Positions 1 to 64,000 of a stretch of 64,000 nt of DNA are shown in pieces. The notes beneath the pieces are model-generated. The model did no database searches. It was not told where the DNA came from and saw only the letters and a list, made by a program, of their open reading frames with translations. The position numbers and the translations under genes were made by a program. The DNA comes from Candidatus Rokuibacteriota bacterium (GTDB lineage Bacteria; Methylomirabilota; Methylomirabilia; Rokubacteriales; CSP1-6). Each line of letters begins with the position of its first letter. Position 1 is the stretch's first letter. Where the stretch lies: assembly GCA_003220435.1 (NCBI GenBank), contig QHSL01000069.1, positions 1-64,000 on the forward strand. Reading direction: 5' to 3'.

Positions 1-281
1 TGCTTCATCACCTCGACCTGGTCCTGGGCCATGCGGCGGAACGTGTAGTTGCTGTGATCCGCCTTGCCGCGCGGCTTCCCGCTATCGCCGTAGCCGCGCA
101 GGTCGGCGCACACGACCGTGAAGTCCTTCGCGAGCCGCGGGGCGATCAGGTGCCAGGTCACCAGCGTCAGCGGATTACCGTGCAGCAGGAGCACCGGCGG
201 CCCGCTGCCCCCATATCTGAGATTGATCGCGCACTCGGGATCGCTGGTCTGGACCTGGATGTGCTTGAACCCTTCGAACAT
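1..281 (-). CDS. alpha/beta hydrolase, haloacetate dehalogenase-like (partial)
   Basis: Only the first 93 codons are in the window; the gene runs off the left edge. The start is the ATG at 281. The visible part is the N-terminal half of an alpha/beta-hydrolase fold: a core strand ending in HGNP (oxyanion-hole loop) followed by the DLRGYGDS turn, then a DHSNYT-type stretch. This pattern is typical of haloacetate/fluoroacetate dehalogenases and related epoxide hydrolases. The nucleophile elbow, which would separate an Asp dehalogenase from a Ser esterase, lies outside the window, so the substrate cannot be called. It is on the same strand as the cupin and glnS genes upstream, with a 60-bp gap. 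Confidence 0.8.
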   Translation of the reverse strand, partial: MFEGFKHIQVQTSDPECAINLRYGGSGPPVLLLHGNPLTLVTWHLIAPRLAKDFTVVCADLRGYGDSGKPRGKADHSNYTFRRMAQDQVEVMK

Positions 282-341
282 GGCGCGTCCTCTCTGCAGA
301 AAGGGTTGCGGCGGGAGGTGCCGGCGCACTCGGGTGGAGCG

Positions 342-830
342 CTAGGCCTTCATGCCGTGGTCGCGATCGAGCGCGCGCTCGTTCTCGGGTCGTGCGAACG
401 GCGCCGGCGCCGGCTCGCCCGGGGTGCGGGGCCGGCCGATCGCTTCGAAAAAGTTCTCGAGTCCGGCCGGCGAGACCAGCCAGAGCATCACGAGCTCCTC
501 GTCGGTCTCGTTGATGATCTCGTGCTTGACCTCGTAGCCGAGGAAGCACGCGGTGCCCGGTACCAGCGGATGGTTCACGCCGTCGACCACCACCCGCCCG
601 CGGCCACGGAAGCAGATCTGCAGCTCGATCTGGTCTCCGTGCGAGTGCTCGCGCACGCGGCTGCGCGGCGCGATGGTCTGGTAGCCCATCGAGAGCCCGT
701 CGTACCGCGTGTTGGCGGGCGTGAGCTTCGGATCAGCGTGGCCGTTGGCCGGGACGGGCTGCCAGAACGACGCGCCCTCGCTCGGCTGGATCACGGTCGC
801 ACGGCCCCCGACCGATTCGGCTCTGCTCAT
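342..830 (-). CDS. cupin domain protein
   Basis: A 162-residue single-domain cupin. Metal-site motifs are visible: a first motif around EHSHGDQIEL (two His and a Glu) and a second around the GYEVKHEI stretch. I chose the ATG at 830 rather than the longer frame because GAGAGGG lies just upstream at a normal spacing. It follows glnS by 10 bp on the same strand and is probably co-transcribed with it. The C-terminal tail is Pro/Arg rich. The family spans sugar isomerases, dioxygenases and small-molecule sensors, so no specific reaction can be given. Confidence 0.85.
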   Translation of the reverse strand: MSRAESVGGRATVIQPSEGASFWQPVPANGHADPKLTPANTRYDGLSMGYQTIAPRSRVREHSHGDQIELQICFRGRGRVVVDGVNHPLVPGTACFLGYEVKHEIINETDEELVMLWLVSPAGLENFFEAIGRPRTPGEPAPAPFARPENERALDRDHGMKA

Positions 831-840
831 GACACCCTCT

Positions 841-2517
<1,677 letters not shown>

Positions 2518-2524
2518 CCGCTAG

Positions 2525-2530
2525 ATCCTA
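2525..2530 (-). promoter_or_regulatory. -10-like element of glnS
   Basis: Read on the minus strand the hexamer is TAGGAT, 7 nt before the glnS ATG. No Shine-Dalgarno lies between. With usual -10-to-start distances, transcription would begin at or next to the ATG. No convincing -35 box is visible. Confidence 0.45.
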
Positions 2531-2553
2531 CCATCTGCCACCGTCTCCCTGCG

Positions 2554-2907
2554 TCAGCAGCGCGAGTCGTCGGTGATGGTCAGGCTGAGCGCGCCGGTGG
2601 ACGGCTCGTACTCGAAGTCGTTGCCGGAACACTGGAACTTCGGCGCGGACATCATGAGCCCGACCACGGCGGTCTTGTCGGGCGGCCATTGCCCCTTCTC
2701 GGCCTGGTAGTTGCGCACCATCCCCTGCACCGACACCAGCGTGGCCTGGTCGGCCGCCAGCCTGGTCCGCGCGAGCGGCCGATCCTGTTGAAGCCGCTCG
2801 ACGGTCTTCGCCGTCGAGGTGAAGTACTGCATGAGCAGGAAGCCGGCGAGGGCGACTACGGCGGCCACGATGATGATCTCGATGAAGCCGAAGCCCCGTT
2901 GACTCAT
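2554..2907 (-). CDS. type IV pilin-like protein (prepilin)
   Basis: A 117-residue protein with a class III signal. A short leader MSQRG is followed by F at +1, Glu at +5 and an unbroken hydrophobic helix of about 20 residues, which is the prepilin-peptidase cleavage and assembly signature. The mature part has a long N-terminal helix and a small C-terminal domain with two Cys (one the last residue) that could form a disulfide. It would be inserted in the inner membrane and processed by PilD, as a minor pilin or pseudopilin. The start at 2907 has a GAGGAGAAG ribosome site. No other pilus genes are nearby, so its machinery must be encoded elsewhere. Confidence 0.85.
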   Translation of the reverse strand: MSQRGFGFIEIIIVAAVVALAGFLLMQYFTSTAKTVERLQQDRPLARTRLAADQATLVSVQGMVRNYQAEKGQWPPDKTAVVGLMMSAPKFQCSGNDFEYEPSTGALSLTITDDSRC

Positions 2908-2920
2908 CGCTCTTCTCCTC

Positions 2921-3112
2921 TCAGTGCCCGTCGAGTGGGGTCCCAGGGGGCGCCCCCTCGCTCACGCGCGGCGGAACGCGCACGATATAGGTCCGGGGGG
3001 CGCCGCCGACGGCGAGGGAGCGATCGTGATCTCCCGCCCCGAGCGCAACCAGTACCAGGGCGAGCGCGATCACGTCCTCGATCCTAGCAGACGGGTTGAC
3101 GGGAACTCGCAT
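2921..3112 (-). CDS. small hypothetical protein upstream of the pilin
   Basis: A 63-codon frame that ends 13 bp before the pilin start on the same strand. It has one hydrophobic segment of about 16 residues near the N-terminus (VIALALVLVALGAG), then a polar Pro-rich tail, as in a small exported or membrane-anchored protein. Two Met starts exist (3133 and 3112); I prefer 3112. It resembles no family I recognise. The case rests on spacing and the hydrophobic segment; in high-GC DNA such a frame can arise by chance. Confidence 0.35.
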   Translation of the reverse strand: MRVPVNPSARIEDVIALALVLVALGAGDHDRSLAVGGAPRTYIVRVPPRVSEGAPPGTPLDGH

Positions 3113-3135
3113 GCCGCATAGAGTGACGCGCACGC

Positions 3136-4332
3136 GTGTTCTACGGCTGGGTCATCGTCGCGGCCCTCTCGATCAGCGAAACGATCTCCTGGGGCATCCT
3201 CTACTACGGCTTCCCGGTCATGCTCCGGCCGATGGAAGCCGACCTCGGCTACTCTCGTGTCGAGATCACCGGCGCCCTCTCGCTGGGGCTCGCCACCTCG
3301 GCGCTCGCCGCGCTGCCGGTCGGGCGCTGGATCGACCGACACGGCGCTCGCGGCCTCATGACCCTCGGCTCGTGCCTGGCGACCGTGCTCGTGCTGGCGT
3401 GGTCGCGCGTCGAGAGCCTGGGCGCGCTCTACGCGGTGTGGATCCTGATGGGCTTGGCGCTGGCGGCCACGCTCTACGAGCCGGCGTTCGCGGCGGTCGT
3501 CGGCTGGTTCCCCGTGGAGGGCCGTGACCGGGCGCTGCTCGTCGTCACGCTCACCGCGGCGCTGGCGAGCACGATCTTCATGCCGCTCGAGGCGTGGCTG
3601 GTCGATCGGCTCGGCTGGCGCAAGGCGCTCGTCGTGCTCGCCGTCGTCCTGGCGGTGCCGACGATCCCCATCCATGCGTTGCTGCTGCGGCGCCCACCTC
3701 GGCTCGCCGCTCGCGGGACGACCGCCGAGCGCGCCGGCGCGGAGGTCCCCGGCCTGACGCTCGGCGAGGCGGTGCGGACCGGCGTGTTCTGGGTCCTGGT
3801 GCTCGCGTTCCTTGCCGGCAACTTCACGACGAACACGGTCACCGTGCACCTGATCCCGTACCTGAGCGATCGCGGCTACTCACCGGCGCTCGCCGCCGCG
3901 ATGGTCGGCTGGATGGGCGCCATGCAGCTGCCGGCGCGGCTGGTCTTCGCGCCGATCGCCGCGCGCTTCGGCCACCGTGTCGTCACCGCCACCATCTTCT
4001 TCATGCAGGCGGCGTCGGTCGCCCAGCTCGCCCTCGCCCGGCGCCTGCCGACGCTGGCCCCGATGGTGATCATGCTGGGCGCCGCCAACGGCATGGCCAC
4101 GCTGGCCCGCGCCACGATGGTCGCTTCTGTCTTCGGCCCACGCCACTACGGATCGATCAGCGGCGCCGTGGCGCTCGCCGCCAACGGCGCGCGATCGATC
4201 GCTCCCGTCGTCGCCTCGCTCCTCCAGGTGGCGCTGGGCGGCTACGAGCGCGTGTTCTGGCTGCTGGCCGTCGCGCTGGTGGTCGCGGGGATCGGGCTCC
4301 TCGCGGCGCCCGCGCGCATCCGCGAGCAATGA
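3136..4332 (+). CDS. MFS transporter
   Basis: Major facilitator permease of 398 residues with 12 expected membrane spans, starting GTG at 3136. It opens with FYGWVIV, a motif common in the oxalate/formate-antiporter and monocarboxylate-type MFS branches. The loop 2-3 signature is visible as GRWIDRHGAR around residue 62. The central cytoplasmic loop (near residues 190-210) is Pro/Arg rich. The substrate is unknown; small organic anions are a reasonable guess from the subfamily. A second carrier with the same opening lies at 48429. Confidence 0.9.
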   Translation: MFYGWVIVAALSISETISWGILYYGFPVMLRPMEADLGYSRVEITGALSLGLATSALAALPVGRWIDRHGARGLMTLGSCLATVLVLAWSRVESLGALYAVWILMGLALAATLYEPAFAAVVGWFPVEGRDRALLVVTLTAALASTIFMPLEAWLVDRLGWRKALVVLAVVLAVPTIPIHALLLRRPPRLAARGTTAERAGAEVPGLTLGEAVRTGVFWVLVLAFLAGNFTTNTVTVHLIPYLSDRGYSPALAAAMVGWMGAMQLPARLVFAPIAARFGHRVVTATIFFMQAASVAQLALARRLPTLAPMVIMLGAANGMATLARATMVASVFGPRHYGSISGAVALAANGARSIAPVVASLLQVALGGYERVFWLLAVALVVAGIGLLAAPARIREQ

Positions 4333-4334
4333 GG

Positions 4335-4340
4335 TAGTGT
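4335..4340 (+). promoter_or_regulatory. -10-like element before the 4347 gene
   Basis: TAGTGT ends 6 nt before the ATG at 4347, with no Shine-Dalgarno between. It fits the leaderless pattern seen at several other genes here. Confidence 0.3.
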
Positions 4341-4346
4341 GAGACC

Positions 4347-4676
4347 ATGAGCGAGACGACGGGTGGTGCCAAGTTTTTTCGCGTGAACGACTGCGACCTG
4401 TGCAAGGCGCTGAAGCTCACGCCGTGGTTCTGGGAGGACGACATCTGCTGGATCGCCGAGTGCGAGATCTGCGAGACACCCATGGTCGTCTGGCGCTACC
4501 ACGGCACCACGCCGCCGGCCGACCACGTCGCGCACATGCGTGAGCGTTTGGCCGAGGTCGCCACGGCCCAGCTCGGCGAGTTCTGGGTCGACGGACACAT
4601 GCGGAATATCCCGGACCACTTCCATGCGCACGCGCGGCCCAAGGACGGGTTCTTCGGCTACGACCGCAAGCGTTGA
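4347..4676 (+). CDS. small Cys/His-rich hypothetical protein
   Basis: A 109-residue cytoplasmic protein with two CxxC pairs (CDLC near residue 16, CEIC near 39) and a His-rich PDHFHAHARP segment toward the C-terminus. The arrangement suggests a metal-binding, probably zinc-ribbon, fold; the HxHxH run is loosely reminiscent of HIT proteins but lacks the spacing of a true HIT triad. It starts 14 bp after the MFS gene. Function unknown. Confidence 0.75.
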   Translation: MSETTGGAKFFRVNDCDLCKALKLTPWFWEDDICWIAECEICETPMVVWRYHGTTPPADHVAHMRERLAEVATAQLGEFWVDGHMRNIPDHFHAHARPKDGFFGYDRKR

Positions 4677-4692
4677 TCTCAGGGAGGCGCCC

Positions 4693-5412
4693 GTGGGATC
4701 TGGACGTCGCTGGACGCGACCGGTGGTCGGGCTGCTCGCGATCACCGCGCTTTCGGGCTGCACGCGCTCGGTGCCGGTGAGCTACCAGCCGTCCCTGTAT
4801 CGCCTGCCGCAGGCCGACCAGCTGAAGGGCATCGGCCTCGGCGTGGCCAAGCTCGAGGATCGCCGCACGCTGGTCGAGCGATCGAACCCAGAGAGCCTGA
4901 GCTACGTAATGCGCTCGGGCGCCTGGCGCGTCGGGCTCACGTACCAGAACCAGGAGTACGTGCCCGTGGCCGACCTCGTCCAGATGCTCTTCGTGGACGA
5001 GTTCGCGCGGGCCGGCGTCGAGGCCAAGACCGTCCCCAAGATTCTCACCAAGGAGAACCAGGCCGACATGCGCGCGGCCGGCGAGCAGGCCGGGACGGCG
5101 TACGTCCTCGGCGGGAGCCTGCTCCTCTTCGAAATCGTGAACCAGACGAACGGGTGGGTCGTCACGAGTCGGCGGGGGATCACGCTCGCGATCAGCCTCG
5201 TCCGCGTACGGGACGGGAGCGTCGTGCTCGACAAGATCGTCAGCGCGAGCGATCAGGAGGAGACCGTGGCGGGCGCTCCCGTGAGGAGCCTCGATCGGCT
5301 GATGAACAGCGTGTTCCGGCGGGTCGTCACGCAGGTCGTGGAGGAGGTCAGCGCCAAGCTGGCCCTCGTCCCCCCGGACGTGGACACGCGCGTGAAGGTG
5401 GTGCCCCGATGA
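4693..5412 (+). CDS. lipoprotein, CsgG-like putative
   Basis: A 239-residue secreted protein starting GTG at 4693 behind an AGGGAGG ribosome site. The signal ends in a lipobox (ALSGC), so it should be lipidated. After the Cys it has a long soluble domain with alternating strands, including AYVLGGSLLLFEIV and a repeated VRVRDGSVVLDK strand. This resembles the GNA1162/CsgG-type lipoproteins that compute variable tensile domains in the periplasm, but the match is by eye only. It overlaps the next gene by 4 bp (ATGA), so the two are translationally coupled. Confidence 0.75.
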   Translation: MGSGRRWTRPVVGLLAITALSGCTRSVPVSYQPSLYRLPQADQLKGIGLGVAKLEDRRTLVERSNPESLSYVMRSGAWRVGLTYQNQEYVPVADLVQMLFVDEFARAGVEAKTVPKILTKENQADMRAAGEQAGTAYVLGGSLLLFEIVNQTNGWVVTSRRGITLAISLVRVRDGSVVLDKIVSASDQEETVAGAPVRSLDRLMNSVFRRVVTQVVEEVSAKLALVPPDVDTRVKVVPR

Positions 5413-5666
5413 CGCCGGGGCATCGCGCGCTCGCCGTCGTGATGCTGCTCGCCGGTCTTGGTGGTTGCGGGCCCAAGTTCTGGAACAAGCCGGGGGCCAC
5501 GCTCGAGGACTTCAACCGCGACAGCGCCGCCTGCTCGAAGGAGGCCAACACCCAGTACGGAATCTTCGTCAACGACGTCTATCGCGCCTGCCTGGGCGCC
5601 CGCAACTGGGTCCGCGCCCCGCAGGGCGAGCCGCCCCCGCCGGGCTGGTACCGCGGGATCGAGTAG
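5409..5666 (+). CDS. small lipoprotein
   Basis: An 85-residue protein whose ATG overlaps the stop of the preceding lipoprotein gene. It has a signal peptide with lipobox LGGC and a short mature part with two further Cys (AACSKEAN and RACLGARN), probably disulfide-bonded, and a Pro-rich GWYRGIE tail. No named family is recognised. The coupling suggests that it works with its upstream neighbour in the envelope. Confidence 0.75.
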   Translation: MTPGHRALAVVMLLAGLGGCGPKFWNKPGATLEDFNRDSAACSKEANTQYGIFVNDVYRACLGARNWVRAPQGEPPPPGWYRGIE

Positions 5667-5674
5667 GAGTCACC

Positions 5675-6640
5675 GTGGTCGGCGCGGCGATGAGGACGGT
5701 CGAGATCGCGCCCACCTTCGAGGGGTGGCAGGCCGCCGCGCGGACTCTACTGCGGGAGGGCGTCCCACCGGCCGACGTGCGCTGGCGTGAGATCGCGACC
5801 GGCCAGCAGCCGTCGCTGATCGCTGAGCCGGTGACGCCAGCGCCCGGCGCCGTGCGCGTGCCGCGCCAGTTCCTGGACATCGCGCGCCTCGCGGCGAGCG
5901 CGTCCGACCCCGCGCGCTGGCAGGTGCTCTACGAGATTCTCTGGCGCCTCCTCCACGAGAATCACGACCTCCTCAAGACCGACGCCGACCCCGGCGTGCG
6001 GCGGCTCAATGCGCTGGCGAAGCGAGAAGGCGAGGGCGCGGCGCCGTTCGTGCCGCCGGGCGCCGGCCTGGCCGAGCTCCGCGCCGCCGCCGCGCGGTGC
6101 ACCGGCTGCGAGCTCTATCGCCACGCCACGCAGACGGTCTTCGGCCGCGGCCCGGCCGACGCTCGGATCGTTCTGGTGGGCGAGCAGCCGGGAGACCAGG
6201 AGGACCTCAAGGGCGCGCCGTTTGTGGGCCCGGCCGGCGGAGTGTTCGACCGCGCGCTGACCGAGGTGGGCCTGGACCGCGAGCGCCTCTACGTCACGAA
6301 CGTCGTGAAGCACTTCAAGTTCGTCGAGCGCGGCAAGCGACGGATCCACCAGACGCCGCGCATGAGCGAGCTCACCGCCTGTCGTCCGTGGCTCGAGGCC
6401 GAGCTGGCGGCGATCAAGCCCGGCGTCCTGGTGTGCCTCGGCGCGACGGCGGCGCACGCGATCTTCGGCCCCGACTTCCGACTGATGCAGGACCGCGGCC
6501 GCTTTGCGGCAACGCGCTGGGCGCCCCGGACGATCGCGACGCTCCACCCTTCCGCCGTGCTGCGCGGCGAGGACGAGGCGCAGCAGGCGCGCCTCTACGG
6601 AATTCTGCTCGAGGACCTCCGCCTGGTCGCCGGAGTTTAG
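5675..6640 (+). CDS. UdgX-type uracil-DNA binding protein with N-terminal half DUF4130 domain
   Basis: A 321-residue protein in two parts. Residues 130-321 are a UdgX/family-4-like uracil-DNA glycosylase: Fe-S cysteines C142 and C145 (CTGC) with C236 and C254 as likely partners, motif GEQPG at 169-173, the UdgX-specific KRRIH loop at 221-225 with the His that bonds covalently to the deglycosylated sugar, and HPSAVLR at 291-297. Residues 8-118 match the first half of DUF4130, the domain often fused ahead of UdgX. The second half of that domain is missing; see findings. I chose the GTG at 5675 because AGGAG lies 5 nt upstream; the ATG at 5690 is poorly spaced. It acts in DNA repair of uracil lesions. 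Confidence 0.9.
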   Translation: MVGAAMRTVEIAPTFEGWQAAARTLLREGVPPADVRWREIATGQQPSLIAEPVTPAPGAVRVPRQFLDIARLAASASDPARWQVLYEILWRLLHENHDLLKTDADPGVRRLNALAKREGEGAAPFVPPGAGLAELRAAAARCTGCELYRHATQTVFGRGPADARIVLVGEQPGDQEDLKGAPFVGPAGGVFDRALTEVGLDRERLYVTNVVKHFKFVERGKRRIHQTPRMSELTACRPWLEAELAAIKPGVLVCLGATAAHAIFGPDFRLMQDRGRFAATRWAPRTIATLHPSAVLRGEDEAQQARLYGILLEDLRLVAGV

Positions 6641-7302
6641 CGAGGCGTCAGGACCGAGCCGAGCCAGGTGGAGATGTCGCGGATCTCCTCCCGGCACACC
6701 GAGTGGCCCATCGCGTACTCGTGCCATGCCACGCGATAGCCGAGCCCCGCGAGCACCGTGCGCGTCCGGAGCGCGCGGGCCGGCGCGATCATCTCGTCGC
6801 CCGTCCCGTGCGCCATGAAGATCGGCGTGGCGCGGTTGGCGGGCGCGGCCTCGGCGGCCAGCGGGTCGGCCAGCGGCAACGAGCACGAGAGCGCCATGAT
6901 CCCGGCCAGGCGTTCGGCGTGCCGCAAGCCGGTGTGGAGCGCCATCGCGCCGCCCTGCGAGAAGCCGGCGAGCACGATCGTCGACGCGGGAACGCCGCGC
7001 GCTTTCTCGCGCTCGATCAGCGCCTCGATCGACTTCTGGGAGGCGCGCACGCCGTCGGGGTCCTCGCGTCGCTGGCCGTGATCGTCGCGAATGTCGTACC
7101 AGGCGCGCATCACGTGGCCGCCGTTGATCGTCACCGGCCGCATCGGCGCGTGGGGGAACACGAAGCGCACGCCGGGCTCCGCGGGCAGCTCCAGCTCGGG
7201 CACGATGTCGACGAAGTCGTGGCCGTCGGCGCCGAGCCCGTGCATCCAGACGACGCTGGCGCGCGGCGCCGGCGCAGTCTCGAGCTCGATCGCCTCGAGC
7301 AT
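6637..7302 (-). CDS. alpha/beta hydrolase, carboxylesterase/phospholipase family
   Basis: A 221-residue serine esterase of the YpfH/AphA carboxylesterase class, a usual length for the family. The core shows MHGLGADGHDF (oxyanion region), nucleophile elbow GFSQGG, the Asp in HGTGDEM and the His in MGHSV, a complete triad. It is cytoplasmic, with no signal. ATG 7302 is the conventional start; a GTG at 7311 with AAGG 10 nt upstream is also possible. It follows the phosphoesterase by a few bases and is convergent with the UdgX gene, the stop codons overlapping. Confidence 0.9.
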   Translation of the reverse strand: MLEAIELETAPAPRASVVWMHGLGADGHDFVDIVPELELPAEPGVRFVFPHAPMRPVTINGGHVMRAWYDIRDDHGQRREDPDGVRASQKSIEALIEREKARGVPASTIVLAGFSQGGAMALHTGLRHAERLAGIMALSCSLPLADPLAAEAAPANRATPIFMAHGTGDEMIAPARALRTRTVLAGLGYRVAWHEYAMGHSVCREEIRDISTWLGSVLTPR

Positions 7303-7313
7303 CTCGGGCACGG

Positions 7314-8711
7314 TCAGGGCGCCTTGGGCAGGGTGACGGGGCCGTGCGGCGTCTGCGAGAAGTCGAACGCCTCGAGCGGCGCGGCGGCGCGCCGGTCGCG
7401 CTCGGTCAAGGGCTCGAGGCCGAAGCGCCACTCGATCAGCTTCAGGACCGAGGCGTGGTCGTACTCGCGATGGCCGATGACCCCGCGCCGGGCGTAGGGC
7501 GAGACGATCAGCGCCGGCACGCGCGAGCCGAGCCCGAAGCGGTCCACGACGGGCGGACGGACGTGGTCGAACCAGCCGCCGCCCTCGTCGTAGGTGATCA
7601 CCACCACCACCCGCGGCCAGTAGCGGCTCGCCATCACGTCCGCCACGATCTCGCCGATCCAGCGATCGCCGGCGCCGACCGTCGAGGACACCGCGTGCGC
7701 GTTCTGCCTCCAGTGCGGCTTCACGAACGAGACCGCCGGCAGGCTGCCGTCGCGCAACGCGCGGTTGAACTCGGACCCGTCGCGGATGCGGGTACGCGCC
7801 TCCGCGGTCTCCATGATCCGCTTCACGTACTGGAACGGGTTGTGGTGCGGCGTCAGGCCCTGCTTGACCGCGTCGGCGCCGCCGCCCCAGCCAGCCGCGA
7901 ACCACGCCCAGGACACGCCCGCCGCGTCGAGTCGGTCCCCGATCGTCGGCGCCGTCTGCGGCTCGTGGAGGATGCGCGTCACGCGCTGCGGCGGATAGGG
8001 CGGATCGATATTGTTGACGACCCAGCCCTCGGGATCGACCTCGCCGTCCTTCTCGACCCGCCCGTTGGGCCCGACGCCGACGGCGCGCTCCGCGGCGGGC
8101 GCGTCCGGATAACGCGCCACGGCCCCGGAGATCAGGTAGAAGTGATTCGGGAACGAGCCGCCGTGGATTCCCTGGAACCAGTGATCCAGCAGCACGAACT
8201 CGTCGGCCAGCCGCCACTGCACCGGGCTGGCCACCCGATCGTAGTAGCCCATCGTGATTCCACCGCTCGTTCCCTCCGCGACCCATCGGCCCATCGGGAT
8301 GCCGTCGGCGCCGGCGCCGTATTGCCGTTGCATATGAAAGAAGCGATGGACCGGATTGTTGGTCTCGTCGAACGGTCCGACGAAGCGAAGCATCGCGAAC
8401 GGCGCGTTCGGCAAATCCGCGGGGAAGCGCGCATCGGGCTTGCCCTCGCGCCCGAGCGCGGGCGGCAGCGCCGGGTAGGTTGCGCCGTTCATGTCAGCCT
8501 GCCGGCCGCGGTAACCCGCCAGCCCGTCGGCGCCCGGATAGGTCCCGAAGAGGTGATCGAACGAGCGGTTCTCCAGGAACAGCACCACGATGTGATCGAT
8601 CGGGGCCCGCGCGCCGGTCGATGCCTCGCCGCCGGCGAGCCCGGCCGCGCACGCCGCCAGGACGGCGGCGACGAGGGCGAGCGCGACGACTCCTGAACCG
8701 CGACCGAGCAT
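7314..8711 (-). CDS. secreted phosphoesterase (AcpA/phospholipase C family), lipoprotein
   Basis: A 465-residue phosphoesterase of the non-haemolytic phospholipase C/acid phosphatase A superfamily (alkaline-phosphatase fold). The N-terminal signal has a lipobox (LAAC). The family metal/phosphate motif FLENRSFDHLFG follows near residue 45. Further signatures are an FPNH segment, a HAV stretch, and TYDEGGGWFDHV, with Asp/Glu/His metal ligands, near residue 360. It probably cleaves phosphate esters outside the inner membrane. Start ATG 8711 lies only 18 bp from the divergent start at 8730. Confidence 0.9.
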   Translation of the reverse strand: MLGRGSGVVALALVAAVLAACAAGLAGGEASTGARAPIDHIVVLFLENRSFDHLFGTYPGADGLAGYRGRQADMNGATYPALPPALGREGKPDARFPADLPNAPFAMLRFVGPFDETNNPVHRFFHMQRQYGAGADGIPMGRWVAEGTSGGITMGYYDRVASPVQWRLADEFVLLDHWFQGIHGGSFPNHFYLISGAVARYPDAPAAERAVGVGPNGRVEKDGEVDPEGWVVNNIDPPYPPQRVTRILHEPQTAPTIGDRLDAAGVSWAWFAAGWGGGADAVKQGLTPHHNPFQYVKRIMETAEARTRIRDGSEFNRALRDGSLPAVSFVKPHWRQNAHAVSSTVGAGDRWIGEIVADVMASRYWPRVVVVITYDEGGGWFDHVRPPVVDRFGLGSRVPALIVSPYARRGVIGHREYDHASVLKLIEWRFGLEPLTERDRRAAAPLEAFDFSQTPHGPVTLPKAP

Positions 8712-8729
8712 GCGGTATTCTACCTGACC
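8712..8729. promoter_or_regulatory. symmetric bidirectional promoter in an 18-bp divergent gap
   Basis: The whole space between two divergent ATGs is 18 bp. Its centre GGTATTCTACC is a near-perfect palindrome that reads TATTCT (8716-8721) on the plus strand, 8 nt before ATG 8730, and TAGAAT (8722-8717) on the minus strand, 5 nt before ATG 8711. CTGAAC at 8693-8698 gives the plus promoter a fair -35 with a 17-nt spacer. Both messages would be essentially leaderless. Confidence 0.5.
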
Positions 8730-11042
8730 ATGGCGACACCAAGACTGATGGGAGCGGAAGTCCGGCGCAAAGAAGACCCCAGGCTGATCACGGGCAGCTC
8801 GACCTACGTGGGGGACATCACCCTGCCCGGAATGCACTACGTCGCGTTCGTGCGCAGTCCACACGCGCACGCGCGCATTCGAGGGATCGACGCCTCGGCG
8901 GCATCGAAGCGACCCGGCGTTTTCACGGTGGTCACCGGCAACGACATACGCACCCTCTGCGCGCCGCTGCCGCTTGCCGCCGCCGGCGAAGGCGGCGGTG
9001 GTGAGGCGACGGCCAACACCGGACGCAAACACTACCCGCTCTCGATCGACCGCGTGCGCCACGTCGGAGAAGCCGTCGCCGCCGTGATCGCGACGTCGGA
9101 ACCGGCCGCGGTGGATGCCGCCGCCGAGGTGGTCGTCGACTGGCAGCCGCTGCCGGCGGTGACCGATGTGTTCGCGGCCATGGCCAAGGGCGCGCCCCTG
9201 ATCCACGACGACGCGCCGAACAACATCGAGCACCAGAACGCGATCAAAGCAGGGGACCCAGACGGAGTCTTCGCGAAGGCCAAGCGCGTCGTGAAGCAAC
9301 GGATGAACAGCCAGCGGCTCTGCGGCGTGCCGCTCGAGGGACGCGCCACGCTGGCGGCACCCGATCCGGCCTCGGGCGGGCTGGTCATGTGGGCGACGAA
9401 TCAGGCGCCGCACGGCCTTCGCAACGACCTCGCGACCGCCCTCGATCTGCCGCAGAACCTCATCCGGGTGATCGCCCCCGAAGTGGGCGGCGGCTTCGGC
9501 GTCAAGTTCGGCTGCTATCCGGAGGATGCGACGCTCGCCGTCCTCGCGCGGCGCTACAAGATGCCGCTCCGGTGGACCGAGACGCGGCTCGAGCACATGA
9601 TGGCGACCACTCACGGCCGCGCCCAGATTACCGACCTCGAGGCCGCCGTCGAGGACGACGGCACCATCACGGCGCTCCGCATGCGGGTCACCGCCGACAT
9701 CGGCGCGTACCCGGTCTTCACGTTCATCCCCGATCTCACGCTGGGAATGGGCATCGGCGTCTACAAGGTGGCGAACATCGATCTGCAATCGACGTGCGTC
9801 TTCACCAACTCGACCTCCGTCGCCGCCTACCGCGGCGCCGGCCGCCCGGAGGCCGCGTACTATCTCGAGCGGCTGATGGACGTGATCGCGGCGGAGCTGG
9901 GCCGGGCGCCCGAGGAGATTCGGCGGAAGAACTTCATCCCCCCGGGCGCGTTCCCGTACGCGGCGCCGACCGGTCAGAACTACGACAGCGGCGAGTACGA
10001 TCGCGCGCTGACCAGGGCGCTCGAGACCGCCGGTTACGCGAAGCTCCGCGCCGAGCAGAAGGAGCGCGTGCAGCGCGGCGATCGCAAGCTCCTCGGCATC
10101 GGCATGGCGTGCTACGTCGAGATGTGCGGCTTCGGCCCCTTCGAGAGCGCGGTCGTGCGCGTCGAGCCCGGCGGGACGGTGACCGCGTATACGGGCACGT
10201 CGGCCCACGGCCAGGGCCACGAGACCGCCTTCTCGCAGATCATCTCCGACCACCTCGGCGTGCCCTTCGACAAGATCGTGGTGCGGCACGGCGACACGCT
10301 GAACACGCCGATGGGCAACGGCACCGGCGGCAGCCGCAGCCTCGTCGTGGGCGGCTCGGCGATCCTCGGCGCCACGCTCAAGGTCCAGGAGAAGGTCCGC
10401 CGGCTCGCGGCCCACATGCTGGAGGCGGCGGCGGACGACGTGGTCTTCGCCGCGGGGCGGTATCAGGTGAAGGGCGTGCCCGGCAAGGCGCTCACGCTCG
10501 AGGCGATCGCGCCCAAGGCCTACGGCGAAGGCCTCCCCGACGGCATCGAGTCGGGCCTCGAGGCCACCGAGTTCTTTCGCCCACCGAACCTCGTCTATCC
10601 CTTCGGCGCCCACGTCGCGGTGGTCGAAGCCGATCGCGACACCGGCCGCGTGACCGTGCGCAACTTCATCTCGGTCGACGACTGCGGCGTGCGCATCAGC
10701 CCGACGCTGGTGGCGGGACAGGTGCACGGCGGCCTGGCGCAGGGGATCGCGCAGGCGCTGCTCGAGGAGCTGGTCTACGGCGCGGACGGACAGCTCGTGA
10801 CCGGCACGCTGATGGACTACGCGGTGCCGCACGCCGACGATCTGCCGTCGTTCGTCACCGGCGAGACCGTCACGCCGACGCCGCGCAACCCGATGGGCGC
10901 CAAGGGCATCGGCGAGGCGGCCACCATCGGCTCCACGCCCGCGATCGTGAACGCGGTGGTGGATGCGCTGCGCCCGTTCGGCGTCCGGCACCTCGACATG
11001 CCGCTCCGCCCCGAACGGGTGTGGAAGGCGGCCGCGAAGTAG
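8730..11042 (+). CDS. xanthine dehydrogenase/CO dehydrogenase family molybdopterin-binding large subunit (form II type)
   Basis: A 770-residue large subunit of the molybdenum hydroxylase family, near the usual 780. It binds Mo-molybdopterin cytosine dinucleotide and hydroxylates a substrate using water. The active-site loop reads AYRGAGR at 366-372, the signature of form II (CODH-like), not the AYxCSFR of genuine aerobic CO dehydrogenase. The C-terminus carries the conserved AKGIGE glutamate motif. The FAD (CoxM) and 2Fe-2S (CoxS) subunits that normally sit next to it are absent in this window, so it is an orphan here. Leaderless start at 8730. Confidence 0.93.
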   Translation: MATPRLMGAEVRRKEDPRLITGSSTYVGDITLPGMHYVAFVRSPHAHARIRGIDASAASKRPGVFTVVTGNDIRTLCAPLPLAAAGEGGGGEATANTGRKHYPLSIDRVRHVGEAVAAVIATSEPAAVDAAAEVVVDWQPLPAVTDVFAAMAKGAPLIHDDAPNNIEHQNAIKAGDPDGVFAKAKRVVKQRMNSQRLCGVPLEGRATLAAPDPASGGLVMWATNQAPHGLRNDLATALDLPQNLIRVIAPEVGGGFGVKFGCYPEDATLAVLARRYKMPLRWTETRLEHMMATTHGRAQITDLEAAVEDDGTITALRMRVTADIGAYPVFTFIPDLTLGMGIGVYKVANIDLQSTCVFTNSTSVAAYRGAGRPEAAYYLERLMDVIAAELGRAPEEIRRKNFIPPGAFPYAAPTGQNYDSGEYDRALTRALETAGYAKLRAEQKERVQRGDRKLLGIGMACYVEMCGFGPFESAVVRVEPGGTVTAYTGTSAHGQGHETAFSQIISDHLGVPFDKIVVRHGDTLNTPMGNGTGGSRSLVVGGSAILGATLKVQEKVRRLAAHMLEAAADDVVFAAGRYQVKGVPGKALTLEAIAPKAYGEGLPDGIESGLEATEFFRPPNLVYPFGAHVAVVEADRDTGRVTVRNFISVDDCGVRISPTLVAGQVHGGLAQGIAQALLEELVYGADGQLVTGTLMDYAVPHADDLPSFVTGETVTPTPRNPMGAKGIGEAATIGSTPAIVNAVVDALRPFGVRHLDMPLRPERVWKAAAK

Positions 11043-11705
11043 CTACCGGCTGGGCGAAGCCTCGAGGAGTCCGGTGGGGCAGGCGACGCCGGTGCCGCCG
11101 AGCCCGCAGTAGCCGCTGGGATTCTTGGCGAGGTACTGCTGGTGATAGTCCTCGGCGTAGTAGAACTCCGGCGCGTCGAGAATCTCGGTGGTGATCGCGC
11201 CGAAGCGCGCCTTCGAGAGCACCCGCTGGTACGCCTCGCGTGAGCTCTCGGCCTGCCGGCGCTGCTCCGGCGAGTACACATAGATCCCGGAGCGATACTG
11301 CGTGCCGACGTCGTTGCCCTGCCGCATCCCCTGGGTCGGGTCGTGGCTCTCCCAGAAGACCTTCAGGAGCATCTCGTAGCTCACGCGTTTGGGATCGAAC
11401 ACGACGAGGACGACCTCGTTGTGGCCGGTGAGGCCGGTGCACACTTCCTCGTAGAAGGGGTTCGGCGTGAGGCCGGCCGCGTAGCCCACTGCCGTCGAGA
11501 AGACGCCCGGGGTCTCCCAGAACTTGCGCTCGGCGCCCCAGAAGCAGCCGAGACCGAACATCGCCTGCTCGAGCCCCGTCGGAAACGGCGGCGTCAGCGG
11601 ATGGCGGTTCACGTCGTGAGCGGTTGGGACCGGCACGCGCTCGGCGCGGCCGGGCAGCGCCTTGTCTCTGGTCGGCATCACGAGCTTCTTCGACGCGCCC
11701 CACAT
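11043..11705 (-). CDS. msrA: peptide-methionine (S)-S-oxide reductase
   Basis: Repairs methionine-S-sulfoxide in proteins using thioredoxin. The 220 residues align over their length with the E. coli-type MsrA, including the N-terminal DKALPGR extension. Catalytic motif GCFWG is at 53-57 with nucleophile C54. [19 protein letters not shown] follows mid-protein in pieces, and resolving cysteines lie in the tail at C200 and C209. The ATG at 11705 is set by GGAGGAAC upstream; the frame open further upstream is a 49-bp repeat, not protein. Monocistronic. Confidence 0.96.
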
Positions 11706-11726
11706 GGGTGTGTTCCTCCGTCGACG

Positions 11727-11775
11727 GCCGCGCCTCGGCCGGCGGGGCCCCAGCCCCGCGACGGCCGGCGGCGCG
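11727..11775 (-). repeat. 49-bp palindromic repeat, copy 1 (upstream of msrA)
   Basis: Read on the minus strand, 46 of 49 positions match copy 2 at 32531-32579; the inner 36 bp differ at one position. The core is a perfect hairpin, stem CGGGGC/GCCCCG with loop TGGG, flanked by GCCGGC-type arms. It lies 21 bp before the msrA start, in the same orientation to the gene as copy 2. Confidence 0.85.
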
Positions 11776-11837
11776 CACCGCCTCGTCGCGATCTCGCTAC
11801 ATCTTACCAAGGAGGGCGGCGGTCTTCCCGCCGCGCA

Positions 11838-12518
11838 TCATCTCCTCCGCCAGACAGCTTCCCACTGGGACCAGCTGCCGGTCTTGGGCGGCGCGCGGCG
11901 CGTGACGACTTCGCGCGGGCCGGCCAATAGCTGGAACCGATCGCGAGTGAGATCGAGCAGCTCCTCGGCCGCGTAGAAGTGCACGCACAGTCCGGCCTTG
12001 GGCCCCTCCTCGTAGCGGGCGGTGACCCCGCCGAACCGATTCCGCTCGACCACCGTGTGATGGAAGTAGATCTCGGTCGTTGCCGCGTTCACTCGCACGA
12101 AGAGGAGCCCGCCGGGACGCAGCGCCGCCGCCGCCCGCGCGAAGTACGCCGACGCATCGGCCTCGAGACCGTGCTGAAAGACCTGGATCGCGACGAGGTA
12201 GTCGAAAGACGCTTCGTGGGTGAGGTCGCGAAAATCCGCGCAGGTGAGCCGGGTCGCCAGCTCGGGGCGGCGCGCCGCGAGCTGATCGAGCGCTTCGCCG
12301 GAGATGTCGAGCCCGTGGAGGTTCAAGCCCGCGTCGACGAGCGGCAGATAGTTGCGTCCGTTGCCGCAGCCGACGTAGAGCCCGACGCCGGTGAGCGCCG
12401 CGGGGTGCGTTTGGAGCGTGGAGACGATGCCGCTCACGAACGACAGCGGCGGCTCGTCCACGTACCGCCCGCCGCGAAACTCCGCGTCCCAGCGAGCCGC
12501 GACGGGCTCCGCGCTCAC
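11838..12518 (-). CDS. class I SAM-dependent methyltransferase
   Basis: A 226-residue Rossmann methyltransferase. Motif I, the S-adenosylmethionine-binding loop, is GLYVGCGNGRN at 47-56. The acidic end of strand 2 is HGLDIS, and a FDYLVAIQVFQH segment matches motif IV. The gene starts GTG at 12518, overlapping the VOC gene stop by 4 bp (GTGA), so the two are translationally coupled. The acceptor substrate is not deducible. Confidence 0.88.
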   Translation of the reverse strand: MSAEPVAARWDAEFRGGRYVDEPPLSFVSGIVSTLQTHPAALTGVGLYVGCGNGRNYLPLVDAGLNLHGLDISGEALDQLAARRPELATRLTCADFRDLTHEASFDYLVAIQVFQHGLEADASAYFARAAAALRPGGLLFVRVNAATTEIYFHHTVVERNRFGGVTARYEEGPKAGLCVHFYAAEELLDLTRDRFQLLAGPREVVTRRAPPKTGSWSQWEAVWRRR

Positions 12519-12886
12519 ACTTCGCCTTTCTCCCGCATGGTCTTCTCGTCCCAGAGCCAGATCCGATAGCCGTCGGGATCCTTCAGCTCGGCGCCGTAGC
12601 CCCAGAACGTCTTCTGAGGCGGATGGACGAACGTCACCGCGGCCTTGGACAGGTCGCGATACAAGCTCTCGACGTCACGGACCTGGAACGTCAGCACGCA
12701 GCTCGGCCGGCCCGGCCCGCCGGGCGTCTCGGCGAGGAACAGCGTGAAGTCGAACTCGTCTTGCACCGCGATCGTGCGACGCTCGGGAATCTCGAACTCG
12801 AGCTTCAGCCCGAGCGTCGAGACGTACCAGTCACGCGACTTCTCGCAGTCACTCACGGCGATCGTGAGGTGGTCGAGCTTGATCAT
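12515..12886 (-). CDS. VOC family (glyoxalase/bleomycin-resistance fold) protein
   Basis: A 123-residue single VOC unit with two beta-alpha-beta-beta-beta modules: LDHLTIAVSD...WYVSTLGLKLEF at the start and FQVRDVESLYRDL...LKDPDGYRIWLWDE near the end. His (N-terminus) and Glu (C-terminus) metal ligands are in the usual places. I chose ATG 12886 (MIKLDHL) over 12922 because it begins right at the domain. Members include glyoxalases, dioxygenases and antibiotic-binding proteins; the role here is unknown. Confidence 0.85.
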   Translation of the reverse strand: MIKLDHLTIAVSDCEKSRDWYVSTLGLKLEFEIPERRTIAVQDEFDFTLFLAETPGGPGRPSCVLTFQVRDVESLYRDLSKAAVTFVHPPQKTFWGYGAELKDPDGYRIWLWDEKTMREKGEV

Positions 12887-12935
12887 GCGCCCCCCCGTTT
12901 TGGCCCTGACAGGATACGACAAGCGGCGCCAATCG

Positions 12936-13970
12936 TCACGAAACGCGGAGGTCGCCGGCGCGGTCCACCGCCGGGATGACGGCGGCGCCGATCAGCTCGA
13001 TCGCGGCCGCCGGGTCCCCGTGCGGAGCCAGCGCGATCTCGCCGAAGCCCAGCCGTTCGAACTCCAGGAGCCGCTCGACGCAGCCATCCAGCCCCTGCCG
13101 GTCGCCGGTCAGCGTGAGATGCTCGATCAGACGCTCGGCGACGTGCGCGGGCGGGGTCCAGGGCTCTGCGCCCCGGAACAACGCGCGGATCATCTCCGGC
13201 TGCCTCGCCTCGAGCTCTTGCGCATCCGTCTCGCTGAGCCCGATCGAAGCCGCGACGTCTCGGATGTAGTAGAGGCGAAACCCGAGCTGGCGTCGGGCCA
13301 GCCGCAGGGCGTCGTCCCGGGACTCCTGCACGTTCCACACGAACCAGTTGCTCAGGCCGAATGTCCGCGGATCCCGGCTCGCGTCGTCGAGCTCCGTCCG
13401 CAGTCGGCCGATCATCGACGGCGCGTAGGCGATCGGCACGTCCGTCATCATCACGCCGTCGGCCTTCTGCGCCGCGAGCCGGAGCATCCGCGGCCGGTTG
13501 GCGCCGAGATAGAGACGATCCATCGTCACGTTGCGCCACGGCGAGAAGAGGCCGGCGACGCGGTAGTGCGCGCCGGCATAGTTGACCTCGCCGCCGGCCG
13601 CCATCGCGCGAATGACGTCGACACACTCCGCCACGGCCTCCACGCGGCCCCGCCGCGGCGGCCCCAAGGTCGCGGCCAGGTCGCCGCCGGCGCCGAGCAC
13701 CAGGGTCGCACGCCCGGGCGCGGCCTCGTCGAGGGTGAGGAGCGACAGCGCGATCTGCGCGGGGTGCATCTCGAACGGGCTCACCGCGACCGGGCCCAGC
13801 CGGATGCGGCGCGTGGCGGCCGCCGCTACGGCCAGCCTCACGAAGTGGTCCTTCGTGCGAGCCCCCGCCGACAGCCACACGTGCGAGAACCCACGCGCCT
13901 CGGCCAGCCGTGCGAGCTCCGCGACTTCGGCCGCCGTCCGCCGCCCGTCCAGGACCACGCCGACCTTCAT
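12936..13970 (-). CDS. LLM-class flavin/F420-dependent oxidoreductase
   Basis: A 344-residue TIM-barrel protein of the bacterial luciferase-like family. Typical segments are AELARLAEARGFSHVW, the RIRLGPVAVSPFEMHPAQIA strand-helix in pieces, and VLGAGGD. Members are FMN monooxygenases or F420-dependent dehydrogenases; which one cannot be decided from sequence alone. Start ATG 13970 has AAGG at about 9 nt. It is divergent from the zinc-ribbon gene at 14055 and points the same way as the VOC-methyltransferase pair after a 49-bp gap. Confidence 0.9.
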   Translation of the reverse strand: MKVGVVLDGRRTAAEVAELARLAEARGFSHVWLSAGARTKDHFVRLAVAAAATRRIRLGPVAVSPFEMHPAQIALSLLTLDEAAPGRATLVLGAGGDLAATLGPPRRGRVEAVAECVDVIRAMAAGGEVNYAGAHYRVAGLFSPWRNVTMDRLYLGANRPRMLRLAAQKADGVMMTDVPIAYAPSMIGRLRTELDDASRDPRTFGLSNWFVWNVQESRDDALRLARRQLGFRLYYIRDVAASIGLSETDAQELEARQPEMIRALFRGAEPWTPPAHVAERLIEHLTLTGDRQGLDGCVERLLEFERLGFGEIALAPHGDPAAAIELIGAAVIPAVDRAGDLRVS

Positions 13971-14037
13971 GACGCCAACCTTACGCTCATGCGTCGGTCC
14001 GCTCCGGACGCGTTTCCCCGATCGAGACCCTCTGCTG

Positions 14038-14043
14038 TACAAT
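14038..14043 (+). promoter_or_regulatory. -10-like element before the 14055 gene
   Basis: TACAAT ends 11 nt before ATG 14055. No Shine-Dalgarno is seen. A very short leader is likely. Confidence 0.35.
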
Positions 14044-14054
14044 GGCGAACGCTC

Positions 14055-14330
14055 ATGAAGCTGGCCAAGGCGAAGAAAGCGAAGGCGAAGGCGTCACCCG
14101 AGCCGGCCGTCGTGATCCGGCTCACCGCGGAGCATACGCTGCAGCGGACCGCGAAACGGTTCGTCTCCGGCTCGCCGACGCGGTGCCCCAAGTGCGACAG
14201 CACGTACATCGGCCGCGAGCCGGCGTTCATCCACTGTCGCCTCTGCGGCAAGCTCGCGCGGATCGCCGACGCGCCGCTCGACCTCCAGGAGCTCTGGGAG
14301 CTCCGCTCCGGCCTCCGCATCGCCTCCTGA
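14055..14330 (+). CDS. zinc-ribbon protein, hypothetical
   Basis: A 91-residue basic protein. Its first 15 residues are a Lys/Ala repeat (MKLAKAKKAKAKA). A four-Cys zinc ribbon, CPKC about residue 44 and CRLC about residue 61, then a short helix complete it. The strongly basic N-terminus plus zinc ribbon would suit nucleic-acid binding, but no family is recognised. It ends 11 bp before the M20 peptidase on the same strand, so the two probably form an operon. Confidence 0.75.
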   Translation: MKLAKAKKAKAKASPEPAVVIRLTAEHTLQRTAKRFVSGSPTRCPKCDSTYIGREPAFIHCRLCGKLARIADAPLDLQELWELRSGLRIAS

Positions 14331-14341
14331 GGGCTCGAACG

Positions 14342-15766
14342 ATGGCGCTCGATTCCGGCAAGCTCCGCAGTTTCGTCCAGAAGACGTGGGACGACAGCAT
14401 TGTCCCCACCCTCACCGAGTACATCAAGATCCCCGCGAAGTCGCCGATGTTCGACGGGCAGTGGCGCGAGCACGGCCACATCGACCGCGCCGTCGAGTTG
14501 CTGCGCGGCTGGGCGTCCGGCCGGCCGATCGAGGGATTGCGCATCGAGGTCGTCCGGCTCGAGGGGCGCACGCCGCTCCTGCTCGTGGAGGCGCCCGGCA
14601 CCGGCACCGATACCGTGCTGCTCTACGGCCACCTCGACAAGCAGCCGGAGATGGTCGGCTGGGCGGAGGGCTCCGGGCCGTGGACGCCGGTGCGCCGCGA
14701 CGACAAGCTCTACGGCCGCGGCGTCGGCGACGACGGCTACGCGACCTTCGCCGCGCTCACCGCGATCCAGGCGCTCCAGGAGCAGCGCACGCGACACGCA
14801 CGCTGTGTCGTGCTCATCGAGGCGTGCGAGGAGAGCGGGAGCCCCGATCTCCCGTATTACGTGGATGCGCTCGCGGCCCGGCTCGGCGCGCCGCGCCTCG
14901 TCGTGTGTCTCGACTCCGGGTGCGGCAACTACGAGCAGCTCTGGGGGACCACGTCGCTGCGCGGCGTGGTCGGCGGCGTGCTCACCGTCGAGGTGCTGAC
15001 CGAGGGCGTGCACTCCGGCGCCGCCAGCGGCATCGTGCCCTCGAGCTTCCGCATCCTGCGCCAGCTGCTCGAGCGCGTCGAGGACTCGCGCACCGGCGCG
15101 ATCGTCCCGCGCGACTTTCACGTCGAGATCCCGCCCGACCGCGTGGCCGAAGCGCGCGCGGTGGCGACGGCGCTGGGCGCCGAGGTCTACGATCGGTTTC
15201 CGTTCCCGCCGGGCATGCGGCCGGTGAGCACGGATCCGCACGAGCTGATCCTCAACAATACGTGGCGGCCCGCGCTGGGGATCACCGGCGCCGCCGGTCT
15301 TCCGCTTCCGGCCGACGGGGGCAACGTGCTCCGCCCCAAGACCTCGCTCAAGCTCTCGCTCCGGCTGCCGCCCACGTGCGAGGCGCCGCGGGCGGTGCGG
15401 AAGCTCAAGGAGATCCTCGAAGCCGATCCTCCGTACGGCGCGCGGGTCACGCTCGACACCTACGGCGACGCCGGCAACGGCTGGAACGCGCCGGCGACGG
15501 ATCCGAAGCTGCTCGACTCGATCAACCGCGCGTCGGTCACGCACTTCGGCAAGCCGGCGATGTTTCACGGCCTCGGCGGCTCGATCCCGTTCATGAGCAT
15601 GCTGGGCGAGCGCTTCCCGCAGGCCCAGTTCCTCATCACCGGCGCGATGGGCCCGGGCTCCAACGCCCACGGGCCCAACGAGTTCCTGCACCTGCCGACT
15701 GGTGCCCGCGTCACCGCCTGCGTGGCCGAGGTCGTGGCGGACCACTCCGAGCGAGGCAGACGCTAG
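14342..15766 (+). CDS. M20 family metallopeptidase
   Basis: A 474-residue di-zinc peptidase of the M20/ArgE/CPG2 clan. The metal and catalytic residues are visible: YGHLD (H97, with D99 as catalytic partner), GRGVGDDG (D131 bridging), EACEESGSPD (E163/E164 general base and ligand), then a VVCLDSG Asp. A His in the lid-domain EGVHSG stretch and a C-terminal PGSNAHGPNE segment with the last His ligand complete the set. It hydrolyses small peptides or N-acyl amino acids in the cytoplasm. The ATG at 14342 is an internal start in a longer open frame; the homologous region begins there. Confidence 0.93.
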   Translation: MALDSGKLRSFVQKTWDDSIVPTLTEYIKIPAKSPMFDGQWREHGHIDRAVELLRGWASGRPIEGLRIEVVRLEGRTPLLLVEAPGTGTDTVLLYGHLDKQPEMVGWAEGSGPWTPVRRDDKLYGRGVGDDGYATFAALTAIQALQEQRTRHARCVVLIEACEESGSPDLPYYVDALAARLGAPRLVVCLDSGCGNYEQLWGTTSLRGVVGGVLTVEVLTEGVHSGAASGIVPSSFRILRQLLERVEDSRTGAIVPRDFHVEIPPDRVAEARAVATALGAEVYDRFPFPPGMRPVSTDPHELILNNTWRPALGITGAAGLPLPADGGNVLRPKTSLKLSLRLPPTCEAPRAVRKLKEILEADPPYGARVTLDTYGDAGNGWNAPATDPKLLDSINRASVTHFGKPAMFHGLGGSIPFMSMLGERFPQAQFLITGAMGPGSNAHGPNEFLHLPTGARVTACVAEVVADHSERGRR

Positions 15767-16106
15767 CGGAGCTCGCCGGCCCGTATCACGGCCACCATCG
15801 ACGATGCGCGTCGACGTCATCACCGAATCCGGCCCAGACAAGCACGTCGCGCCAGTCAATGTTAGCTGACGGTCACAGATTGAGCGAAGCCATACACCTG
15901 CCAGGTCTTCGGGGTGTAGGGGCTCTCAGCAGCGGACTGTGATCCGGGCTACCCGCGTCTGGCCCCCACCACACAATGGCGTATACCGCGTCCGGGCTCC
16001 GGAGCTCCCGCCGCGGGCGTGGGAACGTCACTGCTGCAGTTTCGCCTGCCAACGCGAGCAGCATCACCGGTGCAATTAGCAAGTGCCCACCTCCATCAGG
16101 CATCAA
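15767..16106. other. 340-bp intergenic region at the edge of a lower-GC patch
   Basis: Separates the M20 gene from the convergent substrate-binding protein gene. Composition drops from about 70 % GC to nearer 60 % within it. A minus-strand frame 15873-16103 (76 codons) begins right at the stop of the substrate-binding protein gene and has a hydrophobic N-terminus, but no recognisable domain or ribosome site, so I do not call it a gene. No terminator or RNA is evident. Confidence 0.5.
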
Positions 16107-17090
16107 TCATGGATCGATGACCTGGTCGGCTCGTAACCTCAGCGCTGGCGGTATCGGCAATCGAATCGTCTTCGCGGTCTTCATGTTGATGACCAGTTCG
16201 AACCTTGTCGGCTGCTCAACCGGGAGATCGCGCGGCCGAGCCCCCTTCAGAATCCGGTCAACGAGTTGCGCCGCCTGGCGGAAGTTGCCAGCCCAACTCG
16301 GTCCGTAAGACATCAAGGCGCCTTCGCGCGCGCCGCGGTCTTCAGCATCCATCGTCGGCAGAGCGTTTTGCGCGGCAAACTGCATGATCCTGGTACGGAA
16401 CTGAATGTTGAGCGGGTTCGGAATGATCATGACGGCGTCGGCACCCTGAGCACGCGCGTCAGTGAACGCACGCGTGAGGTCGTCGGGTTCACGTATCGCG
16501 ATCGGGACGATGACGACTCTGAGATCGGTGGCCGCGCGATTCAATGCATTCAGCTGTTGCCGGTCGGGTACATTGTCAGGGTTCAAGAAGACCGCTACCC
16601 GCGAGATTCGCGGCGCGACCTCTTTCAACAGTTCCAGGCGCTTTGCCGCAAGTTCAGTATTCATGCTCATGAGCCCCGTGACATTGCCGCCCGGCTGCCG
16701 CAACGAGGCGACGAGCCCTGCGCCGACTGGGTCGGCGGAGACGGCGAAGACGATGGGGATGGTGGGCGTCGCCTTGCGAGCAGCCAGTGCGGCGGGCGTG
16801 ACGGGAGCGAAGATGACGTCGGGCTTGGTGGTGACAAGTTGTTCCGCGAGGGCCGGGAGATCCTGAATCCGTCCCGCGGCAAAGCGGCGCTCGAAGATCA
16901 CCGTCTGGCCTTCGAGATAACCAAGGTCGCGCATTCTATCGAAGAAGGCGGTATTGGGCGCCTCGCTCGCCGAGCCTGCGGCGAGAACGCCAACGCGCGG
17001 CATTTTCCCAGGCGGCTGCGCCTCGTTGGCGAGCGGCGTGACGAGAAGCAGTAAGACCACGAGCGACGCGTGTCTGACGTTCGGTCTCAC
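16107..17090 (-). CDS. ABC transporter substrate-binding protein (ABC_sub_bind/TrpX-like)
   Basis: A 327-residue periplasmic binding protein. The signal peptide has a hydrophobic LVVLLLLVTPL core ending near AQPPG. The mature domain opens MPRVGVLAAGS and shows the family order: GYLEGQTVIFERRFA, TKPDVIFAPVTPAALAA, VGAGLVASL, GGNVTGL, and a C-terminal LVINMKTAK...LRADQVID. GTG 17090 is preferred to TTG 17114 because GAGGA precedes it and the signal begins there. No permease or ATPase lies beside it. Codon use and GC are lower than in neighbours, so it may be a transferred gene. Ligands in this family include aromatic amino acids. Confidence 0.9.
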   Translation of the reverse strand: MRPNVRHASLVVLLLLVTPLANEAQPPGKMPRVGVLAAGSASEAPNTAFFDRMRDLGYLEGQTVIFERRFAAGRIQDLPALAEQLVTTKPDVIFAPVTPAALAARKATPTIPIVFAVSADPVGAGLVASLRQPGGNVTGLMSMNTELAAKRLELLKEVAPRISRVAVFLNPDNVPDRQQLNALNRAATDLRVVIVPIAIREPDDLTRAFTDARAQGADAVMIIPNPLNIQFRTRIMQFAAQNALPTMDAEDRGAREGALMSYGPSWAGNFRQAAQLVDRILKGARPRDLPVEQPTRFELVINMKTAKTIRLPIPPALRLRADQVIDP

Positions 17091-17147
17091 GGCCGTCCTC
17101 GCCCAGCGGGGCAACTCACGGCGTCGCCGACGACTGGGATTGTCGCG

Positions 17148-17642
17148 TTAGTCGCCAGCCCGGGCTCCTCCTGCTCCGATACCCGTTGCCTCAACGATCT
17201 GAGCCGCGTGCTCCTCGGCGTGCTCGCCGACCCGCCGGGCGAGAAACTCAATGGACATGACGCCGAGCGACGGATGCCGACCCTGGCGCGACCAGTTGGC
17301 GTCGGGCAGTGCCTGGAGCAGCCGGGCGAGTTGCTCGTGCTCGGCCACGATTGTGTCCAGGAGACTTCCGACCGTCTCACCGCGGGCCAGGCTGGCGCGA
17401 CGATAATCCTCCTCGTCGAAGTCGGCGAAGACCGGAGCCTCCTCGTAGAGGAGGCGGCGGATCCGGAGCCCGTAGACGTGCACGACGACATCGCGGAGGT
17501 GGGTCAGGGTCTCCAGCGCCGACCACTCTCCCTTCCGCGGCGGCTGGCCGAACCGGCCTGGCGGCGCGGCCTCCACCGCGCGCCGCACGACGCCGGCCGA
17601 CGACCTCATCCGCTCGAGGATCACGCGATACTCAGGGCTCAC
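17148..17642 (-). CDS. DinB family protein
   Basis: A 164-residue four-helix-bundle protein of the DinB/YfiT superfamily. Putative metal-site His residues are in the expected helices: ETLTHLRDVVVHVYG and VGEHAEEHAAQIV. Such proteins are metal-dependent thiol transferases or stress proteins. It starts GTG at 17642, overlapping the SDR stop by 4 bp, so the two are co-translated. Confidence 0.85.
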   Translation of the reverse strand: MSPEYRVILERMRSSAGVVRRAVEAAPPGRFGQPPRKGEWSALETLTHLRDVVVHVYGLRIRRLLYEEAPVFADFDEEDYRRASLARGETVGSLLDTIVAEHEQLARLLQALPDANWSRQGRHPSLGVMSIEFLARRVGEHAEEHAAQIVEATGIGAGGARAGD

Positions 17643-18394
17643 CGAAACCCGCCGTTGCTGTGCAGGAGTTGGCCGTTGATCCAGCCACCCTCAGCCGAGC
17701 ACAGGAAGCAGACGAGGTTGGCGCAATCTTGGGGAAGACTGACACGGCCCCCCGGGGTCTGCCGGGAGAAGGTCTCGATTTGCTGAGTATTCATCCAGCC
17801 GGTGTCTGTTGGACCAGGATTGACGACGTTCGCCGTGATGCCGAGGTCCCGGAATTCCCGTGCCGCAGCCAGGACAATGCGGTCCAGTGCCCCCTTGCTT
17901 GCGCCATAGGGCAGGTTGCCTGCCACGTGGTCGCTGGTCAGGGCAATGATCCGACCGTGGCCACGCGTGGTCCGGAAACGCCGGCCGAGTTCCCGTACGA
18001 GCAGCCAGCTCGCCCGTGCGTTCACCGCGAAGTGCAGGTCGAAGCTCGCGGGTGTCGTCTCCAGGATGTCGCTGTCCACCCCATGGCAATGGGAAAGCAC
18101 AAGTGCCGTGACGGGCCCGATCGCTCGCTCGACCGCGTCGAAAATGCGTGCCGGTGTCTCAATGAGACTCAGGTCGGCCTCGACCGTAGCGGTCCTGGCT
18201 CCGCACGCCGCGAGCTGCTCCTGCAACCATTCGATGTCAGCCGGATCACTACCCCACGGCATGGTCCCGTCGTAGGCGCGCCAGAAGGTTGTCGCGACAT
18301 CCCAGCCGTCGCGGGCAAGGTGCATCGCAATGGCCGCGCCGATGCCCTGCCGCCGGCTCGCGCCGGTGACCAGTGCAAGATGCCGTTGTTCCAC
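17639..18394 (-). CDS. SDR family oxidoreductase
   Basis: A 251-residue short-chain dehydrogenase/reductase. The cofactor loop reads TGASRRQGIGAAIA at 10-23, an NADP(H)-favouring variant with Arg residues. The catalytic Tyr-x3-Lys is in LPYGASKGALD. NPGPTDTGWM matches the post-catalytic loop. The terminal segment GGWINGQLLHSNGGF is usual for 3-oxoacyl-ACP-reductase-like members. It starts with GTG 48 bp after the VWA gene and is coupled to DinB. Lower GC than its flanks. Confidence 0.9.
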   Translation of the reverse strand: MEQRHLALVTGASRRQGIGAAIAMHLARDGWDVATTFWRAYDGTMPWGSDPADIEWLQEQLAACGARTATVEADLSLIETPARIFDAVERAIGPVTALVLSHCHGVDSDILETTPASFDLHFAVNARASWLLVRELGRRFRTTRGHGRIIALTSDHVAGNLPYGASKGALDRIVLAAAREFRDLGITANVVNPGPTDTGWMNTQQIETFSRQTPGGRVSLPQDCANLVCFLCSAEGGWINGQLLHSNGGFR

Positions 18395-18442
18395 GGGAAG
18401 GTCCGCGCCTGCGGTGATCCCGGCCCCGATCGACCAGGTCGG

Positions 18443-20395
18443 CTACGCGATCGACCGGCGCTTGTTGTTGACGTAGTCGACGAGGATGTACTCGCCGAGG
18501 CGCTCGGGGCGGGAGAAGAAGGCGCGCCCGCGGTTGATGCGGGTGAGCTGCTCGACGAAGGCCGTCAGCATCCGGCTCTGCTCGAGCATGAAGGTGTTGA
18601 TGGTGATCCCCTCGCGCGTGCAGCGCTGCACTTCCTTCAGCGTCTCGTCGAAGGTCTGCTTGGTCGGGGGGTACGAGAAGGCCGCCTCGAGCCCTTCCAT
18701 GTGGGCGGTCGGCTCGCCGTCGGTGATCATGATGATCTGCTTGTTCCCGCCCTTCTGCCGGCCCAGCAGCTGGCGCGAGAGCTGGAACCCGTGGTGCATG
18801 TTGGTGCCGATGTTCCACTCGGTCCACGCCAGGCGCGGCAGGTCCTCGGCCTTGAACTCGCGAGCGTAGAGGGAGAACCCCAGGATCCACAGGCTGTCGC
18901 GCGGGAACTGGCCGCGGATGAGCGCGGTGAGGGCCAGCGCCACCTTCTTGGCCGGCAGGAAGTAGCCGTTGTTGATCATCGACCGGCTCATGTCGAGCAT
19001 GACCACCGTCGAGGCCTGCGTCGAGAGCTCGGTGCGGAACACCTCGAAGTCGTCCGGTGACAGGCGCACCGGGATGCCGGCGCCGTTGCGCTCGACGGCG
19101 TTCATCAGCGTTTCCTTGAGGTCGAGCAGGAACGGGTCGCCGAACTCGTAGCGCTTCGCCTCGTCGGTGGGGTCGCCGCCGGCGCCGCGGCGCTCGACCG
19201 CGTGGCGGCCGAAGCGGTCGCGCTTGAGGTGGGCGAAGATGTCGCGGAGCGCCTTGTCGCCGAGCTTGCGGATCGCGCGCGCGGTCAGCTCGAGCCGGTC
19301 GCCCTTGCGCTCGAGGTATCCCGCCTCCTCCAGCTTCTTGGCGATCTCCCGCAGCCGCTCGAGGTCGCGGGCCGATTCCTCGCCGAGCAGCCGCTCGACC
19401 TCGGCCGGGTCGAGCTTGTCGAGGTCGGCGGGCGTCTGCACGCGTCGGAGCTGGCTCTCGAGCTGCTCCATCTCCTGCAGCTCGTCCATCAGCCTCATGG
19501 CCTCGCGCATCGTCAGCTCGTCGTCGCCGCGGAAGTCGTAGCGCCGGCGCAGCTCCTCGGTGAGGCCGAGCTGGTCGAGGTGCATCGCGAACTGGGCCAT
19601 CTCGGCCTCGAGCCGCTCGTCCTTCATGAACAGACTCGACATCATCTCCTGGAGCTGGCGGCGCTGGTCGGGCGACATGCTCTCCATGAGCGACTGCATG
19701 CGCGCCGTCTGCCGCGCGATCTGGTCGAGCAGCTCGTCGAGGCTCTCGACGCCCGGGAAGTTCTGGCCCCACTTCGCCTTGAACGCGTCGAAATCCGGCT
19801 CGTCGCCCTCCGCGCGCTGGCGGAGCATGCGGTTGAGGTCGCGCAGCATCTCGCGCATCCGCTTCATGTCGTCGGCGCTCATCCCGTCGAGCGCCTGCCT
19901 CATCCCCTGCATGAACGGCTGCATCATCTGCTGCTGCAGCGACTTCATCAGCTCCTGGAACTGCCGCTCGGCGTCCTTGTCGGTGAAGTCGTAGTCCTGG
20001 AGCTCCTTGATCCGGCCGGCGGGCTCCGGCGGGAGCCGGTCGAGGGTGTCGAGCTTCTTGGCGCGCTCGCCCGGCTCGCGGACCTGGCGCTCGATCCCGG
20101 CGCGTTCGGTCTTGAGGATCTCCTCCAGCTTCTTCTTGATGTCCTCCAGCGCCGAGCCGAGATCGTAACGATTGAGCTGCTCCTGGCGCCGTTTCCGGAG
20201 CCGGTCGAGCAGATCCTGAAGACCGGGCATCCGCTGGCCCTGCGGGTCCTGGGTCCCCCGCTGGAACATCCGGCGCAGCGCGCTCCACAGATCGCCGTCC
20301 GACATGAGGTCGTCGGACATCGCGGCCAGGAGATCGTCGGCGTCGAGGTCGGAGAGGTTTTGCGTGCCGTCCCAGCGCGAGTACCGGAAAAGCAT
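18443..20395 (-). CDS. VWA domain protein, partner of a MoxR/ChlI-type ATPase
   Basis: A 650-residue protein. The first 450 residues are highly charged and helical, rich in Met/Gln/Arg, probably coiled-coil. Residues about 460-640 form a von Willebrand A domain with a complete MIDAS site: DMSRSM (DxSxS) near 467, a Thr in GTNMHHG, and ITDGEPT. Proteins of this build pair with the AAA+ ATPase found here at 25395-26786, as in the Mycobacterium Rv0958-Rv0959 pair, which is adjacent there but split by four genes here. The likely role is an ATP-driven metal-inserting or remodelling chaperone, like Mg-chelatase I/D; client unknown. The start at 20395 has TATAAT 9 nt upstream and no ribosome site. 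Confidence 0.9.
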   Translation of the reverse strand: MLFRYSRWDGTQNLSDLDADDLLAAMSDDLMSDGDLWSALRRMFQRGTQDPQGQRMPGLQDLLDRLRKRRQEQLNRYDLGSALEDIKKKLEEILKTERAGIERQVREPGERAKKLDTLDRLPPEPAGRIKELQDYDFTDKDAERQFQELMKSLQQQMMQPFMQGMRQALDGMSADDMKRMREMLRDLNRMLRQRAEGDEPDFDAFKAKWGQNFPGVESLDELLDQIARQTARMQSLMESMSPDQRRQLQEMMSSLFMKDERLEAEMAQFAMHLDQLGLTEELRRRYDFRGDDELTMREAMRLMDELQEMEQLESQLRRVQTPADLDKLDPAEVERLLGEESARDLERLREIAKKLEEAGYLERKGDRLELTARAIRKLGDKALRDIFAHLKRDRFGRHAVERRGAGGDPTDEAKRYEFGDPFLLDLKETLMNAVERNGAGIPVRLSPDDFEVFRTELSTQASTVVMLDMSRSMINNGYFLPAKKVALALTALIRGQFPRDSLWILGFSLYAREFKAEDLPRLAWTEWNIGTNMHHGFQLSRQLLGRQKGGNKQIIMITDGEPTAHMEGLEAAFSYPPTKQTFDETLKEVQRCTREGITINTFMLEQSRMLTAFVEQLTRINRGRAFFSRPERLGEYILVDYVNNKRRSIA

Positions 20396-20404
20396 CGTGG
20401 GGAG

Positions 20405-20432
20405 ATTATAGGGCCGATGGTTGTCGTATTCT
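20405..20432. promoter_or_regulatory. divergent promoters of the VWA and aminotransferase genes
   Basis: The 44-bp gap holds TATAAT on the minus strand (20410-20405), 9 nt before ATG 20395, and TATTCT on the plus strand (20427-20432), 7 nt before ATG 20440. Neither gene has a Shine-Dalgarno. No clear -35 boxes are visible. Confidence 0.5.
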
Positions 20433-20439
20433 ATCGGTC

Positions 20440-21651
20440 ATGACGACCCCCTCGACCGCCCGCTTCGATCACCTGCTGTCGAGCCGCGCCCGCATCGGAT
20501 GGGGCGGCACCGCCACGACCTCTCGACCCGGCGCCAGCCCGCTCTACGAGTTCGGCGGCGGCTACCCCGATCCGGCCTCGTTCCCGTACGACGGGATGGT
20601 CGAAGCCACCGCGCGCATGATGAAGGCCGAGGGCGCCGAGGCCCTCACCTACGGCGATCCCCAGGGCTATCGCGGCATGCGCGAGCTGGTCTGCCACAAA
20701 TACCAGCTGTTCGAGAACCTCCACGTGACGCCCGAGAACATCTTCGTCGCCAACGGCTCCGGCGCCGCGCTCGCCCTCGCGTTCAGCGCCTTCGTGGATC
20801 CGGGCGATCCGATCATCTGCGAGGCGCCCACGTTCTCGGGCTCGCTCAACAACATCCGGCGCCACGGCCCCGAGATCATCGACGTGCCGGTGGACGCCGA
20901 CGGCATGAACATCGACGCGGCCCGCGAGGGTCTCGAGCGGCTCCGTCGGCAGGGCCGCCGCTGCAAGCTCATCTACACGATCGTGAATTTCCAGAACCCG
21001 GCGGGGCCCGACCTGTCGATCCACCGCCGCCACGAGCTGGTCTCGCTCGCCGAGGAGTACGACACGTTCATCCTCGAAGACGACGCCTACGGCGAGCTCC
21101 GGTTCGAGGGTGACACCAAGCCGCCGGTCTATGCGCTCGACCGCAACGGCCGCACGATCCGCGCCGGAACCTTCTCGAAGATCCTCGGCGCCGGCGTCCG
21201 CCTCGGCTGGCTCTGCGCGCCGCCGGCGATGCTCCCCGCGTTCCAGGGATTCAACTTCGGCGGCGGCGTGAACCCGTTCATGTCGCGGGTGGCGACCTAT
21301 TTCCTGCGCGAGCACATGGAGACGCACGTCAAGCTGCTGGTCGGCGTCTATCGCGCCAAGCGCGACGCGATGCTGCGCGGCCTCTGGGACGTGCTCAGGG
21401 GCACCGACGTCGAGATCAGCCGTCCGGCCGGCGGGTTCTTCATCTGGATTACGCTTCCGTCCGGCACCGACCCGGCGCGGCTCGAGCAGCTGGCGCACGC
21501 GGCCCGCGTCCAGTACACGCCCGGGCGCGCGTTCTTCCCGAACGGCGGCGGCGAGCGCCACATCCGGCTGGCGTTCAGCTACGAGCAGCCCGACACGTGC
21601 TACGAGGGTTGCCGCCTCCTCGCGAAGGCGATCCTCGACGCGCGGCGCTGA
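20440..21651 (+). CDS. PLP-dependent aminotransferase class I/II (2-aminoadipate/MocR-like type)
   Basis: A 403-residue fold-type I aminotransferase. PLP is held by K247 in GTFSKILGAGVRLGW; other family marks are the YGDPQGYRGMRELV region, NGSGAALALAF, NFQNPAGPDLS and EDDAYGELRF. The Schiff-base motif and G(V/L)RLGW are typical of 2-aminoadipate/aromatic aminotransferases that resemble MocR C-terminal domains. It probably transfers amino groups between 2-oxoglutarate and aromatic or branched amino acids. The next gene begins 10 bp downstream. Confidence 0.9.
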   Translation: MTTPSTARFDHLLSSRARIGWGGTATTSRPGASPLYEFGGGYPDPASFPYDGMVEATARMMKAEGAEALTYGDPQGYRGMRELVCHKYQLFENLHVTPENIFVANGSGAALALAFSAFVDPGDPIICEAPTFSGSLNNIRRHGPEIIDVPVDADGMNIDAAREGLERLRRQGRRCKLIYTIVNFQNPAGPDLSIHRRHELVSLAEEYDTFILEDDAYGELRFEGDTKPPVYALDRNGRTIRAGTFSKILGAGVRLGWLCAPPAMLPAFQGFNFGGGVNPFMSRVATYFLREHMETHVKLLVGVYRAKRDAMLRGLWDVLRGTDVEISRPAGGFFIWITLPSGTDPARLEQLAHAARVQYTPGRAFFPNGGGERHIRLAFSYEQPDTCYEGCRLLAKAILDARR

Positions 21652-21660
21652 ATCCGACCG

Positions 21661-22389
21661 GTGACGATCCGCGCCCGGATCGGCGTGCTCGTGCCCTCGG
21701 GCAATCCCACCGTGGAGCCCGAGCTCTACCGGATGGCGCCGAGTGGCGTCACGATCCACTTCGCCCGACTCGATTCCGGCGCCGGCGCGCCCGGCACCCC
21801 CGAGGCGATCGAGCAGCGGACGCTCGGCTACCTCCACGCGCTGCCCGGGGCCGTCCGCACGCTGACCGACCTCAAGCTCGACGCCGTCGTGCTCGCGCAC
21901 ACCGGGGTGAGCTACGTCAACGGCGTGGCCGGCGAGCCGGCGCTGGCGACGCAGCTCGCCAACCTCGCCGGCACGCACGCCACCACCGCGGCCGGCGCGA
22001 TCGCCGCGGGTCTCCGGCGCCTCGGCGTCAAGCGCCTGGCGCTGGCGACTCCGTATCCGCCGTCGATCAGCGAAGCCGGCCGCGCGTTCTGGGAGGCGTC
22101 GGGGTTCGAGATCGTCGGGTATCGACGACTCGAGGGCGTGGCGAACATCTACGACGAGACGGAAGACCGCGCGCGCACGCTCGCCCGCGCGGCCGACGTT
22201 CCCACGGCCGATGCCGTGCTCGTCAGCGGCACGGGTTTACCGACGGCGGGGATTATCGAGGGGCTCGAGCAGGAGCTGGCGAAGCCGGTCGTGACCAGTC
22301 AGCAGGCTTCGCTGTGGCGAGCGCTTCGGCTGGCGCGCGTCGCCGATGCCGTGCCGGGGTTCGGCCGGCTGCTCCGCGAGCCCGGGTAG
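21661..22389 (+). CDS. maleate isomerase/Asp-Glu racemase superfamily protein lacking both catalytic Cys
   Basis: A 242-residue protein starting GTG at 21661. Fold marks of the maleate cis-trans isomerase/arylmalonate decarboxylase family are clear: RIGVLVPSGNPTVEPE at the N-terminus, a central ATPYPPSISEA segment, and NIYDET. The two loops that normally carry the active-site cysteines read LAHTGVSYVNG and VSGTGLPTAG, so His and Gly stand where Cys is expected and no Cys occurs anywhere in the protein. The usual two-Cys mechanism is therefore impossible. It sits behind the aminotransferase, in the same operon. Confidence 0.8.
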   Translation: MTIRARIGVLVPSGNPTVEPELYRMAPSGVTIHFARLDSGAGAPGTPEAIEQRTLGYLHALPGAVRTLTDLKLDAVVLAHTGVSYVNGVAGEPALATQLANLAGTHATTAAGAIAAGLRRLGVKRLALATPYPPSISEAGRAFWEASGFEIVGYRRLEGVANIYDETEDRARTLARAADVPTADAVLVSGTGLPTAGIIEGLEQELAKPVVTSQQASLWRALRLARVADAVPGFGRLLREPG

Positions 22390-22433
22390 GGCGCTCCACC
22401 GGGCTCAACGCGATCGCGATCAGCGCGAGAAGC

Positions 22434-23387
22434 TCACGCGCCGGCATCAGCGTGGGGCCACAAGCCCATCGGGGGAAAGTTCTCGCGCGTCCGCTGCGCG
22501 CGCATCTCCGATTCGAGGATCGCGTACACGAGGACGTCCCAGCGCCGGCCGTCGTAGCTCCGCGCCTCGCGCAGCGCGCCTTCCAGGTGGAAGCCGTTGC
22601 GGCGGAGCGCGTTGATGCTGAGGATGTTGTAGGCGTAGACCTTGGCTTCCACCCGGTGCAGCTCCAGTGTGTCCAGCGCGTAGGCGAGCGCCAACCGCGA
22701 CGCCTCGACTCCCCAGCCCCGCCGGAGCGAGGTCGTTTCGCCGAGCGCGGTCTCGATGAAGGCAAAGCGCTCGACCAGGTGGATGCCGTGGATCCGCACG
22801 AAGCCGATCGGCGCGGACCCGTCATCCGCCGCCTGGATGAGCAGCGTGACGGCCGTCGGGTCGTAGAGAACGCGGCTGACGAACTCCGGATGATAGGGAT
22901 CGGTGTGCCGGCAGTGGTAGAGGAGAGGGCTGCCGACCATCTGATCGAGCAGGGGCTCGGTCGCCCACTGCGCGAAGAGCCGCAGCTCGTCCCACGAGGG
23001 CGGGCGCAGGATCAGCCGGCGACTCGTCGCGACGGGGGCGGCGGCGGAATCGTCGAGAAGCGTGTCGGGCACCTCGAGCATGTGCGAGCCGCGGCCCGGG
23101 CCCTCGAGCGGAAGCTCGTCGAGGAGCTCGGCGCGGAGGAGCGCGCGATACACGACGGCGCTCGGCAAGATCCGGCACTCGACTTCGCGGCCGCGGGCGT
23201 GGCGGACGGCTTGCCAGAGCGCCGCGAGCCCGATGGCGTCAACGTGCTTGACCTCCTCGAGGTTCAGGAGCAGGCACTTGGGGTTGTCGCGGAGCGCCGC
23301 CTGGATCGCTCGACAGAAGCCCGGAGCGGTGGCGCACGTGAGCGCACCCTCGTATCGAAGCCGGGCCGTCTGCGGATCGTTGGGCAT
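22434..23387 (-). CDS. STAS-GNAT fusion protein
   Basis: A 317-residue two-domain protein. Residues about 5-100 are a STAS (anti-sigma-factor antagonist) domain: LLLNLEEVKHVDAIGLAALW is the signature helix region in pieces, but the phosphorylatable Ser of D-S-x-G is Ala (DAIG). Residues about 120-300 are a RimJ/RimL-type N-acetyltransferase: RLILRPPSWDEL at its start, the acetyl-CoA loop RRGWGVEASRLALAYAL, and NILSINALRRNGFHLEG near the end. Neither partner gene nor anti-sigma kinase is nearby. It may place an acetyltransferase under protein-protein control. Antisense to its neighbours on both sides. Confidence 0.85.
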   Translation of the reverse strand: MPNDPQTARLRYEGALTCATAPGFCRAIQAALRDNPKCLLLNLEEVKHVDAIGLAALWQAVRHARGREVECRILPSAVVYRALLRAELLDELPLEGPGRGSHMLEVPDTLLDDSAAAPVATSRRLILRPPSWDELRLFAQWATEPLLDQMVGSPLLYHCRHTDPYHPEFVSRVLYDPTAVTLLIQAADDGSAPIGFVRIHGIHLVERFAFIETALGETTSLRRGWGVEASRLALAYALDTLELHRVEAKVYAYNILSINALRRNGFHLEGALREARSYDGRRWDVLVYAILESEMRAQRTRENFPPMGLWPHADAGA

Positions 23388-23599
23388 GATCTGCCCTCGA
23401 AAGGTGCAAATCAGGCACCACGCGCCTGGATCCCTAAGTCGTTGTTATTCCTGGATCCTGTCGGTGCCGGAGTGCCGGAGCGTCAAATTCCGGACCAGGG
23501 CTGGCCGGGGTTCATCCACTCGGCACTCGCCGCTCGAAGGTGTGGCCGAACCACGCGCTGGCCCGCGACGGGAGAAGCGAGTGGCCGGTCGCGTCCTGG

Positions 23600-23605
23600 T
23601 ATAGT
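23600..23605 (+). promoter_or_regulatory. -10 element of the ThDP enzyme gene
   Basis: TATAGT, followed by a leader of about 35 nt with Shine-Dalgarno GGAGG at 23636-23640 before ATG 23647. This is a leadered promoter, unlike many others in the window. Confidence 0.45.
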
Positions 23606-23646
23606 GCATCGGCTGACGCGAGAGCAAAACGGAACGGAGGCAGACC

Positions 23647-25380
23647 ATGCGCAAGACGATCACCGGCACCGGCGGAATGTTGCTGATCCAGACCCTGAAG
23701 GACGCGGGCGTGGAATACCTCTTTTCGAATCCCGGCTCGGCAGAGACCGGGATCTTCGCGGCCCTCTCCGAGGACCAGGATCAGAAGCTGATCGTCGGCA
23801 AGCACGAGGGGCTCGTGGCGGCGATGGCCGACGGCTATCACCGGATCAGCGGCAAGGTGGGCGTCGTCATCGCCCACGTGATGGGCGGCTCGTACCAGCT
23901 GGCCGGACAGCTCTTCAACGCCCAGATCGCCGGCTCGTCGCTCCTGGTCATCGCCGGCGACTGGGCCTCGGAGATCCAGGACTTTCGCGGTCTCGCGCCG
24001 TTCCCGGGTCTGACTCAGGCCGAATCGATGCGCCCGATCACCAAGGACGCGCGCGCCGCCTACCAGGTGACGGCGAACCCGGCCGCGATCACGATCGCGA
24101 CGACGCGCGCGCTCCGCGAAGCCACGACGCCTCCTACCGGGCCCGTCTATCTCTCGATCAGCGCCGAGCTGCTCCTCCGGGAGGGACTGGAAGCGCAGAT
24201 CGGCGAAGCCGCGCACTATCAGATCGAGCGCCCGGGGCCGGCCCGCGCACAGACGATCGAGGCGATCGCGCGGCGGCTGGGCGAGGCGAAGTGCCCCGTG
24301 CTGATCTTCGGTGACGACGTCTGGCGCGAAGGTGCCTCAGCCGAAGCGGTGCGTCTGGCCGAGGCTCTCGAGGCGCCGGCATTCAGCACCCGGCAGATCT
24401 TCGCGAACTTCCCCACGCGCCATCCCCTCTACTGCGGCATGTATCCGGTCTCCAGGGACTTCGAGCGGATCAGCGGCCTGAAGTCCGATCTGGTCTTCCT
24501 CGTTGGCGTCCAGGGTGTGCACGGGAGCGTCGCCGAACCGTTCGTGATCCAGATCGGCCCGAACCCGCTGCTCATGGGCCGCCACTATCCGCTCGACGTG
24601 GCCGCGCAGTGCGAGCTTCCCGAGACGTTGCGCGGCATCACCGCGGCGCTCACGCGCGTGCACGCGGCCGACAAGGTCGCGGGCTGGAAGGGGCAGCGCG
24701 CGAAGGTCCGCGAGTACGCGAAGCTCCTGATCTCGCGTGAGGAGGATCTGGTTCGCGAACACGAGCACGACGCGATCGTGCATCCGAGCGTGCTCGAAGC
24801 GCACCTGGCGCAGCTGCTGCCGCGCAAAACCGTCATGGTCCAGGAGAGCTCGACGGCCCGGACCACGCTCCTGCCGTTCGGCCACGACGCGATGGGCTGG
24901 ACCCGCAGCGGTGGCGGCTCGCTCGGATTCGGCGTCGGCGCCGCGATCGGCGCCAAGATCGCCGTCGGCCGTGAGCGGCCCGTCGTGCTCCACCTCGGCG
25001 ATGGCGCCCTGACGTACAGCGCGGCGGGCTTCTGGACGATGGCCCGCTACAACACCGCGATCCTGACGGTGATCTCGAACAACGAGACCTACCAGGTCGT
25101 CCGTACGAACTGGGCGCGTGAGGTCCCCGACAGCAAGATGGTGCACACCGGAAAGTACCCCGGGCTCTACCTCGACGCGCCGGCCACCGACTACGCGGCG
25201 CTGGCCCGCTCCCAGGGCGTGGACGGCGAGACCGTCAAGACCTTGAAAGACCTCGAGGGTGCGCTCCGTCGCGGCGTGGACAAGACGACGCGCGAGAACA
25301 AGCCGTACGTGATCGACGTGAAGGTGCAGCGCGAAGGCATCGGCGCCGACTCGACGTGGTACCAGGACTGGAAGATGTAG
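23647..25380 (+). CDS. thiamine-diphosphate-dependent enzyme (acetolactate synthase/benzoylformate decarboxylase family)
   Basis: A 577-residue ThDP enzyme with the three usual domains. The N-terminal Pyr domain has the cofactor-activating Glu in KHEGLVAAMADGY (E54). The central domain follows. The C-terminal PP domain holds the Mg-ThDP motif GDGAL at about 451 to NNETY at about 478. Length fits the 2-oxoacid decarboxylase/acetolactate synthase group; there is no ACT-type regulatory partner nearby, so a catabolic decarboxylase or ligase is more likely than branched-chain synthesis. Start set by a good ribosome site. Convergent with the AAA+ gene. Confidence 0.9.
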   Translation: MRKTITGTGGMLLIQTLKDAGVEYLFSNPGSAETGIFAALSEDQDQKLIVGKHEGLVAAMADGYHRISGKVGVVIAHVMGGSYQLAGQLFNAQIAGSSLLVIAGDWASEIQDFRGLAPFPGLTQAESMRPITKDARAAYQVTANPAAITIATTRALREATTPPTGPVYLSISAELLLREGLEAQIGEAAHYQIERPGPARAQTIEAIARRLGEAKCPVLIFGDDVWREGASAEAVRLAEALEAPAFSTRQIFANFPTRHPLYCGMYPVSRDFERISGLKSDLVFLVGVQGVHGSVAEPFVIQIGPNPLLMGRHYPLDVAAQCELPETLRGITAALTRVHAADKVAGWKGQRAKVREYAKLLISREEDLVREHEHDAIVHPSVLEAHLAQLLPRKTVMVQESSTARTTLLPFGHDAMGWTRSGGGSLGFGVGAAIGAKIAVGRERPVVLHLGDGALTYSAAGFWTMARYNTAILTVISNNETYQVVRTNWAREVPDSKMVHTGKYPGLYLDAPATDYAALARSQGVDGETVKTLKDLEGALRRGVDKTTRENKPYVIDVKVQREGIGADSTWYQDWKM

Positions 25381-25394
25381 CGCGCTGACGGGCC

Positions 25395-26786
25395 CTAGCT
25401 GCGGTAGCGGTAGCGGCCGGCCTTGGCGTCCTTGTTGAGCTTGCGGCTCAGGTGCAGACCCTCGAGCACGAACTCGAGCGCCGCCGCGATGCTGGCGGCG
25501 TCCTTGGCGCCGAGCTTGTCGGTGGCCGCGTGCAGCGCCCGCACCTCCGAGCTCTGACGGACGTACTCCTTCGACGGCATCGTGTCCGAGACTTCGATGC
25601 CGAAGCCGCCCTGGAACGCGGCCACCACTGGATCGAGCTCGCCCCCGGTGAAGGTCCGGTTGAAGACGTTCAGGACGGCGCGCTGCATGAGCTTGGTGAG
25701 GACCTTGTCCTCGCCGCCGTCGCCGAGGGTTTCCATCTCGATCTTGCCGCTGGTCGAGGCCACGATGGCGCTGAGATCGCTCACCCGGGGGGCGACCTCG
25801 CGCTCGTCGAGCCGGATCGCGCGCTTGAGCGCGTTCGACAACAGATTTTCCCAGTTGCAGATGCTGACGCGCACCGACACGCCCGAGCGCTGGCTGATCT
25901 CCGGCGCCTTGCGCGCCAGCTGGGTCACCTCGGCGACAACCTGCTTCATGTACTCCGCCGGCGCGTACTGGAAGCCGGTGGCCGGGAACTCCGTGAGCTC
26001 GGCCTCCATGATCGCGATCTCGTCCTGGAGCCGGCGCGGATAGTGCGTGCGGATCTGGGAGCCGAAGCGGTCCTTGAGGGGCGTGATGATCCGGCCGCGG
26101 TTGGTGTAATCCTCGGGGTTGGCGCTCGCGACGACGTACACGTCGATCGGCAGGCGCACCTTGTAGCCGCGGATCTGGACGTCGCGCTCTTCCATGATGT
26201 TGAGCAGCCCCACCTGGATGCGCTCGGCAAGGTCCGGCAGCTCGTTGATCGCGAAGATTCCGCGATTGGTCCGGGGCACGAGCCCGTAGTGGATGGTCAG
26301 CTCGTCGCCGAGATACCGGCCCTCCGCGACCCTGATCGGGTCCACCTCGCCGATGAGGTCGGCGATCGTGATGTCGGGCGTGGCGAGCTTCTCGCCGTAG
26401 CGGCGATCGTTCGGGATCCAGGCGATCTCCGCCTTGTCGCCCACCTCGGCCACGCGCTGCCGGCACGCCTGACAGATCGGCGCGAACGGGCTGTCGTTGA
26501 TCTCGCAGCCGGCCAGCGCCGGCAGCTCGGGGTCGAGCAGGCCGATCAGCAGGCGCGCCATGCGCGTCTTGGCCTGGCCGCGCTCGCCGAGGAACACGAT
26601 GTCCTGGCCCGAGAGGATCGCGTTCTCGACCTGCGGCTGGACGCTCTCCTCGAAGCCGACGATCCCGGGAAAGAGCGGCTCGCCCTTCCGGAGTCGCGCG
26701 ATCAGGTTGTCCCGCAGCTCTTGCTTCACCGATTTCGGCTGATATCCGCTCGATCGCAGCTCACCGACGGTACGCGCTTTGTTCAT
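25395..26786 (-). CDS. MoxR/ChlI-type AAA+ ATPase (Mg-chelatase-like)
   Basis: A 463-residue AAA+ ATPase. Walker A reads GERGQAKT at 67-74. Walker B is GIFAINELPDL, with Asn-Glu in place of Asp-Glu, and the sensor region includes VVASANPEDYTNRG. A Cys trio (C94, C105, C108) sits in an insert after Walker A and may bind metal. It matches the 459-residue Mycobacterium Rv0958 type, which pairs with a VWA protein; here that partner is at 18443-20395 on the same strand. Start ATG 26786 is preferred over 26822; a CATAGT hexamer lies 6 nt upstream and no ribosome site is seen. Confidence 0.9.
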   Translation of the reverse strand: MNKARTVGELRSSGYQPKSVKQELRDNLIARLRKGEPLFPGIVGFEESVQPQVENAILSGQDIVFLGERGQAKTRMARLLIGLLDPELPALAGCEINDSPFAPICQACRQRVAEVGDKAEIAWIPNDRRYGEKLATPDITIADLIGEVDPIRVAEGRYLGDELTIHYGLVPRTNRGIFAINELPDLAERIQVGLLNIMEERDVQIRGYKVRLPIDVYVVASANPEDYTNRGRIITPLKDRFGSQIRTHYPRRLQDEIAIMEAELTEFPATGFQYAPAEYMKQVVAEVTQLARKAPEISQRSGVSVRVSICNWENLLSNALKRAIRLDEREVAPRVSDLSAIVASTSGKIEMETLGDGGEDKVLTKLMQRAVLNVFNRTFTGGELDPVVAAFQGGFGIEVSDTMPSKEYVRQSSEVRALHAATDKLGAKDAASIAAALEFVLEGLHLSRKLNKDAKAGRYRYRS

Positions 26787-26842
26787 GGAGGCACTATGTC
26801 GCGTGCCGAAGTCGCTTGTCAATCACACGCCCCTGACGTGCA

Positions 26843-27376
26843 TCACACGCCCTGGGCGGCGGCGCCGACGAGCGTTCGCGCCAGCTCGATCTCGCCGACG
26901 TGGGTCATGCCGTGGCTGAGGCAGGCCTGGCCCATCGCGCGGATCTTCGGCATGTCGCCGAGCGGCCTCACGGTGATGATCGTGTCCAGGTCCGCCGGGT
27001 CGACCTTGGCGAGAAAGTCCTCGGTGCTGGCCCAGACCTTCCGCATGTAGTCCTTGAACAGCGCAATGTCCTTGAGCCGCAGCGCCTGCGCCTCCGCCGT
27101 CGACATGCCGGTGCCCTGGGCCACCGGCGGCAGCCCGAGCCGCGCTGCGTAGCCGCCCTCGGCCCACACCGTCGGCCGGCGATTCTGGAGCACGAAGCGC
27201 ACGACGTTGTCCTCCGTCCGCACGTAGTGCCAGAAGCCCCACGCGATCGTGTTCGTCTTCGGGTGGCCGGCCGGCACCGTGTGGAGCTGCTCCGGCGTGA
27301 GGTCGGCGATCATCGCGTCGAGCATCGCGTGCATGCGCTTCAGGTCGCTCCCGATGAATTCGACGGCGGTCATCAT
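26843..27376 (-). CDS. DinB family protein
   Basis: A 177-residue four-helix DinB/DUF664-like protein. His residues in IAWGFWHYVRTEDNV, ACLSHGMTHVGEI and near the N-terminus (KRMHAML) give a plausible three-His metal site. The start is one of two tandem ATGs (27376/27373) behind GGAGGGAGAG. It shares only the fold with the other DinB protein at 17148. The frame open further upstream is not coding. Confidence 0.85.
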   Translation of the reverse strand: MMTAVEFIGSDLKRMHAMLDAMIADLTPEQLHTVPAGHPKTNTIAWGFWHYVRTEDNVVRFVLQNRRPTVWAEGGYAARLGLPPVAQGTGMSTAEAQALRLKDIALFKDYMRKVWASTEDFLAKVDPADLDTIITVRPLGDMPKIRAMGQACLSHGMTHVGEIELARTLVGAAAQGV

Positions 27377-27473
27377 GGTCTCTCTCCCTCCTCGGTTGGG
27401 GACCTTAGACGGGCGACGGGGGCGCGTCAAGCGCCGGAGGCGCCGGATCGGGTACTCTCTCCCTCGGCGAGCC

Positions 27474-29069
27474 ATGGGCGACTGGTTTCCCAAGCACACC
27501 CTCGGGTCCCTGCCGGAGCGCGCGGCCCGGCGCTGGGGAGCGCGCGAGGCCGTGTACTTCAAGGGCCAGCGCCGGAGCTTCAGCGAGCTGTCGGCGGCCG
27601 TCGATCGGCTGGCCCGCGGGCTCCTACACCTCGGGATCGGACCCGGTGAGAAGGTCGCGCTCTGGATGGTCAACCGTCCCGAGTTCCTCGAGACGACGTT
27701 CGCGGTGGTCAAGATCGGCGCGGTGCTGGTGCCGATCAACACACGGCTCCGCACCGACGACGTCGCGTACATCCTCGGCCAGTCCGACTCCACGACGCTC
27801 GTCATCGCCGAGCGCTCGGGCCCCGTCGACTATCTGGGCATGCTGCGCGAGATCCCGCCGTCGCGCTCGCCTCGGCTCCGCCGGGTCATCGCGGTCGGCG
27901 AGGCGCCGCGGCCGGGGACGCTGCACTGGGACGCCGTGCTGGCGGCGGCGGACGAGGTCGACCAGACGGCGCTGAGCGCGCGGGCCGAGGCCGTGAGCCC
28001 CGACGCCACCGCGTTCTTCATGTACACCTCGGGGACGACGGGCTTTCCAAAGGGCGCGATGCACGACCACGCGATCGTCCGGAACGTGACCGATCGCGCC
28101 TTCCGCATGTCGATCACGCCGGCCGACACGATCATGATGTACCTGCCGCTCTTCCATCTCTTCGGCTTCTCGGAAGGCGCGCTGATGTCGATGGTGAGCG
28201 GCGCCCGCCAGGTGCTCACCGAGACCTTCGATCCCGCGGAGAGCCTGGCCCTCGTGGAGCAGGAGCGCGCCACGATCCTCCACGGCTTCGACACCCACTT
28301 CAAGGAGCTGATGGAGGCGCAGGAGCGCTCTCTCCGCGACGTGTCGAGCGTCCGCACCGGGATTCTCGCGACCGGGATGTCGAGCTCCGTGCCCATCGCC
28401 CGGAAGGCTCGCAAGGTGTTCGGTCCCCTCCTGTCCGGGTACGGCATGAGCGAGTTCGGCGTCGGCGCCGCGCTCAGCGCGCTCGACTCCACCGAGGAGC
28501 AGTGCACGGAGGCCTCGGGCTATCCGGCGCCGGGCTACGAGGTGCGCATCGTCGATCCCGCGACCGGCCGCGAGCAGCCGGCCGGCGCGCCCGGCGAGAT
28601 CCTTGTGCGGAGCTACATGATGATGCAGGCCTACTACAACAAGCTCGCCGAGACGGCGCGCGCCCTCGACGGCGAGGGCTGGCTGCACACCGGCGACATG
28701 GGCGTGATCCGCGCCGACGGCCATCTGCGCTTCATGGGGCGCTACAAGGACATGCTCAAGATCGGCGGCGAAAACGTCGACCCGATGGAGGTCGAAGCGT
28801 TCCTGATGAGCCACCCGGCGATCAATCTCGCCGCGGTAGTGAGCTTTCCCGACCCACGGCTCGCCGAGGTCGGCGTCGCCTTCGTGAAGCGCGAGGCCGG
28901 CCGCGCGCTGACCGCCGCCGAGGTGCTCGACCACTGCCAGGGCCGGATCGCCAGCTTCAAGATCCCGCGCCACGTCATCTTCGTGGACGACTTCCCGATG
29001 ACCAGCTCGGGCAAGATCCAGAAGGTGAAGCTTCGCGAGGAGGCGCTCAGGCGCATTCCGGCGCCCTAG
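27474..29069 (+). CDS. AMP-forming acyl-CoA synthetase
   Basis: A 531-residue ANL-superfamily ligase that activates a carboxylic acid to acyl-AMP and then acyl-CoA. Core motifs: P-loop YTSGTTGFPKG near residue 184, GYGMSEFG mid-protein, GWLHTGDMG (adenine/ribose site), and the C-terminal catalytic Lys in SSGKIQKVKLRE. Chain-length specificity is not readable. It starts at the ATG behind a weak TACTCT element and is followed 32 bp on by the ABC substrate-binding protein gene. Confidence 0.93.
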   Translation: MGDWFPKHTLGSLPERAARRWGAREAVYFKGQRRSFSELSAAVDRLARGLLHLGIGPGEKVALWMVNRPEFLETTFAVVKIGAVLVPINTRLRTDDVAYILGQSDSTTLVIAERSGPVDYLGMLREIPPSRSPRLRRVIAVGEAPRPGTLHWDAVLAAADEVDQTALSARAEAVSPDATAFFMYTSGTTGFPKGAMHDHAIVRNVTDRAFRMSITPADTIMMYLPLFHLFGFSEGALMSMVSGARQVLTETFDPAESLALVEQERATILHGFDTHFKELMEAQERSLRDVSSVRTGILATGMSSSVPIARKARKVFGPLLSGYGMSEFGVGAALSALDSTEEQCTEASGYPAPGYEVRIVDPATGREQPAGAPGEILVRSYMMMQAYYNKLAETARALDGEGWLHTGDMGVIRADGHLRFMGRYKDMLKIGGENVDPMEVEAFLMSHPAINLAAVVSFPDPRLAEVGVAFVKREAGRALTAAEVLDHCQGRIASFKIPRHVIFVDDFPMTSSGKIQKVKLREEALRRIPAP

Positions 29070-29071
29070 GA

Positions 29072-29077
29072 TATGAT
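29072..29077 (+). promoter_or_regulatory. -10 element of the ABC transporter operon
   Basis: TATGAT between the ligase stop and the binding-protein ATG, with ribosome site GGAGG at 29089-29093. It suggests that the transporter has its own promoter. No -35 is obvious. Confidence 0.35.
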
Positions 29078-29101
29078 CCGCACCGACTGGAGGACATCCC
29101 C

Positions 29102-30652
29102 ATGCGCAAGATCCTGTGGCGCCTGTGGCCCGTCGTCGGCGCGCTCGCCGCGCTGCTGCTCGCGGACACGGCCCACGCCCAGAAGAAGACGCTCGTGGTC
29201 GCCCTCAACCAGGATCCCGACATCCTCGATCCCACGCTGGCCCGGACCTACGTCGGGCGGATCGTCTTCTCCCAGATCTGCGAGAAGCTCTACGAGATCG
29301 ACGAGACCCTCAAGATCCACCCGCAGCTCGCCGCCGACCTGCCCGCGATCACCGACGGCGGCCGTACCGTCACCATCAAGCTGCGCGCCGGCGTGAAGTT
29401 CAACGACGGCACGCCGATGGACGCCGAGTCGGTGAAGCTGTCGCTGGATCGCCACCGCACGCTGGCCGGGTCGAACCGCGCGAGCGAGCTGGCGCCGGTC
29501 GAGGCCGTCGAGGTGGTCGACCCGCTCACGGTGCGCCTGCGCCTGAAGGCGCCGTTCTCGCCGCTGCTCGCCCAGCTGACCGATCGCGCCGGCATGCCGC
29601 TCTCGCCGGCCGCCCTCAAGAAGCTCGGCGACAAGTTCGGCACCGCGCCGGTATGCGTCGGCCCGTGGCAGTTCGCCGAGCGCGTGGCCCAGGACCGGAT
29701 CGTCGTCGAGAGGTCGCCGCACTATTTCGCGCCAGCGCAGGCCAAGTTCGACAAGGTCGTCTTCCGGATCATCGTGGACGACAACGTGCGGCTGGCGAAT
29801 CTGCGTTCCGGCGACATCGACGTCATGCACATGGTCTCGCCCACCGACGCCACCGCGATCAAGAAAGAGGGCAAGTTCGAGCTGTCGAGCGTGACCGGAC
29901 TCGGCTACGACGGCATCACGATCAATTTAAGAAACAAGATCGGCAAGCTCAACCCGCCTGGCGATCTCGGCACGCCGCTCGCCAACGACCCGCGCGTTCG
30001 CGAGGCGTTCGAGCTCAGCATCGATCGAGAAGCGCTGAACCAGGTCGCCTGGGACGGCCTCTTCACGCCGGGGTGCACGCCGATCCCGCCGATCAGCATC
30101 TTCTTCGACAAGAGCCGCAAGTGCCCGACCCGCGACGTGGCCCGCGCCAAGAAGCTCCTGGCCGACGCGGGCCTGGCCGGCGGCTACAGCTTCGAGCTGA
30201 CGATCGTCAACAATCCGCGCCAGCGGCGTGTCGGCGAGGTCATCCAGCAGATGGCGCGCGAGGCCGGCTTGAACGTCACGCTGCGGCCGCAGGAGTTCGC
30301 CTCGGCCCTGAAGGACGACGACGACGGCAAGCTGCAGGCGTTCCTGATCGGCTGGAGCGGGCGCGTCGATCCCGACGGCAACATCCACCAGAACCAGACG
30401 TGCAAGGGCAGCCTCAACGCCACCCTGGCCTGCGACGAGCGCGTCGACGCGCTCCTGAACAAGGCCCGCGAGGTGAGCGACGTCAACCAGCGGCGCGGGC
30501 TTTACCGCGAGGCCATCGATCTGTTCACGGCCCGACGCAACAACATCTACATCTACCATCAGAACTACATCGTGGCCTTTCCCAAGAGCCTCAAAGGCTA
30601 CCAGGCCGTCCCCGACGGCTTGATCCGAATCAAGGGCACGTCCTGGAACTGA
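29102..30652 (+). CDS. ABC transporter substrate-binding protein, family 5 (peptide/opine/nickel)
   Basis: A 516-residue periplasmic binding protein of the DppA/OppA class. The signal peptide ends AHA-Q at about residue 26. The mature chain shows the family signature region FNDGTPMDAESVKLSLDRH in pieces, then VEVVDPLTVRLRLKAPF and VGPWQF. It would capture a peptide, opine or glutathione-like ligand and hand it to the two permeases encoded immediately downstream. Confidence 0.93.
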   Translation: MRKILWRLWPVVGALAALLLADTAHAQKKTLVVALNQDPDILDPTLARTYVGRIVFSQICEKLYEIDETLKIHPQLAADLPAITDGGRTVTIKLRAGVKFNDGTPMDAESVKLSLDRHRTLAGSNRASELAPVEAVEVVDPLTVRLRLKAPFSPLLAQLTDRAGMPLSPAALKKLGDKFGTAPVCVGPWQFAERVAQDRIVVERSPHYFAPAQAKFDKVVFRIIVDDNVRLANLRSGDIDVMHMVSPTDATAIKKEGKFELSSVTGLGYDGITINLRNKIGKLNPPGDLGTPLANDPRVREAFELSIDREALNQVAWDGLFTPGCTPIPPISIFFDKSRKCPTRDVARAKKLLADAGLAGGYSFELTIVNNPRQRRVGEVIQQMAREAGLNVTLRPQEFASALKDDDDGKLQAFLIGWSGRVDPDGNIHQNQTCKGSLNATLACDERVDALLNKAREVSDVNQRRGLYREAIDLFTARRNNIYIYHQNYIVAFPKSLKGYQAVPDGLIRIKGTSWN

Positions 30653-30677
30653 TCGGCTAGTCGGTCTCGACGACCCC

Positions 30678-31640
30678 GTGTTCGAGTTCCTGGTCCAGAG
30701 GGCGGCGATCTCGGTCGTGACCCTCTGCGTGATCAGCATGATCGTCTTCACGGGAGTCCGCATGATTCCCGGCGATCCGGCGCGCGTCATGGCCGGGACC
30801 GACGCGGATGCCGCCGGCCTCGAGGCGGTCCGCGAGAAGTACGGGCTCAAGGACCCGATTCCCCTCCAGTACCTGCGCTGGGCGGGGCTCGCCCTGCGCG
30901 GCGATCTCGGCGAGTCGATCCGCACGCGCGAGGCGGTCGTCCAGACCGTGGTGACCAAGCTGCCGATCACGATCGAGCTCGCGTTCCTGTCGCTCGTCGT
31001 CGCCGTCGGCATCGCCATCCCCGCCGGGGTCCTGGCGGCGGTGCGCCGCAACACGATCTGGGACGTCCTGACCAGCGGCGCGTCGCTGTGCGGCGTCTCC
31101 ATCCCGAACTTCTGGCTCGGGATCATGCTGATCCTGTTCTTCTCGGTGCGGCTCGGCTGGCTGCCCGCCTCCGGGTTCGTGCCGATCTGGGAGAGCCCGC
31201 TCGCGAACCTCCAGCGCATGCTGATGCCCGCGTTCGTGCTCGGCACGGCGCTGGCCGCGGTGCTGATGCGCCAGACCCGCAACAGCATGATCGAGGTCAT
31301 GAGCGCGGACTACATCCGCACTGCGTACAGCAAGGGCCTCGCCGGCCGCGTCGTGGTGTTCCGCCACGCGATCCGCAACGGCCTCATCCCGGTGGTCACG
31401 ATCCTCGGGCTGCAGATGGGCGCCCTCATCAGCGGCGCCGTCGTCACCGAGCAGATCTTCGTCGTCCCGGGCTTCGGCCGGCTCATCGTCGAGGCGGTGT
31501 TCACGCGGGACTATCCCCTGGTGCAGGGGGTCGTGTTGATCACGGCCAGCTCCTACGTGCTGATCAATCTCCTCGTCGACGTCTCGTACTCCCTGCTCAA
31601 TCCGCGCATTCGCATCCGGAGCTCGGCCGGTGACGCCTAG
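30678..31640 (+). CDS. ABC transporter permease, DppB-like
   Basis: A 320-residue inner-membrane permease with six predicted helices, starting GTG at 30678. The first periplasmic loop carries RMIPGDPARVMAG, typical of DppB/OppB. The conserved EAA coupling loop is around YIRTAYSKGLAGRVVVFRHAIRN in pieces, and VVTEQIFVVPGFGRLIVEAV is the family C-terminal mark. It overlaps the next permease gene by 11 bp. Confidence 0.93.
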   Translation: MFEFLVQRAAISVVTLCVISMIVFTGVRMIPGDPARVMAGTDADAAGLEAVREKYGLKDPIPLQYLRWAGLALRGDLGESIRTREAVVQTVVTKLPITIELAFLSLVVAVGIAIPAGVLAAVRRNTIWDVLTSGASLCGVSIPNFWLGIMLILFFSVRLGWLPASGFVPIWESPLANLQRMLMPAFVLGTALAAVLMRQTRNSMIEVMSADYIRTAYSKGLAGRVVVFRHAIRNGLIPVVTILGLQMGALISGAVVTEQIFVVPGFGRLIVEAVFTRDYPLVQGVVLITASSYVLINLLVDVSYSLLNPRIRIRSSAGDA

Positions 31641-32526
31641 CCCCTCCACGACGACCGCCCTGCCGGCGCCGGCGGGCGCGGACGCGCCGGCCGGACCCTG
31701 GCGGCGCGCGTTCCTCCGCGCCCGCCGGCGCCCGGCGTCGGCGGCCGGCGCGGTGATCGTGCTGCTGTTCGTCGCCACGGCGGTCGGCGCGCCGTGGATC
31801 GCGACCGTCGATCCGAGCCAGGGCGACTGGAAGCAGATCCGCAAGGCGCCCACGTGGACGCATCCCTTCGGGACCGACGACCTCGGCCGGGACACCTTCT
31901 CCCGTGTGATCTGGGGCGCTCGCATCTCCATGCAGGCGGGCGTCTTCTCGATCCTGCTGGCGATCGCGGTGGGCGTGCCGGTCGGCCTCGTCGCGGGCTT
32001 CTACCGCGGCGCCCTCGACCAGGTGATCATGCGCCTGACCGACGCGTGGCTCGCGTTCCCGTTCCTGATCCTGGCCATCGGGCTCGTGACGATCATGGGC
32101 CCGTCGCTCACGAACGCGACGGTCGCGATCGGCCTCGGCGCGATGCCCACCTACATCCGGCTCACCCGCGGCCTCGTGCTCTCGATCTCCGCCGAGGACT
32201 ACGTCCACGGCGCGCGGGCGCTGGGCGCCGGCGATGTGCGCCTCATGACCCGGCACGTCCTGCCCAACATCGTGAGCTCGCTCCTCGTCCAGGCGACGAT
32301 CTCGATCCCCGTCGCGATCATCGCCGAGGCGATCCTGTCGTTCCTCGGGCTCGGCGTGCAGCCGCCGGCCCCGAGTTGGGGCACCATGCTCAACACCGCG
32401 CAGCAGTTCCTCGAGACCGCGCCGTGGATGGCGTGGTGGCCGGGACTCGCGATCTTCTCGCTCACGCTCTCGTTCAATCTCGCCGGAGACGGCTTGCGCG
32501 ACCTACTCGATCCCCGAGACTATTGA
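31630..32526 (+). CDS. ABC transporter permease, DppC-like
   Basis: A 298-residue permease with an N-terminal Ala/Pro/Arg-rich cytoplasmic stretch and six helices. HPFGTDDLGRDTFSRVIWGARIS is the DppC/OppC signature (given in pieces), and the EAA loop reads YVHGARALGAGDVRLMTRHVLPN. GTG start 31630 lies within the end of the dppB-like gene. The two ATP-binding subunits (DppD, DppF) that normally follow are missing, so the pump must borrow ATPases encoded elsewhere. Confidence 0.93.
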   Translation: MTPSPSTTTALPAPAGADAPAGPWRRAFLRARRRPASAAGAVIVLLFVATAVGAPWIATVDPSQGDWKQIRKAPTWTHPFGTDDLGRDTFSRVIWGARISMQAGVFSILLAIAVGVPVGLVAGFYRGALDQVIMRLTDAWLAFPFLILAIGLVTIMGPSLTNATVAIGLGAMPTYIRLTRGLVLSISAEDYVHGARALGAGDVRLMTRHVLPNIVSSLLVQATISIPVAIIAEAILSFLGLGVQPPAPSWGTMLNTAQQFLETAPWMAWWPGLAIFSLTLSFNLAGDGLRDLLDPRDY

Positions 32527-32530
32527 AGTC

Positions 32531-32579
32531 CGCGCCGCAGGCTGTCGCGGGGCTGGGGCCCCGCCAGCCGAGGCGCGGC
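32531..32579 (+). repeat. 49-bp palindromic repeat, copy 2 (upstream of the histidine phosphatase)
   Basis: Matches copy 1 at 11727-11775 at 46 of 49 positions, in the same orientation to the downstream gene. The inner hairpin CGGGGC-TGGG-GCCCCG is intact. It abuts the TATAAT at 32580, so it fills the region where a -35 box or an operator would lie. Confidence 0.85.
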
Positions 32580-32585
32580 TATAAT
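32580..32585 (+). promoter_or_regulatory. consensus -10 of the phosphatase-DUF3090-SCO1664 operon
   Basis: A perfect TATAAT, 6 nt before ATG 32592, which would start transcription at or just inside the ATG. The palindromic repeat lies directly upstream and there is no -35 consensus. Confidence 0.55.
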
Positions 32586-32591
32586 CTGCGG

Positions 32592-33218
32592 ATGCGCCCC
32601 ACCATCGCCCTGCTCGTGCGTCACGGCCAGACTCCGACGACCGGCATGATTCTCCCGGGGCAGGCGCCCGGCCTCCACCTGGCCGACAAGGGCCGGCAGC
32701 AGGCGGACGCGGCGGCCGCGCGCATCGGCCGCCTGCCCAAAGTCGCGGCCGTCTACGCGTCGAACCTCGAGCGCGCGCGCGAGACGGCGATGCCGATCGC
32801 CCGCGCGCGCCACCTGGCGGTGCGCGTCGACCGCGACCTGGCCGACTGTGACGTCGGCGAGTGGACCGGCCAGAAGCTCAGGCGGCTCGCCCGCAAGGCC
32901 GAGTGGCAGATCGTGCAGCGCCACCCGAGCGGGTTCCGCTTCCCCGGCGGCGAGTCGTTCACCGAGATGCAGACGCGTATGACCTCGGCCCTCGCCCGGA
33001 TCGTCACGCGCCATCCGGGCGCGGCGGTGGTCGTGGTCTCCCACGCCGATCCGATCAAGGCGGCGGTCGCGCACGCGCTCGGCATCCACCTCGACCTCTT
33101 CCAGCGCGTGATGATCGCTCCGTGCTCCATCACCGTGATCGGGTACCATCGCCAGGGGCCGGTCGTGCTCACCGTGAACTCGGTCGACGGTGACCTCGGC
33201 TGGCTCGCCAGAGCATGA
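32592..33218 (+). CDS. histidine phosphatase family protein (MSMEG_4193-like)
   Basis: A 208-residue branch-1 histidine phosphatase. Catalytic motif LLVRHGQT at 7-14, ASNLERARETA for the second phosphate-binding Arg, and the second His in VVVSHADPIKAAVAH. In Actinobacteria this subgroup (putative phosphomutase) is encoded with the same two neighbours seen here, often beside the mycothiol gene mshC, which is not present in this window. The substrate is unknown. Its stop overlaps the DUF3090 start (ATGA). Confidence 0.92.
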   Translation: MRPTIALLVRHGQTPTTGMILPGQAPGLHLADKGRQQADAAAARIGRLPKVAAVYASNLERARETAMPIARARHLAVRVDRDLADCDVGEWTGQKLRRLARKAEWQIVQRHPSGFRFPGGESFTEMQTRMTSALARIVTRHPGAAVVVVSHADPIKAAVAHALGIHLDLFQRVMIAPCSITVIGYHRQGPVVLTVNSVDGDLGWLARA

Positions 33219-33715
33219 GCGCGTCATTCGAGTTCTTGGGCCCCGATCACTTCACCGCCGGCGCCGTCGGGCAGCCGGGCCAGCGGGTCTTCTACCTCCA
33301 GTCCCGCGAGCGCGGCAAGGTCGTCTCCCTCAAGAGCGAGAAGGAGCAGGTCCGTGCGCTCGCCGAGTATCTCGGCTCGCTCCTGAACCGGCTGCCCGCG
33401 GGTAGCGCGGCGCCGCCCGCGAACCTCGCGCTGCTCGAGCCGATCGACGCCCCCTGGGCCGTCGCGTCGATCGCGGTGGGCTACGACGAGGCCCGCGACC
33501 GCATCCTGGTCGTCGCCAACGAGGCGCTGGAGGAGGACGCCGAGGGCGAGCCGGCCTCAGCGCGCTTCTTGATCAGCCGCGCGCAGGCGGCGGCGTTCGT
33601 CAAGCAGGCGGACGCGCTCATGAAGGCCAGCCGGCCAATTTGCCCGTGGTGCAACCAGCCCAAGGATCCGAGCGGCCACGCCTGCCCGCGGAGCAACGGT
33701 CACGTCCACCATTGA
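33215..33715 (+). CDS. DUF3090 family protein
   Basis: A 166-residue protein of the DUF3090 family: FEFLGPDHFTAGAVG and the GQRVFYLQSRE strand at the start, EKEQVRALAEYL, and a C-terminal zinc-ribbon-like CPWCNQPKDPSGHACPRSNGH. No function is known for the family. Translational coupling to both neighbours suggests a three-protein module. Confidence 0.92.
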   Translation: MSASFEFLGPDHFTAGAVGQPGQRVFYLQSRERGKVVSLKSEKEQVRALAEYLGSLLNRLPAGSAAPPANLALLEPIDAPWAVASIAVGYDEARDRILVVANEALEEDAEGEPASARFLISRAQAAAFVKQADALMKASRPICPWCNQPKDPSGHACPRSNGHVHH

Positions 33716-33743
33716 GACCGCCGACCTCCTGACCCGCGGGGAG

Positions 33744-34403
33744 GTGACGTTGAAGGGGCGGATGCCTTGGAGCTCGAACGCGACGTTCCTCGTGGAGGTA
33801 GCGCTCGATGGCGCCACGGCGCTGGCCGTGTACAAGCCCGAGCGCGGCGAGCGGCCGCTGTGGGATTTCCCGCGCGGCCTGTTCAAGCGCGAGCTGGCCG
33901 CCTGGCACCTCTCCGAGGCGCTCGGCTGGGGGCTCGTCCCGCTCACGATCCAGCGCGCCGGGCCGTACGGTGAGGGGTCGTTCCAGCTCTTCATCCAGGC
34001 CGACTTCGAGCAGCACTACTTCACGCTGCACGAGAACGCCGCGCATCACAGCCGTCTCAAGCGCATCTGCCTCTTCGACCTCCTCGCCAACAACGCCGAC
34101 CGCAAGAGTGGCCACTGCCTGCTCGGCCCCGACGGCGACATCTACGCGGTCGACAACGGGCTCTGCTTCCACGAGGAGCCGAAGCTACGCACGGTCATCT
34201 GGGAATTCGGCGGCGGGCCGATTCCCGACCAGATGCTCGACGACATCCGCCGCTTCGCCCGCGCGAAGCTGCCCAAGCCGCTCGCCGCGCTGCTGGACGG
34301 GCCCGAGCAGAAGGCGCTGCGGGCGCGCGCGGGAGAGGTGGCGGCCTCCGCCTGCTTCCCCGTCGATCGGGGCGGCCATCGCTATCCCTGGCCGCTCGTG
34401 TAG
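33744..34403 (+). CDS. SCO1664 family protein (PI3/4-kinase-like fold)
   Basis: A 219-residue protein of the SCO1664 group. Kinase-like features: VYKPERGERPLWDFP (phosphate/ATP region), KRELAAWHLSEALGWGLVP, a catalytic-loop-like LANNADRKSGHCLL and a metal-site-like AVDNGLCF. This supports phosphotransfer to an unknown small molecule or protein. The GTG at 33744 is the first usual start codon, but the conserved family N-terminus continues in frame (about ETADLLTRGEV) back to an ATT at 33711 that overlaps the DUF3090 stop; the true start may be that rare codon. Confidence 0.85.
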   Translation: MTLKGRMPWSSNATFLVEVALDGATALAVYKPERGERPLWDFPRGLFKRELAAWHLSEALGWGLVPLTIQRAGPYGEGSFQLFIQADFEQHYFTLHENAAHHSRLKRICLFDLLANNADRKSGHCLLGPDGDIYAVDNGLCFHEEPKLRTVIWEFGGGPIPDQMLDDIRRFARAKLPKPLAALLDGPEQKALRARAGEVAASACFPVDRGGHRYPWPLV

Positions 34404-34419
34404 CCCCGTCATCGTCCTC

Positions 34420-35214
34420 TCACGCGTTGATGAGTCGGACCTCTTGGCGCGCGAGCCCAAGCTCGATCTGGCGAGCCCTGAATTCCTGGAGGAGGGCTCC
34501 ATAGATCTCAGCCTCCGCCGCGCCGACGTCGACGACGCGGACCCAGGGCTGGATGCCGATCTTGATGCTCGACTCCGTGACCTGGGCGATCCCGATGACG
34601 GGCGCAGGGTCCTTCAACACGCGTGCGTTGCGACTCACGACGTCGCCGGCCGCCGCCAACACCTTCGCCAGGTCCGCGTCGTGAGGAACCGAGACGGCCA
34701 GATCGCGCTGCCGCATGGAGCCATAGTTGTGGAGGATCTCGCCGACGATCCTCCGATTCGGAATGACGACGCGCGACCGGTCGGGATGCAGGAGCGTGGT
34801 CGCGAAGAGCTCGATCCTCGAAACGTCGCCGCGTACGGTCAGGAGCTCGACGTATTCGCCGACGCGGAAGGGCTTGGTGAAGATGATCGTGAGGCCGGCC
34901 ACGAGGTTACTGAGTACTCCCTGCAGCGCGAAGCCGACCCCGAGGCCGGCCACGCCGATGCCGGCGACCAGCGGCGCGATCTGGAAACCGAACTTGTCGA
35001 GCGCCACCACGAAAGCAAAGAGCATGACGACGATCTTGAGGACACGGACGATCAGAAGCCGCATCGGCGGCTCCATCTGCTTCTGGAGCCGCCGATCCAC
35101 GAGCTGACCGACCCATCGGGCCACGATCGCGCCGGCGGCCAGGATGACCAGGGCTCCGATCACCTGAAACCCATAACGGATCGCGAGGTCGAGGACGATG
35201 TCTTTCACGGCCAT
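34420..35214 (-). CDS. mechanosensitive ion channel (MscS family)
   Basis: A 264-residue small-conductance mechanosensitive channel. Three membrane helices are predicted; the pore-lining third one has the Gly/Ala pattern GVAGLGVGFALQGVLSNLVAG. A beta domain (FRVGEYVEL...GDVSRIELFATTL) and an alpha-beta C-terminal domain follow. It opens under membrane tension to release solutes on osmotic downshift. Divergent from fpg. Confidence 0.93.
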   Translation of the reverse strand: MAVKDIVLDLAIRYGFQVIGALVILAAGAIVARWVGQLVDRRLQKQMEPPMRLLIVRVLKIVVMLFAFVVALDKFGFQIAPLVAGIGVAGLGVGFALQGVLSNLVAGLTIIFTKPFRVGEYVELLTVRGDVSRIELFATTLLHPDRSRVVIPNRRIVGEILHNYGSMRQRDLAVSVPHDADLAKVLAAAGDVVSRNARVLKDPAPVIGIAQVTESSIKIGIQPWVRVVDVGAAEAEIYGALLQEFRARQIELGLARQEVRLINA

Positions 35215-35269
35215 GGGCGCCTCCTTGGTCTAGCGCAGTACGCTGCGCTGGTCGCCCGAGTATAACGAG

Positions 35270-36229
35270 ATGCCTGAGCTGCCCGATGTCACGGTCTACA
35301 TCGAGGCCCTCGAGGCGCGCATCGCCGGGGCGCGGCTGGATCGTGTGCGCCTCGCGAGCCCCTTCCTGCTCCGGTCCGTCAATCCACCGCTCTCGGCGGC
35401 CGCCGGCCGGCGCGTCACCACCCTCCGCCGGCTCGGCAAGCGCATCGTCATCGGCCTGGAGGGCGACGTCTTTCTCGTCCTGCACCTGATGATCGCCGGG
35501 CGGCTGCACTGGAAGGCCGCGGGCGCGAAGGTACCGGCCAAGATCGGCCTCGCCGCGTTCGATTTTTCAACGGGCTCTCTCACCCTGACCGAGGCGGGGA
35601 CGAAGCGGCGGGCCGCGCTCTATCTCGTCGGCGGCGAGGCGGGGCTAGGCGAGCACGACCCCGGGGGCCTGGAGGTCCTCGACGCAGATCTGGAATCGTT
35701 CCGCGCGGCGCTCGCCGCCGAGAACCACACGCTCAAGCGCGCGTTGACCGACCCGGGGATCTTCAGCGGCGTCGGCAACGCGTACTCCGACGAGATCCTG
35801 CATCGGGCGCGGCTCTCGCCGGTGAAGCAGACGCGCCAGCTCTCCGCCGAGGAGGTCGAGCGGCTCTTCGAGGCCACGCGGGCGACGCTGCTCGATTGGT
35901 GCGAGCGCCTCCGGCAGGAGGCGGGCGGCGAGTTCCCGGAGGGGGTGACCGCCTTCCGCGAAGGCATGGCGGTGCACGGACGCTACGGCAAGCCCTGCCC
36001 GACGTGCCGCGCGCCCGTGCAGCGGATCGTCTTCGCCGACAACGAGACCAACTACTGCGCGAGCTGCCAGACCGGCGGCCGGCTCCTCGCCGACCGCGCG
36101 CTGTCACGCCTCCTCAAGCAGGACTGGCCGCGCACGCTCGAGGAGATGGAAGAGCGCGTTCAGGCCGGGCGCCGCGGCGTGAGCGCGCGCAGCACGTCGG
36201 CGAACGAGGGGGCCGGGCCCTCCTTGTAG
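35270..36229 (+). CDS. mutM: formamidopyrimidine-DNA glycosylase family protein, atypical zinc finger
   Basis: A 319-residue Fpg/Nei-type glycosylase for oxidised purines. P2 (nucleophile) and E3 open the protein (MPELPDV), and K57 is in LGKRIV. The H2TH region is [19 protein letters not shown]. The zinc finger has its four Cys (243, 246, 263, 266), but the Arg expected five residues before the third Cys is N258. A tail of about 50 residues follows the finger, and its last 70 bp overlap the convergent dehydrogenase gene. Start fixed by MPELP; TATAAC lies 3 nt upstream. Confidence 0.9.
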
Positions 36230-37002
36230 ATCGACATCCGCTGATAGATCTCGGCGGCGCCCTTGTGGAAGTCGTCGGGCAGCCCCGCTGCCGCGAACGT
36301 GGCGGCGATCTCTTCCATCTCGCCGACGAAGCGCCACGCCTTGCGGGAATTGCCCTTCGCGGCCGACTCGGCCCGGGCCGACAGCTCGGGCTGCGAGATC
36401 TTCCACTCGCGCACCAGCGACTCCTCGACGCCCTCGGCGGCGGCCAGCGCACACGACGCCAGCAGGAGCGCGGCGCTCCCCTTGGTCCAGGACGCGTATG
36501 CCATCTTCACCGTCGAGGCGGCACCGGGCCCGCCCGGCACCACGATCGCCGCGAGCGGTCCGGCGTTGAGCAGCACGGCCATTTTCTCGGCGCCGCGGCC
36601 CGAGAGATACAGACGCGTGGTGCCGGGCTTCACCGGCGGCGAGCCGATGATGCCGCCGTCCACGAAGGTGGCGCCGCCCTTCTCGACGATTCCGCCGACC
36701 TCGCGCGCCGTCGCCGGCGACACCGCGTTGCAGTCCACGTAGGTTCCGGCGAAGCGCAGCTTTGCGACTCGCTCGGCCTGCTCGGCCGCCGCGGCCGGCG
36801 GGCACACCGAGACGATCACCTCGCTCGCGCGCACGAGCGCGGCCAGCGAGCCGGCGTCTTCCAGCCTGGCATCGGTCGCGCGCTTGCGCGTGGCCGCGCT
36901 CCGTCCCTCGCCGGCCCAGAGCACGCGGGAGCCGCCCGAACGCACGGCGGCGCCGACCATGCTGCCCATCTCACCTGGATGCAGAAGCCCGATCGTGGTC
37001 AT
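36160..37002 (-). CDS. NAD(P)-dependent oxidoreductase, DUF1932 (6PGDH-like)
   Basis: A 280-residue beta-hydroxyacid-dehydrogenase-like protein. The N-terminal Rossmann fold has [14 protein letters not shown] as its dinucleotide loop, then VSVCPP and a [11 protein letters not shown] segment with [11 protein letters not shown]. The C-terminal half is a DUF1932 helical domain that includes [15 protein letters not shown]. Substrate unknown. Its ATG overlaps the thioesterase stop by 4 bp (coupled), and its 3' end overlaps fpg on the other strand. Confidence 0.9.
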
Positions 37003-37499
37003 GTCCGAACCCCCTTGGCGGCCCGTCGCTCCAGGCCGATCGCGCGACCCACCTGCGGCGGTCGCGGTAGCGCATCGTGTACCGACTGAATGCGTGCGAG
37101 CCGCTCGAGAATCTCCTCGGCCATCGGCGCGCCTCGGCGCGTGGCCTCACTGACGTGCAGCGACATCAGCTCGTTCGTCGCCGCGAGATATCCGTCTTGA
37201 GCATGATACATCGCGTGGATGTAATGGATGCGCTTGGCGTCGTGGCCCAGCAGAAGCGTGGTGAAGCGCAGCGGGTCGCCCGCTCGGACCTCTCGATGGT
37301 ACGTGACATGCGCCTCGAGACAGAACGTCGTCACCGCCCGCTCCCGGCGGTGGGTCTCGTCGAGCCCGATCCAGCGGAAGAACTCGTCGGTCGCGAAGTC
37401 GAACACCACGAGATAGTAGCCCACGTTCATGTGTCGGTTGTGGTCGATCCATTCGGGTCGCACCACGTCGCGATAGCGGTCGAGCGGAGCGTCGATCAC
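36999..37499 (-). CDS. thioesterase family (hotdog fold) protein
   Basis: A 166-residue 4HBT/FatA-like hotdog protein. The signature EWIDHNRHMNVGYYLVVFDFATDEFF shows the Asp-Asn-x-His-Met pattern of acyl-CoA thioesterases, and a HVTYHREV strand follows. It probably cleaves a short-chain acyl-CoA made by or feeding the coupled dehydrogenase gene. Divergent from the amidase. Confidence 0.9.
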   Translation of the reverse strand: MIDAPLDRYRDVVRPEWIDHNRHMNVGYYLVVFDFATDEFFRWIGLDETHRRERAVTTFCLEAHVTYHREVRAGDPLRFTTLLLGHDAKRIHYIHAMYHAQDGYLAATNELMSLHVSEATRRGAPMAEEILERLARIQSVHDALPRPPQVGRAIGLERRAAKGVRT

Positions 37500-37532
37500 G
37501 AGCCTCCCTCAGCAGAAAGCAACGAGGCAGCA

Positions 37533-37538
37533 TACAAT
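37533..37538 (+). promoter_or_regulatory. -10-like element of the amidase gene
   Basis: TACAAT ends 10 nt before ATG 37549, with no ribosome site between. Confidence 0.4.
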
Positions 37539-37548
37539 AACGGCCGCC

Positions 37549-38958
37549 ATGAATGACACCGACCTCTGCTGGATGTCCGCCGCCGATCTCGCCGTCGCCA
37601 TCGCCAAGAAGAAGGTGTCGCCCGTCGAAGTGGTCGACGCGACGCTGGCGCGCATCGACAAGCTGAAGGAACTGAACGCCTACGTGACGCTCGACGCCGA
37701 CGGCGCGCGGACGGCCGCGAAGGCGGCAGAGCGCGCCGTGGGGCGTCGCGGCGCCCGGCTCGGTCCACTCCACGGCGTGCCGTTCTCGGTGAAGGACCTG
37801 ATCATCACGAAGGGCATCCGCACGACGTTCGGTACGCCCCTCTATCGCGACAACGTGCCGGCCGAGAACGCGCCCTCGGTGGCGCGCATGAGGGCGGCGG
37901 GCGCCATCATGCTGGGCAAGACCAACACGCCGACGCTCGGCTGGGTCGGCGTCACCGACAATTTACTCTTCGGCGTCACGCGGAATCCGTGGAGCCTCGG
38001 CCACACCCCCGGCGGCTCCTCCGGCGGCGCGGGCGCTGCGGTCGCCGCGGGCCTGGCGCCGCTCGCCATCGGCACCGACGGCGGCGGCTCGATTCGTAAG
38101 CCCGCCGCTTGGTGCGGCATCTTCGGCCTCAAGGCCTCGTGGGGACGGATTCCCGTCTACCCGCACGGCGCCGCGTGGAGTCTCTCGCACGCCGGTCCCA
38201 TGACGCGCACCGTGAAGGACGCCGCGCTCATGATGAACGCGTGCGCCGGGCCCGACGAGCGCGACCAGTACTCGCTGCCGGCGACCGACGTCGACTACGT
38301 GAAGGCGCTCAAGGGCAGCCTCAAGGGTCTGCGGGTCGCATGGAGCGAGACGCTCGGGATCGCGCCCGCTGTCGATCCCGAGGTGCGCGACGCGACCGCG
38401 AAGGCCGCGCGCGCGTTCGGCGAGCTCGGCTGCCGCGTCGAGAGCGTCGAGCCGAAATGGCCGTCGCCGTACGACTGCTGGCGAACGATCTTCCTGGGCG
38501 GGATCGCGGCGCGGCTGGCGTCCTATCTCGATCGGCGCGACCAGATCGACCCCGGCCTGTTGCCGATCGTCGAGGAGGCGACGAAGTATCCGCCGACGAA
38601 GTACGTCGAGGCCTGGTTCGAGCGGCTCGCCTGGTGGCAGCACGCGCGCGAATTCTTCGAGCGCTACGATCTGCTGCTCACGCCGACCGTCGCCTGCTCG
38701 CCGCTCCCCATCGGCGAGTTCTACACGACGGAGATCGGCGGCATGCCCGTCGGGCGCGAGGCCGCGAGCGTCTTCACGTTCATCTTCAACATGACGGGCC
38801 AGCCGGCGGCCACGGTGCCGTGCGGGTTCACGAAGGCCGGGCTGCCGATCGGGCTTCAGATCATCGGCCGCCGGTTCGACGACGTCACCGTGCTACGCGC
38901 TTCGGCGGCGTTCGAGGCGGCGCGCCCGTGGGCGCAGCGCCGCCCGGCGATCGGCTGA
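37549..38958 (+). CDS. amidase (amidase signature family)
   Basis: A 469-residue amidase-signature hydrolase. The Ser-cisSer-Lys triad is clear: K82 in SVKDL, cis-Ser in GGSSGG at 155-160, and nucleophile S181 in GTDGGGSIRKPA. It hydrolyses a carboxamide, possibly an indole- or aryl-acetamide or a cyclic-imide product; the similarity to GatA is general and no gatB/gatC lies nearby. Monocistronic. Confidence 0.93.
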   Translation: MNDTDLCWMSAADLAVAIAKKKVSPVEVVDATLARIDKLKELNAYVTLDADGARTAAKAAERAVGRRGARLGPLHGVPFSVKDLIITKGIRTTFGTPLYRDNVPAENAPSVARMRAAGAIMLGKTNTPTLGWVGVTDNLLFGVTRNPWSLGHTPGGSSGGAGAAVAAGLAPLAIGTDGGGSIRKPAAWCGIFGLKASWGRIPVYPHGAAWSLSHAGPMTRTVKDAALMMNACAGPDERDQYSLPATDVDYVKALKGSLKGLRVAWSETLGIAPAVDPEVRDATAKAARAFGELGCRVESVEPKWPSPYDCWRTIFLGGIAARLASYLDRRDQIDPGLLPIVEEATKYPPTKYVEAWFERLAWWQHAREFFERYDLLLTPTVACSPLPIGEFYTTEIGGMPVGREAASVFTFIFNMTGQPAATVPCGFTKAGLPIGLQIIGRRFDDVTVLRASAAFEAARPWAQRRPAIG

Positions 38959-38995
38959 CGCTCGCGGACGAGGCGATCGGGCTGCGCCTGGCTCG

Positions 38996-39883
38996 TCAAC
39001 GATCCAACGCCTTGCGGTAGACGAGGCCGGCGGTCACCACGTCCTCGACCGCGACGCCGACCGACTTGAACAGCGTGATCTCGCTCGCGGACTGACGGCC
39101 CGGCTTGAGGCCTCGCACCACCTCGCCGATCTCCGCGAACACCTGACCGGCCGCGATGACGTCGCCGGACTCGCTCGTCGCCGCCTCGCGCGACTCCACG
39201 TAGAGCCGGCTCTTGCGAAGCACCTCGTCGTCCAGCTCGCGCCAGGTCGGCCGGGGCGCGCCGACCGCGTTGACGTGCGCGCCCGGCCCCAGCCACGCCC
39301 CGCGCAGCACCGGCGTCTGGGACGTCGTCGCCACCACGACCACGTCGGCGCCGCGGACGGCTTCTTCCGCCGACGCCGCAGCGCGGACGCCGAACTGCGC
39401 GGCGAATGCACCGGCGTTGCGCGGGCTCCACACGCGGACCTCGCGAAACTTCCGCACGAGGCGCATCGCCTCGAGGTGGCTGCGCGCCTGCACGCCGGCA
39501 CCCAGGATTCCCAGCACCGACGCGTCCGCGCGCGCCAGGTGCTGCGTGGCGACCGCCGAGACCGCCCCCGTGCGCATCTCGGTGATGAGCCGGCCGTCCA
39601 TGGAGACAAGCGGCTCGCCGGTCTCGGGGCGGAACAACAAGATCGTGGCGTGGTGGCTCGGCACGCCCTGATTGTTCGGATAGAAGGTGACCAGCTTGGC
39701 CCCGAGCGCCCCCGCGTACGCGGGCATGATGCCGAGAAAGCCCTGGTGCTCCGACACCGGGAGCATCACACGCATCGGCTGGACGACCTTCCCGGCCGAC
39801 AGATCGGCCAGCGCGCCGGCCATGGCGGGAATCAGGTCTTCCATGCGCAGCAAGGCGTGAACCGCGGCTTCGTCGAGAATCAT
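38996..39883 (-). CDS. ornithine cyclodeaminase/mu-crystallin family protein
   Basis: A 295-residue NAD(P)-dependent enzyme. ILGAGVQARSHLEAM is the dinucleotide loop (about 128-142), MRTGAVSAVATQHLA the substrate/dimer helix, and HVNAVGAPRPTWRELD the last part of the active site. Members are ornithine cyclodeaminases, alanine dehydrogenases or ketimine reductases; the specific one is not readable. Its start overlaps the CYTH gene stop by 4 bp. Confidence 0.92.
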   Translation of the reverse strand: MILDEAAVHALLRMEDLIPAMAGALADLSAGKVVQPMRVMLPVSEHQGFLGIMPAYAGALGAKLVTFYPNNQGVPSHHATILLFRPETGEPLVSMDGRLITEMRTGAVSAVATQHLARADASVLGILGAGVQARSHLEAMRLVRKFREVRVWSPRNAGAFAAQFGVRAAASAEEAVRGADVVVVATTSQTPVLRGAWLGPGAHVNAVGAPRPTWRELDDEVLRKSRLYVESREAATSESGDVIAAGQVFAEIGEVVRGLKPGRQSASEITLFKSVGVAVEDVVTAGLVYRKALDR

Positions 39884-40392
39884 TTCTCTCCTCTGAGGTC
39901 GACGTACGCTCCCTCGATGAGCTGCCCGGGCGAGATGCCGAGCGCGGCCATGAGGTCGTGAGCTTCCGCGACTCCTGCCTCGTGAGGCTCGCCGTCGGCC
40001 AGGACGACTTCCAGCTCGAGAAAGTGCCCCAGCTCCTCCACCCGGTCGAGGTGGACGCGCGTCCGGCCTACGATGTAGAGCGTCCGGTGCTTGCGCACCC
40101 GCCCGGCCTGGCCGTAGGCGAGCGAGAGCGCCTCCCGTAACGTGTCGGGCGACGCGGTCGGCGCGATGACGTAGAACGACTCTTTAGGGCCCGCCTGGTC
40201 GGTGCGCCGATAGAAGATGAGCTGGCCCTCGGTCGCCGAGAACGCGCGCAGCTTCAGCCGCCCGCGCGGACAGGCGAAGAACGTGTCGTCCTGCTGGATC
40301 TCGATCGGCCCCTGATCGGCCAGCGCGGCGGCCTTCGGCTCGACCGCCTCGACGCTCTCGATGCGCGCCTTGATCTCGATGTTGCGGGCCAT
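39880..40392 (-). CDS. CYTH domain protein (class IV adenylate cyclase-like)
   Basis: A 170-residue triphosphate tunnel metalloenzyme. The family motif ExExK starts at IEIKAR (E6, K8), and Arg/Lys-rich strands LKLRAF and RKHRTLYIVGRTRVHLD line the tunnel; ELGHFLELEVVL gives the C-terminal Glu pair. It may make cAMP (CyaB type) or hydrolyse a triphosphate such as thiamine triphosphate. Coupled to the cyclodeaminase gene. Confidence 0.88.
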   Translation of the reverse strand: MARNIEIKARIESVEAVEPKAAALADQGPIEIQQDDTFFACPRGRLKLRAFSATEGQLIFYRRTDQAGPKESFYVIAPTASPDTLREALSLAYGQAGRVRKHRTLYIVGRTRVHLDRVEELGHFLELEVVLADGEPHEAGVAEAHDLMAALGISPGQLIEGAYVDLRGEK

Positions 40393-40408
40393 CAGGTGTC
40401 GCGAGCCA

Positions 40409-40855
40409 TCACGAGAAGTCCATCAGGTGCGTGCAATCGGCCGCCCCATCGCTCCGACGGAACCCCATCCGCTCGTAGAGCCGGGCCGCGGCTGGATTGT
40501 TGGTGCGCAGCCGGAGCTTCTCGAATGAGTCGCGCGCGACGCGGATGACCTCGCCGACCAGCTGGCGGCCCACCCCGAGGTGGCGATGCCGCACCAGGAC
40601 GTAGAGATGACGCACTCGACCGACCTTCGGCCCGGGCGCATAGGGATCGATGTTCAGGCCGCACACGCCGATCATGCGCCCGTCCAGCGTGGCCGCGAAG
40701 AGCGCCTCGCCCGGCCGGTCGAATCGGTTGCGCCCGCTCGCCCATTCCTCAGCGAGCCGGCGCACGAAGCCGAGGCCGGCCTGCTCGCTTTCGCTGACCA
40801 GAGGGCCGACGCCCTCGGGCGGCAGCTCGTCGAGCCGCTCGATCACCACGGCCAC
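40409..40855 (-). CDS. GNAT family N-acetyltransferase
   Basis: A 148-residue acetyltransferase with GTG start 40855. Acetyl-CoA motif A reads VRHRHLGVGRQLVGEVI, and NNPAAARLYERMGFRR is the last helix-strand. Substrate unknown. It lies 16 bp upstream of the CYTH gene on the same strand. Confidence 0.9.
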   Translation of the reverse strand: MAVVIERLDELPPEGVGPLVSESEQAGLGFVRRLAEEWASGRNRFDRPGEALFAATLDGRMIGVCGLNIDPYAPGPKVGRVRHLYVLVRHRHLGVGRQLVGEVIRVARDSFEKLRLRTNNPAAARLYERMGFRRSDGAADCTHLMDFS

Positions 40856-40866
40856 GTCATCGCCTT

Positions 40867-41055
40867 TCAGTCGGCGTTATAGCGCGGTCCGTCCTCGCCG
40901 ACCAGCAGCTCGGTGTGCACAACCGCCTCGGCGCGGAGCCGTGCCAGCGCGCGAAGCCGCTGATCGCCCCGATAGGCCGCGAAGGCCGCCTGGGACGGGA
41001 ACGTGACGACCGCCGACTTTCGCGCCGTCAGGATCGCGACCAGCGTCATGTCCAT
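40867..41055 (-). CDS. short DUF1330/ABM-like protein, probably shortened
   Basis: A 62-residue frame starting 2 nt after the stop of the membrane protein gene. The second half (VTFPSQAAFAAYRGDQRLRALARLRAEAV in pieces, then VGEDGPRY) looks like the C-terminal half of a DUF1330/antibiotic-monooxygenase-type ferredoxin-like domain. The first half keeps only one strand (MTLVAILTARK) before jumping to it, so about 40 residues of a normal domain are absent. It may be a degraded gene or a genuine half-domain. Confidence 0.45.
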   Translation of the reverse strand: MDMTLVAILTARKSAVVTFPSQAAFAAYRGDQRLRALARLRAEAVVHTELLVGEDGPRYNAD

Positions 41056-41056
41056 C

Positions 41057-41632
41057 TCACCTGGTCGCGGGGTCGCGCCGGGCCAGGCGCAGGCCCAGGA
41101 CGCCGTGGCACGCGATGATCAGCGGCACCAGGAAGGTCGGCAGCAGGCTCAACGGCAGCCGCAGGAGTGCCACCATCGATGCTGGGTCCGTCGTCGCCAG
41201 CCGCGCCGCCGTCACCACGACGAGGAGGATATCCGCGAGCCCGAGAACGTTCCACGCGATGTAGGCCGTGCGTCGGCGCCTGTCTCGCGGTGGGCCCCAC
41301 ACCAGCAACGCCGCCGCGAGGGTGGCGACCGCGATGTCGCCCCACCCACCCGGCACCGCGAACGCGTACGGCAGCTCACCGCGTCGATAGAGATACAGAA
41401 AGTAGAAGCCGACGAAGCGCGTCAGGTGCAGCCCGACCAGCCATCGCACGTCGATCGTTGCCAGCCATGTCCGGAACCCGGCGAGGAGCCACCCGGCGAC
41501 CAGCACGGCCAGCGTGAGGGTGAACAGGACCAGCGGTGGCGCCGGCAGGGACGGGACGATCCCGGCCGCGCCGATGGCCATCGCGACGATCAGCCACCCG
41601 AGACCGACGAGCACGACCGTTCGCGACGTCAT
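41057..41632 (-). CDS. multipass membrane protein, hypothetical
   Basis: A 191-residue integral membrane protein with about five to six hydrophobic helices and few charges outside short Arg-rich loops (PPRDRRRRTAY). No family is recognised. The start is uncertain: ATG 41632 begins at the first helix, and GTG 41668 is 12 codons upstream. It lies in a minus-strand run below the 41678 gene. Confidence 0.75.
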   Translation of the reverse strand: MTSRTVVLVGLGWLIVAMAIGAAGIVPSLPAPPLVLFTLTLAVLVAGWLLAGFRTWLATIDVRWLVGLHLTRFVGFYFLYLYRRGELPYAFAVPGGWGDIAVATLAAALLVWGPPRDRRRRTAYIAWNVLGLADILLVVVTAARLATTDPASMVALLRLPLSLLPTFLVPLIIACHGVLGLRLARRDPATR

Positions 41633-41677
41633 CGTGGGGGGCGCCACTCGTAGAGGACGATCCCACACCGGCCGAGG

Positions 41678-42397
41678 TCAGATGCCGTAGAAATCATAGA
41701 ACTCCCGCGCGCCGCTCTCGACTGCGAGCACCTGCAGCGGAAAGCACTGGTCCAACCCGTCGAGGCTCGTCTGCCGCCTCAGACGCTGCAGGAGCTCTTG
41801 CGCGATGCTCTCCTTCACCTTCCCGTCGCGGTCCACGAACTGCCCCCACAGCGGCATGTGCTGAAATCGCTGATGGACCACGCGAGCCGTCGCCACGTAG
41901 GACTTCGGAAACAGCCGGCGATAGGCCTCGAGGTTGTACAGCCACGACGCTCCGATCACCCGCGGCGGCGGTCGCGTCGTTCGCTTCACGTGCTCGAAGA
42001 GCGCCGCCAGGTCCGCCAGGCGCTGCTCGCGCCGATCGATTCCCAGCGGCGCGTGCCCGTCCGTCTCGGCGTTCCGGAAGTGGAGGCGAATGCGGCCCTC
42101 GCTCAGCCGCCCGTAGGAGAAACAGCCGAACGTCGCCACGACGCCCGGCGGATCTCCAGCCGCGGGCCGCGCCCGATAGAAGCGATACGTCCATTCGTGA
42201 CTGTCGCTCGCGCTGCCGAGGCCCGCGAGATACTCCCGCCAGACCGGATGCGTGGGATCGAAATCGCGCCCCAGGCCGAACCGAATGTAGAAGTTGGTGT
42301 ACTCGAGCAGGGCGCGCGCCATGGGGAGCCCGGACAAGACCGAGACCGCGTGCGCGAACTGGAGCTGGAGGTCGAGGAATTCGCTCGCGTAGATCAC
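41678..42397 (-). CDS. hypothetical protein, about 240 residues
   Basis: A soluble protein of 239 residues without signal peptide, membrane helix or known motif. It is rich in aromatic residues (YTNFYIRFGLG, HEWTYRFYRAR, REFYDFYGI) and His (HVKRTTRPPP, VVHQRFQHMP). A coding signal is plain from codon bias and its fit between neighbours: 9 bp from the cupin and 45 bp from the membrane gene. Function unknown. Confidence 0.75.
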   Translation of the reverse strand: MIYASEFLDLQLQFAHAVSVLSGLPMARALLEYTNFYIRFGLGRDFDPTHPVWREYLAGLGSASDSHEWTYRFYRARPAAGDPPGVVATFGCFSYGRLSEGRIRLHFRNAETDGHAPLGIDRREQRLADLAALFEHVKRTTRPPPRVIGASWLYNLEAYRRLFPKSYVATARVVHQRFQHMPLWGQFVDRDGKVKESIAQELLQRLRRQTSLDGLDQCFPLQVLAVESGAREFYDFYGI

Positions 42398-42406
42398 GTC
42401 GCCGTC

Positions 42407-42736
42407 TCAGGCTCGATCGACGAGGACGAACACGCAGCCGGTCTCCGAGTACACGTCCTCGTGGATCGAGCCGGCACTGGCGACGCTCGCCCAGCCCGGG
42501 CCCATGCGACGCCCGCCCTGCACGAGCTCCCCCTCGAGAATGAACACGAACTCGGGGGCCTCGTGGGTGTGAACGGGAAACCGCGTCCCCGGCTCGAACC
42601 GCACGATCTGCATTTCCCAGCCGTCGGTGACGGCGAGGTCCTTCACGAAGACCCCGGCCGCGACCTTCGAAGGACGCCAGACCAGGTCATCGACGTTCAC
42701 GGACTGGATGGACCCGGGCTCCCCCGGCACCCTCAT
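42407..42736 (-). CDS. cupin domain protein
   Basis: A 109-residue small cupin. First motif PVHTHEAPEFVFILEGE (His, His, Glu ligands), second around AGSIHEDVYSETG (His). Such small cupins bind a metal and are often dioxygenases or quercetinase-like. It is between the amidohydrolase and the hypothetical gene, all on the minus strand. Confidence 0.87.
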   Translation of the reverse strand: MRVPGEPGSIQSVNVDDLVWRPSKVAAGVFVKDLAVTDGWEMQIVRFEPGTRFPVHTHEAPEFVFILEGELVQGGRRMGPGWASVASAGSIHEDVYSETGCVFVLVDRA

Positions 42737-42827
42737 CGCCTCCGGACATTTCGAAGGATCATGTCTTCAGCCGCTCCTGCAGTCCAGGGACCGTGGCGGG
42801 ACAAGAGCGTGAAGAAGGTCTCTGGCG

Positions 42828-43892
42828 TCACCGTGGCTTGACGTCCAGTCGATAGATCCGCCGGGCATTCTCGCTCGCGACGAGGCGCGCGACGCTCGGC
42901 GGCAGCGCATCGACCAGCTTGCGGGCCAGCGCGAGGCGCTCGGCGCCCTCGTCCAGGAACTGGTCGCTGCCGATCACGAAGCGATCCGGGAATGCGCTCA
43001 GCAAGGCCGCCCAATCAGGGCGCAGCGTGCCGTCGGGGGCGAGCGGCGCCGTGGCGTACGGCCCACGCGGGTCGAGCTTGATGCTCATGAAGAGATTCGG
43101 GTGCTTCTCGAGAAGGGAGCGCATCAGCGCCACGGTGCGCTCGCCCGTGAGATCCCAGCCGGCGTGCGCCCAGACGATACGCGCGCCGCGGTTGTGCGCC
43201 AGGAGCCGCTCGAACCCGGAGATGTTTTCCTTGAGCCGCTCCGGATTCTCCCCCCGTCCCCTCATCCGTTCGGGCATGTCCATGTCCCGCGGTACCGCCT
43301 CCATGTGCAGGTCGACCGGCATCGAGCTCTTCGCGGCGACGTCGACCAGAGCCAGGAGCATCGGATGATCGGGCCGCGTGGATTCGTAAGGGTGCCCACC
43401 GCGCCCGGAGGAGAAATGCTCGGCCGTGAGCTCTCCGAATCCGACGGCGCCGGCCGCGACGATGCTCGCCGCCTCCTGCTGCAACCGCTGAACGTGCTTC
43501 GGGGTGACGTTTTCAGGCGCCACCGCGTGGATCATCGGGTTCAGCGACTCGCCGCCCGCGACGAACGCGAGCCGGTTCGGGTTGTCGCGCGCCACCGGCG
43601 CGAGCTCCTCGCGTCCATAGGCGCCCCGGTGACCCGGCGGGAACGGCGGCGGCAGCACGATCATCCTCTCGACCTTGTACGCCTCCATGAGGGGAAGCGC
43701 CTGGGCGGCCGTCGCCGACGCGTTGCCTCGTCGATTGCGGATCAAGTGGGCGTGGGTGTCGATGATCACGACCGGACCGCTCGGCGGCGTGTCCTGCGCA
43801 TCTGCGACAAACACCGATACGAAGGCGCAGACACTCGCGAGCGCGAGCATCAGCACGCAGGCGGATCGGAGCGCGCCGGCCGGGCGCTTCAT
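42828..43892 (-). CDS. amidohydrolase family protein, secreted
   Basis: A 354-residue amidohydrolase (TIM-barrel, COG2159-type). The ATG at 43892 is preferred to 43961 because a signal peptide starts there (hydrophobic core LMLALASVCAFVSVFVA, cleavage near ADAQ). The metal motif DTHAHL follows, then DLHMEAV and IVWAHAGW with further His ligands, and a final GSDQFLD Asp. Secretion is unusual for this family, most of which are cytoplasmic. Confidence 0.88.
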   Translation of the reverse strand: MKRPAGALRSACVLMLALASVCAFVSVFVADAQDTPPSGPVVIIDTHAHLIRNRRGNASATAAQALPLMEAYKVERMIVLPPPFPPGHRGAYGREELAPVARDNPNRLAFVAGGESLNPMIHAVAPENVTPKHVQRLQQEAASIVAAGAVGFGELTAEHFSSGRGGHPYESTRPDHPMLLALVDVAAKSSMPVDLHMEAVPRDMDMPERMRGRGENPERLKENISGFERLLAHNRGARIVWAHAGWDLTGERTVALMRSLLEKHPNLFMSIKLDPRGPYATAPLAPDGTLRPDWAALLSAFPDRFVIGSDQFLDEGAERLALARKLVDALPPSVARLVASENARRIYRLDVKPR

Positions 43893-43967
43893 GGGCGCCC
43901 TTTTCAGCCCCCGGACGCGACGCCAGGCGGCGGCACCGAGTCCCATAGCTCCGTAAAACACGACCCC

Positions 43968-44609
43968 TCAGCGACGACGAAACACGGCGCCCAGCACCGG
44001 GTGCGGCCCCTCGGGCAGCGCCACCGGGCGGGGGGTCGCGTACTCGATGCAGAGCGGCCCTTCCTCGCCCTCGGGGTCGATCTCGACGGTGATGCGCATG
44101 AACGAGCCCGGCCAGCGGTACACGAGCGTGCCGTCGCCCGGGGTGTCACGCTCGCCGTGGACGATCGCGCCCCACTGCGTCTGCGCACGCTTCGCGGACC
44201 GCGCGCGCAAGCGCAGGCCCAGCATCGTGACGGGCGGCGGGGGATTCGCGGGGCCTGGCGGAGGCTGCCAGCGCCGGAGACTCGACCCGCTCGACGCTTT
44301 GGGGTGTGGCTCGGCGAGCTGCACGACGATGCCGAGCGCCTCGCGCGGGCGCAGGAACGCTTCTTTCCATTCCGGGTCGGAGTCGTCGTAGCCGACGATC
44401 GAATAGCCGTGCGCCCGCGCCCGGTCGCACACCTCGCCGAGATCGGGCACCGTGAACGTCACGTGATGGATCCCCGGCCCGCGCTGGGCGAGGAATCGAT
44501 GCACCGCGCCGAACGTAGATGCGCCGCCGAGCTCGCCCTCAAGGACCGCCTGGGCGTCGACCAGACGCGGCACCGCGAGGGCGATGTGGTCGAAGCGGAT
44601 CGAGCGCAA
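43968..44609 (-). CDS. VOC family protein, two-module
   Basis: A 213-residue VOC protein. The first module, FDHIALAVPRL...GIHHVTFTVPDLGEV, resembles methylmalonyl-CoA epimerase. A Pro-rich linker about residues 110-130 leads to a second, weaker domain. It follows the enolase-superfamily gene by 5 bp and probably shares its pathway. Confidence 0.85.
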   Translation of the reverse strand: MRSIRFDHIALAVPRLVDAQAVLEGELGGASTFGAVHRFLAQRGPGIHHVTFTVPDLGEVCDRARAHGYSIVGYDDSDPEWKEAFLRPREALGIVVQLAEPHPKASSGSSLRRWQPPPGPANPPPPVTMLGLRLRARSAKRAQTQWGAIVHGERDTPGDGTLVYRWPGSFMRITVEIDPEGEEGPLCIEYATPRPVALPEGPHPVLGAVFRRR

Positions 44610-44614
44610 TGAGG

Positions 44615-45724
44615 CTACGCGAGAACCGCCGTCTTCTTGCGTTCGACCAGCTCGAAGTCGATCGCGGCGCCCAGACCGGGGCGGTTCATCGCGTGCACGA
44701 GCCCGCTGCGGTCGACCTCGATGTCCTCCACCAGGCCGTACTTCTGCGCCGCCGCCGGCAGCAGCACCTCGAAGAACTCGCAGTTCCGGATCGCCATGAT
44801 CACGTGGAGGTTCGCGACGTTGTTCAGCGAGTTGCCGCCGTGGTGCACCTCGAAATTCATGTGGAACGCCTCGGCGAGGTGCGCCGTCTTCACGAGCGAC
44901 GTGATCCCGCCCTTCACCGCCACGTCGCCGCGCAGGTAGTCCGTCGCCTGCGCGGTGAGCCAGGGCGCGAAGGCGGTGAAGCCCCCGGGCGCGTACTCGG
45001 TGGCGAGGATCGGGATCGAGAGCTTCTGCTTGAGCTTGACGTAGTTGTAGATGTCGTCGTCGGCCAGCGGATCCTCGTACCAGTGGAAGCCGAGCCGCTC
45101 GGCCGCCTGCCCCACGCGCAGCGCATCGGGATAGACGTACGCCCAGGTCGAGTCGAGCATGACCGTGAAGCGATCGCCTACCGAGCGACGCACCGCCTCG
45201 CAGACCTCGATGTCCACCTTCGGGTCCGTCGGCGGATGGATCTTGTAGGCCGTCCAGCCTTCGGCCTTGAACTTCGCCGCCTCTTCCGCGTAGGCCTCTT
45301 TCGAAGCGAGCACGGCCGAGCTCGCGTACGCGGGCACGCTATCGCGATACGACCCGAGCAGCCGGTGGATCGGCATCTTCGCGGTTTTACCGGCGATGTC
45401 CCACAACGCCACGTCCACGGCGCCGATCGCCCGATAGGTCGTCGCGCGGTTACGCGACCAGAGCCCCTGGTAGAGCCGCTCGCGGTCGAGCGGGTCCTGG
45501 CCCATCACGACAGGCTTCAGGAACTGGATCAGCGACGCGCCGTCCATGTGCGCGCCGCGCTGCGCCGAGCCGAGGAACGCGTGGCCCTCGACGCCGTCAT
45601 CGGTCTTGACGGTGAGCAGGCCGAGCTGGCTCTGGCCGCTGAACCGGCCGGTGTGCCGGCCGTAGGTCGTCGCCGGAATATCGGACCAGGCGAACAGCGT
45701 GAGCGTGACGTCCGTGATCTTCAC
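44615..45724 (-). CDS. mandelate racemase/muconate lactonizing enzyme family protein
   Basis: A 369-residue enolase-superfamily enzyme that abstracts a proton alpha to a carboxylate. Capping domain, then the barrel with the Lys motif as K161-I-H163 (KxH in place of the usual KxK), metal ligands D191, E217 (YEDP) and E243 (TEY), a Asp-containing RGDVAVKGG, and H294/H295 in HHGGNS. The pattern suits an acid-sugar dehydratase or racemase of unknown substrate. GTG start 45724 with GGAGGT upstream. Confidence 0.92.
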   Translation of the reverse strand: MKITDVTLTLFAWSDIPATTYGRHTGRFSGQSQLGLLTVKTDDGVEGHAFLGSAQRGAHMDGASLIQFLKPVVMGQDPLDRERLYQGLWSRNRATTYRAIGAVDVALWDIAGKTAKMPIHRLLGSYRDSVPAYASSAVLASKEAYAEEAAKFKAEGWTAYKIHPPTDPKVDIEVCEAVRRSVGDRFTVMLDSTWAYVYPDALRVGQAAERLGFHWYEDPLADDDIYNYVKLKQKLSIPILATEYAPGGFTAFAPWLTAQATDYLRGDVAVKGGITSLVKTAHLAEAFHMNFEVHHGGNSLNNVANLHVIMAIRNCEFFEVLLPAAAQKYGLVEDIEVDRSGLVHAMNRPGLGAAIDFELVERKKTAVLA

Positions 45725-45770
45725 GCGGCGATACCTCCGTTCTGAATCATCGCGTTGCTTCGCGGCTGTG

Positions 45771-46829
45771 TCATCGTGCCGTCAGCTGCGGCCAGAGCGC
45801 GTCGGCGCCGCGCTCGCAGACGGAGCGCCCCAGCTCGACGGCCCACTCCCCCTCGCCCCCGAACTCGGCGCGCCACGACCAGAGCCGCCGTGTCGTGAAC
45901 TGCAGCGCGTGCTCGTACGTGAAGCCGATCGCGCCGTGCGTCTGGTGCGCGATCGACGCGCCGATCCCCACCGCCTCGCCCACGCGGACCTTGGCGACGG
46001 CAATCTCGAACGCGGCGTCGCCGCGATCGGCGGCGCGGCACGCGTTCGCCGCGGCCGTGCCCGCGGCCGCCGTGTGCCCGGCGAGGACGGCCAGGTTCTG
46101 CTGGATCGCCTGGAACGACCCGATCGGCTTGCCGAACTGGCGCCGCTCGGTCGCGTACTGCGAGGCCTGGCGCAGGAGATAGTCGAGCCCGCCCGCCATC
46201 TGAGCCGAGCGCGCCAGCGCGCCGTAGAGCCAGATCGCGTTCGCGGGCACGCGGCGGCCCGCCGGCGCGGCGGCCACGACCGGCGCGCCGTCGAACGTCA
46301 GCGTGTCGCGCGGCTCGCGCGCGAGGTTCTGGTCGCGCGTGACCGCTCCGGCGCCCCGCGCCGCCAGCGCGATCATCGCCCGCCCCTCGCCCTCGGTCAG
46401 GACCACGACGTGGCCTGCCGTGCCGCCCCACGGCACACGCGCGGCGGTGCCGCTGAGCCGCCAGCCACCGCCGGCGCGCCCGAGCCGAAGCGCCTCGTCG
46501 CGATGGACCGGCGCCACTGTCAGCGGACCGGTGGGCACGTCCAGCCCGGACTCGGACAGGAGCCACGCCCCCACGATCGTCTCGACCAGCGGAAGGGGAA
46601 CGGCGTGGCGTCCGGCGGCGCGCATCACTATATAGGCGCCGCCCCACGTCCCCCCGGCGCCGCCCTTCGATTCGGGGACGACCGGCAGGGTCAGGCCGTT
46701 TTCCTCGACCGCCTGCCACAGCGCCTCCGGCCACTGTCCCTTCTCCGCGTCCTCGACGACGTCCTTGGTCACGAGGTCGGTGAACAGTCGCGTGACGACG
46801 TCGCCCAGGATCGACCGCAGCTCGTTCAT
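45771..46829 (-). CDS. acyl-CoA dehydrogenase family protein (short form)
   Basis: A 352-residue flavoprotein relative with the helical N-domain, a beta middle domain (LSGTAARVPWGG), and a C-terminal bundle including RRQFGKPIGSFQAIQQNLA (FAD/dimer contact). It is about 30 residues shorter than usual. Where the catalytic Glu is expected, only HQTHGAIGFT is easily aligned. Proteins like this pair with a full acyl-CoA dehydrogenase, as here, to form alpha2beta2 enzymes. Its ATG overlaps the stop of the partner gene. Confidence 0.88.
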   Translation of the reverse strand: MNELRSILGDVVTRLFTDLVTKDVVEDAEKGQWPEALWQAVEENGLTLPVVPESKGGAGGTWGGAYIVMRAAGRHAVPLPLVETIVGAWLLSESGLDVPTGPLTVAPVHRDEALRLGRAGGGWRLSGTAARVPWGGTAGHVVVLTEGEGRAMIALAARGAGAVTRDQNLAREPRDTLTFDGAPVVAAAPAGRRVPANAIWLYGALARSAQMAGGLDYLLRQASQYATERRQFGKPIGSFQAIQQNLAVLAGHTAAAGTAAANACRAADRGDAAFEIAVAKVRVGEAVGIGASIAHQTHGAIGFTYEHALQFTTRRLWSWRAEFGGEGEWAVELGRSVCERGADALWPQLTAR

Positions 46830-47974
46830 CGCAGCCCCAGCCCGCGCGCGATGATGCCGCGCAGGATCTCGCGCGTGCCGCCGCGGAGCGAGAACGACGG
46901 CGCCCGCTGCATGAGAAAGCCGAGCACTTGCTGGAGGTCGCTCCCGGAGTCGATCGTGGGCTCCACGCCGAGCAGGGCGTGGACGATCTCGGGAATCTCC
47001 TGCTCGAAAGTCGTGCCCACGTCCTTGACCACCGCCGCCTCGAGGTTCGGGTTCTCGCCGGCCTGGAGCATGACGGCGACCGACAGCGACATCTGGCGCA
47101 GCGTGGCCAGATGCGCGACGAGCCGGCCGACGACCGCGGCGGCGTGGTCACCCGGATCCTTGGCGACGTGACGGATCAGCTCGAGCACCAGCGCGAGGCT
47201 CGACAGGTATCGCTCGGGCCCACTGCGCTCGAACGCGAGCTCGGTGGTCACCTGCTTCCAGCCCGCGCCCTCCTCGCCCACCCGCCTGTCTTCGGGCACG
47301 AAGACGTCCTCGAAGACGACCATGTTGAAGTGGTGCGAGCCCGCCAGATCGATGATCGGGCTCATCGTGATGCCGTCGAGCTTCGTGTCCACCAGGAACT
47401 GCGTGAGTCCCTCGTGCTTCTTCGCCGGGTCGTGGTGCGTCCGGAAGGTCGCGATCATGTAGTCGGCCAGGTGCGCGTTGCTCGTCCACACCTTCGTGCC
47501 GTTGACCCGATAGCCGCCCTCGACCCGCTCGGCGCGCGTGCGGAGCGAGGCGAGGTCCGAGCCCGAGTCGGGCTCGCTCATCCCGATCGCGAACGAGAGC
47601 TCGCCGCGCGCGATGGCCGGCAGGAACTTCTGGCGCTGGGCCTCGGTGCCGAAGCGCAGGAGCAAGGGGCCGGACTGACGGTCGGCGATCCAGTGGGCGG
47701 ACACCGGGGCGCCGGCGGCCAGCATTTCCTCGAGCACGACGTAGCGCTCGAGCGCGCTCTTCTCGTGGCCGCCGTAGCGCTTGGGCCACGTCATCGCGAT
47801 CCAGCCGCGCGCGCCCATCTTGCGGCTGAACTCCCGATCGAAACCGCCCCACGAGTGCGCGCGCTGCACGGGCGGCGTGTCGCCGAGCTCACGGCGCAGG
47901 AACTCGCGCACCTCCCCGCGCAGGGTCTCCGCTTCCGGTGGAAGCTCGCCCAGCTCGAAGTGGAAGGTCGGCAT
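46826..47974 (-). CDS. acyl-CoA dehydrogenase
   Basis: A 382-residue acyl-CoA dehydrogenase: GARGWIAMTWPKRYGG, the flavin/substrate strand FAIGMSEPDSGSDLASLRT, KVWTSNAHLADY, and a C-terminal RGGTREILRGIIARGLGL. FAD oxidises the alpha-beta bond of an acyl-CoA. With the downstream subunit it probably forms a heteromeric dehydrogenase. Starts 2 nt after the VOC gene stop. Confidence 0.93.
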   Translation of the reverse strand: MPTFHFELGELPPEAETLRGEVREFLRRELGDTPPVQRAHSWGGFDREFSRKMGARGWIAMTWPKRYGGHEKSALERYVVLEEMLAAGAPVSAHWIADRQSGPLLLRFGTEAQRQKFLPAIARGELSFAIGMSEPDSGSDLASLRTRAERVEGGYRVNGTKVWTSNAHLADYMIATFRTHHDPAKKHEGLTQFLVDTKLDGITMSPIIDLAGSHHFNMVVFEDVFVPEDRRVGEEGAGWKQVTTELAFERSGPERYLSSLALVLELIRHVAKDPGDHAAAVVGRLVAHLATLRQMSLSVAVMLQAGENPNLEAAVVKDVGTTFEQEIPEIVHALLGVEPTIDSGSDLQQVLGFLMQRAPSFSLRGGTREILRGIIARGLGLR

Positions 47975-47976
47975 GT

Positions 47977-48366
47977 CTAGGCGTATTTCTCGCGCTTGCG
48001 CAGCTCGACGAAGAGGCCGTGCGTCTCCTGAGGATGGATCCAGGCGACGTCGGCGCGACGCCCGTCGACGCGGACGCCGGACTTTTTCAGCCGCTCGACG
48101 CTGCCCGGAATGTCCTGGCACTCGAAGCCCACGAGGTAGACGCCCTCGCCGTGCTTGGCCAGGAAGCGACCGACCGCCTTGTCGGGATCGGTTGGCTGCA
48201 GCAGCTCGATGTGGCCGATCCCGGTCGGCAGGATCGCGTTCTTGAACCCGAACTCCTTGGACTCCGCCCGGTGGTGGACCTTGAGGCCGAAGAGGCCCGT
48301 GAACCGCTCGATCGCCGCGTCCAGATCCCGCACGACGACGGTCAGCTCCACGACGTCGCCTAGCAT
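47977..48366 (-). CDS. VOC family protein, methylmalonyl-CoA epimerase-like
   Basis: A 129-residue VOC protein: VVELTVVVRDLDAAIERFTGLFGLKV at the start, GHIELLQPTDPD in the middle with a Glu ligand, and AWIHPQETHGLFVELR at the end with His/Glu ligands. The HPQ(E)THG segment is typical of methylmalonyl-CoA epimerases. Ribosome site AAGGAGG. It heads an apparent operon with two acyl-CoA dehydrogenase genes, which suits acyl-CoA catabolism. Confidence 0.9.
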   Translation of the reverse strand: MLGDVVELTVVVRDLDAAIERFTGLFGLKVHHRAESKEFGFKNAILPTGIGHIELLQPTDPDKAVGRFLAKHGEGVYLVGFECQDIPGSVERLKKSGVRVDGRRADVAWIHPQETHGLFVELRKREKYA

Positions 48367-48404
48367 GGCACGCCTCCTTGGGACGGTAGAGCGCGATCAT
48401 ACAG

Positions 48405-48410
48405 TAGAAT
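48405..48410 (+). promoter_or_regulatory. -10-like element of the MFS gene at 48429
   Basis: TAGAAT, 18 nt before ATG 48429, with no ribosome site between. The divergent VOC gene has AAGGAGG and a TATGAT in the same gap. Confidence 0.3.
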
Positions 48411-48428
48411 CACCTCGCTCGACACCTC

Positions 48429-49736
48429 ATGGCCCGATCATTTCCAGACTCGCCTCGGTTCTTCTACGGTTGGTCCGTCGTTGCCATCGCCTTCGTCACG
48501 ATGGGCGTCGGCGTCAACGCGCGCACCGCGTTCTCACTCCTCTTCCCGCCGATCCTCGACGAGTTCGGCTGGCCGCGCGGGGTCACCGCCGGCGCGTTCT
48601 CGTTCGGCTTTCTGGTCTCGGGGGTCCTCGGCCCGATCCTCGGCCGGGTGATGGATCGGCGCGGCCCGCGCGTGGTGATGCTCCTCGGCGTGGCGCTCGC
48701 GGGCGCCGGCCTCGGCCTGGCGCCGCTGATCACGGCGCCCTGGAATCTCTATCTGACACTCGGCGTGCTCGTCGGCGGCGGCACCGTATGCCTCGGCTAC
48801 ACGGGCCACGCGCTCTTCCTGCCAAACTGGTTCGTGCGGCGCCGCGGGCTCGCGATCGGCGTCGCATTCTCTGGCGTGGGCATCGGCGCGGTCGTCATCC
48901 TGCCGTGGCTCCAGCGACTGATCGCCGGCGCCGGGTGGCGCGCGGCGTGTCTGGCGATGGCCGGCCTCGTCGTCGTGACGCTGGCGCCGTTGAACTTGCT
49001 CACCTGCCGGCGCCCGGAGGACATGGGGCTCCTGCCCGACGGCGATCCCGCTTCCGCGGCCACGACACGGGGCGGCTCACACGGAGCGAACGTCGTCGAC
49101 CACGCCTGGGCGTCCACCGACTGGACGCTGGCGCTCGCGATGCGCACCGGACGGTTCTGGTGGGTCGCCGTCGGATTCGCCGGTGGCCTCTTCGCGTGGT
49201 ACGCGGTCCAGGTGCACCAGACGAAGTACCTGGTGGAGATCGGTTTCGCGCCCGCGGTGGCCGCCGGGGCGCTCGGCCTCGTCGGCTTCACCGGCATCGC
49301 CGGCCAGATCGGTCTCGGACACCTCTCCGATCGGATCGGCCGCGAGTGGGTGTGGACGCTCTCCTGCGTCGGGTTCGCCGCGAGCTACCTGCTGCTCCTC
49401 GCCATGCGGCAACAACCGACGCCGGTCCTGCTGTACTCGATGGTGGTCGCGCAGGGCGTGTTCGGCTACGGTCTCGCCTCGGTCTTCGGCGCGATCCCGG
49501 CCGAGCTCTTCCACGGCAAGCAGTACGGAACGATCTTCGGCACGCTCAGCCTGGCGGCGATCGTTGGCGGCGCGATCGGTCCGTGGGTCGCCGGCGCCTT
49601 GCACGACCGCACGGGCAGCTACGTGCTCGCGTTCTGGCTGGCGGTGGGCGCCTGTGTCGTCTCGTCCGTCGCGATATGGCTCGCGGCGCCCCGAAAGGTG
49701 CGGGCGGTTGCGGGACGCGTCCCTCGCCGTTTATAA
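48429..49736 (+). CDS. MFS transporter
   Basis: A 435-residue, 12-helix major facilitator protein of the oxalate/formate antiporter-like branch (FFYGWSVVAIAFV opening, GRVMDRRGPR loop 2-3 motif, ARPG-like FFVRRRGLAIG after helix 4 read as LPNWFVRRRGLAIG). It is a paralogue by build of the carrier at 3136. Probable role: uptake or export of small carboxylates. C-terminal tail Arg-rich. Confidence 0.92.
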   Translation: MARSFPDSPRFFYGWSVVAIAFVTMGVGVNARTAFSLLFPPILDEFGWPRGVTAGAFSFGFLVSGVLGPILGRVMDRRGPRVVMLLGVALAGAGLGLAPLITAPWNLYLTLGVLVGGGTVCLGYTGHALFLPNWFVRRRGLAIGVAFSGVGIGAVVILPWLQRLIAGAGWRAACLAMAGLVVVTLAPLNLLTCRRPEDMGLLPDGDPASAATTRGGSHGANVVDHAWASTDWTLALAMRTGRFWWVAVGFAGGLFAWYAVQVHQTKYLVEIGFAPAVAAGALGLVGFTGIAGQIGLGHLSDRIGREWVWTLSCVGFAASYLLLLAMRQQPTPVLLYSMVVAQGVFGYGLASVFGAIPAELFHGKQYGTIFGTLSLAAIVGGAIGPWVAGALHDRTGSYVLAFWLAVGACVVSSVAIWLAAPRKVRAVAGRVPRRL

Positions 49737-49808
49737 AGAGGGAGCCCCATGGCCACCGTCCCTGCGCGACGGCTCTCGGGACCCGCGGCCCGGCTCGGGA
49801 GCGAGTCC

Positions 49809-50483
49809 CTACTTGACGATCTCGAGCAGCTCGATCTCGAAGACCAGTGTGGCGCCGGGCTTGATGACGGGCGGCCGGCCCTGATCGCCGTAGGCGATGT
49901 CCGACGGGCACACGAGCTTGCTCTTGCCGCCCACCTTCATCATCGGGACGCCCTCGGTCCAGCACTTGATGACGCCGGTGAGTGAGAGGGTGAGGGGCTC
50001 GTTGCGCTGCATGGAGCTGTCGAAGACCGTGCCGTCGGCGAGCGTGCCCTGGTAGTGCACTTTTACCTTGTCCGTGGCCTTGGGAGAGGCGCCGGTGCCG
50101 GGCTTGAGCGTCGTGATGACCATGCCCGAGGCGGTCCGCGTCGCTCCCTTCTCGACCGCCGCCTTGTCGAGGAAGGTCTGGCCGGCCTTCTTCTCGATCG
50201 AGGCCGCCACGCTGGCCCGCGCGGTCTGGAGCGCCGGGATCTTCGGGCCGTACGTCTGGACGTCGACCCTAAACTCTTTCTTGAGGACGCCGTCGCTGAC
50301 GCCGGCCAGGACCGCCTCCAGGTCGGCGGGGCTCAAGGCGAACGCAGCCAGGTTCTGGCTGATCACGAGCCCCAGAGCGTAGAGCGTCTTCTGGTCCTCG
50401 CTTTTGAGATCGGGACCGGCGGCGCTGGCGACGGTGACGGCGGCCAGGACGAGGGCGGCGGCGACGTGGAGAGCCTTGAGCAT
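49809..50483 (-). CDS. FKBP-type peptidyl-prolyl cis-trans isomerase, exported
   Basis: A 224-residue periplasmic protein-folding enzyme. Signal peptide to about residue 21 (VASAA-G). An N-terminal FkpA/MIP-like helical dimerisation domain (about 25-110) with the YALGLVISQN pattern leads to the FKBP domain (about 112-224): VKVHYQGTLADGTVFDSS, VIKCWTEGVPMMKVGGK, IAYGDQGRPP, LVFEIELLEI. Start ATG 50483, ribosome site AAAGGA. Confidence 0.95.
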   Translation of the reverse strand: MLKALHVAAALVLAAVTVASAAGPDLKSEDQKTLYALGLVISQNLAAFALSPADLEAVLAGVSDGVLKKEFRVDVQTYGPKIPALQTARASVAASIEKKAGQTFLDKAAVEKGATRTASGMVITTLKPGTGASPKATDKVKVHYQGTLADGTVFDSSMQRNEPLTLSLTGVIKCWTEGVPMMKVGGKSKLVCPSDIAYGDQGRPPVIKPGATLVFEIELLEIVK

Positions 50484-50544
50484 AGGAGTCCTTTCTTCGC
50501 GCCGATTGACGTAGGATAGGTCGATCTTCTCACGGGAGGCCGGG

Positions 50545-51081
50545 ATGCCGGAATCGATTCCTGCGCCGTTGATCATCGACACGCTCAAGGACACGTTCCG
50601 CGAGGCCCGTGGGGCCAGCGCGCGCGAGCCGCTCGGCTGGATCCTGTCCGTCCCCGACACGCATCAGAAGACGGTGCTCGCCGCTCTCGACAAAGAGCGC
50701 GCGCTCCGCGTCGTCACGTGCGCGACCGAAGACGAGGCCAACGCGATTGGTGCCGGGCTCTGGATCGGCGGCGAGCCGTGCGTGCTCATGATCCAGCACG
50801 CCGGGCTCTACGCCTCGGTGAACACGCTGCGCGGCGTCTCCATGGACGGGCGCGTGCCGATGTTTTACCTGATCGGGCTCCTCTCGCGCGAGCGGGACCG
50901 CGAGCCGCGCGAGTCGCGCCACTCGATGGTGCGCTTCTGCTCGCCCCTGCTCAACACCTTCGGCGTCCCCCACGCGATCATGGAGGGGCCGGACGACGTC
51001 CACTTCATCCCCGAGTACTTCCGGCTGAGCCGCGAGCGTCGCGGCCCGGCGGCGGTGCTGGTCGGCCTGGAGACGAGCTGA
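50545..51081 (+). CDS. ThDP-binding decarboxylase-like subunit, Pyr-domain (alpha)
   Basis: A 178-residue protein equal to the N-terminal (pyrimidine-binding) domain of a ThDP enzyme, as in the alpha subunit of sulfopyruvate or phosphonopyruvate decarboxylase. The activating Glu is in CATEDEANAIGAGL (E62 or E64). LIQHAGLYASVNTLRG matches the ComD-type segment. GGGAGG at 50534-50539 sets ATG 50545. Its TGA overlaps the next ATG (TGATG), so the two subunits are made together. First gene of a six-gene plus-strand run. Confidence 0.88.
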   Translation: MPESIPAPLIIDTLKDTFREARGASAREPLGWILSVPDTHQKTVLAALDKERALRVVTCATEDEANAIGAGLWIGGEPCVLMIQHAGLYASVNTLRGVSMDGRVPMFYLIGLLSRERDREPRESRHSMVRFCSPLLNTFGVPHAIMEGPDDVHFIPEYFRLSRERRGPAAVLVGLETS

Positions 51082-51656
51082 TGGCCATGAAGCCCGAGGA
51101 CGTGCTGCGCGCGATCGCCGCCGCCCGCGGCGATGCCATCTGTGTGCCGACCATGACCACCTCGCCGGCCTGGCGCACGCTCGCCCCGGACGATCTCTCG
51201 ATCGGATGCGTGGGCTTCATGGGCGGCGCCTCGTCGCTCGGGCTCGGCCTGGCCCTGGCGACGCCGACGCGACGGGTGATCGTCTTCGACGGCGACGGCT
51301 CGCTCTTGATGCAGCTCGGCTCGCTCGCGACAATCGCCGGCGCCGCGCCCCGCAACCTGACGCACCTTCTGTTCAAAAACGGCGTCTACCATACCTCGGG
51401 GGCGCAGGAGATCCCGGGAGGTCTCACGGTAGACTTCGTGACGATGGCCAAGGGCGCGGGTTATCGCAAGGCGTACGCGGTCACCGAGCTCGACGACTTC
51501 AAGCGGCGTCTGCCATCGATGCTGACCGACGAGGGGCCGCTCCTCGTCGAGCTCCACACCGGGCTAGCCGACAAGACGCCCATGACCGATCGTTCGGGCG
51601 TACCGTTCAATCAGCAGGTCGACAATCTTAGAACGAGGCTCACCAAGGCCGGCTGA
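51081..51656 (+). CDS. ThDP-binding decarboxylase-like subunit, PP-domain (beta)
   Basis: A 191-residue partner of the upstream gene, carrying the diphosphate-binding domain: FMGGASSLGLGLALA, then GDGSLLMQLGSLA (GDG at 71-73) to N100 in LFKNGVYHTSG, the full Mg-ThDP motif. Together the two give one active site at their interface. They likely decarboxylate a 2-oxoacid with a polar third group (sulfo-, phosphono- or similar), or a related acid. Confidence 0.9.
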   Translation: MAMKPEDVLRAIAAARGDAICVPTMTTSPAWRTLAPDDLSIGCVGFMGGASSLGLGLALATPTRRVIVFDGDGSLLMQLGSLATIAGAAPRNLTHLLFKNGVYHTSGAQEIPGGLTVDFVTMAKGAGYRKAYAVTELDDFKRRLPSMLTDEGPLLVELHTGLADKTPMTDRSGVPFNQQVDNLRTRLTKAG

Positions 51657-51703
51657 GCCGCACCGCCGATCCGGAGAACCATGACCGGACGTAGGGACTG
51701 GTG

Positions 51704-52525
51704 ATGGCGTCGCGGACGATGGACGATTTCAAGCTGGATACGTACCTGCGGCGCGCCGGCGCGCTGGATCTGTCGGCGATCGATTGGGCGGCGATCCCGC
51801 GGCATCCCCTGCCGCCGGAAGCCATCCGGACGATGCGCTACATGCAGGACATCGAAAGCCACACGATCGTCTATCTCCGGTCGCTGCTGGCGACCCGCGC
51901 GATCGACGAGCCCGACGTGGCCACGTTCCTGGCGTGCTGGGTCAACGAAGAGACCTTTCACGGCATCGCCCTCGAGCGCTTCCTGGCCGCCGCCGGCCAT
52001 CCGATCGGGCCGCGCCCGACGCCTCACGGCCACGAGAACCCCGCCCAGTGGCTGGAGGCGCGGGGCATCGCGCTGCTGTCCCGCCTGTGGGGGGACTTCT
52101 GCGCCGTGCACATGACCTGGGGCGCGATCAACGAGCTGACCACGCTCATGGGCTATCGCCGCCTGGCGGCGCTCACGTCGCATCCGGTGCTGGCGGAGAT
52201 GCTCGAGCGCATCCAGAGCGACGAGTCGCGTCACTTCTTCTTCTACTACCGCCAGGCGGAGATCCGGCTGCAGCGTCCGCTCGTTGCCCGGGTCTCCCGC
52301 TGGCTCGTGGATCGTTTCTGGGGACCGGTGGGCAGTGGCGTCCAGCCTCCGCGCGAGCTGCGCTTCATGGCCGGCTACCTGTTTTCCGATGAGGAAGGCC
52401 TTGCCGCCGCCCGAAAGGTGGACGAGACTATTCGGCGTCTGCCGGGGTTCGCCACTGTGCAGCTCCTTGAGGCTTGGCTGGATCGGTACGTCAAGGGAGG
52501 ACGCAATGGCCACAGTCGCGCCTGA
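51704..52525 (+). CDS. ferritin-like di-iron protein
   Basis: A 273-residue helical protein with a full six-ligand di-iron site in ferritin/type-2-desaturase order: E51, E83-x-x-H86 (NEETFH), E144, and E174-x-x-H177 (DESRHFFFYY). Related proteins are acyl-ACP desaturases and di-iron N-oxygenases. ATG 51704 is favoured over GTG 51701 by AGGG 7 nt upstream. The last 20 bp hold the ribosome site and start of the next gene, so the proteins are translationally coupled. Its presence with an ATP-driven dehydratase module is unusual; see findings. Confidence 0.8.
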   Translation: MASRTMDDFKLDTYLRRAGALDLSAIDWAAIPRHPLPPEAIRTMRYMQDIESHTIVYLRSLLATRAIDEPDVATFLACWVNEETFHGIALERFLAAAGHPIGPRPTPHGHENPAQWLEARGIALLSRLWGDFCAVHMTWGAINELTTLMGYRRLAALTSHPVLAEMLERIQSDESRHFFFYYRQAEIRLQRPLVARVSRWLVDRFWGPVGSGVQPPRELRFMAGYLFSDEEGLAAARKVDETIRRLPGFATVQLLEAWLDRYVKGGRNGHSRA

Positions 52526-54017
52526 CCACTACCGCGCCTACACTCCCCAGCCCTTCACCCGCGCCGAGCGCGATTCGGTGACGATCCTGTTCGGCGGGCT
52601 GCACTGGCGCATCGAGCGCATTCTGCAGGCCGTCCTGGAGAGCAGCGGGTACAAGGCGCAGATCCTGCCGGTGGCCACAAAGGACGATCTGCTCACCGGC
52701 CGCGAGGTCGCCGACATCGGGCAGTGCTGCCCGACCAGCTTCACCACCGGCAATCTCGTCAACTTCCTCAAGAAGGAAGCGAGGCAGACGAGCGCCGAGG
52801 ACGTGAGCAAGAAGTTCATCTACCTGACGGCGGGCTCCTGCGGCGCCTGCCGCTTCGGGCAGTACCACCAGAGCTACGAACTCGCGCTCCGCAACAGCGG
52901 TCTCGGCGCGTTCCGCATGTTCCTGATGGCGCAGGACAACCTCGACCAGAACATGGGCGACGGCCTCGACCTGAACCTCGGAATGACCCTGGGGTGCCTG
53001 TGGGGTATTTTCTGCACGGACCTCATCCAGGACCTCGAGTACCAGGTGCGGCCGTACGAGGTGCTGCCGGGCCAGACCGAGGCGGTCGTCAAGGAGAGTG
53101 TCGAGTACCTCTACGAGGTCTTCCGCCACCGGCCGGCGATGACGCCGAAGAAGTCGGTTCTGTGGCACCTCGCCACGCCGTACTTCGCCCGTGCGATGCG
53201 CGAGGTGCGCCGGAAGTTCTCCGAGATCGAGGTCGACCGCCTGCGTGTGAAGCCGAAGGTGAAGATCACCGGCGAGTTCTATCTCCAGACCGTCGAAGGC
53301 GACCCCAACTACAACATCCACCGCTGGCTCGAGGCCGAGGGCGCGGAGGTCTATCCCGCGGCGATCACGATCTGGATGGACTACCTGCTGCGGCTCGGCC
53401 TGCAGCGGTTCGAGGACTACAGTGGCGTCGAGAAGGGCGCGCGGTTGAAGCTCGGCCTCGGCCGGCTGGCCCAGGGCATCTATCGCCTCACCGTCAACCG
53501 CCTCCGGCGCGCGATGGGCAACCTGCCGCACGAGATCCCCAGCCAGTTCGAGCTGCGTCGGCTGGCGGCGCCGTACTTCCACCGGAACCTCGACGGCGGC
53601 GAGGGCGACATGCTGGTCGGCAAGTCGATCTGGGCCTTCCAGAAGAAGAAGGCCCACATGATCTGCGAGCTGTCGCCGTACTCCTGCATGCCGAACACGA
53701 TGTCGATCGGCGCGATGGCCGGCGTGCTCGGGAAATTCCCCGAGATCCTCTACGCGCCGCTCGAGATCAAGGGCGACGCCGAGGTCCACGCGCTGTCGCG
53801 CTGCCAGATGATCCTGACCGAGGCCAAGAAGCGTGCCCAGCGTGAGTTCGACGACGTCCTGGCCCGCACCGGCCTCACCGTGGACGAGGTGCGCGCCTAC
53901 CTGCACGCGCACCCCGAGATGCGCAAGGCCACCTACCGGATCCCGCACGACGGCGCCGCCGCCGGCACCGCCGCCAAGCTCGTCCTCCACGTCGCCTCCA
54001 GGATGGGCCGCCGGTGA
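52506..54017 (+). CDS. 2-hydroxyacyl-CoA dehydratase/double-cubane-cluster-like component (COG3581 type)
   Basis: A 503-residue protein of the HgdB/BcrC-DCCP relatives. Cys that can hold an Fe-S cluster: C74-C75 in GQCCPTSFTTG, C112/C115 in GSCGACRFGQYH, and C387/C394 in ICELSPYSCMPNT. The CRFGQY and SPYSCMPNT segments are the family signatures. In many anaerobes this is the last part of a single chain of about 1,400 residues (BadF-BadF-DUF2229-COG3581); here it is a separate, first gene. ATG 52506 with GGGAGG 5 nt upstream, inside the di-iron gene. Confidence 0.85.
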   Translation: MATVAPDHYRAYTPQPFTRAERDSVTILFGGLHWRIERILQAVLESSGYKAQILPVATKDDLLTGREVADIGQCCPTSFTTGNLVNFLKKEARQTSAEDVSKKFIYLTAGSCGACRFGQYHQSYELALRNSGLGAFRMFLMAQDNLDQNMGDGLDLNLGMTLGCLWGIFCTDLIQDLEYQVRPYEVLPGQTEAVVKESVEYLYEVFRHRPAMTPKKSVLWHLATPYFARAMREVRRKFSEIEVDRLRVKPKVKITGEFYLQTVEGDPNYNIHRWLEAEGAEVYPAAITIWMDYLLRLGLQRFEDYSGVEKGARLKLGLGRLAQGIYRLTVNRLRRAMGNLPHEIPSQFELRRLAAPYFHRNLDGGEGDMLVGKSIWAFQKKKAHMICELSPYSCMPNTMSIGAMAGVLGKFPEILYAPLEIKGDAEVHALSRCQMILTEAKKRAQREFDDVLARTGLTVDEVRAYLHAHPEMRKATYRIPHDGAAAGTAAKLVLHVASRMGRR

Positions 54018-56329
54018 GTCAGAACACTGAGCGGATGACGGAACGCTCCGAGCGCGGACTTCGCCCGCGCGATCCCAATCCTGGATCTGTCGGGGTAGAC
54101 GGACCGGCGACCCGGTGGGGGGGTCTGGGGGAGGAGCGGCGCTCGCTCCCCCCCAGCAGAATGGTCGGGGTCGACGTCGGCTCGACCACCGTCAAGGCGG
54201 CGGTGGTCGAGGAGGACGGCAAGGTCAGCTGGCAGGACTATCAGCGCCACAACACGCGCCAGGCCGAGAAGGTCGCCGAGTTCCTCGAGCGCATGGAGAC
54301 CGAAGCCGGGCTGACACCCGGCCAGGACCGCATCTTCTTCACCGGCTCCGGGGCCGGCTTCCTGGCGCCGCTGGTCGGCGCCAAGCTGATCCAGGAGGTC
54401 GTGGCCGTCGCCGCCTGCGTCGAGAAGCAGCATCCGAACGTGCGCTTCGTGTCCGAGATCGGCGGCGAGGACATGAAGACGATCTTCTTCACCGAGACCG
54501 GGACCGGAAAATCCAAGCAGGTGTACATGCAGTCGGCCTGCAGCGGCGGCACCGGCACCTTCATCGAGAAGACGGCGCGCAAGCTCCAGGTGGCGAGCGA
54601 GCGGCTCGCCGAGATGCCGTATGAGGGCATGAGCCTGCACAAGGTGTCGAGCAAGTGCGGGATCTTCGCCGAGACCGACGCCAACACGCTGGTGAAGACC
54701 GGCGTGCCGGTCGAGGAAATCATCGCCAGCCTCTTCGAGGCGGTCGTCTACCAGAACCTGGCCACGCTGACCAAGGGCAACACGCCGATGCCGGAGGTGC
54801 TACTGCTCGGCGGCCCCAACCTGTTCTTCAAAGGGTTGCAGGAGGCGTGGCGCCACCACCTCGCCAAGCTGTGGACGCAGCGCAAGATCGAGTTGCCGGC
54901 GGGTCAGACGGCCGCCGACCTCATCCTCGTCCCCACCGAAGCGCTCTACTACGCGTGTTTCGGCTGCGTCGAGATCGGCCGCGGCGAGAAGCCCGAGGTC
55001 GGCGTCTACCAGGGGCGCGACAAGATTCTCTGGTGGGTGAAGGAAGGCCAGCACGAGCAGAAGGCCAAGGACGGCGCCCGGGGCCTGATCACCGGCCAGG
55101 ACGATCTGGCGACGTTCGTCAGCGAGTACGTGCGCCCGGCCAGCGCCTGCGCCGCGCAGCGCGAGCCGTACGCGGACCCGGTGCTGATCGGGTGCGACTT
55201 CGGCAGCACGACCGCCAAAGCGGTGGTGATGTCCGAAGAGCGTGAGCTGCTGTTCTCGTGCTACGCGCTGTCCAAGGGCAACCCGATCGAGGACGCCCAG
55301 TCGCTGTTCCGCCAGGTCGGCGAGGCCGGGTTCACCAACATGGCGGGCCTCGCGCTGACCGGCTACGGCAAAGATCTATTGGTGGACGTCCTGGGCGCCG
55401 ATGTCGGCGTGGTGGAGACGGTGGCCCACGCCACCGCGGCGCTCCATTACTACTCGGACGCCGACGTGATCTGCGACGTGGGCGGCACCGACGTCAAGAT
55501 CATGATCCTCCGCCAGGGCACCGTCGCCGACTTCCGGCTCAACAGCCAGTGCTCGTCCGGCAACGGCTCCTTCTTGCAGGGGGTCGCCGAGCGCTACAAC
55601 ATCCCGCTCGAGCAGTACGCCGACCGGGCATTCGAGGCCAAGGCGATGCCGAGCCTCACGATGGGCTGCGGCGTGTTCTTGCAGTCCGACATCGTCAACC
55701 AGCAGCGCAAGGGCTGGTCGGCCGAGGAGATCATGGCCGCGCTGGCAGCGGTGCTGCCGGTCAACGTGTGGATCTACGCCGGCCAGCTCCAGAACCTCCG
55801 CGCGGTCGGCCGCAAGTTCGTGCTCCAGGGCGGCACCCATCGCAACATGGCGGTGGTCAAGGCGCAGGTCGACTTCATCCGCAGCAAGGTGCCGGACGCC
55901 GAGGTGGTGCTGCACCCCTATTCGGGCGAGGCCGGCGCGATCGGCGCCGCGCTCTGCGCCGCCGACTGGAAGAAGAACGGCGGCGCCACGCGCTTCCGCG
56001 GCTTCGAGACGATCGCGGCGCTGACCTACCAGAGCACGACCGCCGCCGAGACGGTCTGCAAGTGGTGCCCGATCAACTGCACGCGCACGTTCATCGACGT
56101 GCACCTGCCCGGCGCCAAGGGCCGGCCGTGGAGCAAGGTGCCGCTGGCCGAGGGCTGGGAGCGCGTGATCAGCGGCAACTCGTGCCCGAAGGGCCTCGTC
56201 GAGGACGTCAACGAGATGCGGGTCGTGAAGGCGAAGCTCGAGGAGGTCAAGCGTGACTACCCTAACGTTGCCGAGATGGTTCGGAAGGACGCGTTCCGCC
56301 GGGTCAGCGCCGCCGCCGTCGCGCAGTAA
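54014..56329 (+). CDS. tandem BadF/HgdC-type ATPase (acyl-CoA dehydratase activase)
   Basis: A 771-residue fusion of two ASKHA ATPase domains. Each has phosphate-1 (DVGSTTVKAA at 54-63; CDFGSTTAKAV at 394-404) and both Cys that ligate the dimer-bridging 4Fe-4S cluster in HgdC (C176/C215 and C513/C552). One chain could thus make the activator dimer by itself. A C-terminal Cys set follows (C682, C685, C689, C724). It hydrolyses ATP to push one electron into the partner cluster. The start is doubtful: GTG 54014 overlaps the upstream stop (GTGA), but conserved sequence begins at ATG 54161, after a hairpin at 54125-54156. Confidence 0.9.
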   Translation: MSQNTERMTERSERGLRPRDPNPGSVGVDGPATRWGGLGEERRSLPPSRMVGVDVGSTTVKAAVVEEDGKVSWQDYQRHNTRQAEKVAEFLERMETEAGLTPGQDRIFFTGSGAGFLAPLVGAKLIQEVVAVAACVEKQHPNVRFVSEIGGEDMKTIFFTETGTGKSKQVYMQSACSGGTGTFIEKTARKLQVASERLAEMPYEGMSLHKVSSKCGIFAETDANTLVKTGVPVEEIIASLFEAVVYQNLATLTKGNTPMPEVLLLGGPNLFFKGLQEAWRHHLAKLWTQRKIELPAGQTAADLILVPTEALYYACFGCVEIGRGEKPEVGVYQGRDKILWWVKEGQHEQKAKDGARGLITGQDDLATFVSEYVRPASACAAQREPYADPVLIGCDFGSTTAKAVVMSEERELLFSCYALSKGNPIEDAQSLFRQVGEAGFTNMAGLALTGYGKDLLVDVLGADVGVVETVAHATAALHYYSDADVICDVGGTDVKIMILRQGTVADFRLNSQCSSGNGSFLQGVAERYNIPLEQYADRAFEAKAMPSLTMGCGVFLQSDIVNQQRKGWSAEEIMAALAAVLPVNVWIYAGQLQNLRAVGRKFVLQGGTHRNMAVVKAQVDFIRSKVPDAEVVLHPYSGEAGAIGAALCAADWKKNGGATRFRGFETIAALTYQSTTAAETVCKWCPINCTRTFIDVHLPGAKGRPWSKVPLAEGWERVISGNSCPKGLVEDVNEMRVVKAKLEEVKRDYPNVAEMVRKDAFRRVSAAAVAQ
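54125..54156 (+). other. GC-rich inverted repeat near the activase start
   Basis: An imperfect hairpin: left arm CTGGGGGAGGAGC, right arm GCTCCCCCCCAG. It lies between the GTG 54014 and ATG 54161 start options. If ATG 54161 is real, the hairpin sits in a 143-bp leader and its left arm contains a GGAGGAG sequence. Possible translational control or an internal transcript end. Confidence 0.5.
56241..56247 (+). promoter_or_regulatory. consensus ribosome binding site inside the activase gene
   Basis: AGGAGGT, 5 nt before GTG 56253. It fixes the start of the DUF2229 gene 77 bp inside the upstream reading frame and shows that the overlap is meant for expression. Confidence 0.7.
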
Positions 56330-57446
56330 GCTGCGGCTCGGCATCCCGCGCGTCCTCAACCTCTGGAACACCCATCAGTTCTGGATGGGGCTCCTGGGTG
56401 CGCTCGGCTTCGACCCGCGCAACATCGTCTTCTCGTCGGACACCTCCGAGGAGCAGGGCCGCCAGTTCGGCAAGGGCCGCGGCACCGTCGACTGCTGCTA
56501 CCCGGTGAAGTGCATGTCCGGGCACTATGGCGAGCTCGTGTTCGGCCAGAAGCAGAAGCTCGACATTCTCCTCTCGCCCATGATTTATACGTTGCCTTCT
56601 TTCCTCAGCGGCCACGTCGCCAAGACCCTCACCTGCCCACGGGTCATGGCCGCCCCTGAGAACATCAAGGCGGGATTCCTCAAAGAGGGCGATGCGTTCG
56701 CCGAGAACGGCATCCGGTACTGCAGCCCGTTCGTCTCGCTGGACGAGCCACTGATCGTCCCCAAGCAGCTCTTCGAAGGCATGAAGGACGCGCTGCCCGA
56801 CCTCACGCGCGAGGAGATGGCGCGCGCGGTCGACGCCGGCTACAAGGCGCTGCACGCCTTCAACGACAAGCTGCGCAAGAAGTCACGCGAGGTCCTGGAG
56901 TGGTGCGCGCGGGAGGACAAGCCGTGCCTGATGGTGGTCGCGCGCCCCTACCACATGGACCCGGGCATCGGCCACGAGATCGAGGTCGACCTGCAGGCCT
57001 ACGGCTATCCGATCCTCTGGATGCAGTACTTCCCGATCGACGCCGACCTGATGGACTGGGCGTTCGGCGACGACGTCCGGGCCGGCCACGTCAAGAGCGC
57101 GTTCGACATCCACGACGTGTGGCAGTCGTCGTACTCGTCCAACACCAACGAGATCCTGTGGGGCGCCAAGGTGGCCGCGCGGATTCCATGGATCGCCTGC
57201 GTGCTGCGGATGTCGAGCTACGAGTGCGGGATGGACCAGCCGACCTACTCGCCGGTGCAGCAGATCGTCGAGCGCTCGGGCACGCTCTTCTTCTCGTTCC
57301 AGGACCTCGACTCCACCAAGCCGGCGGGCTCGGTGAAGATCCGCGTCGAGACCATCACGCACTATCTCGAGAAGTACGCGGCGGACATCATCAATCGCAA
57401 GAAGGCCGCGATGCCGCCAGGCTGCCCCCTGCTGCCGGCGGCATAG
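56253..57446 (+). CDS. DUF2229 family, acyl-CoA dehydratase activase-related protein
   Basis: A 397-residue protein of the DUF2229 group (activase-related, COG3580). LGIPRVLNLWNTHQFWMGLLGALGF opens the domain (in pieces); the Cys motif DCCYPVKCMSGHYGEL is the family mark, with further Cys in LTCPRVM, RYCSPF and SSYECGMDQPTYS. It completes the three-part dehydratase/reductase module. The first 25 residues precede the homologous region. Its 3' end overlaps the convergent metallopeptidase gene by 56 bp. Confidence 0.87.
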   Translation: MTTLTLPRWFGRTRSAGSAPPPSRSKLRLGIPRVLNLWNTHQFWMGLLGALGFDPRNIVFSSDTSEEQGRQFGKGRGTVDCCYPVKCMSGHYGELVFGQKQKLDILLSPMIYTLPSFLSGHVAKTLTCPRVMAAPENIKAGFLKEGDAFAENGIRYCSPFVSLDEPLIVPKQLFEGMKDALPDLTREEMARAVDAGYKALHAFNDKLRKKSREVLEWCAREDKPCLMVVARPYHMDPGIGHEIEVDLQAYGYPILWMQYFPIDADLMDWAFGDDVRAGHVKSAFDIHDVWQSSYSSNTNEILWGAKVAARIPWIACVLRMSSYECGMDQPTYSPVQQIVERSGTLFFSFQDLDSTKPAGSVKIRVETITHYLEKYAADIINRKKAAMPPGCPLLPAA

Positions 57447-58308
57447 CCCGGCTCAGGTCCTCCAGCCGCGCCCGGAACTCGTCGGTGAACTGGCGGTACG
57501 GAATCGGATAGGCCGTCGTCCAGTTCTCCCCGGGGGCGGACTCGAGCGCGAACCGCCCCATGAACTCGGCAAGCTTCGCGCTGCCGTAGCGCTCGATGAG
57601 CCAGTCCACCGCCAGGAAGGCCTGGCAGTACGTCGTGATCGCGCCGAGCTTCCGCGTCCAGTCCGTCCAGCCGGCGGTGCCCGAGAGCGTCTGGAGATCG
57701 GGGAAGAGCTTGATCGGCGTCGCCGCGCCCACGACGGCGCGGACGACGTTCTGTCGCGACTCCGCGTAGGGCCGATAGCCGAGCATGTCGCGCACCTGGA
57801 ACTTCACCCAGTCGGCGTGACCCTCGAGGATCCAGACGGCGGGTCGGAGCTTGCCTCCCTCGCCCAGCTTGCGCTGGCTCACGTGCGCCAGCTCGTGCGC
57901 GAGGAGCCCGGCCCTCCCTTGTAAATGCATCCACGCCATGTGGTCGCCGCGCAGGAAAACGCCGTTGCGCGTCGCCACCCCGGAGGCGTTGCGCCACCGG
58001 TCCCACGCCTCGTTGCTCTTCTCGCCGCCGAGCGTGACGAGCCCATCGACCAGCGTCGCCTCGTTCACGTAGACGTACGCTTTGGTCACCGCGGGAAACG
58101 GAAGATCGAGCTTGTTGTTCATCAGCCAGGCGATGGAGTTGATCAGCTCGGGATCGCCCGGGCTCGCGCCCAGCGGCGGCGGCGCCTCGCCGGTGAACTT
58201 GATGTCGTACTCCCGATAGGGGCCGGCGGCGGTCGGGGTGGCCACCGCGAACGCAAGCGCCAGCACCAGCAGGAGTGGCGCGATGCGGATGTGCCGACGA
58301 TGCCTCAT
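57391..58308 (-). CDS. exported zinc metallopeptidase (gluzincin-like), copy B
   Basis: A 305-residue secreted protein. Signal peptide to about residue 28 (hydrophobic PLLLVLALAFAVA). Zinc site HELAH at 138-142 with third ligand E162 in LEGHADWV, the peptidase-MA-like order. It is a tandem paralogue of the next gene: both share REYDIKFTG/REHEIRIDG, GVFLRGD, GQAFLAVD/CQAFLAVD, ERYGSAKL and PxxYxQF. ATG 58308 overlaps the stop of the paralogue. It may clip envelope or extracellular proteins. Confidence 0.87.
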   Translation of the reverse strand: MRHRRHIRIAPLLLVLALAFAVATPTAAGPYREYDIKFTGEAPPPLGASPGDPELINSIAWLMNNKLDLPFPAVTKAYVYVNEATLVDGLVTLGGEKSNEAWDRWRNASGVATRNGVFLRGDHMAWMHLQGRAGLLAHELAHVSQRKLGEGGKLRPAVWILEGHADWVKFQVRDMLGYRPYAESRQNVVRAVVGAATPIKLFPDLQTLSGTAGWTDWTRKLGAITTYCQAFLAVDWLIERYGSAKLAEFMGRFALESAPGENWTTAYPIPYRQFTDEFRARLEDLSRAMPPAAGGSLAASRPSCD

Positions 58309-59180
58309 TCCTGGTTTGGGGGATGGCCCTGGTCGCCCGGCGCCCCGCTCCGCAAGTGCGAGCGGAAGTCGTCGACGAATTGCGGATACGAGATGGGGAA
58401 GACGCTGTCCCAGCACTCGCGGGTGCCGGGCGCGCGCGAGAAAGCACTGAAGAATTCGACCAGCTTCGCGCTGCCGTAACGCTCGGCGAGGCGGTCCACC
58501 GCCAGGAACGCCTGACCGTACGTCGCGGAATGGTTGAGGCTCCGGGTCCACCGCGACCATTCGTTGCGGCCGTCGAGCGCAACGAGACCAGGAAGCAGGG
58601 TGGGCGGGATCGCCCCGTCGACGACGGAGCGCGCGACCTGGGCCCGCCGCACACTGTAGGCCCCGTATCCGAGCCGGTCGACCACGTTGAGGGCCACCCA
58701 TTCGGCGTGGCCCTCCACGATCCACCGCGGGACTTCGTGCACGCGAGGGCCGGCCAGCTCCTGCTGGCTCAAATGTGTCAGCTCGTGGGCGATGACCTCC
58801 ACGCGACCAGCGAGGGGCCGGCGCGCGAGATAGTCCCCTCGAAGAAAGACGCCGACCGGCGTCGCCATGCCCGCCGCCAGGGTCACGCTGCCATCCCAGG
58901 CTCGCGCGCCGAAATTGCGAAGGACGCCTTCGGAGAACGCATCCTCGTCACGGCACACGTACGCCTTGCGCCACGCCGGAAGCTTGAGATCGAGCTTGTC
59001 GCGCACCACCGCAGCGACGGCATCGACGATATCGAACACGCTCGCGTCCGGGTTCAGCGCCGACGGCGCCTTGCCGTCGATCCGGATCTCGTGCTCCCGG
59101 CAGGGTTCTGCCGCCATGCCGGGGCCGGCGAGAGCCACCAGGAGCAGGACGAGCGATGTCAGCCGCGTGCGATCCCTCAC
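58305..59180 (-). CDS. exported zinc metallopeptidase (gluzincin-like), copy A
   Basis: A 291-residue paralogue of the downstream gene. Signal peptide to about residue 24, HELTH at 132-136, E156 in VEGHAEWV. Two Cys (C27, C76) may pair in the periplasm. It is coupled to copy B by a 4-bp overlap (ATGA). It lies 1 bp upstream of the acyl-CoA ligase stop with the same orientation. Confidence 0.87.
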   Translation of the reverse strand: MRDRTRLTSLVLLLVALAGPGMAAEPCREHEIRIDGKAPSALNPDASVFDIVDAVAAVVRDKLDLKLPAWRKAYVCRDEDAFSEGVLRNFGARAWDGSVTLAAGMATPVGVFLRGDYLARRPLAGRVEVIAHELTHLSQQELAGPRVHEVPRWIVEGHAEWVALNVVDRLGYGAYSVRRAQVARSVVDGAIPPTLLPGLVALDGRNEWSRWTRSLNHSATYGQAFLAVDRLAERYGSAKLVEFFSAFSRAPGTRECWDSVFPISYPQFVDDFRSHLRSGAPGDQGHPPNQE

Positions 59181-59181
59181 G

Positions 59182-60753
59182 TCAGCGTTTGCCGAGCTCC
59201 TGCTCCTTCAGCACGCGGCGCAGGATCTTGCCCGACGGCGTCTTCGGGATCGCGGTGACGAACTCGACCTCGCCCGGCACCTTGTAGTTGGCGAGCCGGC
59301 CCTTGACGAAGGCGACGACGTCGCCGGCCGCGAGGTCGTGGCCCGGCTTCTTGACCACGAAGGCCTTGGGAATCTCGCCCGCCTCGGGGTCCGGCTTGCC
59401 GATGACCGCCGCGTCCGCGATCGCCGGGTGCTCGACCAGCAGCGCCTCGATCTCGGCCGGCGCAATGCCGAATCCTTTGAACTTGATCATCTCTTTCTTG
59501 CGGTCGCGAATGTAGAGATAGCCGCGCTCGTCGACGCAGCCGATGTCGCCGCTGTAGTACCAGCCTCCGCGGATCGCCGCCGCCGTCGCCTCCGGCGCCT
59601 TCCAGTAGCCCTGCATCACCTGGGGACCGCGGATGCAGATCTCGCCCACCTCGCCCGGCGCCAGCGTGTGCTCGCCGGTCTCGATGTCCACGACACGGTG
59701 CTCGGTGTCGTGGGCCAGGAGGCCGGCCGACTCGACGACGTTGATCCGCTCGTCGTGGACGGGATTCACGTGGGTGAGCGGTGAGGCTTCGGTCATCCCG
59801 TAGCCCTGCAGCACGGGCACGCCGGTCAGCTGCTTGAAGCGCCGCGCCAGCTCGGGCGCCACCGGCGCGGCGCCCACCATCGTCACGCGCAGGCTCGAGA
59901 GGTTGTACTTCCCGAGCTCCGGCCAGTTCGACAGCATGAGGAGCACCGGCGGCACCACGAAGAAGAGCGTGACGCCGTGGCGCTCCACCAGCTGCAGGCA
60001 CTCGACCGGCTCGAAGCGCTCCATCAACACGCTGGTGGCGCCGGTGTAGACCGCCGAGCCCATCAGCATCGTGCCGTAGATGTGATAGAAGGGCAGGAAG
60101 ATCATCAAGCGGTCGCTCGGCTGCATCCGGATGCACGCCACGAACTGGATGTTGTTGATCACCAGATTTTTGTGGCTCAGCATCACGCCCTTGGGGAGCC
60201 CGGTCGTCCCGCTCGAGTAGGGCAGCGCCACCAGGTCGTCCTCGTGGATCTCCACGCGCGGCGGCGCCTCCGCCGACTCCCCGGCGATCAGATCCGAGAA
60301 TCCCAGCACGTTCGGCGCCGCCGCGCCGGGACCGATCGCGATGACGTGCTTCACACTCGGCGTGCGGCCGCGCACGGTGGCCACCAGCCCGACCAGATCC
60401 GAGTGGACGACGATGGCCACCGCTCCGGTGTCCTCGAGCTGGTATTCGATCTCGCGCTCGCGGTACGACGGGTTCATGGGGCTCGCGACGGCGCCGATGC
60501 GGGCGATCGCGTAGAACGCGATGACGTATTCAGGGCAGTTGGTCGTCAGCAGACACACGCGATCGCCCCTGCGGACGCCGAGCCGCGAGAGCGCCCGGGT
60601 GAATCGATTGGTCAGTGCCTCCAGCTCGCGATAGGTGAGACTCACGTCGCGGAAGACGACCGCGACGTTCTCCGGATGGCGCTCGGCCCCGTGCGTCAGG
60701 ACCCGGTCGTACGGCATCCGCGGATAGTCGAGGGGCGGGCGGAAGAAGGTCAT
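59182..60753 (-). CDS. long-chain fatty-acid-CoA ligase-like (AMP-forming)
   Basis: A 523-residue ANL ligase. P-loop LPYSSGTTGLPKGV near residue 183, GYGMTEASP, GWYYSGDIG, and C-terminal catalytic Lys in TPSGKILRRVLKE. The organisation matches long-chain acyl-CoA ligases and 4-coumarate-CoA ligases. It begins 2 nt after the stop of the next ligase gene, so the two ligases are co-expressed. Confidence 0.93.
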   Translation of the reverse strand: MTFFRPPLDYPRMPYDRVLTHGAERHPENVAVVFRDVSLTYRELEALTNRFTRALSRLGVRRGDRVCLLTTNCPEYVIAFYAIARIGAVASPMNPSYREREIEYQLEDTGAVAIVVHSDLVGLVATVRGRTPSVKHVIAIGPGAAAPNVLGFSDLIAGESAEAPPRVEIHEDDLVALPYSSGTTGLPKGVMLSHKNLVINNIQFVACIRMQPSDRLMIFLPFYHIYGTMLMGSAVYTGATSVLMERFEPVECLQLVERHGVTLFFVVPPVLLMLSNWPELGKYNLSSLRVTMVGAAPVAPELARRFKQLTGVPVLQGYGMTEASPLTHVNPVHDERINVVESAGLLAHDTEHRVVDIETGEHTLAPGEVGEICIRGPQVMQGYWKAPEATAAAIRGGWYYSGDIGCVDERGYLYIRDRKKEMIKFKGFGIAPAEIEALLVEHPAIADAAVIGKPDPEAGEIPKAFVVKKPGHDLAAGDVVAFVKGRLANYKVPGEVEFVTAIPKTPSGKILRRVLKEQELGKR

Positions 60754-60755
60754 GG

Positions 60756-62393
60756 TCAGAGGGTCTTCGCGCGCTCGCGCAGCGTGTACTTCTGCACCTT
60801 GCCGGTCGACGTGGTTGGCAGCGGCCCGAACTGGATCGTGCGGGGCACCGCGAAGTGCGGCAGGTTGTCCCGGCAGAACGCGATCAGCTCGGCGGCCGTG
60901 GCGGCGGCGTCCGGACGGAGCTGGACGAACGCGCACGGCGTCTCGCCCCATTTCTCGTCGGGCCGCGCGACCACCGCCGACATCAGCACCGCCGGGTGGC
61001 GGTTCAGCGCGATCTCCACCTCGATCGACGAGATGTTCTCACCCCCGGAGATGATGATGTCCTTCGCGCGGTCCTTGATCTCGATGTAGCCGTCGGGGTG
61101 CTGGACGGCGAGGTCGCCGGTGTGGAACCAGCCGCCGTGGAACGCGGCATCCGTCGCCCCGATATCCTTCAAATACCCGAGCATCACGGTGTTGCCCCGG
61201 AGCATGACCTCGCCGATCGTGCGCCCGTCCGCCGGCACCGGCCGGAGCGTCTTGGGGTCGGCCACCATCTGACCGTCGAGCGTGGGATAGCGAACGCCCT
61301 GGCGCGCCATCTTCTCGGCCTGCTCGACGACGCCGAGCGAGTCCCACGCCTCCTGCCACGCGCAGAGCGTCGACGGGCCGTGCACCTCGGTGAGGCCGTA
61401 GAGGTGCGTGACGTTGAACCCCATCTCGTTCATGGCGCGGATGACCTTGGCGGGCGGCGACGATCCGCCGGTCTGGATCTCGACCACGCGATCGAAGACC
61501 GTCCGCTGCTCGGGCAGCGTCTGGATCAGCATCGTCAGCACGGTCGGCGCGCCGCACATGTGGCTGACGTGATGACGCTTGATCAGCTCGAACACCAGCG
61601 GCGGGTCGACGCGCCGCAGGCACACGTGCGTGCCGCCCATCGCCGTCACCGCCCACGTGTAGCACCAGCCGTTGCAGTGGAACATCGGCAGCGTCCACAG
61701 GTACACCGCGCGCGGCGGCAGCGGCCACATCATGATGTTGCCGACCGACTCCAGGAACGCGCCGCGATGGTGGTAGACGACACCCTTGGGATTGCCGGTG
61801 GTCCCGGACGTGTAGTTGAGCGCGAGCGGCGCGCTCTCGTCGGTCGGGGGCGCCCACTCGAAGTCCGGCGACCCGGTCTGGAGGAACGCCTCGTACTCGA
61901 TCTCACCGAGGCGGTCGCCGGGGCCGTCGTAGAGCGCGTCGTCCACGTCGATGACCAGCGGCTTCTTGCCGAGCCGCTCGAGCGCGGGCCCGACCGTCCC
62001 GGCGTACTCGCGGTCGGTCAGGAGCACCTTCGCCTCACCGTGCTCCAGGATGTAGGCGATCGTGCGCGCGTCGAGGCGCGTGTTGATGGTGTTGAGCACG
62101 GCGCCGGCCATCGCGATACCGAAATGCGCGTCGAGCATCGCCGGCACGTTGGGTAGCACGGCGGCGACGGTGTCGTCCGGTCCCACGCCGTGGCGGATCA
62201 GCGCCGACGCCAGGCGGTGCGCCCGCGCGTCGAAGTCGCGATAGGTGATGCGCCGGGCACCGTGGATCATCGCCACCCGGTCGGGGTGGATGGCCGCGGT
62301 GCGCGGCAGGAACCCGAGCGGCGTCAGCGGCGCGAAGTTCGCCGGGCTCCGGCCCAGGCCGGTCTGGAAGATGCTGCCGCTTCTGTCGGGCAT
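60756..62393 (-). CDS. acyl-CoA synthetase (medium-chain-like, AMP-forming)
   Basis: A 545-residue ANL ligase of the AlkK/medium-chain type: LNYTSGTTGNPKGVVYHHRGAFL (in pieces), PMFHCNGWCYTWAV, GLTEVHGPST, GWFHTGDLAV, IISGGENISSIEVE, TSTGKVQKYTLRE. The PMFHCNGW motif is the family mark. ATG 62393, with GGAAGGAAC upstream, is preferred to 62444. Head gene of a minus-strand group with the second ligase and two peptidases. Confidence 0.93.
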   Translation of the reverse strand: MPDRSGSIFQTGLGRSPANFAPLTPLGFLPRTAAIHPDRVAMIHGARRITYRDFDARAHRLASALIRHGVGPDDTVAAVLPNVPAMLDAHFGIAMAGAVLNTINTRLDARTIAYILEHGEAKVLLTDREYAGTVGPALERLGKKPLVIDVDDALYDGPGDRLGEIEYEAFLQTGSPDFEWAPPTDESAPLALNYTSGTTGNPKGVVYHHRGAFLESVGNIMMWPLPPRAVYLWTLPMFHCNGWCYTWAVTAMGGTHVCLRRVDPPLVFELIKRHHVSHMCGAPTVLTMLIQTLPEQRTVFDRVVEIQTGGSSPPAKVIRAMNEMGFNVTHLYGLTEVHGPSTLCAWQEAWDSLGVVEQAEKMARQGVRYPTLDGQMVADPKTLRPVPADGRTIGEVMLRGNTVMLGYLKDIGATDAAFHGGWFHTGDLAVQHPDGYIEIKDRAKDIIISGGENISSIEVEIALNRHPAVLMSAVVARPDEKWGETPCAFVQLRPDAAATAAELIAFCRDNLPHFAVPRTIQFGPLPTTSTGKVQKYTLRERAKTL

Positions 62394-62732
62394 GTCGGTT
62401 CCTTCCGCACCCGTCCGGAGGCCACTGCCGCCCGGGGGCGCCAAACGTTCGGCTTCAGGAACTTAGCGCGGCGTCCGGCGTCGGGCAAGGCCCCAGGGAC
62501 GGGAGAAGTCGCCTCGCAACTTCTTGGCGCTGGTTGAGGCCATGGAGGACACATGCTCGCACACGCCAGGCGCTTCTGCGCAGATCGCGGGCAACGGCGG
62601 GGGATTGTCGACTCCGATGGGTTCGATCAGAATCTACGGGGGCCCGCCCGGCGGACCCCGTCGCGTGGCCGGCCGATCGGTGGAACGGTGGCCGCCCGAG
62701 CCCAAGCATTCCCACCGCAGAGGAGGAGCCGC
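62394..62732. other. 339-bp divergent intergenic region
   Basis: Between an acyl-CoA synthetase (minus) and the phosphatase (plus). The plus side has a possible promoter TTGTCG (62605-62610), 17-nt spacer, CAGAAT (62628-62633), leading to a leader of about 95 nt. No gene or RNA is recognised. Confidence 0.35.
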
Positions 62733-63602
62733 ATGATCGCCGCGATCCGCACCCACACGCCCCGCCGGTGGCTGGCGCCGCTGGCACTGATCGTCGCGCT
62801 GACAGTGGCGGCGCCGGCCCTGGCGCAGGATCCGCCGTCCAGCGACCTCCTCAACGCGGTCCTCTGGATGCAGCGATCGGTCGAGTACAAGGCCGCGGCC
62901 ATCGGCGCGTTCGCGCTGGCCAGGATCCGGCTCGACCAGGCGCTCGCCGACCCCAACTGGACCGGCGCCCCGAAGGAGCAGACCGGCGCCTATCAATCGC
63001 TGCCGCCGGCCGTGATCCTCGACGTCGACGAGACGATCCTCGACAACTCGGGCTATCAGGCGTGGATGGTTCTCAAGGGCACGTCCTTCGATCCCAAGAC
63101 CTGGAACGCCTACGTCAACACCGTGTCGTCGCTCCCGATCCCCGGCGCGGTCGAGTTCGCCAAGTACGCCGACTCGAAGGGCGTCAAGGTGTTCTACCTC
63201 TCGAACCGCATCGCCGAGGAAGAGGCGCCGACGAAGAAGAACCTCGAGAAGTTCGGCTTCCCGATGGGCGGCAGCGTCGACACGATGCTGATGACGCGCA
63301 AGCAGCCGGACTGGGGATCGGCCAAGGGCACGCGCCGCGCCTACGTGACGAAGAGCTACCGGGTCCTGCTGAACCTCGGCGACAACTTCGGCGACTTCGT
63401 CGACGAGTACCGCGGCAACGAAGCCGAGCGCTTGAAGGTGATGGAGCAGCACAAGGACCGCTGGGGGCGCGAGTGGATCATGCTCTCGAACCCGAGCTAC
63501 GGCTCGTTCGAGTCGGCGCCGTTCAACCACGACTTCAAGCAGTCGGAGGCCGATCGGCGCAAGGCCAAGCGCGGCGTGCTCGACGCGTGGCCGGGTCCGT
63601 GA
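62733..63602 (+). CDS. HAD superfamily acid phosphatase (class B/C type), periplasmic
   Basis: A 289-residue phosphatase of the lipoprotein e(P4)-like acid phosphatase family. Signal peptide to about residue 31 (PALA-Q); there is no lipobox, so it is soluble, not a lipoprotein. Catalytic DVDETILDN at 97-105 (both Asp), then FYLSNRI (motif II) and LNLGDNFGDF (motif IV). It removes phosphate from nucleotides or other small esters outside the cytoplasm. Ribosome site GAGGAGGAG just before ATG 62733. Confidence 0.93.
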   Translation: MIAAIRTHTPRRWLAPLALIVALTVAAPALAQDPPSSDLLNAVLWMQRSVEYKAAAIGAFALARIRLDQALADPNWTGAPKEQTGAYQSLPPAVILDVDETILDNSGYQAWMVLKGTSFDPKTWNAYVNTVSSLPIPGAVEFAKYADSKGVKVFYLSNRIAEEEAPTKKNLEKFGFPMGGSVDTMLMTRKQPDWGSAKGTRRAYVTKSYRVLLNLGDNFGDFVDEYRGNEAERLKVMEQHKDRWGREWIMLSNPSYGSFESAPFNHDFKQSEADRRKAKRGVLDAWPGP

Positions 63603-63654
63603 GCCAATGTCTTTGGTGCTATAACTGGCACACCAACTTCCAGGGAGGATGGCC

Positions 63655-64000
63655 ATGGCCGTATCGGTCGGCTTCATCGGCGTCGGCAACATGGGCAACC
63701 CGATGGCGTACAACGTGCTGAAGGCGCCGTTCGCGATGACCGTCTTCGACGTGAATCCTAAGGCGACCGAGAACCTCGTGCAGGCCGGCGCCCGGCGCGC
63801 CGGCTCGGCGCGCGAGGTCGTCGACAACTCGGAGATCGTCCTGACCTCGCTGCCGGCGTCACCCGACGTCGAGGCGGTCTACCTCGAGCCCGGTGGCCTG
63901 GTGGAGCGCGCCAAGCCCGGGACGATCCTCATCGACCTGAGCAGCGTGCTCCCGTCCACGCCGCGCAAGATCGAGCCGCGCGCCAAGGCGCGGGGCGTGC
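63655..64000 (+). CDS. NAD(P)-dependent beta-hydroxyacid dehydrogenase (partial)
   Basis: The first 115 codons of a 3-hydroxyisobutyrate/6-phosphogluconate dehydrogenase-type protein; the rest is beyond the right edge. Visible are the dinucleotide loop VGFIGVGNMGNPMA, VFDVNPKA at the strand-2 end, LTSLPASPDVEAVYL and ILIDLSSVLPSTPRK, the substrate-binding signature. The cofactor strand ends in Asp, favouring NAD. ATG 63655 rather than 63649 is chosen because AGGGAGG lies about 6 nt upstream. Confidence 0.9.
   Translation, partial: MAVSVGFIGVGNMGNPMAYNVLKAPFAMTVFDVNPKATENLVQAGARRAGSAREVVDNSEIVLTSLPASPDVEAVYLEPGGLVERAKPGTILIDLSSVLPSTPRKIEPRAKARGV

Follow-up and report, generated by a model that had tools for sequence, protein, structure and literature searches.

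The window analysed here, 64,000 nucleotides in length, is part of a metagenome-assembled genome of a soil bacterium of the Rokubacteria. Six plus-strand open reading frames, A to F, occupy positions 50545 to 57446, as the first-pass annotation had placed them. The features of the locus, and the evidence on which each assignment is based, are as follows.

50545..51081, plus strand: A, alpha (PYR-domain) half of a ThDP enzyme, ComD-like (TIGR03845 and TIGR03297, below cut-off)
51081..51656, plus strand: B, beta (PP-domain) half of a ThDP enzyme, with a GDG...KNG ThDP motif (PF02775)
51719..52525, plus strand: C, ferritin-like di-iron protein with an acyl-ACP desaturase/R2lox fold (PF03405, AlphaFold, Foldseek, synteny)
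52506..54017, plus strand: D, COG3581-type partner protein (homology to the C-terminal part of fused activases, cysteines)
54018..54160, plus strand: D–E spacer containing a 44-bp dispersed repeat, probably non-coding (repeat copies; spacer missing or minimal in relatives G001 and G013)
54161..56329, plus strand: E, two tandem BadF/ASKHA domains followed by a C-terminal CxxCxxxC...C motif (PF01869, TIGR00241)
56253..57446, plus strand: F, DUF2229 (COG3580-type) partner protein (PF09989, E–F chain in relatives, cysteines)

The tight packing of A–F was borne out. A and B overlap at a TGATG (51079–51083), C and D overlap by 20 bp (52506–52525), and E and F by 77 bp (56253–56329); the gap between B and C is 47 bp, provided that C begins at ATG 51704. 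Candidate starts for C are GTG 51701, ATG 51704, and ATG 51719, the last being the best conserved. The order A–F is retained in nine genomes of the same genus, with some contigs stopping early and C broken in three, and the dN/dS values of the intact genes (0.05–0.27) indicate that these are under purifying selection. Downstream of the operon, at 57391–59180, are two neighbouring genes on the minus strand, similar to each other, whose weak matches are Peptidase_MA-like; they are apparently a tandem duplication.

The junction between D and E had been described as a GTGA overlap at 54014. These letters are present, but they are probably not the start of E. For most homologues the alignment begins only near residue 49 (MVGVDVGST, ATG 54161), which from sequence is the most likely start of E. 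The resulting 143-bp spacer (54018–54160) holds a 44-bp GC-rich dispersed repeat, of which there is an exact copy on contig C94 of the same genome (G000:C94:16093-16136) and copies of 82–86% identity on C108 and C2. The spacer is absent in G001, in which D and E overlap as TGATG, and only a few bases long in G013. The GTGA overlap is probably an artefact of this repeat, and the spacer is probably non-coding and open in the frame of E by chance; its predicted RNA structure was no greater than in shuffled sequences (z −1.3). In several relatives the 44-bp repeat likewise lies between D and E and is open in E's frame.

E matched PF01869 with 246 bits (cut-off 31.5) over two stretches, which correspond to two BadF domains, and TIGR00241 with 219 bits (cut-off 125), in agreement with its first assignment as a BadF-type ATPase. 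By sequence, E also matched the solved structures of HgdC (1hux), HadI (4eht), the DCCP reductase (7yyl), and MbdQ (9gai). Each of its ASKHA domains has two cysteines (C128/C167 and C465/C504), invariant in the seven sequences compared. In all, eight cysteines of E are conserved among distant homologues, two in each ASKHA domain and the remainder in the C-terminal CxxCxxxC...C motif, the second cysteine of which is missing from the fused protein of G110.

F had been assigned to the DUF2229 family, and its match to PF09989 (142 bits) confirms this; among relatives F is joined to E in one chain. No Pfam or NCBIfam family matches D; its homology is to the C-terminal portion of fused activase proteins of 1400–1450 amino acids. 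In each of the two proteins exactly three cysteines are invariant, distant homologues included (C74, C115, and C394 in D; C82, C128, and C325 in F), as expected of cluster-binding partners. This number resembles the active-site [4Fe-4S] cluster of the benzoyl-CoA reductase subunit BzdO, which is held by three cysteines (Cys95, Cys128, and Cys380; PMC11971306). D and F align weakly with each other by hhalign (E 0.007, probability 5%), with the first core cysteines, C74 and C82, paired.

Similarity of D and F to proteins of known function was otherwise scarce. We found no sequence link of either protein to HGD-D/PF06050 (no Pfam match for D, DUF2229 alone for F), the hhalign comparisons of both to YjiM were non-significant, and a sequence search for solved structures returned no relative of D or F. 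The structure model of D was poor (pLDDT 61) and yielded no meaningful Foldseek match. A reductase role for D and F therefore rests on E, gene order, and the cysteines. No PF06050 partner was found in the genome, and a search of plasmids with D returned only distant proteins of the 2-hydroxyacyl-CoA dehydratase/activase type (23–24%). Nothing relevant to DUF2229 or COG3580/COG3581 was found in the literature library searched. Further cysteines conserved within the clade lie near the core cysteines in sequence (C75, C112, C387, and C433 in D; C81, C87, and C316, and also C218 and C225, in F). These are mostly missing in distant homologues, and the total cysteine content of D and F is not unusual for their families. 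A double-cubane cluster held by the additional cysteines would be no more than a lead, as their spacing is unlike that of BzdN (e.g., Cys36, Cys263, and Cys293), positions being compared without alignment.

We compared the arrangement of D, E, and F in 95 genomes of the phylum and at loci belonging to other phyla. A close D (~69% identity or more) occurs in 26 of the 95 genomes. Myxococcota and one further genome of the family have an E–F fusion followed by D, a few Myxococcota have the order D–EF, and E, F, and D form one chain of ~1400–1450 amino acids in two genomes of the family. The existence of these versions identifies D, E, and F as pieces of one known machine. Judged by sequence, D–E–F is thus the core of the locus, a rearranged and split form of the widespread BadF-BadF-DUF2229-COG3581 machine, proteins of which are named 'acyl-CoA dehydratase activase-related'. 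Many Rokubacteria have this machine, as do ~31% of the genomes of the Myxococcota phylum that were searched (284 in total). The fused and split versions have the same three parts and the same invariant cysteines as the locus studied here. Unlike these, the present locus has three genes with D first, E and F separated by a split with a 77-bp overlap, and a di-iron gene overlapping upstream. One relative, G010, has two C–D regions on different contigs (G010:C2 and G010:C58; L058 and L059), each ended by a contig edge.

The identification of C as a ferritin-like di-iron protein was upheld by sequence and fold. C matched PF03405 (FA_desaturase_2) with 24.9 bits (cut-off 22.7), and its six carboxylate and histidine ligands (E..ExxH..E..ExxH) are invariant over 24 sequences. 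The AlphaFold model of C (pLDDT 86) matched stearoyl-ACP desaturases and R2lox in Foldseek. C therefore has the fold and all six ligands of acyl-ACP desaturases and R2-like ligand-binding oxidases; unlike these, it is shorter (~268 amino acids), with 13–18% identity to the best-matching solved members.

A and B had been described as the halves of a split ThDP decarboxylase-like enzyme, and this held, with B matching PF02775 (TPP_enzyme_C) at 60.7 bits and A having sub-threshold matches only. The matches of A were to TIGR03845 (59 bits, cut-off 148) and TIGR03297 (41 bits, below cut-off), with no others in Pfam or NCBIfam. B scored 97 bits against TIGR03846 (cut-off 221.5) and 112 bits against TIGR03297 (cut-off 312.5), so that both proteins fall below the equivalog cut-offs for sulfopyruvate decarboxylase (TIGR03845/TIGR03846). 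Like sulfopyruvate and phosphonopyruvate decarboxylases (ComDE), A and B are two ThDP half-proteins, but all of their scores are far below the curated cut-offs. Orthologues of A–B occur in most Rokubacteria, including ~20 genomes that have no close D. Outside the genus of the window, B orthologues were found in 36 genomes, mostly at 73–84% identity, and in all 16 of these that bear D, B is on a different contig from D. Thirteen A–B loci sampled outside the genus had no C–F gene nearby; in seven of them an FKBP gene lies close to A in divergent orientation, as in the window. The divergent FKBP-isomerase/ThDP-alpha pair (49809–51081) is kept in several genera of Rokubacteria, and the starts of the two genes often overlap.

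We consider it likely that the six genes form a cluster of three layers differing in age rather than one pathway. In this reading D–E–F is the core, C is an addition that would be accessory to the core and not a necessity, and A–B, a two-subunit ThDP decarboxylase-like enzyme in its own right, is a neighbour that would belong with the FKBP gene on its left. The C–D co-occurrence in Myxococcota described below (p 0.0006) stands against the accessory part of this reading, as it would fit a closer tie of C to D–E–F.

How C relates to D–E–F may be judged from its distribution. Of the 26 genomes with D, 18 have C immediately upstream of it, mostly with overlapping ends; counting broken copies, the arrangement spans nine genera. 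It is likely to be translationally coupled to D. The Rokubacterial C proteins group together in the C tree (support 95/96), which fits a single recruitment, and the placement of C ahead of D in Rokubacteria was probably a one-time event. Among 59 relatives, all 16 of the genomes that have C also have D. Four genomes keep D but no intact C: only remnants of the gene are left in G002 and G005, and a frameshift interrupts it in G006 and G015. The three members of the Rokubacterial D clade whose D is most diverged (G009, G086, and G104) have no C beside it, and in one further genome of the 26 (G093) the contig ends at D. Assembly errors may account for frameshifts in metagenome-assembled genomes, but they explain the two large deletions less readily. 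The remnants of C lie between intact B and D genes (L053:8300-8620 in G005 and the end of L050 in G002), a loss in situ within a tight operon.

Outside Rokubacteria, homologues of C were found at 17 loci in Deltaproteobacteria/Myxococcota, Gammaproteobacteria, Planctomycetota, Acidobacteriota, and Actinomycetota, and on a Streptomyces plasmid; the flanks examined held none of the genes A, B, D, E, and F. D is missing altogether from 13 of the 17 genomes. The two genes show no linkage in the Myxococcota phylum, in which 11 of the 15 genomes having a strong C also have a strong D, as against 76 of the 269 without a strong C (odds ratio 7; Fisher p 0.0006, uncorrected for kinship). This co-occurrence keeps a functional tie of C to D–E–F alive. 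Conversely, a strong C is missing from 76 of the 87 Myxococcota that have D. At four loci (L098, L099, L101, and L090; Myxococcales and a gammaproteobacterium) the C homologue adjoins a diacylglycerol-kinase-like gene (YegS-type, by eye), a hint of lipid-related work. The Streptomyces megaplasmid has two diverged C paralogues, separated by ~2.4 kb, in a region without annotation (L069:4904-5638 and 8001-8768).

C might be an independent acyl-modifying di-iron enzyme that is co-transcribed with D–E–F and shares no task with it, a reading we regard as less likely than not. It accords with C being a lone gene elsewhere with varied neighbours, sometimes diacylglycerol-kinase-like, with its repeated loss in place, and with its faster evolution relative to D (90 versus 98% identity to G003). 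Yet the adjacency and overlap with D have lasted across genera, and within the family C is strictly present only with D. These same features, together with the odds ratio in Myxococcota, speak for C–D–E–F being a functional unit in Rokubacteria, with A–B irrelevant to it, in which C would consume oxygen near the oxygen-sensitive reductase or oxidise its (acyl-type) product or substrate. Three COX1-family oxidase genes in the genome of the window imply that oxygen is met. We regard this second reading as somewhat unlikely, however, given the four genomes in which C is deleted or frameshifted with D kept, the three in which it is absent beside D, the D-bearing Myxococcota without a strong C, and the 13 other-group genomes having C without D. 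The first-pass annotation had proposed that C acts on a product or guards the reductase by scavenging oxygen. C could be such a guard, but most genomes with D outside Rokubacteria do without C, and the idea is weakened by those 76 of 87 Myxococcota, by the three members with diverged D, and by the four lost or broken copies; such a guard is not needed.

The composition, gene order, distribution, and conserved cysteines of D–E–F are observed, and from comparison with characterized systems we infer a mechanism for it. In class I benzoyl-CoA reductases (BcrABCD, BzdNOPQ, and MbdNOPQ) and in 2-hydroxyacyl-CoA dehydratases with HgdC/HadI, the ASKHA ATPase has two cysteines per domain, as does E, which matches 1hux, 4eht, and 9gai; the partners in these systems are paired, as D and F, with three cysteines each, would be. 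Unlike those partners, D and F have no detectable similarity to PF06050, and the ASKHA pair of E is one tandem chain with an additional C-terminal CxxCxxxC...C. E also matches the reductase chain of the double-cubane cluster protein (DCCP) system (7yyl_E), but unlike that system the genome of the window has no PF06050 protein, and the positions of the six-cysteine [8Fe-9S] pattern of BzdN (36/73/100/263/293/327) have no obvious counterpart in D or F. By analogy, E would be an ATP-driven electron activator, and D and F its acceptor pair. A low-potential electron would enter E at the C-terminal four-cysteine motif and pass to a [4Fe-4S] cluster held between the two ASKHA domains by two cysteines from each. 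ATP hydrolysis would drive the electron on to three-cysteine clusters in F and D, at which a putative substrate may undergo a difficult one-electron reduction or a radical dehydration.

D–E–F could instead be an ATP-driven reactivator or maturase, for example one that re-reduces the cofactor of another protein, and not a substrate reductase. The lack of a PF06050 partner in the genome and of any conserved CoA-related neighbour seen beside D–E–F would agree with this, as would the match of E to methanogenesis marker 15 (TIGR03286, 129 bits, below cut-off). We think it unlikely, since D and F have three-cysteine sites of their own, as in the catalytic partner of benzoyl-CoA reductase and hydroxyacyl-CoA dehydratase.

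A single pathway of the six genes, in which a ThDP decarboxylase and di-iron chemistry are joined to an ATP-driven dehydratase/reductase, was first proposed from their tight packing and is since matched by the order conserved in nine genomes of one genus. It is highly improbable and largely refuted by distribution: A–B is located upstream of C only in that genus (9/9), every other genus has it at a different place, frequently in a genome lacking C–F, C–D–E–F occurs without A–B in other genera, and the set does not co-occur in unrelated taxa. By the refuting condition that the first-pass annotation had itself named (ThDP or di-iron genes beside unrelated genes in most relatives), the neighbours thus speak against a single system for A–B and, as C outside Rokubacteria is never beside D, E, or F, for C there as well.

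The layered reading leaves a lineage-specific C–D–E–F operon, a rearranged variant of a known machine. With little confidence, we raise the further prospect that this operon joins a di-iron enzyme that uses oxygen to an ATP-driven low-potential Fe-S reductase in aerobic soil bacteria, a linkage born in Rokubacteria and paralleled by an unlinked tie in Myxococcota; it might then constitute a Birch-type or radical reductase that tolerates oxygen and whose cluster is perhaps enlarged near the additional cysteines of D and F. What looked like a striking six-gene 'pathway' comes apart into layers when relatives are compared, and the question narrows to what the DUF2229-type machine reduces in bacteria with haem-copper oxidases, and whether the di-iron protein helps it.
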